Source: an uncultured Clostridia bacterium
GTDB lineage: Bacteria; Bacillota; Clostridia; Christensenellales; UBA1242
Direction of reading: 5' to 3'
Length of the DNA stretch: 45,658 nucleotides
Assembly: GCA_947626155.1 (NCBI GenBank)
Contig: CANQRC010000004.1
Coordinates: 1-45,658 of the forward strand
The position numbers were made by a program, and so were the translations under genes. Under the pieces are notes generated by a model. The model searched no databases, was not told where the DNA came from, and worked only from the letters and a program-made list of their open reading frames with translations. Shown here piece after piece: positions 1 through 45,658 of the stretch. The first letter of the stretch is position 1. The number at the start of each line of letters is the position of its first letter.

Positions 1-2865
1 CATATCAGCCTCTGGCATAACAATTGAGATACATCCTTTGTTTCCGTAACGGCCACTCATTTTGTCGCCGACAGAGATTTTTCTCTTTTGAGCAATGAAA
101 ACTTTTACAAGTTCGTTTACGCCAGGCTCAAGTTCGTCTTTATTTGCACGTGAGAACACTTGAACATCCACAATAACGCCGCCCTTGCCGTGTTGAACAC
201 GAAGTGAAGTGTCGCGGACTTCTCTTGCCTTTTCGCCGAAGATAGCACGAAGAAGTCTTTCTTCTGGTGAAAGTTCCGTCTCACCCTTTGGAGTAACCTT
301 TCCAACCAAGATGTCGCCAGGCTCAACCTCAGCACCAATTCTAATAATTCCGTTTTCGTCAAGGTTTTTAAGTGCGTCCTCGCCAAGGTTTGGAATATCT
401 CTTGTGATGACCTCGTCGCCAAGTTTGGTTGTTCGGCATTTAAGTTCTTCCACTTTCAAACAGATTGAGGTGAACACGTCGTCTTTAACCAATCTTTCGT
501 TGATGAGGATGGCGTCTTCGTAGTTGTAGCCCTCCCAGTTCATATAGCCAACAAGCACGTTCTTTCCAAGTGCAAGTTCGCCATTTTCTGTGGAGTAGCC
601 GTCAATGATAACTTCGCCTTTCTTCACCTTTTCGCCCTTAACTACGCAAGGTTTCTGGTTGAAGCAGGTTTCGTCATTGGTTTTATCAAATTTAATAAGG
701 TTATATATATCAATATTTCCGTTTATATTCTTAACTCTAACTTCGTCAGCGCTGACATAAACAACTTCGCCGTCCTCTCTTGCAAGAGTTGTGTAGCCGC
801 AGTCATGCGCGACCTTTGCCTCCATGCCCGTTCCAACAATTGGGGCTTCGCTGCGAAGAAGAGGCACTGCCTGACGCTGCATGTTTGCGCCCATAAGCGC
901 TCTGTTTGCCTCGTTGCTGTTTACAAATGGAATAAGGCTTGTAGCAACCGAAATAAACTGTCTTGGAGAAGCGTCCACAAAGTCAACTTGGCTTGCTGGA
1001 ACATCCAAAGCGTAGTCTTTATGGCGGCACATAACTCTCTTATTTATAAACCTGCCCTCTTCGTCAAGAGGCTCAGTTGCCTGAGCAATGTAAGCCTCAT
1101 CCTCAACGTCAGCCATGAAGTATTCGCACTTGTCCGAAACTTTTCCTGTGGCCTTGTCAACTCTTCTGTAAGGGGTTTCAATAAAGCCATATTCGTTAAT
1201 TTTTGCGTAACTTGTAAGTGTGTTAACAAGTCCAATAGCCTGTCCTTCTGGGGTTTCAATAGGGCAAATTCTGCCGTAGTTTGTGTAGTGAATATCACGA
1301 ACTTCTGCGTCTGCTCTTTCCTTCTTAATTCCGCCAGGGCCAACAGCCGAAACACGGCGCTTTTGAGTTATTCCAGAAAGTGGGTTAACTTGGTCCATAA
1401 GTTGGGAAAGTTGGGAAGATGCCACAAAGTCGCGAAGCGCGCGGTTGATAGCCTTTGGATTTATGATTTGTCTTGGAGTAACCTCAGAAAGCTCCTTGCC
1501 CTGCAGGGTTTCTCTGATGTTTGCAACAAGTTTTGTGACGCCAGAGCGGAAGTGGTCATAGAAAAGTTCTCCAACAGTGGCAATTCTCTTATTTGAAAGG
1601 TGTTCAATTTTGTCGGTCTTGCAAATATCTTCCAAAACGTCAAGATACATGCTCATTGATGCCAAAATGTCGTCCATTGTAAGGGTCATAACCATGAGGT
1701 CTTTGGCGTGTTCTTTGATTGCCTGCATTCTCTTTTCTTTTGTCTTGTTGTCTTTAAGAATTTGGGCAAGCACAGGATAATAAACCTCTTCCAAAATTCC
1801 AAGGCTCTTTTCGTCGCAAGGGAAAACGGCAGAAAGTTTAACGCGGTTATTTCCTCTCATCAAATATTTTTTATCCGTGAGTTGAATCCAAACTTCGTTT
1901 ACGCCCGAAGCCTTAATCTTTTGGCAAATGTCAGGCTCGGCAACCGTTCCAGCCTTGGCAATAAGTTCTCCGTCAGGAGAAACAACATCCTCAGCCAAGA
2001 TATGCCCCTCAATTCTTCTTGCAAGGGAGAGTTTTTTGTTTAAGTTGTATCTTCCAACTCTTGAAAGGTTATACCATTGGTCAGAGAAGAACCAAAGGTT
2101 CAAATAACTTCTTGTGGTTTCAGCGGAAGGCACGTCAGCAGGACGAGTTTTTCTTGCAAATTCCAAAAGTGCCTCTTCCTGAGTGTTTTGAGTTTCTTTT
2201 TCAAGCACGTTTTTGATAAGCCTATGTCCGCCGAAGAGTTTTAAAATTTCGTCAGCGGTGTAGCCGAAGCATTTGAGGAAAAGCCCAAGTGTGATTTTGT
2301 GTTTTCTATCAAGCACAACCTTCAAAACTTCGTTTGCGCCCTGTTCAAATTCAATATACATTCCCCTCTTTGGGATGATTTGCCCGTGAAGAGTGGTGTT
2401 GTCTCTTTGTTTGTCACGAACAAGATAGTAGTTTGGAGATTTGATAATTTGGTTTACCACAACTCTTTCAACGCCATTGAAAATGAAAGAGCAATCCTCG
2501 GTCATGTAAGGAATGTCGCCCAAGAACACAACATCTTCAACTGCTTGTCCAGTTTCCTCAACAACAAAGCGCGTTTTTACGTTGAGTGGAATAGAATAAG
2601 TGGCACTTCTTCTTTTGCACTCTTTCTTTGTGTATTTTGGAACTTTGTCAATGACAGGCTCTAGAAAATAGAGCTTTGCCTTTCCAGAATAGTCAACAAC
2701 AGGAGAAAACTCATCAAGGACTTCCTTGATGCCGTTGTCAATAAAATCTTGATAAGAGTTATTTTGAATTTCAAGAAGTGGTGGAATGTCGATATAATCT
2801 TTGAGTTGAGCAAAGGTATATCTCTCAGTTTTTCCAAATTTTTGTTTTTTCATGAATGTGGACAT
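1..2865 (-). CDS. rpoB: DNA-directed RNA polymerase subunit beta, partial (C-terminus beyond window start)
   Basis: Manual minus-strand translation from ATG at 2865 (RBS AAGGAG): MSTFMKKQKFGKTERYTFAQLKDYIDIPPLLEIQNNSYQDF..., rif region SSQLSQLMDQVNPLSGITQKRRVSAVGPGG, GRICPIETPEGQAIGLV, GDKMSGRYGNKGCISIVMPEADM. Exactly 955 codons, open at base 1, so absent from the ORF track. Confidence 0.97.
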   Translation of the reverse strand, partial: MSTFMKKQKFGKTERYTFAQLKDYIDIPPLLEIQNNSYQDFIDNGIKEVLDEFSPVVDYSGKAKLYFLEPVIDKVPKYTKKECKRRSATYSIPLNVKTRFVVEETGQAVEDVVFLGDIPYMTEDCSFIFNGVERVVVNQIIKSPNYYLVRDKQRDNTTLHGQIIPKRGMYIEFEQGANEVLKVVLDRKHKITLGLFLKCFGYTADEILKLFGGHRLIKNVLEKETQNTQEEALLEFARKTRPADVPSAETTRSYLNLWFFSDQWYNLSRVGRYNLNKKLSLARRIEGHILAEDVVSPDGELIAKAGTVAEPDICQKIKASGVNEVWIQLTDKKYLMRGNNRVKLSAVFPCDEKSLGILEEVYYPVLAQILKDNKTKEKRMQAIKEHAKDLMVMTLTMDDILASMSMYLDVLEDICKTDKIEHLSNKRIATVGELFYDHFRSGVTKLVANIRETLQGKELSEVTPRQIINPKAINRALRDFVASSQLSQLMDQVNPLSGITQKRRVSAVGPGGIKKERADAEVRDIHYTNYGRICPIETPEGQAIGLVNTLTSYAKINEYGFIETPYRRVDKATGKVSDKCEYFMADVEDEAYIAQATEPLDEEGRFINKRVMCRHKDYALDVPASQVDFVDASPRQFISVATSLIPFVNSNEANRALMGANMQRQAVPLLRSEAPIVGTGMEAKVAHDCGYTTLAREDGEVVYVSADEVRVKNINGNIDIYNLIKFDKTNDETCFNQKPCVVKGEKVKKGEVIIDGYSTENGELALGKNVLVGYMNWEGYNYEDAILINERLVKDDVFTSICLKVEELKCRTTKLGDEVITRDIPNLGEDALKNLDENGIIRIGAEVEPGDILVGKVTPKGETELSPEERLLRAIFGEKAREVRDTSLRVQHGKGGVIVDVQVFSRANKDELEPGVNELVKVFIAQKRKISVGDKMSGRYGNKGCISIVMPEADM

Positions 2866-2887
2866 AGGCTCTCCTTAAATTTAAAAA

Positions 2888-2926
2888 AAGACTCCTTCGG
2901 CAAGAAAAACTCGCCAAAAAAGTCCT
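2888..2926 (-). promoter_or_regulatory. Hairpin followed by U7 in the rpoB 5' leader (attenuator-like)
   Basis: Minus strand AGGACT-TTTTT-GGCGAG-TTTTT-CTTGCC-GAAGG-AGTCTT then T-run; both stems pair (with G-U wobbles). Confidence 0.4.
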
Positions 2927-2979
2927 ATTTTAAGTTGTGAATGGCAAAAAATTTCAACATAGCGTTAATTAACTAATTC

Positions 2980-3008
2980 ATTTTATCAAATTTTTTTCTA
3001 AAAGTCAA
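2980..3008 (-). promoter_or_regulatory. Putative sigma-A promoter for rpoB
   Basis: Minus strand TTGACT-N17-TAAAAT (-35 at 3003-3008, -10 at 2980-2985). Confidence 0.7.
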
Positions 3009-3056
3009 TACTTTTTTCAAAAATTTTTGCCATATTTGAAATTTTTTATACTTGTT

Positions 3057-6000
3057 CTAGTTAAATGCAACCGCCGAACCGTAATTTGTGAGGTAAATTT
3101 GCATGGTCTCGCTATTCAATTCAAATTCAACCTTTGCCGAATAAGAGCATTCGCTAGCGCTGAACACATTCTCGTGAACAATAGGCTTGTGTTCGTCCGA
3201 ACTTGTGTGTTCCAAAACAACTTGCTCTCCTCTTAGCGCCGTCTGAATTGACTCTGTCCAATTCTCATTTGCTCCCACGCTTTTAATTGAAGACTTTCCT
3301 GTTATGGAAGAATTTGAATTATCAACATTGTGAGAATATTTAGATTGATTCAAGCCAATTATTGCGCCCAAGTTATAAGAAGCCAAATTGAGCGAATAAA
3401 CCCTAATTTCCATTGAAGCCTCAATGTTAAATTCGTTTCTCACAATTTTTTCATCTTGTATCTTTGTTGCTGTAAGTTTTACAGTGGCCCCTTCGCCAAC
3501 AACTCCCACGAGTCCACCTACGCCGGCCTCTGCAACAGTCAAACCCGTGGCTTTAAGTGAAGCGGAAACATGAATGTCAGCAAAACTTACTCCGCCCGTC
3601 AAAATAGTTCCGCCTACAACGCCTCCCACAAATTCCGTTCCAACAATTGAAATAGAATCAACTGTCACATCCGAAATTGAGGCGCTTCCAACAATCTTTC
3701 CAGCAAATCCGCCAATGTATTTTATTCCTCTTCCTGTGGATATGTCTGTTTCAAAAGGTCTTGTGGAGGTTGTGCTGGCAAGAATATTTTGAGAAACATA
3801 AACTCCTGTCACCTCGCCCGAGTCAATTGTTCCTGCAAAGCCGCCAACGGACTCTGGAACATAAGAGGTTGTCTCAAATGGATTTGAAACGGCAGCCAAG
3901 CCAAACACTTTCACGCCCGAAACATTGCCCCTAGATTGCCCCACAAAAAGCCCTGCAGTTTGTGAGTAAGTTGTAACACGCGTTTCTTCTTGAATATAAA
4001 TTGTCATGTCTTTAACGGTAACACCAGTGTCAATAAGCCCAAACATCAAGCCAACTTTTCCGCCTGTAACGCGAATTTCGTCTTCCAGTTTTGAGAACTT
4101 AATTGTTCCGCTTCCTGTTGCCACGCCAACCAAAGCACCGGCATATGAATATTCGTCAAGAAGAGAGGAATTTTGATTGAAGTTGTTCCCTGCTAAATTT
4201 GGCAAAAATCTTGCTTTTGCAGAGGCAGTTGAGTTGATGTGTGCCATCTCATAATTCCCAACTGCAAGACCAATTACGCCGCCAACAATGTTTGCGCCTT
4301 GCACGGTTATACCACTTTCAGGCAAAACATCCACGTTGAACACTTTTCCGCCATAAAGCCTACCCGCCAAACCACCAACAACGGTGGCATTTGGGAAGTT
4401 TACTTCATTTGGAGTTAAGGTCATGTTCATGACAACGCCAACAGAACTTATGTCGCTGCTTCCAATCTCTGCAAACAGCCCCGCATAGTTTTGTTTGTTG
4501 TTTGAAACAAGTTTAATGTCGGCAATTTCCATATGATTGCCCTCAAAATATCCCAAGAACTTCGTGCTTGAAAGGGCGCTGTTGTCACTGTTTTCGTCGT
4601 ATCTAATGTCAGAAATCAGCCTGTAATATGCTCGGTTTATGTTTACAGAATTGTTTTGTCTTACAACATATTCTTCCAAATCCGTTGCACTGCCAATAAG
4701 AATTGGGTTGTGAATTGCGCCAAGAGCCTCGCAAACTGTTGTATCATAAACATAGTTATAAACAACATTTTCTGCGCCTGTCTCTGGGTCAACAACCGAC
4801 TCAACACTGTCAAGGTTTCGTCTAGAGAACGCAATTATGTTTGGAGAAACAAGTTCCAATCTATTTTTGTTAAACACCGTAGTCCCAAAGTCTCTTGACC
4901 CTGCGTTGCCGTCATTATAGAACCAAACTGCATTTGCGCCTTTTGTGGTCTGATAACTATATGCGTCAAACAGGCTTGTAAAGTCGTCATTTGGGTCAAC
5001 TTGCGCGTCACCCTCTGTGGTCACTTGCTCGCCAAGTTCAAACTGTTTAAGAGTTAATGGCAAAATGATTGCGTTAGGGTCATCCTCAAGGTTTCCAATG
5101 TTCACATTCACGCCATCACTTGTGTCCCCGTTTCCGTCTGGGTCAGGGTCTTGCAGGAAATAGCAATTTGTGATCTTTCCGCCCTCAACATCTTCTGTGT
5201 CAAGTTCGTTAAAGCCCGCAAAGCCATAGCCAGAGTCGTTTCGGTTGTTCAAAACGCTCCAAGAAATGCACCTATCAATTGTGCCCGAATTGGTTATTGT
5301 AAAGCCAGCAACATAAGAGCCGTTTCCCTCCATGTTTATGTTTGTGTAGCAGTCATTTATGACGCCCGAGTTTTCATAAACAAAGCCTGCAATGTTGTTG
5401 TTTGCGTGAAGCGTGTTTTGTGTGCCCTTATAATAAACATCATCTGCGTTTGCCTGTCCGCTAACATAAGAAGAATAAATTTCTCCCGAGTTTTCAATAA
5501 CAAAGCCAGCGGTAAGTTCGGTTGTGCCAAGCGTGTAGTTATACAAACTGCCGCCCTTGTAATAGCAGCCCGCAATTTTGCCCGAGTTGTTTCCCACAAT
5601 GCCGGAAAGGTTGACATTTGCAGATATGTTCAAGTCAGAACGTGAGTTTGTGATAAAGCCAGAGTTTGCCGCGGCAATGCCGGAAACATATGATGCTGAA
5701 ACTGCCTCCGTGCCTCTATAAACCACCGAAAGTGTATGGCCGTTTGACTTAATCACTGCGTTTGCAATTGTTCCCTCGTTCGCCGCTGTCAAAAGTCCTA
5801 TATTATAGGTAGGAGTGTTCACATTTATTGTAACATCTTTTGTTAGGCTGATGGTCATGTTCTTTATAATACAGTTCTCTCTGACCGTGGCAAAAATTCC
5901 AATGTCTGTCAGGTCAGTCATGTTATACTCTCCACCCATGAGAATTTCATAACCATTTCCATCAAACCCTGCAATCTGTGATGTCAAAGGCATAAACTGA

Positions 6001-9000
6001 GAAGTTTGTTCCGCAGTTGCCTGCTCTGTGTTTCTTAAGGTTATGTCGTTTAAGAGGATATACCACTGATTTGAGCCCATGTTCATAAATTCGTCAACTT
6101 TTTCAATTGGCAGAGGGCTTTCCTCTGTGCTCTGCTCATTTACATCAAACGAAAATTCAGTGTAAAATCTGTCAGTTCCAATTGAAGTTGAAGAGTAGAT
6201 GTATGTGCCGCCGTCCATGAGATAATAGCCCGAAACTGAGAAGTGATAGATGTTTGCCGTGTGATTATAAACACGGAGAGGCGTGATTGTCAGCCCGTCA
6301 GCTAGGAAGAAATTCGACCTGTAAGTTTGAGTTTGATTTCCTAAATTAACATCAGGCAAGCCGCTTTCATAAACTGTCCAAACAACTTGGCTTGTCATTC
6401 TTGAAACAAAGTTGTTGACATTTTCAACCACGGCTTGATTGTTCTTGTCATATTCAAGAAAATCAGTAATGGCAAGTTCAAGGGTGTATGGGTTTCCAAT
6501 AGTGTTTGTGATGACGCCGTTTTCCATTCCCCTGACAACATCTTCGTTTACACCCTCGGTGTAGTCATAGTTCATAACAAAGTCCATGACGCAAAGTTTA
6601 AGACTGTCATCAAAAGTTATTCTAACATTGTCCACAATCTTGAAAGCGGAAGTGGTAATTGTCACATAAAGTCCAGGATAACCTTGTTGATAAATGATAA
6701 CATCTGGCGAAATTTGAAGCCTAATTGCTCCGTTTTCCTCAACAACATTTGCAACTTTGGTGTTGGAAGAAGTCATTGTAATTTGCTCTCTTTCAAAGCC
6801 GAAAGAATCCAAAATCAGGCTGTATTCAAGCCCGCGCGCAACATAATAGGTGTTGTCAATGGCATTTTTGCTTGCAAACCTAAGTCTTGCATAGCTTCCA
6901 AGCCTTGTGTAATACATCCTGGTTTCTCTTATGGTTTCTTTGTTTTCTCCGCCATGGACAACAGCAATATCAAATCCCACTGGCACTTTGTCGCTTACGC
7001 TGCTTGCAGGCATAATGTAAGAAATGTAAACTTTTCCGCGGTATCTTGCATCACCTTGCTTATTTAAGAAGTTGATCATTTGCTCATATGTGAATGTCAG
7101 CGAGCCGTCTCTGTAAAGCCCAAAGTTTGGAACGGTCTCATAAACAACACTCCCGTTTTCGTCACTGGTTTCATAAGCAAAGGACAAGGAGATTTCCGTT
7201 GCGCCCTGCTGATAATTTGCGGCGTTGTTTGAAATTGTAAAGGTGTCAAACACGGCCTCAATTGGGTCAAGCGTAACTTCCAAAAGCCCTCTTTGAGATG
7301 GCACAACAACCTCGGCTGTGGTTGAAACATCGTTGATGTTTGAGTAGTTGTTTATGCCAATAAATTTAAGTTCTGCCTCGTCAACATAAACTCTTGTAGA
7401 ACACATCACAGTTGTGCCGTTGTCGTCAATTTTGCTTGAATGAAATTCCAAAATATATTCGCCATAAATTGGGTTTAAATAGCGGTTTTTATATTTGTCG
7501 CTTGTTTGATTTATTGCGCAAACATAACTATATTGTTTGCCCGAAGTTTCTTTAAATGTAAAATCAAACAAATCATTGTTGGTTTCGTTGTTAACATAGT
7601 TTTTCCAAGCATCAATGCTGTTTTGTTCAACTCTTCTGCTTTGAACCGAATTTGGGTCTGTTTGTCCGTTTACAACCTTGTGAATTTCATAATAAACAAA
7701 TTCCACATCGTTTGTCGAGACAATTTCAACATAATCCTCAAAATTTTGATTTGTGGTAATTCTGTGAAGCGTAGAGCCCGTGAAAACTCTTTCTGGACTT
7801 TCTTTGTAGGTCAGTGGCAAGTTGGATAATTTTGCGCCGTCAAGTTCAAACACATAAACTTGTCCCTCAACTTCCACCCTCAAAACAGGCGTAAGAGAAT
7901 AGTTATCAACTGCGTTTTCCACTTCTGGTTTTTTTGTCTTATAAAAGATTACAGTCTGCCCGTCCACCTGCGTCCTTGAGAAACTTCCCTCTTTTGGATC
8001 AACGTCAACGGTGAGGTCTGTATTTGGATTTAGAATATAGTTCTTTCCCTGATAGTTAAGGATGCCGTCTTGTGAAATTGAGAATTCCTTTCCGTCAACG
8101 TCACGAGTTGTCTCGCACAAATAACTTGGTCTAAGATACAATTTAGACTTCTTGTCTCCGCGCAATACATAACTTGTATTGTCGTCAACAACGCTTCCGT
8201 TTATGTTGTTGTCGGCAAAGAACAGCGAAGAGTTTATGTCCTTTTTAAAGTAATTTACAGCCAAAATGTATATTGTCTTTGTTTTGATAACATTCAAAAT
8301 GCTTGAGACATTGAGTTTCGCAAGCCCAGTATTTTTAACTGTTATGTTTGCCGAAACATCCACATTCAAAACGCTTGAAGAGCCAGAAATTGTGATGTCT
8401 GGGTCCAAGTCCAAAGTGCCGCCTGCTGGCTTCAGTGGGTGGAAGTCAGAATTTGTGGTTATGTAGTTGAGCCTTGAAATTTCGTCTTGCGCGTAGCCTG
8501 CCTCCTCAACGCCTACAACGCCTTGAACAGAGAAGTAATACATAAAGAACACATCAACTCCGCTTGCGCCGTCGCTGCTTGACAATTTGAAAGGCGTTTC
8601 TTTTCCAATATTTAGTTCAACTTCTTTGTGTTCAAAAACAAACGAAGAAACATAAGAAATTTTATCAACTGTTTTGTTGACAATCAAAATGTCGCCATAG
8701 AACTTGTCTGTATCTGGGCTCTTTTGGTCAAGTTCGGCGCCGCCGTTTTTTTCTTGCAATGTTCTAGCAAGATAAGATGCCGTTTCAAAAGTGAAAGCGT
8801 CATATTTTCTATCATTTCTATAGGCATTCCCAACAATTCCTGCCACAACAATTTGTTCGTTCAAAAGACCTTGTCGTTGATTTTTAAGACTTTCATCATC
8901 TGGGCTATCTTTTAACTTTTCGTCCAGAGCGTCAATTTTATCTTGAATTGTGTCCAAAAGCCCCGCCCCGTCATTTGTAAGCCCGTCTTTGGCCTGTCTG

Positions 9001-12000
9001 ATAATCATTGAACTTTCAAATATTCCGCCGCCAATATCAACAGCCTCAATTGTGTTTCCGCCAACAGATTGTCCTTTTTCGCTTGAGTAATAAACATTGC
9101 TGCTTCCTTCACTGCTGTGATAATTTTCATAGCCAACAACCGCGCCAACATCGTCAAAACCGCGGAGGAAAGTTCTAATAGTGTTGTTTGAAACAAAGAT
9201 GTCTCTGTTTATGCTTGTAAGCGAGTCTGCATAGCCAACAACTCCCCCAACGCCGCTTGCAGTGCGCGTTCCTGTCACATCAATTGAATCAATAATTCCG
9301 CCCACAAGCAAATTGTCAAGTGCAAAAGAAGTTTGCACTGCCGCCTCGTTGTTCTCTGCAATTTCATTTGGAAGAAGTGAGCCTGTTGCAACATAAGTCA
9401 AAACTCCTGCCACGCCGCCAACATCAACATTTCCATTTGTCTGGCCTGTCACCTTTAAAAGGGTGTAAGAAGTATATTTTGAATAGCCCAAAAGCACCAA
9501 TTCGCCATCTTCAATTCTCTTTATGCCTGAATTTGTTGCCCCAACAACGCCGCCGGCATAAACGTTTCCGCCGTTTGTGTTGATGTTCACATAGTCGTCA
9601 TAATAAGCCATAATTTTTGTTGTTTGCCCAGCAAAATTTTCGGCTTCACGAAGAGGCAAGAAGTATTCAACAACACTGCCCTCTTTGTTGACAGACACTT
9701 TTTTAAATGGAACTTTTTCGTTCTTTTGGTTTACAACATAATATTTTGTGTTGCTGTGTTCGTCAACAACAAACTGGTCTTTGCTGACAAAATATGTGTA
9801 AGATGTGTTATTAACTGTTTCGGTGAAATATTGTCCGCCAAGCCCGTCATCTTGCAACCTTCCATCTTTTTCACTGTCGTAAAGCCTAAAATAGGTTTTT
9901 TCATCATATTTTTCAAAGTTTTGGGTAAGTTGCCCAAAATTAAGCCCTGCCACTGTGCCAAAATAAACAGTGCTGTTTCCAGCATTTATGCTAGAAGCCC
10001 TCGAGCCTTTTTCAATTCTCGTGGCAATGTTCACAAGTGAGCCCTGATTTATTGCCGCCAAAAGCCCAACATAGGCGGTTCCGCTCAATGACAAACTATT
10101 AAATCTGCCCGAGAAGGACACATTTTCAATTGAAGGCAACTCATAGGTGACTTCAGTGCTTCCAACCACATCTGTTTGCGAAGGATTTTGGTTTATTTTT
10201 GCAAAAAGTCCAGCATAAACCTTTCCGCCAACAACCGCCTTGAAATTGGTGTCAGAAATTATAATGTCTGTGATTGAGGCTTGGGAAGTTGTTCCAACAA
10301 TTGTTCCGCTGAAGCCCACAACTTTTCCGTCAACAATTCCAATTGGCGTGGCGTTATTTACTGCCGCCATGCTTATTCTTTCACGCAGTTCATAGTGGCT
10401 TGAAAGTTTTATGTCATTCTTTCCAATATCCAAAACATCTTGAGCCGACCTCAAAAGATAAGGGTTCAGCCTGGAGCCATTTCGATATTGAATGTTAAAG
10501 CAAACAGGATTTTGTGACGAGTCAAGAGAAGTGTAAGAAGTTCCCCACTCGGCAGGATAAATGTAAAGTTTGCCGCTTAAATCTGCGTTAATATTTGTAA
10601 TTTGGTCTTTGTATCTTTCAAAGAACTCTTCAACCGAAAGCGCAATTGTATAAATTCCGTTTCGTCTTTGGGAATCATCAACTGTGTAGGTGAGCATTGA
10701 AGCACTGTATTCGTTTGTTGCATTTGGAATAAATTCTATTCTAATAGAGTTATCTGTTGCGTAAGTAGGATTTGTCAAAACGCCAACCGTCTGCACGAGG
10801 TTTTCGTTTGAAAAATCAATGTCTGCGCTTCCAGACACCCTAGAGATGGTTTTAACTTCAACATATTCTTGAGGAACAATGGTTGCGTCATATCTTTTTG
10901 TGAGGTTTGGCTGTTTTAAAAATGCGCTCAAAACAAAAGGATTTTCCCCAATGGTTTCAAGATAAGATAAAGAGTATTTAAATTCAAAGTTGTCTGGATT
11001 ATAAATTAAAGAGCCAAAACTTCCTGTTTTAAATTCGTTTGACCACTCCGTCCCTCTTTTGAAGTCCACCTCATATTCGTCTCCGTCAAATCCATATGTT
11101 GCTCGTTCTGGCAGATAGAACATAAGCCCTCTGCTTATTGTGAATACAACAGTTTTTGCCAAGCTATCCTCGTCGTTCTTTACTATTCTCATCCTAAAAC
11201 TTACGGCAATTGGTCCCATAGAGTTTGCAATATTGAAATAAACATAATTTTTGTCATAACCTGTTTCGTTGTATTCAAGTTTAATCACGCTATCTTGCTC
11301 GGCGATATTAACGCCCTCTTCATAAGTATAAATTCCGTCTTCGCCGCCACTGCAGTTATCATAAATTCTTGAAATAGACTCGCCGTCCAAAGTGTATCTA
11401 TAGAAATTGGTTGAATTTTCATTGAAAACATTTGGCGTCAATTCCACGGAATAAGAACTGATGCTTCCGCCATAATAAACGGTGTTTGAAAGCGCATAAG
11501 CGTCACCATTTTTCAAATAGAACTCTGAGACAAGAGAATAAGAACTTACATGAATTTTGAAGAGCAAAGATTTTCTTGCCTCCGCAAAGCCATTTGCAAT
11601 TGCAGGCCCGCTGAGGTCAAATTCAAGGTCACACGCCCCATTTATTCTGGTTGTAAGGGTGAAAGTCCAATTTGCCCTATTGGCTGTAACAGAAACAATT
11701 TCATTTGAAGATGGATAAACAACAGAATCATAATTTCCTTTGAATGTAAAGGAAACTGTGCTGCCATAAACGACCTCATCTTTTGATGAAGGGTTTAAAA
11801 TTTCTAGGTTTATGCAGTCTTGATAGTTCAAATCCTCTGCACTAGAAGAAAATTCCGCCTTTGTAACCGCGCTGTTTCCCGTGCTTGTAAATTGAAAAGC
11901 CGTCGTCTCTTCTTTCAAAAGCCTTGTGCAATGAAAAGTCAGCCCGCGGTAGGATGTGCCGTTGTCAAGGAAGAAGTCATACACGCCGTCGCCAAGCCTT

Positions 12001-13937
12001 AAAGGCGTTATCTCCAAATTCAAATAATATTTAACTTCGCCCTCTTCATGTTTTGAGGCAAAACCATTTGTGTAAATTGTTCTAAAACTTAAAATGTTTG
12101 TTCCGCCCCTAAATTCAACCCTAACATCTTTAAAGTTTGCGTTTGCATACAAAACATTGTCAAAAGGCGTCATTCTTCTTTCATAGTCAACAAACAGTTC
12201 GTTCCCTTTTTCAGGGTTTATAAATTGGCTTTCAAGCCTAACTTCGCTTGCGCCATCAATTATGTTTACTTTGATTTCTCTAATAATTTCGTCAACACAC
12301 TCGCCAGTTTCGGCATTATAAATTATTCCCTTGCTAACTGCATGAACTTTAATAAATAAAGGTCCTTTGGCAACGGAATTTGCCGTTCTAACTCTAAAAT
12401 CACCGTTCCAATTTGTCAAAAGGTTGTTTTCCCCATAAACGCCTAAGCTTGTGCTGCCAATCACTGCGTCAAGGCCGTCATCAACCTCAAACCAAAGCCC
12501 GTCAACCTTTGGCAGGCTGCCATAACTTGAAACGACATCAATAGAAAAGTTTACATATCCGTTTGGATAAATTTGGTCGTCATATACATTATAAACTTCA
12601 AGCGCCACATCTTCATTTTCCAGCCCATTTACGCGAATGCTTTGAGGTGCAATCACAATTTTAACATTAAAATTCTGATTTCTGTTTACACTTTCGTCGC
12701 CAAAAATTTGTTTTGCAACTTCATAAAAAATGTTTAAGCCAACAGTAACTTCGTTTTGTTTTTGCGTGCTTTGTGAAATTTTCCAATAAGAAATAACATT
12801 TCCCTCTTCGTCAACTTTGTCCTCGGTGTCCGCAGGGTTTTCATAAAATCTATCAAAATCCACAAAATTTGTGTCCTGGAATTTTTGAATTCCAACAGGG
12901 GTATCAGCGTCAATTCCAGTCATCTGCACTTTTATAATAAAGTCTGTCATTTTAGGGTTATTTGGAACAATTAAAACATCAGCGTCTTTGTCATTGAGTG
13001 GCGTGAATGTTGTCTCTTCCAAAGTCTGATTGCTGTTCATATCAAAATAAGCGCCAAAAAAATTTACATTTAAACTTGGCAAAATGTTTACAGGAACAAC
13101 TTGAGAGATGATATTCTTTTCGCTTTGAAGAGATGGCTGATAAATTGCCAAAATTCTAAATTTGCTTTGACTTACAAACAGTTTGTAGTCCACATCCGTT
13201 GGACTAAGGCTCTTCTGCTGCTGCCCTCCCAAAGTAAACTCAAGCGTTTCGCCAACAAGTTCTGCCCTGTCAAATGCGATAAGGTTCACATGAACATCTC
13301 TGTTCACATTATTGGTCAAGGTTGCCGTTCCGCTTTCCAAATCTAAGTCTTTAACATTCTGCAAATTGTCAACATTTGCCGACTCAACATCTTTTTGAAT
13401 GAGAAAATATGAAACATCTTTTTCGGTTGTGTTGCTGTCAAAATTGAATATGCTTGAAGTTGGAACAAACGCTGTTCCGCCCTTGTTTTCATCTCCGCCG
13501 GAAACATATAACACATCTCCGCCATAACTCATTGTCTTTGAGAATTGCCTTACATCAACCCGAACAGAGCTTTCTTTCGAGCCGTCCAAAAGCTTGACAA
13601 CAAGCTCGGCAGACCCGCCGCTGACAGCAGTTACATTCACGCGAATTCTTGTTTGAGAGATATAAGAATATGTATAGTCAAAAATTTTGCCTTCGCCGCC
13701 GCGTTGCGCAACACTGATTGCGTTGCTTAAGCCGTTCTGATAGCCGTTTATGTCAAAAAGAACACTTGTGCTGCCCAGTTCCTCATCATCTACGGTGAGG
13801 TTGATGCCCTCGGGATGGTCATTTGTCAAATAGACCTTGCCATAGTCCACCCCGCAGCCGGCAAAAAACACCCCTGCAAACAACATTGCAAAGATGCCAA
13901 TCAGCGCTATTAAGGTGTTCCTAACAACTTTTGCCAT
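3057..13937 (-). CDS. Giant secreted lipoprotein (3626 aa) with GLUG-like repeat blocks
   Basis: ORF 3057..13937; signal peptide and lipobox MAKVVRNTLIALIGIFAMLFAGVFFAG-C; recurring GGVVGYADS / GGLAGRLYGG / VGGVIGLAVG / GALVGVATG motifs and 'NPxLIxSAxDL' block starts; RBS AGAGGAGAGGT. Confidence 0.9.
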   Translation of the reverse strand: MAKVVRNTLIALIGIFAMLFAGVFFAGCGVDYGKVYLTNDHPEGINLTVDDEELGSTSVLFDINGYQNGLSNAISVAQRGGEGKIFDYTYSYISQTRIRVNVTAVSGGSAELVVKLLDGSKESSVRVDVRQFSKTMSYGGDVLYVSGGDENKGGTAFVPTSSIFNFDSNTTEKDVSYFLIQKDVESANVDNLQNVKDLDLESGTATLTNNVNRDVHVNLIAFDRAELVGETLEFTLGGQQQKSLSPTDVDYKLFVSQSKFRILAIYQPSLQSEKNIISQVVPVNILPSLNVNFFGAYFDMNSNQTLEETTFTPLNDKDADVLIVPNNPKMTDFIIKVQMTGIDADTPVGIQKFQDTNFVDFDRFYENPADTEDKVDEEGNVISYWKISQSTQKQNEVTVGLNIFYEVAKQIFGDESVNRNQNFNVKIVIAPQSIRVNGLENEDVALEVYNVYDDQIYPNGYVNFSIDVVSSYGSLPKVDGLWFEVDDGLDAVIGSTSLGVYGENNLLTNWNGDFRVRTANSVAKGPLFIKVHAVSKGIIYNAETGECVDEIIREIKVNIIDGASEVRLESQFINPEKGNELFVDYERRMTPFDNVLYANANFKDVRVEFRGGTNILSFRTIYTNGFASKHEEGEVKYYLNLEITPLRLGDGVYDFFLDNGTSYRGLTFHCTRLLKEETTAFQFTSTGNSAVTKAEFSSSAEDLNYQDCINLEILNPSSKDEVVYGSTVSFTFKGNYDSVVYPSSNEIVSVTANRANWTFTLTTRINGACDLEFDLSGPAIANGFAEARKSLLFKIHVSSYSLVSEFYLKNGDAYALSNTVYYGGSISSYSVELTPNVFNENSTNFYRYTLDGESISRIYDNCSGGEDGIYTYEEGVNIAEQDSVIKLEYNETGYDKNYVYFNIANSMGPIAVSFRMRIVKNDEDSLAKTVVFTISRGLMFYLPERATYGFDGDEYEVDFKRGTEWSNEFKTGSFGSLIYNPDNFEFKYSLSYLETIGENPFVLSAFLKQPNLTKRYDATIVPQEYVEVKTISRVSGSADIDFSNENLVQTVGVLTNPTYATDNSIRIEFIPNATNEYSASMLTYTVDDSQRRNGIYTIALSVEEFFERYKDQITNINADLSGKLYIYPAEWGTSYTSLDSSQNPVCFNIQYRNGSRLNPYLLRSAQDVLDIGKNDIKLSSHYELRERISMAAVNNATPIGIVDGKVVGFSGTIVGTTSQASITDIIISDTNFKAVVGGKVYAGLFAKINQNPSQTDVVGSTEVTYELPSIENVSFSGRFNSLSLSGTAYVGLLAAINQGSLVNIATRIEKGSRASSINAGNSTVYFGTVAGLNFGQLTQNFEKYDEKTYFRLYDSEKDGRLQDDGLGGQYFTETVNNTSYTYFVSKDQFVVDEHSNTKYYVVNQKNEKVPFKKVSVNKEGSVVEYFLPLREAENFAGQTTKIMAYYDDYVNINTNGGNVYAGGVVGATNSGIKRIEDGELVLLGYSKYTSYTLLKVTGQTNGNVDVGGVAGVLTYVATGSLLPNEIAENNEAAVQTSFALDNLLVGGIIDSIDVTGTRTASGVGGVVGYADSLTSINRDIFVSNNTIRTFLRGFDDVGAVVGYENYHSSEGSSNVYYSSEKGQSVGGNTIEAVDIGGGIFESSMIIRQAKDGLTNDGAGLLDTIQDKIDALDEKLKDSPDDESLKNQRQGLLNEQIVVAGIVGNAYRNDRKYDAFTFETASYLARTLQEKNGGAELDQKSPDTDKFYGDILIVNKTVDKISYVSSFVFEHKEVELNIGKETPFKLSSSDGASGVDVFFMYYFSVQGVVGVEEAGYAQDEISRLNYITTNSDFHPLKPAGGTLDLDPDITISGSSSVLNVDVSANITVKNTGLAKLNVSSILNVIKTKTIYILAVNYFKKDINSSLFFADNNINGSVVDDNTSYVLRGDKKSKLYLRPSYLCETTRDVDGKEFSISQDGILNYQGKNYILNPNTDLTVDVDPKEGSFSRTQVDGQTVIFYKTKKPEVENAVDNYSLTPVLRVEVEGQVYVFELDGAKLSNLPLTYKESPERVFTGSTLHRITTNQNFEDYVEIVSTNDVEFVYYEIHKVVNGQTDPNSVQSRRVEQNSIDAWKNYVNNETNNDLFDFTFKETSGKQYSYVCAINQTSDKYKNRYLNPIYGEYILEFHSSKIDDNGTTVMCSTRVYVDEAELKFIGINNYSNINDVSTTAEVVVPSQRGLLEVTLDPIEAVFDTFTISNNAANYQQGATEISLSFAYETSDENGSVVYETVPNFGLYRDGSLTFTYEQMINFLNKQGDARYRGKVYISYIMPASSVSDKVPVGFDIAVVHGGENKETIRETRMYYTRLGSYARLRFASKNAIDNTYYVARGLEYSLILDSFGFEREQITMTSSNTKVANVVEENGAIRLQISPDVIIYQQGYPGLYVTITTSAFKIVDNVRITFDDSLKLCVMDFVMNYDYTEGVNEDVVRGMENGVITNTIGNPYTLELAITDFLEYDKNNQAVVENVNNFVSRMTSQVVWTVYESGLPDVNLGNQTQTYRSNFFLADGLTITPLRVYNHTANIYHFSVSGYYLMDGGTYIYSSTSIGTDRFYTEFSFDVNEQSTEESPLPIEKVDEFMNMGSNQWYILLNDITLRNTEQATAEQTSQFMPLTSQIAGFDGNGYEILMGGEYNMTDLTDIGIFATVRENCIIKNMTISLTKDVTINVNTPTYNIGLLTAANEGTIANAVIKSNGHTLSVVYRGTEAVSASYVSGIAAANSGFITNSRSDLNISANVNLSGIVGNNSGKIAGCYYKGGSLYNYTLGTTELTAGFVIENSGEIYSSYVSGQANADDVYYKGTQNTLHANNNIAGFVYENSGVINDCYTNINMEGNGSYVAGFTITNSGTIDRCISWSVLNNRNDSGYGFAGFNELDTEDVEGGKITNCYFLQDPDPDGNGDTSDGVNVNIGNLEDDPNAIILPLTLKQFELGEQVTTEGDAQVDPNDDFTSLFDAYSYQTTKGANAVWFYNDGNAGSRDFGTTVFNKNRLELVSPNIIAFSRRNLDSVESVVDPETGAENVVYNYVYDTTVCEALGAIHNPILIGSATDLEEYVVRQNNSVNINRAYYRLISDIRYDENSDNSALSSTKFLGYFEGNHMEIADIKLVSNNKQNYAGLFAEIGSSDISSVGVVMNMTLTPNEVNFPNATVVGGLAGRLYGGKVFNVDVLPESGITVQGANIVGGVIGLAVGNYEMAHINSTASAKARFLPNLAGNNFNQNSSLLDEYSYAGALVGVATGSGTIKFSKLEDEIRVTGGKVGLMFGLIDTGVTVKDMTIYIQEETRVTTYSQTAGLFVGQSRGNVSGVKVFGLAAVSNPFETTSYVPESVGGFAGTIDSGEVTGVYVSQNILASTTSTRPFETDISTGRGIKYIGGFAGKIVGSASISDVTVDSISIVGTEFVGGVVGGTILTGGVSFADIHVSASLKATGLTVAEAGVGGLVGVVGEGATVKLTATKIQDEKIVRNEFNIEASMEIRVYSLNLASYNLGAIIGLNQSKYSHNVDNSNSSITGKSSIKSVGANENWTESIQTALRGEQVVLEHTSSDEHKPIVHENVFSASECSYSAKVEFELNSETMQIYLTNYGSAVAFN

Positions 13938-13954
13938 ACCTCTCCTCTAAAATT

Positions 13955-16651
13955 TTAGTTAAACAGTTGTTTTACATATTCAAGAGCATTGATTTGCACG
14001 GTTGTTCTTGAAGTTGGCCCCGTGATTAAGAAGCCTTGACCGACGCCGGCAGTGACAATTGAGTTTTGTTCTTCCTCATTTATTCCGCCGGACTTTTCAT
14101 AAAGTTGAACGAGGTCATTGATATCACTTGGAGAAAGCGAGAAAATAAGTGAATATTGGCAGGCGTTAATAACCGCAGTTGACTGCCTCTTAATTTCATC
14201 CGAGCCCACAAAGTCGGAAATGTTTTGAGTGATGACAATCTGCATTCCGCCATATTTTCTGATACGTTTTGCCATTTGCGCCATGAAGTCCAACGCAATT
14301 GGGTATTTTGGATTGATGAAGATATGCGCCTCATCAACCGCAATGATAATTTTTCTGTTTTTGCGATATTTTCTGTTGAAATCCTTGTTGTTGATGATTT
14401 CATTGTTCAAATATCTAAACACAAGAAGCATTTGTGCGTTTGTAACTTGGGCGTTGTTTCCCGCAACCAAAGATTGGAAGTTGAATGTAACAAAGTTTTC
14501 GTTTGTTTCGATTGATGTCGGTCCGTTCCAAAGAGAACTGTTTCTTCCGCCCGTTGCAAATTTCTTAATGTAAGTTTCAACGGTCATAAGGTTTCTAAGC
14601 GTAAATTCGTCTCTTGCGGTTTTAATTCTTTCCAAAATAAGGTTGTAAAGGTCGTCAAAGGTTGGATAATCCTCAGGCTTAAGTTTTGCAAGTTTTGTTC
14701 TATAATCAATGTTATGTTTTTTATACATATCAATAATAAGCGAGTTCAAAACTTCAAACGCGTCAGAATTTATTCCCTCCAAAATAACTCTAAAAAATTG
14801 CTCCAAGAATTGTAAGTGCTGAGAGAAACTGTCGTCTGCAACCTCTTCTTTTGGTGCTTTTTCAATCAGTCTGCCATAGTCGTCATACTCTTCCTCTTCT
14901 TCCTCTTCGTCTTCACTTGCTTCCAAAGAGGAAATAACGTGGAAAGGATTGATAATTCCGTGAGTTGAAGAGCCAACATCAATAAACTTTCCACCCAAAT
15001 TGTTTGTCAAATCTTGATATTCGTTTTCCGGGTCAAGAATGAATATTTTGCAGTTGTCGGCGGCAAAATTCGTAAGAAGTGTCTTTGTGGCGTAACTCTT
15101 TCCCGAGCCAGATTTTCCAATGACCATCATGTTAGAGTTAACTCTTTCGCGGTCACGCTTAAAGAAGTCCACAAAAACGGGATATTCGTTGTCGCCAATA
15201 TAAATTCCATTAGGGTCTTGAAGTGCGTTTGAAATAAATGGGAATGTTGCGGCAAGCGTGGAAGTTGGAATTCCTCTCAAACTGTTTTTTACGCTGTCTC
15301 TTTTTGAGATGTTTGAAGAGATAAAGCCGTCAATTTGCCTTGAAAACAACTCGGAATATTTAAAGCCTTGTTGTTTAAGCATTGCGCGAACATCTTTCTT
15401 CGCGGCGTCCTCCGCCACAAGATAAGTGTTGACATTGTAAAGTTGTTGGTTGTTGTTTTTAAGGTTTGCCAAAAGTTCTCTCAAAGTGTCAACGTGGGTT
15501 TGCAACTCAATCTGTGTGGAACTTCTGCCCGCCTTATAAAGTTTTGTCTCCATTTCCATGATGGCCTTATCAATTTGCTTTTCAGATTCAAGTTTTGGAA
15601 TTGGATTAAACTTCATGTGAACTCTTGTTCTGTCCAAAAGGAAGAATTGTGCGCCCCAAGCGTTTCCAACTTGCAAAGGATAGTCAACAAGGTTAAAGCA
15701 GCGGTAGCAAGTGTCGTCAACAAAGAAACGACCAATATTAAATCTTATCTTGTTTGGCAAAGCCCAATTTAGGTGTTCCGTGATAGGCAAAACGTCCAAA
15801 TCTCTTTCATCAAAATCCTTCCCAAGGGTGGATTTCAAAAAGACCATAAGGTCATTGCCCGTCACAAGGTTTGCGTTGATAGGGTTCAACGAAGACGCCA
15901 TGGCGGAAATCATGCCCTTTGTTGTCGTTTCAAGAATTTCCCTATCCTTGTCATACACAACAATATAAAAGTGGTCTTTAAACACCTTTGACTGCCTGTT
16001 CATCATCTCATAAAGCGAAACCCTTTCCTCAAAAATAGGTGAGCGCGCGTCAATTTCCTCTTGGGTAATTTGGCCGTCATATTGCATATCATACAAAACA
16101 TCAAACTTGGCGTTTTCATTGTGAATGTAGTTGTCCAAAATCATAGGCTTTGAAATTTTGATAATTGAACAAGTTTGGTCCATGTTCAAACGCCTGAGTG
16201 CATTTGCAAAACTTTCAATAACGTTGTCTTGATAATATTCCGTCAAAAGCGTGAAGAACATTGGCTGAATTTCAATGACCTGAGCATAATAAATCCCAAA
16301 ATTTATAAACCTGTCTTGGTAAACGCCCTCAAAAGGAATCATTTGTCTGATGGAAGACTTCCCGTTTTCGTCGTCGTCATCTTTACCCTTGACAAACTTT
16401 TTCTTTTGGGCGGAATATCTCAAAAGAAAAACGAGAGTGTTGTAAAATCTTACATCATCTGCAAGCTTAAAAAACATTGAAACGGCAATTATGCACCAAG
16501 CAATGCCAATCCAAATATGTAATTCAAAATTTGCCAAAAACAAAAGAATGGCAATCGCCGCAAAAATGAACCCCAAAATCAGGTCCAACCCGGTGACGCC
16601 TCTTACAAACTCGGCTTTTACTTTGGTTCTTCGTGGAATAACTCTTACCAT
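13955..16651 (-). CDS. VirB4/TraE-family conjugation-type ATPase with N-terminal PrgI-like transmembrane segment
   Basis: Walker A VIGKSGSGKSYATKTLL, Walker B KIIIAVDEAH, ITQNISDF motif, two N-terminal TM helices (LDLILGFIFAAIAILLFLANFELHIWIGIAWCIIAVSMFF). Confidence 0.88.
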   Translation of the reverse strand: MVRVIPRRTKVKAEFVRGVTGLDLILGFIFAAIAILLFLANFELHIWIGIAWCIIAVSMFFKLADDVRFYNTLVFLLRYSAQKKKFVKGKDDDDENGKSSIRQMIPFEGVYQDRFINFGIYYAQVIEIQPMFFTLLTEYYQDNVIESFANALRRLNMDQTCSIIKISKPMILDNYIHNENAKFDVLYDMQYDGQITQEEIDARSPIFEERVSLYEMMNRQSKVFKDHFYIVVYDKDREILETTTKGMISAMASSLNPINANLVTGNDLMVFLKSTLGKDFDERDLDVLPITEHLNWALPNKIRFNIGRFFVDDTCYRCFNLVDYPLQVGNAWGAQFFLLDRTRVHMKFNPIPKLESEKQIDKAIMEMETKLYKAGRSSTQIELQTHVDTLRELLANLKNNNQQLYNVNTYLVAEDAAKKDVRAMLKQQGFKYSELFSRQIDGFISSNISKRDSVKNSLRGIPTSTLAATFPFISNALQDPNGIYIGDNEYPVFVDFFKRDRERVNSNMMVIGKSGSGKSYATKTLLTNFAADNCKIFILDPENEYQDLTNNLGGKFIDVGSSTHGIINPFHVISSLEASEDEEEEEEEYDDYGRLIEKAPKEEVADDSFSQHLQFLEQFFRVILEGINSDAFEVLNSLIIDMYKKHNIDYRTKLAKLKPEDYPTFDDLYNLILERIKTARDEFTLRNLMTVETYIKKFATGGRNSSLWNGPTSIETNENFVTFNFQSLVAGNNAQVTNAQMLLVFRYLNNEIINNKDFNRKYRKNRKIIIAVDEAHIFINPKYPIALDFMAQMAKRIRKYGGMQIVITQNISDFVGSDEIKRQSTAVINACQYSLIFSLSPSDINDLVQLYEKSGGINEEEQNSIVTAGVGQGFLITGPTSRTTVQINALEYVKQLFN

Positions 16652-16660
16652 AACAACCTC

Positions 16661-16680
16661 TTGTAGTTATGATACTACAA
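16661..16680. promoter_or_regulatory. Perfect dyad (operator-like) overlapping putative -10 of the virB4-like/lipoprotein operon
   Basis: TTGTAGT-TATGAT-ACTACAA, 7-bp perfect arms; minus strand TTGTAT-N18-TATCAT promoter-like sequence overlaps it. Confidence 0.45.
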
Positions 16681-16847
16681 ACCAAAGCAAAAATACAAAT
16701 AAAATGCGCAAAAAACAAAAATAAATATTTATTATTATATATTTTCAACATTTTCCCTCGGGGTTTAAAATTCGACAACAAACAGCAATAAATTATTTTT
16801 TAGGAATTTATTTTTTTAAAAATTCAAAAAATTGATAAAAAAATCAA

Positions 16848-16895
16848 AAAAATAGCAAAAAAATTGAATAAAAACCTAATTTTTTGCTATTTTTC
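16848..16895 (-). terminator. Intrinsic terminator downstream of the PRC-barrel gene
   Basis: AAAATAGCAAAAAAATT...AATTTTTTGCTATTTT hairpin with T-tract. Confidence 0.6.
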
Positions 16896-16902
16896 ACAAT
16901 TT

Positions 16903-17565
16903 TTATCTTTTTATGGCAAAGAAAAGTTGATTTAATTTGTTGTGTCTTTTTGCCTTCTCAAACACCGCTTTTGTGATGACTTCATTCTTCAAAACAATCT
17001 TTTCATTGTTGTAGCCCAAGATGTCCTGTCCGCATATTTTGCCAATGTAAAAGTTGGCTGAAAGGTTTATCTTTTCCGGCCCAGAAACCTTTGGAAAATC
17101 TTGAATGGAAACAACCTCTTCTATGTTCGTTCTAGGAAAAGTCCTTGAAAGTTGGGCGCGCTTTTTCTTAGTTTGAATAAAAACAACATCTTCCCCAACC
17201 TCGCTTACAAACTTTGGCAAAATTTCGCACTTGTCAGTTACAATTTTTGTTATTTTCTGTTTTTGAAACTCCAAATTTTTAATGCAGCCCAAATCCTGGA
17301 AGTTCTCATCCAACACTTGTTTGCCAAGCAGCCCCCTCGTTCTTTGGGCGGTAAATTGCATTGCCCCAACCTCGCCAATCACCACATATTCATCAGTGGC
17401 CATAAGCACATCCTCGCTTTTGACAAAAAACTCACTTTCCGTCTCATCGTCAACCACATAATATCCAACTTTCTTCATGGAAGAAAAATCCAAGGCCACA
17501 TCCAGCACAAAGCCCACTCTTTTGCCCGCACTTTTGTCCAAGACAATCTTTGAAATGTTTTCCAT
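16903..17565 (-). CDS. PRC-barrel domain protein
   Basis: Start trimmed to MENISKIVLDKSAGKRVGFVLDVALDF (ATG 17563-17565, RBS GGCGGAGGG); repeated PRC-like segments (GLLGKQVLDENFQDLGCIKNLEF). Confidence 0.75.
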   Translation of the reverse strand: MENISKIVLDKSAGKRVGFVLDVALDFSSMKKVGYYVVDDETESEFFVKSEDVLMATDEYVVIGEVGAMQFTAQRTRGLLGKQVLDENFQDLGCIKNLEFQKQKITKIVTDKCEILPKFVSEVGEDVVFIQTKKKRAQLSRTFPRTNIEEVVSIQDFPKVSGPEKINLSANFYIGKICGQDILGYNNEKIVLKNEVITKAVFEKAKRHNKLNQLFFAIKR

Positions 17566-17629
17566 CAGCCCTCCGCCTATTATTGTGATATGTTGCCTGT
17601 CCAAAAAATATGACAAACCGTCGCGGGAG

Positions 17630-17658
17630 TTGACAAACTTAAAAGAAAGTGCTAAAAT
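17630..17658 (+). promoter_or_regulatory. Putative sigma-A promoter of the DUF1858 gene
   Basis: TTGACA-N17-TAAAAT. Confidence 0.7.
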
Positions 17659-17674
17659 CTTAGCGAGGTGAAAA

Positions 17675-17887
17675 ATGAAAAAATCAAAAATAGTTAAAAA
17701 ACCATACACAAAAGATATGACAATTGGCGAAGTTTTAAAAAGCAACCCAAATTTGGAAGAGGTGTTTTTGGGCTTTGGAATGCATTGCGTAGCCTGCCCA
17801 GTCAGCCAAATGGAAACAGTTGAAGAGGCCAGCGCAGTTCATGGGGTTGATGTTGAATTTCTTCTAAAAAAACTAAACGAAGCATAA
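17675..17887 (+). CDS. DUF1858 domain protein (hybrid-cluster-protein-associated redox disulfide family)
   Basis: 70 aa, TKDMTIGEVLKSNPNLEEVFLGFGMHCVACPVSQMETVEEASAVHGVDVEFLLKKLN with CxxC. Confidence 0.85.
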   Translation: MKKSKIVKKPYTKDMTIGEVLKSNPNLEEVFLGFGMHCVACPVSQMETVEEASAVHGVDVEFLLKKLNEA

Positions 17888-17890
17888 AAA

Positions 17891-17920
17891 CAAAACTGCA
17901 AAAGTTGCAGTTTTTTTATT
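17891..17920. terminator. Bidirectional intrinsic terminator between convergent DUF1858 gene and hflX
   Basis: CAAAACTGCAAAAGTTGCAGTTTTTTT. Confidence 0.7.
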
Positions 17921-18995
17921 TATTTAACGCGTTTTTTATGATTTTTTTCAGTTTTTCAGCGTTATTTTTATCTTTTATGTTAAAAAGCACTTCGTTTTGT
18001 CCTATCTCAATTGGAGCTTTTAATAGGTCGCTCTTGTTCAAAATCACAAGGCGATTTTTTGTTGCCCCAAGGTCATCCAAAATTTCATTTGTGATTTCAA
18101 TGTTCTTCTTATAAAACTTGTCGGAGACATCCACAACATGAAGCAAAAGGTCGGCGTTTTTCACCTCTTCCAAAGTGGACGAGAAACTCTCCACAAGTTC
18201 ATGCGGCAACTTGCTGATAAATCCAACCGTATCCGTGAGGAGGCAAAACTGCCCGTCGTCCAAATACATCCTTCGGCTTGTGGTGTCAAGCGTGGCAAAA
18301 AGTTTGTCGTCGGCATAGATGTTTTCCTTGGTCAACAAATTGAAAATTGAGCTTTTTCCGGCGTTGGTGTAGCCGCCCAGCACAACGCTTTTAATCCCCG
18401 TCTTTTCACGAAGAACCTTGTTTTGTTTTCTGCTGTTTTTGATTTTTTCAATCTCCGCTTGAAGGGTGACAATTTCTTTTTCAAGTTTTCGGCGATCAAG
18501 TTCAAGTTTGGTCTCGCCGGGGCCTCTCATTCCCGCACCCTTGCCGCCAAATCTGCCCGCGCTGCCCTGCAAAGAGGAAAGCCTTGTAAGAAGATAACGG
18601 TTTTGGGCAAGCTTAACCTCAATTTTGCCCTCGCTGGATTTTGCGTTAAGCGCAAAAATGTCTATGATAAGCAAAATTCTATCCAAAACTTTTATGCCAA
18701 TTTCGTCAGACAAATTCCTAAGTTGAGAGCCTGTAAGTTGGAAGTCAACAACCAAACAATCGCAAGGATTTTGCGCAAGAAAGTCCTTGATTTCTTGAAG
18801 TTTTCCTGAGCCCATTATTGTTCGCCTGTTGAAAGCGTCAAGGCTTTGGCTGAAAATATGTTCAACTTCAAGCCCCGCAGAAAAACAAAGTCTGCTTATT
18901 TCCGCAAACTGATAATCCTTGTCCTCATCCTTCTTGATAGGGCAAAAAACAATTGCTTTTTCAATTTCTTCTTTCGTCTCAAAAACCTGTTTCAT
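17916..18995 (-). CDS. hflX: GTPase HflX
   Basis: G1 GGYTNAGKSSIFNLLT, DTVGFISKLPHELVESFSSTLEEV, NKSD; start trimmed to MKQVFETKEEI at 18995. Confidence 0.95.
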   Translation of the reverse strand: MKQVFETKEEIEKAIVFCPIKKDEDKDYQFAEISRLCFSAGLEVEHIFSQSLDAFNRRTIMGSGKLQEIKDFLAQNPCDCLVVDFQLTGSQLRNLSDEIGIKVLDRILLIIDIFALNAKSSEGKIEVKLAQNRYLLTRLSSLQGSAGRFGGKGAGMRGPGETKLELDRRKLEKEIVTLQAEIEKIKNSRKQNKVLREKTGIKSVVLGGYTNAGKSSIFNLLTKENIYADDKLFATLDTTSRRMYLDDGQFCLLTDTVGFISKLPHELVESFSSTLEEVKNADLLLHVVDVSDKFYKKNIEITNEILDDLGATKNRLVILNKSDLLKAPIEIGQNEVLFNIKDKNNAEKLKKIIKNALNK

Positions 18996-19066
18996 ATTTT
19001 GATAATAACAAAAAAATATGCAAAAAGTCAATTTTTTGAATATAAAAAGCCTATTTTTTTGAATTT

Positions 19067-19735
19067 TTACTCACTTTTTGTTAAAATTGAGCCATCTTCT
19101 GTGGAAATTATCACCGAATAATCTTTGCCGTCCGTGTTGAAAATTGTGAAGCACCAATAGGTTTCTTCAAGCCCATTTTGCCTCTTGTCAATCACTCTCA
19201 AATAGCACTCGCCATTTAGATTTGTAAACTTTTTCTTCTCCAAAATTTTTGCTTCAAGTTCTTTGCACGCAATTTCCACCGCCTTTTTGCTGTCAATTTT
19301 AAAGTCGTTTGAAATTGGATAAAGTGCCACTTCCTGCCCCTCAAACTTTGCCGAAATTTTCTCCTGCCCCGTCAATTTTTTTTCCAAATCAAGCATATAT
19401 GCGCCGTTGTTCAAGTTAAGCAAAATTTCAAGTTCCTGCTCGTTGTCATCAACAGAAAGGGTCAATTTTTTCAGTTCATCTGCGCTCTTTCTCGTTGGCT
19501 TCAAGGTCAAAAGACAAAAGTCCACATTGTCACCACTTTTGCCGTCAACTTTATACTCGTTTTCCCTCTGCCCATAAGCAATTGAAATTGCAAAGTCCTC
19601 ATTCTCGCCGTAGTAATAAACCTGTGTCACCTCAGACATATTCTCCCGCACAAGTTTAAGCGTGTCAATCCCACACCCAAAACACATCACCGTCACCGCC
19701 GCAAGCAAACACCCCAAAAATATTTTCTTTTTCAT
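19067..19735 (-). CDS. Hypothetical lipoprotein
   Basis: MKKKIFLGCLLAAVTVMCFGC lipobox-like signal; C-terminal segment resembles PepSY-like domains (IISTEDGSILTKSE). Start trimmed to 19735. Confidence 0.7.
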   Translation of the reverse strand: MKKKIFLGCLLAAVTVMCFGCGIDTLKLVRENMSEVTQVYYYGENEDFAISIAYGQRENEYKVDGKSGDNVDFCLLTLKPTRKSADELKKLTLSVDDNEQELEILLNLNNGAYMLDLEKKLTGQEKISAKFEGQEVALYPISNDFKIDSKKAVEIACKELEAKILEKKKFTNLNGECYLRVIDKRQNGLEETYWCFTIFNTDGKDYSVIISTEDGSILTKSE

Positions 19736-19830
19736 ATCACCTCCTAAAATTCTTGGACAATATAACAATATGTTTGTTTTTTCTCAAAAATGTGATAAAA
19801 TAAGACAACAAGACTTTTTAGGAGAAAAAG

Positions 19831-20751
19831 ATGAAAACACTAAATTTTTATTTTAAAGATTGCGTAAAAAATGGATATGTTATTGGCGCTTACAACTTCA
19901 ACAATTTGGAAACGCTAAAAGGGATTTGCCTAGGCTGTAAAAAGACAAGTTCGCCAGCAATAGTTGCGCTGAGCGAGGGTGCATTTTCTTATCTTGGCGA
20001 GAATTTTATCAAAAACACCTTTGAAAGCGCAAAAAAAGAGTATAAAATTCCACTTTTTTTGCATTTAGACCACGGAAAAAGTTTTGAAATGTGCAAAAAA
20101 GCCGTTGACCTCGGCTTTGACAGCGTAATGATTGATGCCAGCGCCTTGCCATTTGAAGAAAATGTGAAACTGACAAAAAAAGTTGTTGCTTATGCTCACA
20201 AAAAAGGCGTTTTGGTTGAGGCGGAACTTGGAGTTCTCTCCGGCGTTGAGGACAATGTCAGCGCCCAAGCCGACCACTTCACAAACCCTCAAAAGGCAAA
20301 AGAATTTGTTGAGAAAACTGGTTGTGACACCCTGGCGGTTTCCATTGGCACAAGCCATGGTGCTTATAAATATAAGGGCGAACAAAAAATTCACTTTGAT
20401 GTCCTCAAAAAAATTGAGGCAGAAATTCCAAACACCCCACTTGTCCTGCACGGCGCATCCAGCGTTCCACAAGAATATGTTGAAACAATAAACAAGTTTG
20501 GCGGAAGCATCAAGGGCGCAAACGGAACAAACGAAAGCACCCTCAAAAAACTTGCCACAAAACATCATATTTACAAAATCAACACTGACACGGATATTCG
20601 CCTCTGCTATATGGCAGCCTTGCGAAAATTTTTGTGTGAGCAGCCCGAAGTTTTTGACCCAAGAGTGCCAAATGGCAAGATAATTGAAGAAATTTCAAAA
20701 TTGGTTGAGCATAAAAATAAAAAAGTTTTTATGTGTGAAAACAAAAAATAG
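19831..20751 (+). CDS. fba: Class II fructose-bisphosphate aldolase family protein
   Basis: GAYNFNNLETLKGI, HLDHGKSFEMCKKAVDLGFDSVMIDASALPFEENVKLTKKVVAYAHKKGVLVEAELG, SIGTSHGAYK; RBS AGGAG. Confidence 0.9.
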   Translation: MKTLNFYFKDCVKNGYVIGAYNFNNLETLKGICLGCKKTSSPAIVALSEGAFSYLGENFIKNTFESAKKEYKIPLFLHLDHGKSFEMCKKAVDLGFDSVMIDASALPFEENVKLTKKVVAYAHKKGVLVEAELGVLSGVEDNVSAQADHFTNPQKAKEFVEKTGCDTLAVSIGTSHGAYKYKGEQKIHFDVLKKIEAEIPNTPLVLHGASSVPQEYVETINKFGGSIKGANGTNESTLKKLATKHHIYKINTDTDIRLCYMAALRKFLCEQPEVFDPRVPNGKIIEEISKLVEHKNKKVFMCENKK

Positions 20752-20782
20752 CACCAAAAATGCTATTTTTTTTAATTTTTCT
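20752..20782 (+). terminator. Intrinsic terminator after the aldolase gene
   Basis: AAAAATAGCACCAAAAATGCTATTTTTTTT. Confidence 0.7.
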
Positions 20783-20848
20783 ATTTTTTTTGCTATTTTT
20801 AAGGATTTTTTTGTGATTTTTAATTATTTTCCATTATTTTTGCCATTT

Positions 20849-21646
20849 TTATTTTTTATCATTTTTTATTTTAAACAAAGTTGTTGGCTCGGTGAGGGCA
20901 ACATCAATCCTAAAACCCTCGCCTTCATTGAAGCCGTGAGATGAGAGAATTTTTGTTATGTAATTGAATGCAAATTCGGGCGAATTGTTTTCTTTGCTCA
21001 AATGCGCAAGCACAATTTGTCGTGTGCCAGAAGTGACAAGTTTTTCAATCATCTGCTCACTTGCATCGTTGGACAAGTGTCCATTTTTGCCCGCAATTCT
21101 CATTCTAAGGCTGAGCGGATATTTTTCGCAGTTTCTCAGCATGGAAATGTCGTGGTTTGCCTCCAAATAAACAAGTTGGCTGCCCTTTATTTTGTTGTAA
21201 ATTTCGTCAGTCGTGTGGCCCAAATCGGTGACAATGCTTATTTTTTTATCATCCTCAGAAATGGAAAATCCAAAACATTTCACATCGTGTGGAACTTCAA
21301 CCGGGTCAATCACCAAATCTTTAATTGCAAAGGCATCTGTGAAAATTTTCCTGTTTTTTTCGCTAACTTTTTCAAGCTTGTCGCCCAAGCCACTTGCCCA
21401 AACTTTATTGTGCGCATAGACGGGGATGTCATATTTTTTGCTGAAATTGTTTATGCCCTTAATGTGGTCTGTATGCTCGTGAGTAACAACAATTCCGTCA
21501 AGCTGTCCGCCGCCAATTCCAAGAAGTGAAAGCCTGTTTTCGGTTTCTTTGCATGAAAGACCATCATCCACAATAATTCGTGCATTTTCGCTTTCAATAT
21601 AAGTCAAATTGCCGTCACTTCCCGACGAAAGATTGATAACTCTCAT
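20849..21646 (-). CDS. walJ: MBL-fold metallohydrolase, WalJ/YycJ-like
   Basis: MRVINLSSGSDGNLTYIESENARIIVDDGLS, metal motif THEHTDH, TDLGHTTDE, EANHD. Confidence 0.85.
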   Translation of the reverse strand: MRVINLSSGSDGNLTYIESENARIIVDDGLSCKETENRLSLLGIGGGQLDGIVVTHEHTDHIKGINNFSKKYDIPVYAHNKVWASGLGDKLEKVSEKNRKIFTDAFAIKDLVIDPVEVPHDVKCFGFSISEDDKKISIVTDLGHTTDEIYNKIKGSQLVYLEANHDISMLRNCEKYPLSLRMRIAGKNGHLSNDASEQMIEKLVTSGTRQIVLAHLSKENNSPEFAFNYITKILSSHGFNEGEGFRIDVALTEPTTLFKIKNDKK

Positions 21647-21690
21647 ACAAGTATTCTAACAAATTAACGCGTTTTTGTCAATAACAGGCG

Positions 21691-24513
21691 CTATTTTTGC
21701 GCGTCCAAAATCTTTTTTAAAAACTGTCCGGTGTAACTTTTCTTGTTTTTCGCAATTTCTTCTGGCGTGCCTGTGGCAACAATTGTTCCGCCCTCGTCGC
21801 CGCCCTCTGGCCCCATGTCTATAATGTAGTCGGCGCACTTTATCACATCAAGATTATGCTCAATCACAACAACTGAGTTCCCCTTGCCAATCAACCTTTG
21901 CAAAATTTTGATAAGTTTTCTAACATCATAAGAGTGCAGTCCCGTGGTTGGCTCGTCAAGAATATACATGGTTTTGCCGGTGTCCTTTCTTGAAAGTTCG
22001 GTTGCAAGTTTAACACGTTGCGCCTCGCCGCCCGAAAGCGTTGTTGCCGGCTGCCCAAGTTTGATGTATGAAAGCCCAACATCATAAAGCGCCTGCATTT
22101 TGCTCTTTATGGTTGGAATATTCTCAAAGAATTTCAGCGCCTCCTCCACGGTCATGTCCAAAACGTCGCTGATTGTTTTGCCCTTGTATTTTACTTCAAG
22201 CGTTTCTCGGTTGTAGCGCTTGCCCTTGCACACTTCACAAGGCACAGTTATGTCTGGCAAGAAATACATTTCAATTTCTTTCACGCCTGCGCCCTCACAG
22301 GTCTCGCATCTTCCGCCGCGAACATTAAACGAAAATCTGCCCGGCCCAAAGCCTCTCGCCTTCGCATCTGGGGTTGAAGCAAACAAATCTCTTATCGCGT
22401 TGAAAACGCCGGTGTAGGTGGCAGGATTAGAACGTGGCGTTCTGCCAATAGGCGCCTGGTCTATGCTGATAACTTTGTCCAAAACTTCGGCATTTTTTAT
22501 CTCTTTAAACTTTCCAAGTTCCAACTTGCTGTTGTTTAAGAGGTTTGAAAGATAAGGATAAAGCACGCCATTTATAAGGCTGCTCTTTCCGCCTCCCGAA
22601 ACGCCGGTGACAAGCGTCAAGATGCCCGTTGGAATCTTGACATCAATGTTTTTGAGGTTGTTTTCATTTGCCCCAATAATTTCAATGAAATCCTTTGGCT
22701 TTTGCCTTGTAGCAGGAATTTCAATCTTCTCGTCGCCACGCAAAAACGCTGCCGTGATTGACTTTTTGTTCTTCATCACCTGCTCAACCGTGCCTGCGGC
22801 AACAATTTCGCCACCATGAACCCCGGCAAGCGGCCCAACGTCCACCAAATAATCCGCGGCGCGCATGGTATCCTCATCATGCTCCACAACAATAAGCGTA
22901 TTTCCAAGCGACTGCAACTTTTTAAGCGTATTTAGAAGTTTTTCATTGTCGCGCTGATGCAGCCCAATTGATGGCTCGTCCAAAATGTAAAGCACGCCCA
23001 CAAGCCCGCTTCCAATTTGGGTTGCAAGTCTTATTCTTTGCGCCTCGCCACCCGAAAGTGTCTCCGCCGAACGGCTTAAAGTGAGATAAGAAAGCCCCAC
23101 GTCCTGCAAGAAATAAAGCCTTGAGAGGACTTCTTTCAAAATTGGCTCGGCAATTTGCGCCTTAGTCTTAGAAAGCTCAAGATTTTCAAAAAGAGGAATC
23201 AAATTTTTGACACTTTTTGAACAATAGTCGTCAATGTCCAACCTGTTAATCTTCACCGAAAGTGCCGCCTCGTTCAGCCTTTTTCCGTGGCAAACGGAAC
23301 AGGTCTGCTCATGCATAAATCTTCCAATTTCAAATCTCACAAACTCGCTGTTCGTCTCTTTATATCTTCTTCTAAGATTGTTGATGATGCCCTCAAAATT
23401 AACTTCCACCTTATGTCTGCCAAATTTGTTGTCAACATCCACCAAAATCTTCTCGTCGCCCGTGCCGTAAAGCAAAATTTTAAGTTTTTCTTTTGGAAGT
23501 TTGTTTACTGGCTTGTCTAAATCTATGCCATACTGCTTTGAAAGCGCAACGAAATAACTTTTTGCCATGGAGCCGTCTTCCATTCGCCAGCCCGTGTTGT
23601 TGAAAGCGCCGCCATTAATTGAAAGGTCGGCGTTCTTCAAAACCAAGCCCTCGTCAATGTCCAAAATGTAGCCAAGGCCGGTGCAGTTTGGGCAAGACCC
23701 ATAAGGCGCGTTGAAAGAGAAGATTCTTGGGCTGATTTCTTCAAGCGTCCAGCCGCACTCTGGGCAGGCGTAATTTGTGGAATAGGTCTCGCTCTTTTCG
23801 TCAGTTTCAACCACAACCAGCCCGTCGGCAAGTTTAAGCGCCGTCTCCAAACTTCCAGAAAGGCGCGTGTCCTTGCCCTCTTTGAGGACAATTCTGTCCA
23901 CCACAACGCTTATGTTGTGCTTGATGTTTTTGTCAAGCGTGATTGTCTCATCAAGTGTGAAAATGTTGCCGTCCACCTCAACCCTAACATAGCCGCTTCG
24001 TTTGAGGCTATCAAAAAGTTTTTCGTGACGTCCCTTTTGCCCGCGAATGACAGGCGCAAGAATGGTGATTTTTGTGCCTTCGCCCAAAAGTTTTATGTCG
24101 TCAACAATTTGGTCAATTGACTGCTGTTTCACCTCACGGTGGCAGTGCGGACAATAAGGCGTTCCCACCCTCGCAAACAAAAGCCTGAGATAGTCATAAA
24201 TCTCGGTCACCGTTCCAACCGTTGACCTAGGGTTTCGGTTCGTGGTTTTTTGGTCAATTGAAATTGCGGGAGAAAGCCCCTCAATAACTTCCACATCCGG
24301 CTTTTGCGCAGCGCCCAAAAATTGGCGTGCATAAGAAGAAAGGCTTTCAATATATCTTCTCTGCCCCTCCGCAAAAATAGTGCCAAAGGCAAGCGAGGAC
24401 TTTCCCGAGCCGCTCACCCCCGTAAAAACAATAAACTTATCTCTTGGCAAAGTCAAACTTACATTTTTTAGGTTGTTTTCCTTTGCGCCCTTAATCACAA
24501 TTTCATTTTTCAT
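21691..24513 (-). CDS. uvrA: Excinuclease ABC subunit A
   Basis: 940 aa; [54 protein letters not shown], zinc motifs CxxC. Confidence 0.98.
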
Positions 24514-24567
24514 TTCTTTTGCCTCTTAAAATTATATCACATTTTAAACAATCTTAAAAGAAAATAT

Positions 24568-24595
24568 CAAAAAAAGCAACCGAAGTTGCTATTTT
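24568..24595 (-). terminator. Intrinsic terminator with UUCG tetraloop
   Basis: Minus strand AGCAAC-TTCG-GTTGCT-TTTTTT. Confidence 0.75.
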
Positions 24596-25011
24596 GTTTT
24601 TGCTTGACGGTTGTCAATTTTTGAAGCGTTCTTCTCGCCGAAAAGATGAACTTTTGCATCAAGGAAATCACTTGTGTAAAGTTCTAAAATGTCTTCTTTT
24701 GGATATTCAACTTCAACATAATAAGCCGAAGCGCCTTTCAAATCTCTGTTTGAAAGTTGTGCGAAAACAATCTTAGGCGTAACAAGCACATTCCCCTTGT
24801 AGCCACAAGTTGGAACTCGTATTTCAACCTCTTTGATTTTGCTTAAACCTTTTGCAACACAAACAGGAACTTCCTTTCTGTAGTCGTCGTCAGCCGGCGT
24901 TAAAGTTGTATAACACAACTTTCCAAAAAAGCCTTTTTTGACAAGTGGTCTGACTTTTTTATTCAATTCTTCAATTTGTGCATCGCTTCTATTATAATTT
25001 ATAGTAAACAT
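24589..25011 (-). CDS. Hypothetical protein (140 aa) between uvrB and uvrA
   Basis: ORF with RBS (TGGAGGCAAAATG) and strong promoter; no family recognised. Confidence 0.75.
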   Translation of the reverse strand: MFTINYNRSDAQIEELNKKVRPLVKKGFFGKLCYTTLTPADDDYRKEVPVCVAKGLSKIKEVEIRVPTCGYKGNVLVTPKIVFAQLSNRDLKGASAYYVEVEYPKEDILELYTSDFLDAKVHLFGEKNASKIDNRQAKTK

Positions 25012-25035
25012 TTTGCCTCCAGTTTTATGGCTTTT

Positions 25036-25064
25036 ATTATAACAAATAAGTGTGTCAAAGTCAA
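25036..25064 (-). promoter_or_regulatory. Putative sigma-A promoter for the 140-aa ORF
   Basis: Minus strand TTGACT-N17-TATAAT. Confidence 0.7.
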
Positions 25065-25086
25065 GACCAAAAAGAAAAAAATTTGT

Positions 25087-27054
25087 CTAAATTTCGTCTT
25101 TTTTCCCAAGGCGTTTTTTAAGCGTGGCAATTTTATTTCTAAGTTCAATTGCGCGCTCAAAATCAAGTTGAGATGAGGCAATTTTCATCATGGAAGTCAG
25201 GCGGTCAATCTCTTTTGGAATGTCCTTTTTGGAGATTGAATTGTCTCCAACTTTCTTGGCAATGTCAAGCGTGTTCTTAATCTCTTTTATGATTGTTTTT
25301 GGAGTAATGTTGTGCGCCTTGTTATATTCTTCTTGCAATTTTCGCCTTCGCTCTGTCTCGTCAATAGCCCGCCTCATGCTGTCGGTTATTGTGTCGGCAA
25401 ACATAATCACCCTGCCGTTTTCATTTCTTGCCGCGCGGCCAATTGTTTGAATCAGCGCCCCCTCGCTTCTTAGGAAGCCCTCTTTGTCGGCGTCGAGGAT
25501 GCATACAAGTTCCACTTCTGGCATATCAAGCCCCTCACGCAGCAAGTTTATTCCCACGAGGATGTCAAATTCGCCCTGCCTGAGGCCGTTTATGATGTCA
25601 ACACGCTCCAGCGTGTCAATTTCGCTGTGGAGATATTTCACCTTGAAGTGCCTGTCGCCAAGATAAGTGGTCAAACTTTCAGCCATTTTCTTTGTCAAAG
25701 TGGTAACAAGCACGCGCGCGTTGCGTTCAATTGCCTTTTTGCACTCCAACATAAGCTCTTCAACCTGATTTTTTATTGGGCGAACCTCAATTTTAGGGTC
25801 AAGCAGCCCTGTTGGGCGAATAACTTGCTCCACGACTTGCCCTGCCTTGTCAAGTTCATATTTCGACGGCGTGGCAGAAACATAAATTGTCTGCTTTAAC
25901 TTCTTCTCAAACTCTTCAAATTTAAGCGGCCTATTGTCTTTTGCCGCCTCCAAGCGGAAGCCGTAGTCCACAAGCGAGGCCTTTCGCGCCTTGTCGCCGT
26001 TATACATTGCGCGAATTTGAGGGATTGTCATGTGGCTTTCATCAATAATTGTCAAAAAGTCCTTTGGAAAGTAGTCAATAAGCGTGTATGGCGCTTCGCC
26101 CGGCTTTCTGCCGTCAAAATAGCGCGAATAGTTTTCAATTCCGCTGCAATAGCCCACTTCTTTCATCATCTCAATGTCATAAGCAACGCGCTGCCCAATC
26201 CTCTCCGCTTCAAGAGGCTTGCCGTGCGCCTCAAAGTCCCTAATCGCCTTTTCGCGGTCAATGGAAATTTGCTCAATGGCGTTTTGAAGTGTGTTCGAGC
26301 CGACTGCGTAGTGCGTTGCAGGGTAAATTGCAACAAAACTCACTTCGTTCAGCAAGTTGCCGCTCACAGGGTCAAATTCATAAATTTTTTCAATTTCGTC
26401 GCCAAAAAATCTGACTTTAATTGCCATTTCGCTTGTGTTGGCAGGAAAAATGTCCACAACATCCCCGTTCACCCTAAAAGTTGTGCGCTTAAAGTCAATG
26501 TCGTTTCGCGTGTATTGAATTGCAATAAGGTGGCTTATAAGTTCGTCGCGGTCAAACTCCTCGCCCTCGCGAAGGGCAATGTGCAAATTGTGATATTCTT
26601 CAGGGCTGCCCAGGCCATAAATGCAAGAAACTGACGCAACAACAATTGTGTCCTTTCTTTCAAGCAAAGAAGATGTGGCAGAGGAGCGGAGTTTATCAAT
26701 GTCCTCATTCACTGCCATGTCTTTTTCAATGTAGGTGTCGGTAGAGACAATGTATGCCTCTGGCTGATAATAATCATAATAAGAAACAAAATATTCCACG
26801 CGGTTGTTTGGGAAAAACTCGCGGAACTCGTTGCAAAGTTGCGCCGCCAAGGTCTTGTTGTGGGCAATAACAAGTGTAGGCTTGTTCACTTTTGCAATTA
26901 TGTTTGCCATGGTGAAAGTTTTGCCCGAACCCGTAACGCCCAAAAGCACTTGGTCCTTCAGCCCGTCCTCAATCCCCTCAACCAACTTTTCAATTGCCTG
27001 AGGCTGGTCGCCCGCCGGCTTATATTTTGACTGCAAATCAAATTTCTCTTCCAT
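25087..27054 (-). CDS. uvrB: Excinuclease ABC subunit B
   Basis: [81 protein letters not shown]-terminal UVR motif. Start trimmed to MEEKFDLQ at 27054. Confidence 0.98.
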
Positions 27055-27146
27055 AACCCTTATTTTACCACAAAACTCTCCCATTTACAATAAATTTTAT
27101 AGAATTATAAAACAAAAAAAGATGCTTTCGCTTTATTTGATTGATA

Positions 27147-27200
27147 TGTAGAAGATATGAGGCAAAGCGAGGAAGTGTCCGCGCCTCCGTATCTCCCACC
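27147..27200 (-). repeat. 54-nt structured repeat copy 2 (tRNA-Val acceptor-like ends)
   Basis: Minus strand GGTGGGAGATACGGAGGCGCGGACACTTCCTCGCTTTGCCTCATATCTTCTACA; near-identical to copy 27263..27316. Confidence 0.7.
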
Positions 27201-27235
27201 AAATTCAGCCAAGCTGTTGCAAAGCAAAAACAAAA

Positions 27236-27258
27236 AACACGACTTTCGTCGTGTTTTT
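27236..27258. terminator. Terminator-like hairpin between repeat copies
   Basis: AACACGACTTTCGTCGTGTTTTT. Confidence 0.6.
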
Positions 27259-27262
27259 ATTT

Positions 27263-27316
27263 GGTGGGAGTTATGAGGCAGGGCGAAGAAGTGTCCGCGC
27301 CTCCGTATCTCCCACC
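27263..27316 (-). repeat. 54-nt structured repeat copy 1 (tRNA-Val acceptor-like ends)
   Basis: Minus strand GGTGGGAGATACGGAGGCGCGGACACTTCTTCGCCCTGCCTCATAACTCCCACC. Confidence 0.7.
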
Positions 27317-27352
27317 CCATGCTCCGCATGGCTTGTTTTGTGAAACAAAACA

Positions 27353-27377
27353 AAAAAAAGATGCTTTCGCATCTTTT
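27353..27377 (-). terminator. Intrinsic terminator immediately after tRNA-Val
   Basis: Minus strand AAAAAGATGC-GAAA-GCATCTTTTTTTT. Confidence 0.75.
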
Positions 27378-27453
27378 TGGTGGGAGATATAGGGCTCGAA
27401 CCTATGACCCTCTGCTTGTAAGGCAGGTACTCTACCAACTGAGCTAATCTCCC
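27378..27453 (-). tRNA. tRNA-Val, anticodon TAC, CCA encoded
   Basis: Minus strand GGGAGAT TA GCTC AGTTGGTA GAGT A CCTGC CTTACAA GCAGA GGGTC ATAGG TTCGAGC CCTAT ATCTCCC A CCA; cloverleaf with one C-A mismatch at 27-43. Confidence 0.93.
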
Positions 27454-27522
27454 AGAAGACTTTCTAAGTGTAACACACCCAAAAAGTCTATGTCAACTAA
27501 TTTTCAAAAGTTTTTTAAATTT

Positions 27523-29223
27523 TTATTCAGCCTTTGCAAACCATAATTCAACTGTAGTACCAAAATTCTTAATTGAAATTTGATTTGTTGCCTTATCAAT
27601 TTCATATTGTTTTGCCAATTGTGGGTCTGCATGCATTGCTTCAATCAAATCATTTGCAGTGTTGTCGTCCAATGTAAGATTTGTGATGTCCTCTCCAGCA
27701 ATGCGGATGGCTTTGAATTGCAATTCATTTCTTGTTCCCTTATCAGCGCTGTCATAAACAACCGTATCATTTACCAAGCCAAAGAAGTCTCTAAGGGATG
27801 TTGTTCCAACAAGGTAATTGTTTGTGTGTTTGCCAACTGGTTCTCCATTTTCATGGTAAACATCGCCTACACTAATTGCATCAATAGCATTTTTACATTC
27901 AATAACCCCACTGCCATCAACTCTTATTTTATACTCTGTTTCAAATTCTGCGTTGAAGTTAAGAGTTGCTGTTTCGTGTTTATTTGCATCAATCAAAGCG
28001 TTCAAAGCGGTTGTGAGAGCATCTCCGCTAGATTTAATCAGTTCGCCTTCGCCAGCCTTAATTCCGCTAAATTCATAGAAGAAGTATTCTTTGTCATAAC
28101 TCTCTTCATTGAAGAATGCGTCAAACTTGCTTCCATCTTCAACATCATCTACAGTAAACTGAATTGATTGTCCTTGATATGTTGCGCCTTTTGTTTCAGA
28201 AATTTGAGCGGTGTATGTTACGGCCTCACTCGTTACAAAAACGTCAACGCTGAACACATTTTCAAAATCTTGTGCCGTGAAATCGTTTTCGGCAACAGCT
28301 TGGAAGCTACCGCCAATATATCTGTTAAATTCGCCCCATTTATAGCCCTTTGCAAGTTTGTCATCTACATTTACACCCTTATCTTGCAACAAAGCGTCAA
28401 ATCTTGTTTCGTAAGTGTAGGCCTTTGAACTTTCATCACTCTTAGCAAATCTATCAGTTACAATTGCGGTTTTTCCAGAATTGTTCCTGTCTTCATATTT
28501 ATAATAGTTGACAGTGAACATTTCTTTTGCAGCCCAATCATATGTCAAAGTAACATTTCTATCCTTGCGAGCAAGGTCATTTCCGTTAGCATCTTTAAAC
28601 TCTGCACGAGTATAGTGTCTTGTTAAAATGGCACCCTCACCATTATGCAAACACCATCCATTATCAATGTATCCCGTTGCCTTTGCAGCGTCCAAATGTT
28701 CCAATTCTTGCCCATAAATAAGTGTGCTTTGTGACGTTTCGTGGTCAGTTGGGTCTTTTGTTTCAGTTCTTTGTCCCATGTTGTCATCTGGGTCAACGAC
28801 ATAGTTCCAACTTGCAGTATATTTGATAACTTCAAAAACGGCAATATAAGATTTTCCGTTCTCCATTTTTGCTGTAAGCTTGTTTCCATCAGCCAAGTTG
28901 TCTTGGTCTTTCATTTCGTCTGTGTAAGTCTCACCTTCATACCAGCCTACAAAATCATAGCCAACGCTTGAAGCCTCAAGTGTGATTGTGTCCAAGTGGC
29001 TTTGAGAAATTTGGAAATTATTTCTTGTAACAAGTTCTCCGTTATACTTAACGCCCGCAACGGCATCACTTCCTTCAGCGGCCTTATCGCCAGAGATGAG
29101 GATTGTGATGTTTATTACGGCATCAACAGAGTAATATGCAGCAAAAGCCGTGCCAACAACGGTGAGTGGCAAAAGCACAACCAAAGCGCATATAACCAAG
29201 ATTTTAGATAATGTTCTTGACAT
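27523..29223 (-). CDS. Secreted/surface protein with InlB B-repeat-like (Flg_new-type) modules
   Basis: N-terminal signal MSRTLSKILVICALVVLLPLTVVGTAFAAYYS; GYDFVGWYEGETYTDE module; RBS AGGAGG. Confidence 0.75.
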   Translation of the reverse strand: MSRTLSKILVICALVVLLPLTVVGTAFAAYYSVDAVINITILISGDKAAEGSDAVAGVKYNGELVTRNNFQISQSHLDTITLEASSVGYDFVGWYEGETYTDEMKDQDNLADGNKLTAKMENGKSYIAVFEVIKYTASWNYVVDPDDNMGQRTETKDPTDHETSQSTLIYGQELEHLDAAKATGYIDNGWCLHNGEGAILTRHYTRAEFKDANGNDLARKDRNVTLTYDWAAKEMFTVNYYKYEDRNNSGKTAIVTDRFAKSDESSKAYTYETRFDALLQDKGVNVDDKLAKGYKWGEFNRYIGGSFQAVAENDFTAQDFENVFSVDVFVTSEAVTYTAQISETKGATYQGQSIQFTVDDVEDGSKFDAFFNEESYDKEYFFYEFSGIKAGEGELIKSSGDALTTALNALIDANKHETATLNFNAEFETEYKIRVDGSGVIECKNAIDAISVGDVYHENGEPVGKHTNNYLVGTTSLRDFFGLVNDTVVYDSADKGTRNELQFKAIRIAGEDITNLTLDDNTANDLIEAMHADPQLAKQYEIDKATNQISIKNFGTTVELWFAKAE

Positions 29224-29363
29224 AAAAACCTCCTAATTTGCCCTTATTATAACACATCATTTTCCTTAATTCAATAGCAAAATGAAAATTTTTTGAAAAA
29301 TTTTGAGATTTTTTTGCCAAGATGTCAAAATCAAGCCAAATTTCGCCCCTTTCCAAGGCAAAA

Positions 29364-30107
29364 TCAGCCGTCCATAATCATTTTGTCCGCAATTAAGGCA
29401 ATGAGTTCGCCATTTGTAGGCTTCTCATTTCTATTATATATCTTCAAACCAAAAATATTGTTAATATTTTCAATTTTGCCCCTGTTCCAAGCCACTTCAA
29501 TGGCATGACGCATCCCTCTTTCAACCTTGCTTGAACTTGTTTCAAAGCGCTCGGCAATGGTTGGATAAAGTTTTTTGGTGATTGAGCCAATAATCTCAGG
29601 CTCCTCCACGGCAAGTTTAACCGCCTCCCTCAAGAATTGGTAGCCTTTGATGTGGGCAGGAATGCCAATACTTATAAATATATTAGAAATTTTCTCGTCA
29701 AGTTGTTTATTCTCATTTTGGGACTTCCCGTTGCTTAGGACCTCAACAATGCGGCTTTCCAAGTTTTCTGGCGAGACAGGTTTCACCATAAAATAACTTG
29801 CGCCCGACTGAATTGCCTTTGTTACAAAGCCACTATGAGAGAGGTTTGAGACAAAGAAAATTTTGGGCATTTTGTCTTTAAGCTGCCTTATTTTTTCAAG
29901 CACGGCAAAGCCGTCAAGGCCAGAGAGCATAACTTCCATAACCAAAACGTCTGGCTTTAAAGAAAGAACGTCTTCGCTCACCTTTTTTCCGTCGGCACTT
30001 GAACCAACAAACTCAAAATTTTCGTTCTGTTTAAAGTAGTTTACAATTTCATCCGTTGTGTCTGCGATGTAAATTTTTGGCAAATTTGTTTCTTTAATCT
30101 TTTCCAT
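29364..30107 (-). CDS. spo0A: Sporulation master regulator Spo0A
   Basis: C-terminal domain TSSSKVERGMRHAIEVAWNRGKIENINNIFGLKIYNRNEKPTNGELIALIADKM; divergent N-terminal receiver. Start trimmed to MEKIKETNLPKIYIADTT (ATG 30105-30107, RBS AAAGGAGA). Confidence 0.95.
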   Translation of the reverse strand: MEKIKETNLPKIYIADTTDEIVNYFKQNENFEFVGSSADGKKVSEDVLSLKPDVLVMEVMLSGLDGFAVLEKIRQLKDKMPKIFFVSNLSHSGFVTKAIQSGASYFMVKPVSPENLESRIVEVLSNGKSQNENKQLDEKISNIFISIGIPAHIKGYQFLREAVKLAVEEPEIIGSITKKLYPTIAERFETSSSKVERGMRHAIEVAWNRGKIENINNIFGLKIYNRNEKPTNGELIALIADKMIMDG

Positions 30108-30193
30108 AAAAATCTCCTTTAAAATAAGTGTTCTGCAAAACAAGAAAAGATTAACACAAAACATCTCAAATAAAAAACGGAAATTTGCTTGAT

Positions 30194-30224
30194 ATTGTCG
30201 CAAGTAAAACAAACTTGTCGAAAC
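30194..30224. promoter_or_regulatory. Two tandem 0A-box-like sequences upstream of spo0A
   Basis: ATTGTCGCAAG (30194-30204) and CTTGTCGAAAC (30214-30224) versus consensus TTTGTCGAAAA; 20-bp register. Confidence 0.55.
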
Positions 30225-30420
30225 AACACAAAAAATTCCAAAGAATAAGAAAATAACAAGAAAATCCTCAACACAAGTCAAAACTTATCAAATTTTGCCT
30301 TACTTTTCTTTTGGAGAAAAGAAAAGTAAGCAAAAGAAAATCAATTACCCTTAACGCGAAGGGACTCATTCTGCTTTTTCTGTCATTCTGAGTATCCCCA
30401 TGCTGTCATTCTGCTCATTG

Positions 30421-30841
30421 TTGTCATCCTGAGCAACGCGAAGGATCTCAACCACTTTTATTGTTGTCATCCTGCATCGCGAAGCAATCTCGCTGACGGG
30501 CTTTCGGGCGTTGGCGCTGCGGAGTGTAACGCAGTCGAAGGATCTCATACCTATTATGAAAAGATTCTTCCTCTCCGCTTCGCTCCGCGTCAGAATGACA
30601 GCAGGGCGGAGATTCCCTCGAAGACGGGCTTTCACATCCCAAATCGGCCATAAAATTTTGGAGAGAAAGGGCTTTGCCTGCTCTTCAAAATTTTATGGCA
30701 CTTCTACCGATGAAAAATGTCCAGCGGAATTTTTCGAGGTGCGGAAAGGGGTCTTTGTGGGGAAAACGAATTTTAGCGGTTAAAAAAGCACAGCAGTTGC
30801 TGTGCTTTTTGTGTCCGCGTCAAAAATTCTAGTTGTCCCCA
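30421..30841. repeat. Mosaic intergenic repeat element, copy 1 (downstream of rpsI)
   Basis: Shares ordered modules with 43741..44356: TTGTCATCCTGAGCAACGCGAAGGATCTCAACCACTT, GCCATAAAATTTTGGAGAGAAAGGGCTTTGCC, GGGAAAACGAATTTTAGCGG, TGTCCGCGTCAAAAATTCTAG. Confidence 0.75.
30782..30811 (-). terminator. Intrinsic terminator downstream of rpsI
   Basis: Minus strand AAAAAGCACAGCAACTGCTGTGCTTTTTT. Confidence 0.8.
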
Positions 30842-30849
30842 CACCCACA

Positions 30850-31257
30850 TTATCTCTTTGAGAATTGTGGTGCTTTTCTTGCTTTTTTGAGGCCGTATTT
30901 CTTTCTTTCCTTCATTCTTGGGTCACGAGTAAGGAAGCCAGCGTCTTTAAGTTCTTTCCTGTAAGTTTCGTTTGAAAGAACAAGCGCTCTTGCAATGCCG
31001 TGGCAGATTGCCCCAGCCTGTCCAGAAATTCCGCCGCCAACAACATTGACAGAGATGTCAAATTTGTCAGCAGTTCCTGTAAGAGCAAGTGGTTGTTTAG
31101 CAATTAAAAGAAGTGTGTCTCTTTGAAGATATTCAGCAACATCTTTTCCATTGACCTCAAACTTACCTGTTCCAGCAGTCAAGCGAACTCTTGCGATTGA
31201 TTTTTTTCTTCTTCCCGTAGCAACAAAAGTGCCTTTGTTTTGTTTCTTTTCAGCCAT
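30850..31257 (-). CDS. rpsI: 30S ribosomal protein S9
   Basis: [29 protein letters not shown] ... [24 protein letters not shown]. Confidence 0.98.
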
Positions 31258-31700
31258 TATTCAATCACTCCTTTTAAGGTAATAAGTTCTGGGTTTTGAG
31301 CCTGTTGTTTATGATTTGCGTCTTTGTAAACATGAAGTCTTGTGAATTGTTTTCTTCCCAAAGTTGTTTTTGGAAGCATTCCCTTAACTGCAAGTTCAAT
31401 TGCTCTGTCAGACTTTTCAGCCATCATTCTGTCATATCCAACTTCTTTAAGTCCGCCAATGTAACCTGTGTGGTAACGGTGAACTTTTTGCTCTAATTTC
31501 TTGCCTGTAAGCACAACCTTGTCAGAGTTGATAACAACAACAAAGTCTCCTGTATCAACATGAGGTGTGTAAATTGTTTTATTTTTTCCAGTCAAAATGT
31601 CGGCAACTTGGCTAGCAAGGCGTCCAAGTGGCATATTGGTGGCGTCAACAAGATACCATTTCCTTTCGACAGTGGCTGGATTTGCCATATAAGTTTTCAT
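31257..31700 (-). CDS. rplM: 50S ribosomal protein L13
   Basis: [62 protein letters not shown]. Confidence 0.98.
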
Positions 31701-31714
31701 TTTGTTCTCCTAAA

Positions 31715-31790
31715 AATTATTGCACAACACTTTGCCAGTATAAGGTCATGCGGTCAAACCTAAAAACGCGAATTTCATTGGGGCTAACAA
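31715..31790 (-). promoter_or_regulatory. Probable ribosomal protein L13 leader RNA
   Basis: Minus strand GGTTTGACCGCATGACCTTATACTGGCAAAGTGTTGTGCAATAA directly upstream of rplM; resembles the known Firmicutes L13 leader from memory, not scored with a covariance model. Confidence 0.5.
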
Positions 31791-31821
31791 TAAAAACGCC
31801 TTTTTAAGCAAAGACGTTTAT

Positions 31822-31850
31822 ATTTTATAGATTTAAACATTATTTGTCAA
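31822..31850 (-). promoter_or_regulatory. Putative sigma-A promoter of rplM-rpsI
   Basis: Minus strand TTGACA-N17-TAAAAT. Confidence 0.75.
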
Positions 31851-31876
31851 GTGTTTATTCAAAATTTCTTGAAAAA

Positions 31877-32518
31877 TTATGCAAAAGCCCTCTCTGTTTG
31901 GGTTTGTATCTTTGTGGCAGCCACTGTTGAGATGCCCTCGGCGTGCATTTTGTCGTTTTGAATAAGTTTTGCATAAGCAATGTTGAGGTTCACAAGGCTA
32001 TTGAAAATTGTTTGCTTGTCCTCAAGTGAGCCTTCCCCACCAAGATAGTCCGCAATTCTTTTGTCAATTGCGTCCTCATATGTAGCGGCAAGTTTGTTTA
32101 ATTTATAATTTTCTTCCAAGGTGTTTTTAACTTCCCCAAACTTCATTTTTTCATACACGCTTCCAACAAGAGGCGTCATTTCATTCAAAAGCATCAAAAG
32201 CCCCTTTTCAGTTGCCATGGTAAGGCGGCTTAAATCTTTAATCTCGCTCACGCAGTTGTCCATGATGGTTTGAAGTGCGGCAGAATAATCCCCGCCCTTT
32301 TCAACATCCTGCAAAATTTGCGAGAGGTCCTTTCTAAAAAAGTCGGATGGCTTTTCTTTCTTTTGAATAAGAAAGTTTCTATTATATTTTGTAAGCATAT
32401 ATAAATAGTTAGATTGTGCCTGCTTCAAGCCCACAATCATCTGCCCGTCCTTGTAAACAGGTTTGATATGTCCTGCATCATCAAAATCCATCAATCCATA
32501 CATATTTACAAAACTCAT
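31877..32518 (-). CDS. Hypothetical protein (213 aa)
   Basis: ORF with RBS AAAGGAGA; no family recognised. Confidence 0.7.
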   Translation of the reverse strand: MSFVNMYGLMDFDDAGHIKPVYKDGQMIVGLKQAQSNYLYMLTKYNRNFLIQKKEKPSDFFRKDLSQILQDVEKGGDYSAALQTIMDNCVSEIKDLSRLTMATEKGLLMLLNEMTPLVGSVYEKMKFGEVKNTLEENYKLNKLAATYEDAIDKRIADYLGGEGSLEDKQTIFNSLVNLNIAYAKLIQNDKMHAEGISTVAATKIQTQTERAFA

Positions 32519-32661
32519 AGCACACTCTCCTTTTATCTGTTTTCATTTTAACACAACAAAATGAATAAACCAAACAATTTTTGAATATTTATTCATTTTT
32601 TTGAAAAAATTTTTCTATGAATTTTGTAAAATCAATATATTGTGTAGTTAAAATTTTTGAA

Positions 32662-34065
32662 CTACTTTATGTTGTCTGGGAAGTCATTTTCAAAAAGCAC
32701 AACATCGCCCTTTTGAATAATTTTTTTTAAAATTTCCTGTTGTTGAAGCCGCGTTTTGGCAAAATAAATCTCAGGAACATCTGCCGCGCCAGAGAAAAGC
32801 GCCTCCCTGTTCGTCTCGTTCATAATCACAAAAATGTCACAAACTTTGCCTGCCATTTTTCCAACCTCAACATTGGCAGAGTATTGTTCTTTTCCAAGTT
32901 CCACAATCCCCGGCGACACCAAAATTTTGCGCCCCGGAAAACTTGAAAGCACCGTGAGCGCCTCCTTGAAGCCGTCGAGGTTGGAGTTGTAACTGTCATC
33001 CAAACAGGTTATAAAATCGGTCTTAATAAGTTCCAAGCGGTGGGCAATCGGGCTTGCGTTCTCAATTCCCCTGACAATTCCAAACACAGTCTCCCCCAAA
33101 AGGTAAGCCATGGAGGCTGCCACAACAATGTTGTCAATGTTTGCCTTGCCCAAAAGTTTTGTCTTGCAAAAACATTCCTTCCCGTCCAAAACAAGCGTGA
33201 AGTGTGAGCCTTCGGTTGTGCTTTCTATGTTTTTGGCGTAGGCAAAACTGCCCTCCTCACAAACCAAGTACTTCCGCCTTGAAAAACGCTTGTAAAGTTT
33301 TTTGGTTGACTTGCTTTTGCCGTTGAACACAACAAATTCTTTTGCGTTGTCGCAAAGTTCATATTTTGTGTTCTCAATGTTTTCAACGCTTCCAAAAGTT
33401 TGGAGATGGCAGTTTCCAATTGGGGTTAAAATTCCAAAGTCCACGCCCACAAGTTTTGACAAAAACTCAATGTCGCCACTCTGCCTTGCGCCAAACTCCA
33501 CAATAAAAAAGTCGTCGGTCTCTTTCAAATCTTCAAGAATGGTTTTGCAAATCCCCATGGGCGTGTTGAAACTTTTTGGCGTTGCGCAAACATCAAATTC
33601 AACTTTCAAAATGTCATACAAAATATGTTTGGTTGTGGTTTTGCCAAAACTTCCTGTGATGGCAATTTTTTTGCAGCGCATCCTCGAAAGCTTCTTTTTT
33701 GCTTTTCTAATAAAACTTTTTTTAATTAAATTTTCAATTGGAAGAGAGATTAAAAAGGAAAGAAAAATTGTCAGTGGGCTTAAAATTAAAAGAATGGTCG
33801 CGCACAAGAATTGCAGCCAAAAAATTGGAATAATTCCAAAAATCATCAAAAAAATGCCAATTTTTAGCAAAAAATCGCAAAAAAACAGTCTTTTTATGCG
33901 TTTTGTTATGTTTAGCGGCGTTTTATGTCCAAATGCAAAATCAAATTTTATTGTCTTAAAAAGCATATTTTTCAGCTTGTAATTTTCAAGTTGATAGGTT
34001 TTTATGTAAATTAAATCCAGAGCAAAATTCACACAAGAAAACAAAAGCGCATAAACAAAAAACAT
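32662..34065 (-). CDS. murF: MurF-like UDP-N-acetylmuramoyl-tripeptide--D-alanyl-D-alanine ligase with N-terminal membrane segments
   Basis: ITGSFGKTTTKHIL, SFNTPMGICKTIL, SPIAHRLELI, LDDSYNSNLDGFKEAL; hydrophobic N-terminus; RBS GGAGGAAAT. Confidence 0.82.
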   Translation of the reverse strand: MFFVYALLFSCVNFALDLIYIKTYQLENYKLKNMLFKTIKFDFAFGHKTPLNITKRIKRLFFCDFLLKIGIFLMIFGIIPIFWLQFLCATILLILSPLTIFLSFLISLPIENLIKKSFIRKAKKKLSRMRCKKIAITGSFGKTTTKHILYDILKVEFDVCATPKSFNTPMGICKTILEDLKETDDFFIVEFGARQSGDIEFLSKLVGVDFGILTPIGNCHLQTFGSVENIENTKYELCDNAKEFVVFNGKSKSTKKLYKRFSRRKYLVCEEGSFAYAKNIESTTEGSHFTLVLDGKECFCKTKLLGKANIDNIVVAASMAYLLGETVFGIVRGIENASPIAHRLELIKTDFITCLDDSYNSNLDGFKEALTVLSSFPGRKILVSPGIVELGKEQYSANVEVGKMAGKVCDIFVIMNETNREALFSGAADVPEIYFAKTRLQQQEILKKIIQKGDVVLFENDFPDNIK

Positions 34066-34074
34066 ATTTCCTCC

Positions 34075-34791
34075 TTAGTTTAAAAAGTTTTTTAACGCCG
34101 CCACAAATTCAAGCCGCTTGTCAATAAAGCAAAAGTGTCCGCAGCCCGGCAAAAGCAAAAGCTTGCTGTTTTTTATTTTTTTGTTCAACTTTTTTGCCAT
34201 GTAAACGGGCGTCACATCATCCTCCTCCCCAAAAACAATAAGTGTCTCGGCGGTGATGAAAGGCAAAAAGTCGTCAAGGTGGGTGTTCACAACGCTGGTG
34301 AAAATTTTCCTCATGTTCTCCGGCAGGGCAAGATAGTCAGTGCTGCCACATTTTGAGGTGTCCATGCCAAACTTTTTCTTGAATTTGTATGTCCAAACTT
34401 TAAGATAATAACTTGGCTTGCGCTTGGGCTTCAAGCCGGCGCTGTCCACGAGCACAAGTTTGTTTGTCTGCGCCTTGCAAACCGCTGCCATGATGATTGC
34501 CACACGCCCTCCAAAAGAATGCCCAATAAGGTTGAACTTTTTAATATTGAGATGTTGGCATAAAGATATGACCATGTTTGCATATGTAAAAATTGTCCAA
34601 TCGCGGATGTCTTTGCTGCTTCTTCCAAAAGGCGGAAAATCCACAAACAAGCAACTTCCACTTACGGCTTTGTTTGAAAACATCAAACTTTTGTGGTCAC
34701 ACCCCCACCCGTGCAGAAAGATGTTTACAACTTCGCTTTTGCGGTCAAAAAACCTATAAAAAATTGTTGCGTCACGAAAGTTTTTGTTCAT
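34075..34791 (-). CDS. Alpha/beta hydrolase
   Basis: FLHGWGCDHKS, nucleophile elbow GHSFGG, FGEEDDVTP, PGCGHFCFID. Confidence 0.88.
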   Translation of the reverse strand: MNKNFRDATIFYRFFDRKSEVVNIFLHGWGCDHKSLMFSNKAVSGSCLFVDFPPFGRSSKDIRDWTIFTYANMVISLCQHLNIKKFNLIGHSFGGRVAIIMAAVCKAQTNKLVLVDSAGLKPKRKPSYYLKVWTYKFKKKFGMDTSKCGSTDYLALPENMRKIFTSVVNTHLDDFLPFITAETLIVFGEEDDVTPVYMAKKLNKKIKNSKLLLLPGCGHFCFIDKRLEFVAALKNFLN

Positions 34792-34800
34792 AAATCCATT

Positions 34801-36078
34801 TTATGTAATAAATTGTTTTTTGTGAAGGATGTCGGGCAGGTCGCCTGCGCCCAAAAACAAAAGCACCGGATTTTGCCCTTTTAAACTTTCGAGGAATGCG
34901 CTCAAATCCTCAAAACAATCAAAATATCTCGCGTTTTTGTTGAACTTAAAAACTTCCTCGCAAAGGTCTTGGCTGCTAAGCCCCTCGCTTGGCTTCTCCC
35001 TTGCGGAATAGGTTTTGAAAAACAGCGGAGTGTCCACCTTTTTAAAAACTGTCACAAAGTCGCCCAAGAGACTTTGCGTTCGTGAATAAGTATGCGGCTG
35101 AAAAATTGTCACAAGGCGGCGCTTTTTAAAAATTTTCTGCGCAGTTTTAATTGCCTTTTCAATTTCGGTTGGATGGTGCGCATAATCACAAAAAACGGTT
35201 TCAAAGTCGGGCGAATTCACCTTTTCAAAGCGCGTGTGCGTTCCCAAAAAACTTTCCAGCCCCTGCTTGATAAAACAGTCATCAATTCCAAGTTTTTTGC
35301 AGGCAAGATAAGCATAAATGCAGTTTTCCTTGTTCACCTCTTCGCACAGGTGCAAATGCAGGTGCATAATTTTTTCGCTTCCATCAAATAGGTTAAAAAT
35401 TAGGCCGCCGCTTTTGTCGTGCCTCACATTTTTTGCGCAAATGCCGCCAAAATCTTCAATCACATAGGTGCATCTTTTCTTAAACTTTTCAAACGCCTCT
35501 TTTTCATTTGAAAAGGTCTTAAAAAAATCCAAATGCTCCTTTTCAACATTGGTCACAATACCAAGAAATGGGCGAAGAAACAAAAAGTTGTTGTGATATT
35601 CGCAGGCCTCCGTGACAAAAAATTCCTTTTCTCCAATTTGGAAGTTTTTGTTGTCCAAAATTTTATAGCCGCCAAGGTGCAAAGTGGGCTTCTTGCCTGC
35701 AACAGAAAGAATGTTCTCAATCATGGCGGTTGTGGTGGTTTTCCCGTGCGAGCCCGCCACCGCCACAACTTTTTCATAATCCCCACTTATTTCTCCCAGA
35801 AGTTGGCCACGGGAGATGATTTTTTTGTTCAGTTTCTTCGCCAAAACAAAATGCGGGTCGTCATCTTTAATTGCGGCGGAACGCACAATCACATCCGCGC
35901 CAGCAATCCCCTCTTCGTTAAGCCCAAAATCCACCGCAATGCCATTTCCCGCCAAAATGTCTGTGCCACGCCCCTGCCTTTCGTCGCTTCCGCTCACCCA
36001 AAAGCCCTTGTTTTTCAAAAGAATTGCAAGTGCAGACATGGAAACTCCGCCAATGCCAAGAAAATAATATCTTTTCAT
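34801..36078 (-). CDS. murC: UDP-N-acetylmuramate--L-alanine ligase
   Basis: YFLGIGGVSMSALAILLKNKGFWVSGSDE, VAGSHGKTTTTAMI, YAHHPTEIEKAI, FQPHTYSRTQSLL. Confidence 0.95.
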   Translation of the reverse strand: MKRYYFLGIGGVSMSALAILLKNKGFWVSGSDERQGRGTDILAGNGIAVDFGLNEEGIAGADVIVRSAAIKDDDPHFVLAKKLNKKIISRGQLLGEISGDYEKVVAVAGSHGKTTTTAMIENILSVAGKKPTLHLGGYKILDNKNFQIGEKEFFVTEACEYHNNFLFLRPFLGIVTNVEKEHLDFFKTFSNEKEAFEKFKKRCTYVIEDFGGICAKNVRHDKSGGLIFNLFDGSEKIMHLHLHLCEEVNKENCIYAYLACKKLGIDDCFIKQGLESFLGTHTRFEKVNSPDFETVFCDYAHHPTEIEKAIKTAQKIFKKRRLVTIFQPHTYSRTQSLLGDFVTVFKKVDTPLFFKTYSAREKPSEGLSSQDLCEEVFKFNKNARYFDCFEDLSAFLESLKGQNPVLLFLGAGDLPDILHKKQFIT

Positions 36079-36129
36079 AGTCTTGTTTATGAAATTTTTA
36101 AAATTTTATTGTCAAATGCTTAAAATGTT

Positions 36130-36157
36130 TTGTAAAAATTTTGCTTGATGCTATAAT
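36130..36157 (+). promoter_or_regulatory. Putative sigma-A promoter of spoVG
   Basis: TTGTAA-N16-TATAAT. Confidence 0.5.
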
Positions 36158-36204
36158 GATATTGACCTTGAAAAGGTTAATTTAAAAAAGGAAGGTAAAA
36201 GAAC

Positions 36205-36474
36205 TTGAAAATTACGGACATTAGAGTTAGGATTGTAAACAACGGAAACGACAAACTCAAAGCAGTTGCATCAATCACAATTGATGACGAACTTGTGGTT
36301 CACGACATCAAAGTGATAAACGGCAAAGATGGTTACTTTCTTTCAATGCCAAGCAGAAAGACGACCGAAGGCGAGTTTAAAGACATTGTTCACCCAATCA
36401 AGACAGAAGTTAGAGAAATGTTGAAAGAAAAAATTCTTGCCGCATACGAAGAAGCACTCAAAACCCAAGAATAA
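36205..36474 (+). CDS. spoVG: SpoVG family regulator
   Basis: MKITDIRVRIVNNGNDKLKAVASITIDDELVVHDIKVINGKDGYFLSMPSRK. A TTG just upstream of the ATG-equivalent may be the true start. Confidence 0.96.
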   Translation: MKITDIRVRIVNNGNDKLKAVASITIDDELVVHDIKVINGKDGYFLSMPSRKTTEGEFKDIVHPIKTEVREMLKEKILAAYEEALKTQE

Positions 36475-36476
36475 AG

Positions 36477-36507
36477 ATAAAACCGCTCGAAAGAGTGGTT
36501 TTTTATT
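36477..36507 (+). terminator. Intrinsic terminator after spoVG
   Basis: AAAACCGCTC-GAAA-GAGTGGTTTTTTAT. Confidence 0.75.
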
Positions 36508-36539
36508 GTAAAAAAACAAAAATTTGCAAAAAATTATTA

Positions 36540-36568
36540 TTGACAACACAATAATTATGGGTTATAAT
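36540..36568 (+). promoter_or_regulatory. Perfect consensus sigma-A promoter of the DHH gene
   Basis: TTGACA-N17-TATAAT. Confidence 0.85.
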
Positions 36569-36581
36569 ACGCTTAGGAGAT

Positions 36582-37607
36582 ATGATTATGAAGAAAGTTC
36601 TTTTATTTACACACGGAATTGATATTGACGGCTACGGTTGTGCAATTTTGGCAAAACTCGCTTTTGGCAATGATGTTGAGATACATTATGCCGACAATTT
36701 TGAACTTGACGAAAAATTTGCTCAGCGCGTTTATGGTGTTTCTGCCAAGCAAGTTTTGGAAGATACTGCCGACAAAAAACACCTTTTTGAAACTGCCAAG
36801 ACAAATTTGCAAGATTTTGAGAAAATTTACATAACTGACCACTGTTTAAGTTATCCACTTTGTCAGTTTGTGGATGAAGACAAAGAAACCGTTTCAAAAC
36901 TTCTTGTTTTAGACCACCATGAATCTCGCAAGGCCGAACAAGGAAAATTTGACTGGGTTAAAATTGTTGAAAATATAAGAGAAAACAATAAGGCTTGCGG
37001 GACAAATTTGTTTTATTTCCACCTGATAAATCAAGGAAAAATTTTCCCATCCTACGCAATTGCAAGATGGGCAAGGCTTACCACTCTTTGCGACACTTGG
37101 ACATGGAAAGGCTCTCCTTGTGAAGATGATTGCATTAAACTTGACATCTTGGGAAAAGCCCTTGGCAGAGAAAAATATGTTGAACATTTTACAGAAAAAC
37201 TGTTTAAAGAGATGTCAAAATCTCAGCCTTCTTTTGAGTTTTCGTCTGAAGAAAAGAATTTGATTGAAGAATATCAAGTTGCATATTCTAAAAAGCTGGA
37301 TGAATATGTGTCAAAAATAAAAATAGTTGACTTTGATGGAATGAAAGCCGGATTTGTGCATATAAAGGATTTGTTCAAAAATGATATTGCTGAAAAGGTC
37401 CGCTCCTTGCCTCTCGCACAAAAAGTTGACTTTTTGCTTATGCCTGTTGACGACAGAGAAAGTGTCTCTCTTCGCAACATAAACCCAAATTGTGACGTTT
37501 CAAAAATTGCGCAAGCACATGGCGGCGGCGGACACTTTGCAGCGGCAAGCATTCCAAAAGAAAATTTGAAAGGACTTGTTGACGACAAAAATCTTGGAGC
37601 CAATTAG
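36582..37607 (+). CDS. DHH family phosphoesterase
   Basis: LLFTHGIDIDGYGCAIL, ITDHCLSYP, VLDHHES, DHHA1-like C-terminus HGGGGHFAAAS. Confidence 0.9.
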   Translation: MIMKKVLLFTHGIDIDGYGCAILAKLAFGNDVEIHYADNFELDEKFAQRVYGVSAKQVLEDTADKKHLFETAKTNLQDFEKIYITDHCLSYPLCQFVDEDKETVSKLLVLDHHESRKAEQGKFDWVKIVENIRENNKACGTNLFYFHLINQGKIFPSYAIARWARLTTLCDTWTWKGSPCEDDCIKLDILGKALGREKYVEHFTEKLFKEMSKSQPSFEFSSEEKNLIEEYQVAYSKKLDEYVSKIKIVDFDGMKAGFVHIKDLFKNDIAEKVRSLPLAQKVDFLLMPVDDRESVSLRNINPNCDVSKIAQAHGGGGHFAAASIPKENLKGLVDDKNLGAN

Positions 37608-37626
37608 TTTAGGAGATTTACAGTCT

Positions 37627-38250
37627 ATGGGAATTTTTGACATTTTTAAAAAGGGAATAAAACGCGCGCCAAGAGACTGGCAGTTTTACACAAAAACCTC
37701 ATCTGTGGATTTTCAAATGAAAACAAAAAGCCCTTATGAAACTTATGATGAAGAGGCTGAAAAACTTAGAATGTATGCGTTCTCAAATATGCTCTCTCAT
37801 GGCGGAAGACAGCAAGGCAAGGAAAGTTTTACTTGTGCAACCTCAAAAAAGTTGGTGCTTTATATCTATCATTTTGATGACGGAAGAAAAGATGATGCTG
37901 GCAGGTGGATTTCAAATTGGCTGATGGTGTTTTTAACGCCGGAAGAGGCAAAAAGATATACTCCAAAAGATTTTGCAGAAGAGATTTATGCCAAAAAGGC
38001 AAGTTTGGGGCTAACCTACCCAACCGGCTTTGATTTTGCAAACAAATTTTCCGTTGTTTGGGATGAAGAAAAGATTATGGAAAGCAACGACCCTCTGTTC
38101 TTAAAAAATCATAAAAAGGCACACGGCGGAAGTTTTGCAATTTCAAAGAAGACTTTTCAAAAACAAAACTTGGCTTGGCAAGCAAGCAAAAAAGAGGATG
38201 CAACTTTTCTTACAACAACTTACATTCCAGAAAAGCCAAAGAACAAATAA
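37627..38250 (+). CDS. Hypothetical protein (208 aa), probably co-transcribed with the DHH gene
   Basis: Start trimmed to MGIFDIFKKGIKRAPRDWQFY (RBS TTAGGAGATT); no family recognised. Confidence 0.7.
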   Translation: MGIFDIFKKGIKRAPRDWQFYTKTSSVDFQMKTKSPYETYDEEAEKLRMYAFSNMLSHGGRQQGKESFTCATSKKLVLYIYHFDDGRKDDAGRWISNWLMVFLTPEEAKRYTPKDFAEEIYAKKASLGLTYPTGFDFANKFSVVWDEEKIMESNDPLFLKNHKKAHGGSFAISKKTFQKQNLAWQASKKEDATFLTTTYIPEKPKNK

Positions 38251-38279
38251 AAAAGATGCAGTTTTTGCATCTTTTTTTT
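38249..38279. terminator. Bidirectional intrinsic terminator between convergent genes
   Basis: AAAAAAGATGCAGTTTTTGCATCTTTTTTTT. Confidence 0.75.
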
Positions 38280-39729
38280 ACATAAGTTTTGAACTGTCTT
38301 GCGTTTCCACGACCTTTAAGATATTTTCTTCCGTTCCGTCTTGCGCATTGAAATATATGTAATATGTTGCGCCGTCTCTTTCACAGACATATTCAAAGCA
38401 AAGCACTTGCCTGTTGTAGTCAAGAGGTGCAAGCACAAGCCTGCTGCCCTTTATCTCAAAAGAGTTGTCAATGCTTGATTTCAACTGTTCGCCGTCAAAT
38501 TTTGGCGTGGCAAGACTTCTGTTTGTGTGATTTGTAAAGTAGGCAATTGCGTCATAGCCAATCACAACTCCCTTTTCCATGTCAACTTTCACTTTTACAA
38601 GGTCAGGATACAACACAACCCCGTTTTGTGTTGGGGTGATGTTGAAAAATGCTTGCGAATTCAACATTTCGTGCCAAACAACGGCTGGCTTTTCAATCCC
38701 ATTTTCCTTTGCAAAGTCAAGCGCAATTTTTTCGGCCTGGTCAAGTTCAATGTTTTTCTCGTCACTGTCCACATTTCCGCTGATAGTCAAAATGTTTCCG
38801 CCAATTTTTGTAACTTGAACATAAAGCCTCTTTTGGTCGGAATTTTTTATTGAAAAATTGTAGGTATCAAACTTGCCCTCGGTCTGCCCCTCAAAATTTA
38901 TTGAAGAGAGGTTTTTAAAAGTCTTGTCAACTTTTTGATAGGCCTCGTCTTTGGACACTTCGCTCCCTTTAAGCCCAACAATTTTTTGATTGACCACACT
39001 GTCCGAAAATGGTCCGTCATAAATCATGGACGGATAATCAGTGTCTGTGGTCTTAATTCCAGAGAAGTTTAGCGTGAAGTCGTCAATTTCGCCGTTCGCG
39101 CGCGAAGAGGCCTCAACAATGCTATAACCCATAATGATTTTTTCAGACATTTGATTTAAATATTGTTTCATTTCGGTCAGGGATTGGTGCATTTCTTTCA
39201 GGGTTGAGATGTCGCCCTCAGTAAGCGCGCCGCCCTTTGCAAGTTTCTCCTCCAAAACTTGTGTGTAGCCCGACATTTGATTGATAAATCTCACGCTTTG
39301 CACAATGTTGTCATTCGAAAGCGGAAGCGCGGCAATATTGGCCTGCATATCCTTTGAGGCGTCCGCAATTTCGCCAAGCATTTTTGCCTGATAATTTTCA
39401 CTGCTCGACGCAAGAAGTTTGCTGATTTTCATGTCCGCGTTGTTAACATTGTCCACAAGTTCATAATAGTTTCTTTTATAAACACTGTCAAGTTGAAGGG
39501 AATATTCGTTTGCCTGCGCCTGCGTCACCCCATAAGCAATCCCAAGCCCAAGAGTGGTTGCGCCCAAAATTCCTGTGGAAATTGCAAGCCCAATCACGGC
39601 GGCTCTCATGCCTTTTTTGCCACTTTTTTCATGTTTTTGCTGATTTTTTTGCATTTTTTGCTCATTTTTAGCATAATTTTTTGAGTTTTTTTGATTTTGT
39701 TCATTATTTTTCATTTCTTTATTTTCCAT
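38278..39729 (-). CDS. ypeB: Germination protein YpeB
   Basis: Directly downstream of sleB; single N-terminal TM, YSLQLDSVYKRNYYELVDNVNNADMKISKLLASSS..., PepSY-like C-terminal segments. Confidence 0.9.
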   Translation of the reverse strand: MENKEMKNNEQNQKNSKNYAKNEQKMQKNQQKHEKSGKKGMRAAVIGLAISTGILGATTLGLGIAYGVTQAQANEYSLQLDSVYKRNYYELVDNVNNADMKISKLLASSSENYQAKMLGEIADASKDMQANIAALPLSNDNIVQSVRFINQMSGYTQVLEEKLAKGGALTEGDISTLKEMHQSLTEMKQYLNQMSEKIIMGYSIVEASSRANGEIDDFTLNFSGIKTTDTDYPSMIYDGPFSDSVVNQKIVGLKGSEVSKDEAYQKVDKTFKNLSSINFEGQTEGKFDTYNFSIKNSDQKRLYVQVTKIGGNILTISGNVDSDEKNIELDQAEKIALDFAKENGIEKPAVVWHEMLNSQAFFNITPTQNGVVLYPDLVKVKVDMEKGVVIGYDAIAYFTNHTNRSLATPKFDGEQLKSSIDNSFEIKGSRLVLAPLDYNRQVLCFEYVCERDGATYYIYFNAQDGTEENILKVVETQDSSKLM

Positions 39730-39739
39730 AACTCACCTC

Positions 39740-40414
39740 TTAAATTGCAAACACATGATGCCCAATTGTGACAACAGTTTTCTTATTGTAAATCCACTTG
39801 TTTGTTGCAGTGCCGGCGTTGTAATAGTAAAGGCAGCCATAAGTTGGGTCCCAGCCGTTCAGAGCATCACGCGCCGCATTTATTGCAGTTTGATTTGGTG
39901 TCAAATTTATCTGCCCGTCATTGACGCAGGTGAACGCCCAAGGCTGATAGATCACACCAGCAATTGTGTTTGGAAAATCTGGGCTTTTCACCCTGTTCAA
40001 TATGACCGCTGCAACCGCCACTTGCCCCGTGTAACTTTCCCCTCGCGCCTCAGCATAAACGCAGTGCGCAAGCAGGTTTAGGTCGTTGCTTGATGTTGTG
40101 CTGTTGTCAGATCCAGAAAGCGACATTCCAAGCGCCTTTGCAGTTTTTGGTCCAACAATCCCGTCAACCGCAAGCCCGTTCTTTTGCTGGAAATATCTCA
40201 CCGCTTTTCTTGTAAGATTTCCATAAATTCCGTCAACCGTGCCGGTGTAGTAGCCCCACCTTTTAAGTTTTGTCTGCACGGTTCTGGTTTGACTTGTCGT
40301 CAAGGCCTCCGCCACCTCAACATTTATGTAGTTCAGTGCAAGAACGCTCGTTCCTGCCACACCCATAAATGCGAACGCGAATGCAAAAATAAGTGAAACA
40401 ATTTTTTTCTTCAT
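39740..40414 (-). CDS. sleB: Spore cortex-lytic enzyme SleB-type cell wall hydrolase with peptidoglycan-binding domain
   Basis: LKRWGYYTGTVDGIYGNLTRKAVRYFQQKNGLAVDGIVGPKTAKALG; LLAHCVYAEARGESYTGQVAVAAVILNRVKSPDFPNTIAGVIYQ. Start trimmed to MKKKIVSLIFAF at 40414 (RBS GGAGGAA). Confidence 0.93.
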   Translation of the reverse strand: MKKKIVSLIFAFAFAFMGVAGTSVLALNYINVEVAEALTTSQTRTVQTKLKRWGYYTGTVDGIYGNLTRKAVRYFQQKNGLAVDGIVGPKTAKALGMSLSGSDNSTTSSNDLNLLAHCVYAEARGESYTGQVAVAAVILNRVKSPDFPNTIAGVIYQPWAFTCVNDGQINLTPNQTAINAARDALNGWDPTYGCLYYYNAGTATNKWIYNKKTVVTIGHHVFAI

Positions 40415-40443
40415 TCTTTTCCTCCGTTTTTTGATAAATAAAA

Positions 40444-40968
40444 TCAAATTACATTAGATAGAATATCCCAAATTCGTGATTTATACTCAAAACTTTGAAA
40501 ATTTTTTGTGGAAGTGAAGCAAACGGATGGAAAAACCACGCACCACCAATTGTCACCACCGCCCCTGCCAAGTTGAATTTTCAAACTGTCATAAACGCCC
40601 TCTTCAAAAACGTTTTCGCCATAAACGCGCGCGGGCATTTCCTCTTTCGTCAAAGTTATCTTCGCCCCATAGCCAACTTTTTTGTCTTTAAGCGCAAGAG
40701 AAACAACCTCTTCCACTTTTTCAATGTTCGCGCCAAGAAAATTTTTCACTTCGCCTCCGTCAGAAAAGTTTTCAAGTTCCTTTTCAAGATAGGTGACCAC
40801 AACATCCTTGACGAAGTATTTCACTTCCTCGTCATATGCCGAATTTGAGTTTGCCACAACATGAATTCTAACAACTTCCTCTTCTTGCGTTTTTGGCTTT
40901 TGTCCGCCAAACAAAACCACCGCCAAAACAATCAATCCAACTCCAAAAAATGAAATTACATATTTCAT
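40444..40968 (-). CDS. spoIIR: Stage II sporulation protein R
   Basis: RIHVVANSNSAYDEEVKYFVKDVVVTYLEKEL ... GYGAKITLTKEEMPARVYGENVFEEGVYDSLKIQLGRGGGDNWWCVVFPSVCF. Start trimmed to MKYVISFFGVG at 40968. Confidence 0.93.
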   Translation of the reverse strand: MKYVISFFGVGLIVLAVVLFGGQKPKTQEEEVVRIHVVANSNSAYDEEVKYFVKDVVVTYLEKELENFSDGGEVKNFLGANIEKVEEVVSLALKDKKVGYGAKITLTKEEMPARVYGENVFEEGVYDSLKIQLGRGGGDNWWCVVFPSVCFTSTKNFQSFEYKSRIWDILSNVI

Positions 40969-41008
40969 AACAACCTCTCCTGCAAACATTTTTGACAGGA
41001 AAATAATA

Positions 41009-41048
41009 AAAAAACTCAAAAATTTGGCATTTTTTTGAGTTTTTTTTG
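41009..41048 (-). terminator. Intrinsic terminator-like hairpin between the DUF3794 gene and spoIIR
   Basis: AAAAAACTCAAAAATTTGGCATTTTTTTGAGTTTTTTTT. Confidence 0.55.
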
Positions 41049-41074
41049 AAAAAATAGGGGTTTTTAAGAAGATT

Positions 41075-42586
41075 TTAGTATTTTTGATAAAACACAACAA
41101 TGTTTTCATCTTGTGCAAGCGGAAACGCAACTTCTGGATTTTGAAGCGTGATAACCTCTTCTCTGACATTCACCGTCTTTGCAATATCCCAAGCACTTTG
41201 GCCGCTCTTAGCAAACACAAGCTCAATGGCACATTCCCTCTCTGGCAACTGACCGCCTTGCTCAACATTTGAAATCACTGCGCCATATTCGTCACAGTCG
41301 CACTGCGCCCTAACTTTCACTTTTGCGTCAAAGAAGAATTCTCTTCCTTTCTTAACCGCAACATCCACATCCGTCAAAATTGCTCCCACGCAAACTCTTG
41401 CGCTATCCTCACACTGAGTTTTGTCAGAGATGACAAAAGGCACAACAATTTCCACGCTATTCAAAGAATTGGTCTCGTCATTAAGATAGATCACATTCGT
41501 TTTGGTCACACCCTCAACAAAAATTTCGCCGTCTTTAATATAAGAATTTGTCACATTCAAATTCGAGCCGCCAACAAACATAATTTTGTCAACTCTTGGC
41601 TGATTTTCATCCAAGGTCAGCGAGCCGTCAATCTTGCTTTCAAAAGCCTCGCCCTGGCACTGCCTGGTCATGTCAAAAGAGGAAGTTGTCAGTTGCAAAT
41701 CACAGTCCGTGCTATAAACATCCACTGCCACAACCACATTTTTTTGCGCATAAGCAGTCACAAGCACCTCAACTGGAACAGAAACTTTTACATTTACGCC
41801 TTTTTCGGTGTTTTCAACTTCGCATTTGACCGAGCTTCTTTTTATGCAAGCGGTCGCCTCGCAAACGCTTTCCCTTGTCACGCCTTCAAGTTCAACCTCT
41901 TCCTTAAAGTTTTCTGTCACATAAGAAGTCTCAAAGCGGTCATTTTCAGTGAGGTACAAAAGCTTTGTTATCACCTCGCCTGTCACCGAAACAAAATTCA
42001 CGCCGCTTTCAACGTCCCTCACGCTGACCTGGCTGTCGCTTGCCACAACTTTTCTAACCGGCTCTTTGATTGAGAAGTCGCTTGTGACAACAAAAGTCTC
42101 TTTTGCCTGGCCAAGCAAAGTGTTCACCAAAAGTTCGTCCTCTTTGACGCACATATTTTCGTCGCCCGTGGTGATGTTTGAAACTTCTCTGCTTCCAACC
42201 AGCACGCAAGACTGCTCGCAAGTGCAATTAAGTTTGATGTTTGAACTTGTGATGTTCTCAACAGAATAATCCTCAACGTCAACTTTTATAAACGCCTTGT
42301 CGCCAACCTGAATTTCTCCACTTTCAAACTTAGAAGAAAATGGACAAGCCGAATTGATTGTGCCAATTTCGCCATCAACCGTGAGATAAATCAGGCAGAC
42401 ATCCAAACAGCCCGTGTAATTTATCACGCCATTAAGCACCTCAACATTTTCTGGCTCGGCGCTGTGGCAAACGGACAAAATTTTGTCAATTTCCACATTC
42501 GTCTCTAGGTTGCATTCCACATTAAAAGTGCTTTTTTCCAATCGTATTTTTTTGCTGACATCAAATTTGTTTGTTTCAAAAGCCAT
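41075..42586 (-). CDS. DUF3794 (SPOCS)-LysM spore coat-associated protein, SipL-like
   Basis: Repeated SPOCS-like modules (VLNGVINYTGCLDVCLIYLTVDGEIGTINSACPFSSKFE) and C-terminal LysM-like AKSGQSAWDIAKTVNVREEVITLQNP. Start trimmed to MAFETNKFDVSKKI at 42586. Confidence 0.85.
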   Translation of the reverse strand: MAFETNKFDVSKKIRLEKSTFNVECNLETNVEIDKILSVCHSAEPENVEVLNGVINYTGCLDVCLIYLTVDGEIGTINSACPFSSKFESGEIQVGDKAFIKVDVEDYSVENITSSNIKLNCTCEQSCVLVGSREVSNITTGDENMCVKEDELLVNTLLGQAKETFVVTSDFSIKEPVRKVVASDSQVSVRDVESGVNFVSVTGEVITKLLYLTENDRFETSYVTENFKEEVELEGVTRESVCEATACIKRSSVKCEVENTEKGVNVKVSVPVEVLVTAYAQKNVVVAVDVYSTDCDLQLTTSSFDMTRQCQGEAFESKIDGSLTLDENQPRVDKIMFVGGSNLNVTNSYIKDGEIFVEGVTKTNVIYLNDETNSLNSVEIVVPFVISDKTQCEDSARVCVGAILTDVDVAVKKGREFFFDAKVKVRAQCDCDEYGAVISNVEQGGQLPERECAIELVFAKSGQSAWDIAKTVNVREEVITLQNPEVAFPLAQDENIVVFYQKY

Positions 42587-42698
42587 AAACCCCTCCAAAT
42601 TTTCTACTCATGATATAATACTTGCCCAACACAAAAGTTAGAACAAAAATTTGAATAAAGTTTAAAATGTTTGTCAAAAATTGGCATAAGGAGAGATT

Positions 42699-42929
42699 AT
42701 GAGAAAAATAAATTATGGACTTGAAGATATCAAGTTGAAAATAAAGAACCTAAAAGGGCAAAACATTCAAATGAGCATAAATAGGGGCAGAAAAAAGATT
42801 GAGTTTGTCACCGCAACAATAAAAGATGTTTATCCAAGCGTGTTTACAATAAAGACGCCCGACGAGAAACTTCAAACCTTTTCCTATTTTGACGTCCTCT
42901 GCGGAAACGTTGTCTTTTCGGATGAATAA
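42699..42929 (+). CDS. veg: Veg family protein
   Basis: IKLKIKNLKGQNIQMSINRGRKKIEFVTATIKDVYPSVFTIK. Confidence 0.92.
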   Translation: MRKINYGLEDIKLKIKNLKGQNIQMSINRGRKKIEFVTATIKDVYPSVFTIKTPDEKLQTFSYFDVLCGNVVFSDE

Positions 42930-42931
42930 GC

Positions 42932-43168
42932 TTAAAAATTTTTCGTTTGGCTAATAAATCTCAAAACAAAATCAATAACCTTTTTATCGTGTTCAACAGA
43001 ATTTTTCGTCAAAGTGGAGATTATGGAAAAATATAAATTCTTTTGTTTTTCAGATAAAGAATTTAACAGTTCGTTTTCCTTTTTTATTAAATCTTCTCGC
43101 TTTTCTCCATATTTTTCTATGGAATATTCATTATAGATTATATCTATTAAACTATTCATATACTTCAC
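42932..43168 (-). CDS. Small hypothetical protein (78 aa), divergent to the XRE regulator
   Basis: ORF with RBS (GAGGTGAAG) and promoter TTGACT-N18-TATAAT. Confidence 0.65.
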   Translation of the reverse strand: MKYMNSLIDIIYNEYSIEKYGEKREDLIKKENELLNSLSEKQKNLYFSIISTLTKNSVEHDKKVIDFVLRFISQTKNF

Positions 43169-43253
43169 CTCAACTTAATTATATACTTGTGTTACTCTTA
43201 AAGTCAACAAAAAAGTTAAGAAAAACACTAAAATTGCTCTTAGGAGAATACTT

Positions 43254-43673
43254 GTGTTTGACTTATTTTTAGAAGGTTTAAAAGAAAAAGGTAAAAGCAT
43301 ATCAGATTTAGAAAAAGATGGAGTTTTGAATAAAAACATTTTTTATGGCTTTAAAAAGTATTGCCCTTCTTTGTTAAATGCAATCAAGGTGGCAAACTAT
43401 CTTGGCTTATCTTTGGACTATATTTTGGAAAGGACTTCTGAAAATAAATTTAAAGAATACTCTTTAGACCAAATCGGGGTTTATGCCAAAATACAAGATA
43501 TAATGGATTCACAAAACCTCACACCCTATAAAGTGAGCAAAGCACTAAACATTGCCCAATCTAATTTTACAGATTGGAAAAGAGGCGCGCAGCCAAAACT
43601 ATCAACGCTTATCTCAATAGTCGATTTTCTACATTGTGATTTAGATGATGTCTTGATTCTTAAAAACAAATAA
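43254..43673 (+). CDS. XRE-family HTH protein with two HTH-like segments
   Basis: GTG start after TAGGAGAATACTT; IKVANYLGLSLDYILERT and MDSQNLTPYKVSKALNIAQSNFTDWKRGAQPKLSTLISIVDFL. Confidence 0.85.
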   Translation: MFDLFLEGLKEKGKSISDLEKDGVLNKNIFYGFKKYCPSLLNAIKVANYLGLSLDYILERTSENKFKEYSLDQIGVYAKIQDIMDSQNLTPYKVSKALNIAQSNFTDWKRGAQPKLSTLISIVDFLHCDLDDVLILKNK

Positions 43674-43700
43674 AAATAAGAGGTTGACCTCTTATTTTTT
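43672..43700 (+). terminator. Intrinsic terminator after the XRE gene
   Basis: AAAAATAAGAGG-TTGA-CCTCTTATTTTTT. Confidence 0.75.
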
Positions 43701-43740
43701 CATAAATTACTCTTTTCGTCCAACATTGCAACGGGCTTTT

Positions 43741-44356
43741 TTGTCATTCCGAGCAACGCGAAGGATCTCAATCACTTAATCACGCCCGAGATTCTTCACT
43801 CCACTCCGTTTCGCAGCGCCAACGCCCGCCAGCCCGTCAGCGAGATTGCTTCGCAATGCAGAATGACAGCACTAGGGCAGAATGACAGCGGGCGGACAAA
43901 AAACATACAGAAGAAAAGAAGAGGACATAACATCCTCTTTTTTTATAAAAAACTAATTGTCTTCGAAGCCCCACTTCGCAAGAAAGTCGAGACCAACGCC
44001 AAGCTTTCACACTTCCAAGTCCGCCATAAAATTTTGGAGAGAAAGGGTTTTGCCCTGCACAGGCGCGCCTGTTTCTATTTTTTATGTGCAAGGTGTTCAC
44101 TTGGGGCCCCCGAAAGTGCTTGCCACTTTTGGGGAAAAGGAGCGACCAAAAATTCGGGCGACGCTTTTTGACACGAAGTGGCAAAAACAAGCAATATGTG
44201 TAGGTCGCGACGCGGGCTCGCGGGAGAAACGAATTTTAGCGGCCAAACCCGAGATGTTTCGCTTCGCTCAACATGACAGCGGGCTTATGAGACAACAACA
44301 AAGACATTCCAAAACAACGGGCGGGTTGTCCGCGTTAAGAAATTCTAGTGTCCACC
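43741..44356. repeat. Mosaic intergenic repeat element, copy 2 (downstream of ppdK)
   Basis: Same ordered modules as 30421..30841; 48-nt module at 43812-43859 is the reverse complement of 30474-30521 (45/48 matches by eye). Confidence 0.75.
43919..43944. terminator. Terminator-like hairpin inside repeat copy 2
   Basis: AAGAGGACATAACATCCTCTTTTTTT. Confidence 0.6.
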
Positions 44357-44360
44357 GCGA

Positions 44361-45658
44361 TTATTTGGAGAAAAGTCCTTTTTTCTTGCGTGGATATCTG
44401 ATTGCAGCCTGTGCAGCAGCAAGACGAGCAATAGGCACACGATAAGGTGAGCAAGAAACATAGTTAAGCCCAACTCTGTGGCAGAATTCAACAGATGATG
44501 GGTCTCCGCCATGTTCGCCGCAAATTCCAAGTTTGATGTCTGGACGAGTAGATCTTCCAAGTTCAGCAGCAATGCGAACAAGTTTGCCTACGCCGTTTTG
44601 GTCAAGCCTAGCAAATGGGTCGCTTTCAAAAATCTTCTTTTCATAGTATGTGTCAAGGAACTTGCCTGCGTCATCACGAGAGAAGCCGAATGTCATTTGT
44701 GTGAGGTCATTTGTTCCAAATGAGAAGAATTCTGCATACTTAGCAATTTGGTCAGCAGTGATTGCTGCTCTTGGAATTTCAATCATAGTGCCGACTTTGT
44801 ATTTCATGTCAACTTTGTTTTCTTTCAAAACTCTGTCAGCGGTTGTTGTGACAATGTCCTTAACATACTTAAATTCAACGCTGTCGCAAGTGAGAGGAAT
44901 CATGATTTCAGGAACAACATTAAGTTTGTCTTCTTTCATAACCTCAATAGCGGCCTTGATAACAGCCTCTGTTTGCATTTCAGCAATTTCAGGATAAGTT
45001 ACTGCAAGACGAAGTCCGCGGTGACCCATCATTGGGTTGAATTCATGCAAACTATTAACAGTTGCTTTAAGCGCCTCAAAAGTCAAGCCCATTTCCTTTG
45101 CAAGAGCCTTGATTTCGGCGTCCTCGTGTGGAAGGAATTCATGAAGAGGTGGATCCAAGAAACGAATTGTAACTGGGCGACCCTTCATAGCCTTGAAGAT
45201 GCCTTTGAAGTCTTTTTGTTGCATTGGAAGAAGTTTTTTGAGCGCTTTCTTTCTTTCCTCAGTGGTTGTGGAAACAATCATTTCTCTCACTGCAGGAATT
45301 CTGTCAGCGTCAAAGAACATATGTTCTGTTCTGCAAAGTCCAACGCCCTCTGCGCCAAAGTTGAAGGCAACTTCGGTGTCGCGTGGATTATCAGCGTTTG
45401 TTCTAATCATCAAATCTCTGTATTTATCAGCCCATTCCATAATGGTTGCAAATTCGCCAGAGATTGTTGCGTCAACAGTGGCAACTTCACCGTCATAAAT
45501 CTTTCCTGTTGAGCCGTCGAAAGAGATAACGTCCCCTTCTTTATATTTCTTACCGTTAAGTGTGAAGGATTTTCCGTCATCAGCAAACTTGATTGCAGAG
45601 CAGCCTGCAACGCAGCAAGTTCCCATTCCGCGAGCGACAACTGCGGCGTGAGAAGTCA
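44361..45658 (-). CDS. ppdK: Pyruvate, phosphate dikinase, partial (N-terminus beyond window end)
   Basis: Frame continues past the ORF-track start: TSHAAVVARGMGTCCVAGC (phospho-His motif), GAEGVGLCRTEHMFF, SFGTNDLTQMTFGFSRDD, GICGEHGGDPSSVEFCHRVGLNYVSCSPYRVPIARLAAAQA. Confidence 0.96.
   Translation of the reverse strand, partial: TSHAAVVARGMGTCCVAGCSAIKFADDGKSFTLNGKKYKEGDVISFDGSTGKIYDGEVATVDATISGEFATIMEWADKYRDLMIRTNADNPRDTEVAFNFGAEGVGLCRTEHMFFDADRIPAVREMIVSTTTEERKKALKKLLPMQQKDFKGIFKAMKGRPVTIRFLDPPLHEFLPHEDAEIKALAKEMGLTFEALKATVNSLHEFNPMMGHRGLRLAVTYPEIAEMQTEAVIKAAIEVMKEDKLNVVPEIMIPLTCDSVEFKYVKDIVTTTADRVLKENKVDMKYKVGTMIEIPRAAITADQIAKYAEFFSFGTNDLTQMTFGFSRDDAGKFLDTYYEKKIFESDPFARLDQNGVGKLVRIAAELGRSTRPDIKLGICGEHGGDPSSVEFCHRVGLNYVSCSPYRVPIARLAAAQAAIRYPRKKKGLFSK

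Follow-up and report, generated by a model that had tools for sequence, protein, structure and literature searches.

The question raised by this locus is what a conjugation-type ATPase of the VirB4 family does beside rpoB, immediately upstream of a giant lipoprotein gene. The window (the whole stretch of 45,658 nucleotides that was analysed) had been described in an earlier note as encoding an intact 898-aa VirB4-type ATPase with Walker A and B motifs, ending 17 bp before a 3626-aa lipoprotein on the same strand and next to rpoB. We found both open reading frames as described, virB4 at 13955-16651 and the lipoprotein gene at 3057-13937, on the minus strand. The 17-bp gap (13938-13954, minus strand) holds a purine-rich, RBS-like stretch, gaggagagg, for the lipoprotein gene. 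Upstream of virB4 are an A/T-rich leader (16652-16902, minus strand), in which the promoter-like matches (16820-16792) are weak and not evidence of function, and a conserved uncharacterised flanking gene (16903-17745, minus strand), which is syntenic genus-wide and whose real start is probably internal, giving a product of about 222 aa. On the other side, a strong terminator-like hairpin (2888-2926, minus strand; 17 pairs and a T tract) lies between the lipoprotein gene and the 5' part of rpoB (1-2865, minus strand), a flank outside the system that runs to the window's left end. Because this hairpin divides the lipoprotein gene from rpoB, virB4 and the lipoprotein gene probably constitute a two-gene unit apart from rpoB.

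The ATPase matched the VirB4 P-loop_TraG domain over the cut-off (6e-19). Its Walker A motif, GKSGSGKS, occupies residues 512-519, its Walker B motif, IIIAVDEAH, ends at residue 776, and K518, S519 and E774 were invariant across 29 homologues. The AlphaFold model (pLDDT 83) placed the two expected N-terminal transmembrane helices at residues 21-39 and 45-58. The N-terminus may be VirB3/PrgI-like: taken alone it matched VirB3 with an E-value of 0.056 (3.6e-4 for the N-terminus of an orthologue), and PrgI matched the N-terminus of another VirB4 orthologue with 0.069, all three being below the cut-off. The top structural matches of the model were 4ag5 and the R388 TrwK/VirB4 of the assembled type IV secretion system (T4SS), with E-values down to 4.5e-26 and an alignment to TrwK/VirB4 over about 860 columns; the structure of a Thermoanaerobacter VirB4 was also a match in sequence. 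The product of 13955-16651 is accordingly modelled with a full-length VirB4 fold. The NCBIfam model NF045975 (Mbov_0397 ICE ATPase) matched it over its full length with 572.4 bits, below the cut-off of 590, as was also the case for a true ICE VirB4 copy of the genus (562.7 against 590). By sequence, this mycoplasma-type ICE ATPase family appears to be the closest to the window VirB4.

The ATPase had been called stand-alone, which is true of the window but not of the genome, a 97% complete assembly of 1.02 Mb in 69 contigs (like all the sequence data used here, a draft MAG). This genome contains a single P-loop_TraG VirB4, and a genome-wide search for VirB6 and VirD4 homologues yielded one of each: contig 14 encodes a VirB6-like protein (860 aa; one strong match) and contig 10 a VirD4 (670 aa; one copy). 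A VirB2-like pilin (T4SS_pilin, PF18895) is encoded on contig 59. The earlier suggestion of a dedicated partner system elsewhere in the genome was thus borne out, each of the three genes being at a separate site outside the window, and VirB6, VirD4 and the pilin, as expected of a translocating T4SS, co-occur with VirB4 in one genome. Within the genus, VirB4 was found in all 37 genomes searched (full-length orthologues with 62-87% identity), VirD4 in 41/41, and VirB6 in 38/41 with scores of at least 39 bits; the other three (G006, G029 and G032) gave no convincing VirB6 match. The pilin gave good scores in nearly all genus genomes, and its family recurred in the 20 genomes examined (20/20), in a largely syntenic block. 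The VirB4, VirD4 and VirB6 genes of the genus sit in housekeeping contexts. In other genera of the family, VirB6 was present in 12/12 genomes and VirD4 in 11/12, the one in which it was not found being G342. Judged from these sequence matches, the conserved set would be that of a minimal T4SS, consisting of a VirB2-like pilin, VirB6, VirD4, and a VirB4 whose N-terminus may be VirB3-like; mycoplasma ICEs have been reported to do without VirB8 and the VirB1 cell-wall hydrolase (PMC12857230). We have little doubt that VirB4 belongs with VirB6, VirD4 and the pilin in a fixed T4SS.

We examined how this system is inherited. An order-wide search (347 genomes) listed VirB4 in 28/28 of the family genomes among those that it returned (48-85% identity), and 31/319 other genomes of the order gave weaker, ICE-type matches, at most 49% identical. 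In the VirB4 tree, the 45 fixed family copies formed one group (SH-aLRT 99), apart from and next to ICE copies that include those of ICEs visiting the window's own genus. Candidatus Caccopulliclostridium, assigned to UBA1242 by its authors (PMC8035907), nests inside the fixed clade, and the size of the window genome fits the description of UBA1242 (PMC12306168); the family under study is very probably UBA1242. A single origin of the family's VirB4 is indicated. The dN/dS of VirB4 (0.024-0.045) was like that of hflX (0.036; Nei-Gojobori estimates, for which some synonymous sites are near saturation), indicating strong purifying selection. Identities of VirB4, VirB6 and VirD4 correlated with that of hflX (r = 0.91, 0.93 and 0.94, respectively) and, taken with hflX and with each other, gave correlations of 0.91-0.95; the VirD4 tree was consistent at and close to the level of the genus, and did not resolve the deep branches. 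The unlinked T4SS genes appear, then, to have been inherited vertically. These results agree with the earlier proposal that a conjugation-type ATPase was domesticated on the chromosome, as seen from its fixed site in the genus, purifying selection and single-origin clade.

The arrangement of the genes differs across the family. The basal genera g26, g27, g28 and g30 have a compact cluster, with VirD4 divergent from the pilin(s), a lipoprotein or membrane protein, VirB6 and VirB4. In the derived lineages, VirB4 has moved away from the remaining T4SS genes; g29 retains VirB6 and VirD4 at a distance of about 2 kb from each other. Scattering is the derived state, because the basal genera are compact and the derived lineages have VirB4 relocated. 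The VirB4 site, with its housekeeping neighbours, is constant across the window's genus; in sister genera VirB4 is at other chromosomal sites, as in Caccopulliclostridium, where it has rnr on one side and smpB on the other (both named from sequence similarity). A 509-aa membrane protein of the basal cluster was considered as VirB8-like, and this identity was dropped when a sequence search against the PDB gave no match. In sister genera, genes of about 600 aa directly follow virB4 (L220:5702-7504, L214:5706-7553, L275:10136-11920 and L270:5887-7728), and these, of which the two scanned had no Pfam family, are candidate substrates or accessory factors; post-VirB4 products of 600, 615 and 842 aa had no Pfam match. 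Further genera have different large genes, apparently cytosolic, in this position. In one 1.4-Mb genome, SpoIIGA and a sigma factor are encoded directly upstream of virB4 (L216:817-2577).

The comparison of sequences thus supports the parts of the system, their conservation, purifying selection, a single origin of VirB4 and an ancestral compact cluster. We consider it likely that the window VirB4 serves as the ATPase of a minimal T4SS of the mycoplasma-ICE type that has no relaxase and is passed on vertically, and that this system was fixed in the ancestor of a family of genome-reduced gut Clostridia and later scattered in the window's lineage.

The place of the lipoprotein in this picture is less firm. 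It has a signal peptide and a lipobox (..FAGC), and other species of the genus have it after VirB4 as well (25 long loci), with a length of about 3,400-3,900 aa where complete (in L045, L052 and L059 it is interrupted by a contig end or a split ORF). Named assemblies supplied 80 loci, in 66 of which the lipoprotein is directly downstream of VirB4, always with a lipobox; the remaining 14, most of them from other genera, have no adjacent lipoprotein or are unreadable. The expected synteny of the pair was accordingly found throughout the genus, in 66/66 readable loci, and was absent from the sister genera. There, lipoprotein relatives of about 3,100-3,300 aa are distant from VirB4, several of them adjoining other large surface-like ORFs. 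The lipoprotein is therefore a surface protein of several genera in the family, joined to VirB4 in the window's genus. It evolves faster than VirB4 (dN/dS 0.09-0.22 vs 0.024-0.045, with the same reservation about synonymous saturation). The window protein had no match over the cut-off in Pfam or NCBIfam and none by sequence in the PDB, and a GLUG motif was present in 7/24 orthologues. Its best conserved part, the C-terminal 1,000 aa, was modelled as all-beta (pLDDT 86, pTM 0.85), with weak fold matches to 3n6z (a putative IgA1-protease-like protein; best E-value, 0.02) and to other beta-helix proteins. The protein is probably a beta-solenoid adhesin.

Two readings of the pairing have to be weighed. 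The adjacency may be a genus-specific rearrangement with no functional meaning, the lipoprotein being independent and only VirB4 taking part in the T4SS. This would fit with the sister genera, which keep the related lipoprotein elsewhere, several near large surface-like ORFs, and in which VirB4 adjoins other genes. It is harder to reconcile with the retention of the pair in every readable locus of the genus, at a median gap of 24 bp (65 related loci) and despite divergence of VirB4 to 59% identity, and with the presence of a lipoprotein in the basal T4SS clusters. We regard this reading as a serious contender, though one that falls somewhat short of even odds. The converse, that the lipoprotein works with the VirB4 T4SS, can likewise be put forward only tentatively. 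Transfer of the ICEA of Mycoplasma agalactiae requires each of VirB4 (CDS17), VirD4 (CDS5) and the surface lipoprotein CDS14, the last probably for cell contact (PMC6030558). This parallel may serve as a lead to the function of the lipoprotein, by analogy rather than homology.

A second alternative concerns what the system transports, namely that the fixed T4SS still moves DNA, by chromosomal donation or exchange or by mobilisation in trans, with an undetected relaxase or none. VirD4 is kept in all genus genomes, visiting ICEs with MobL relaxases could use the fixed T4SS, and mycoplasma ICE T4SSs are known to move chromosomal DNA (PMC12857230). We searched for PF03432, MobL (PF18555) and one ICE relaxase. 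PF03432 was over the cut-off in 2/41 genus genomes and MobL was found in 8/41, while an ICE-type relaxase was present in 13/60 family genomes; the window genome had no match to any of the three. In the compact T4SS clusters that were read, none of the genes was recognised as a relaxase. For the two relaxase families searched, a fixed gene is thus absent, those that occur being sporadic. Furthermore, the resident ICEs supply their own VirB4, VirB6 and VirD4. Their layout is surface protein, pilin, VirB6 and VirB4, to which ICEs of the window's genus add VirD4 and a MobL relaxase upstream. We consider continued DNA transfer unlikely, and on balance favour the view that the fixed T4SS moves something other than the DNA of a mobile element.

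The earlier note had also proposed that VirB4 was repurposed as a dedicated motor for export or assembly of the giant lipoprotein, which the common direction of the two genes and the 17-bp gap might suggest. However, a Sec signal with a lipobox was present in 66/66 loci, sister genera carry the two genes apart from each other, and VirB4 has kept its usual T4SS partners. With signal peptide and lipobox both conserved, this lipoprotein would ordinarily be expected to be exported by Sec/Lsp. We judged the motor highly improbable and rejected it on the grounds of the export signal and the unlinked homologues. That VirB4 is a remnant of an integrative conjugative element is more improbable still: the mycoplasma-type ICE ATPases are its nearest protein family and its closest relatives outside the bacterial family sit in ICEs of the order, but it occupies the same housekeeping site genus-wide, is under strong purifying selection and has a single origin in the family, no relaxase or integrase was recognised near it, and an ICE gene set that was looked for near this copy in relatives of the genus was not there, so that its genus-wide synteny, selection and tree led us to discard this origin.

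If VirB4 indeed belongs to a vertically inherited, relaxase-less T4SS, its components would assemble into a machine, to which VirD4 would recruit protein substrates (less likely DNA); proteins are favoured because of the missing relaxase. The substrates would cross the membrane through VirB6/VirB4 and enter a neighbouring cell on contact. The lipoprotein, which would be exported through Sec and held at the membrane by its lipid anchor, could act as a beta-solenoid adhesin that aids this contact, and in the window's genus its co-transcription with virB4 would cause contact and machine to be produced together. The most likely purpose of the system would be a partner-dependent life. The relatives are uncultured gut Clostridia, for which record titles and sample names suggest rabbit, deer, buffalo, sheep and chicken as sources. 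UBA1242 has been described as a lineage with a reduced genome and sporulation genes, probably an obligate symbiont or parasite, and proposed to live on other cells, possibly via unidentified intercellular connections (PMC12306168, 2025); the text of that paper does not mention secretion or VirB4, and our literature search joining UBA1242 with type IV secretion found no paper. The family-wide minimal T4SS is a concrete candidate for these connections, and may be how these dependent cells connect to others. More speculatively, and with slightly less confidence than we give to a joint role of lipoprotein and T4SS, the whole family may depend on this domesticated, relaxase-less system as a cell-to-cell connection, through which effectors or nutrients would be swapped with partners, either prokaryotes or protists, while giant surface proteins would make the contact, in convergence with Patescibacteria and Rickettsia.

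We compared the system with known ones. It shares with the mycoplasma-type ICE module (Mbov_0395/0396/0397; ICEA) the pilin-like, VirB6-like and VirB4 proteins, which match the NCBIfam models of this module, and also VirD4; the ICEA system includes a surface lipoprotein as well (PMC6030558). It differs in being immobile, vertical and scattered, without an integrase or a fixed relaxase of the families searched, and in the score of its VirB4 (572 against the model cut-off of 590). The nearest analogues appear to be the T4SSs of Rickettsia and Patescibacteria. The Rickettsia archipelago (PMC2653234) is likewise chromosomal, vertical and scattered in islets of a reduced genome, with multiple virB6 copies. 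In one subclade here, three VirB6-like genes stand in tandem (L124, L125 and L126, on G016:C9, G021:C7 and G026:C7), recalling Rickettsia virB6a-e. The present system is, by contrast, of a Gram-positive, minimal mycoplasma-ICE type in which VirB7/9/10/11 were not seen, and its acquisition is unrelated. Patescibacteria (PMC12102498) are partner-dependent bacteria with reduced genomes and chromosomal, monoderm-type, mostly relaxase-less T4SSs with pilins, but VirB3-VirB4 fusions were not reported in them and the component sets are others; the present family belongs to a different phylum and has a mycoplasma-type VirB4 with a possibly VirB3-like N-terminus. For the 89K T4SS of Streptococcus suis, also Gram-positive, there is evidence of protein secretion (discussed in PMC12857230), though it is on a pathogenicity island and neither family-wide nor scattered. 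Whether Gram-positive T4SSs include dedicated translocators is a long-standing question (PMC12857230). Fixed T4SSs in dependent bacteria are thus already known from Rickettsia and Patescibacteria, to which the present family would add another case of a conjugation machine retained by dependents with reduced genomes. New within the literature searched are the lineage, a mycoplasma-type minimal system in such a role, and a set of genera that runs from the compact cluster to the scattered state, along which domestication can be traced.

Some further observations were made. In some species, mycoplasma-type ICEs coexist with the fixed system: L034 and L262 (G002:C1), L033 (G036:C9), L032 (G030:C2) and L263 (G064:C10). 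Downstream of the ICE of G002 lies a tyrosine-recombinase-like gene. A genome from another family of the order has two equally scoring VirB4 copies 25 kb apart (G213:C9:22597-25221 and 47343-49967), which may reflect a tandem ICE or a repeat in the assembly. An uncharacterised 152-aa gene adjoins virD4 (L119:11714-12172) and is kept in several species of the genus. Giant open frames of 12732 aa (G030:C1:27264), 8422 aa (G061:C43:3669) and 7036 aa (G130:C3:124128) sit in genomes of 1.1-1.5 Mb, which have kept very large genes despite reduction. Finally, the window encodes a class II fructose-bisphosphate aldolase (19831-20751, plus strand; Pfam match, 1.3e-87) that is syntenic in the genus, in contrast with the report that UBA1242 genomes are without this enzyme (PMC12306168).
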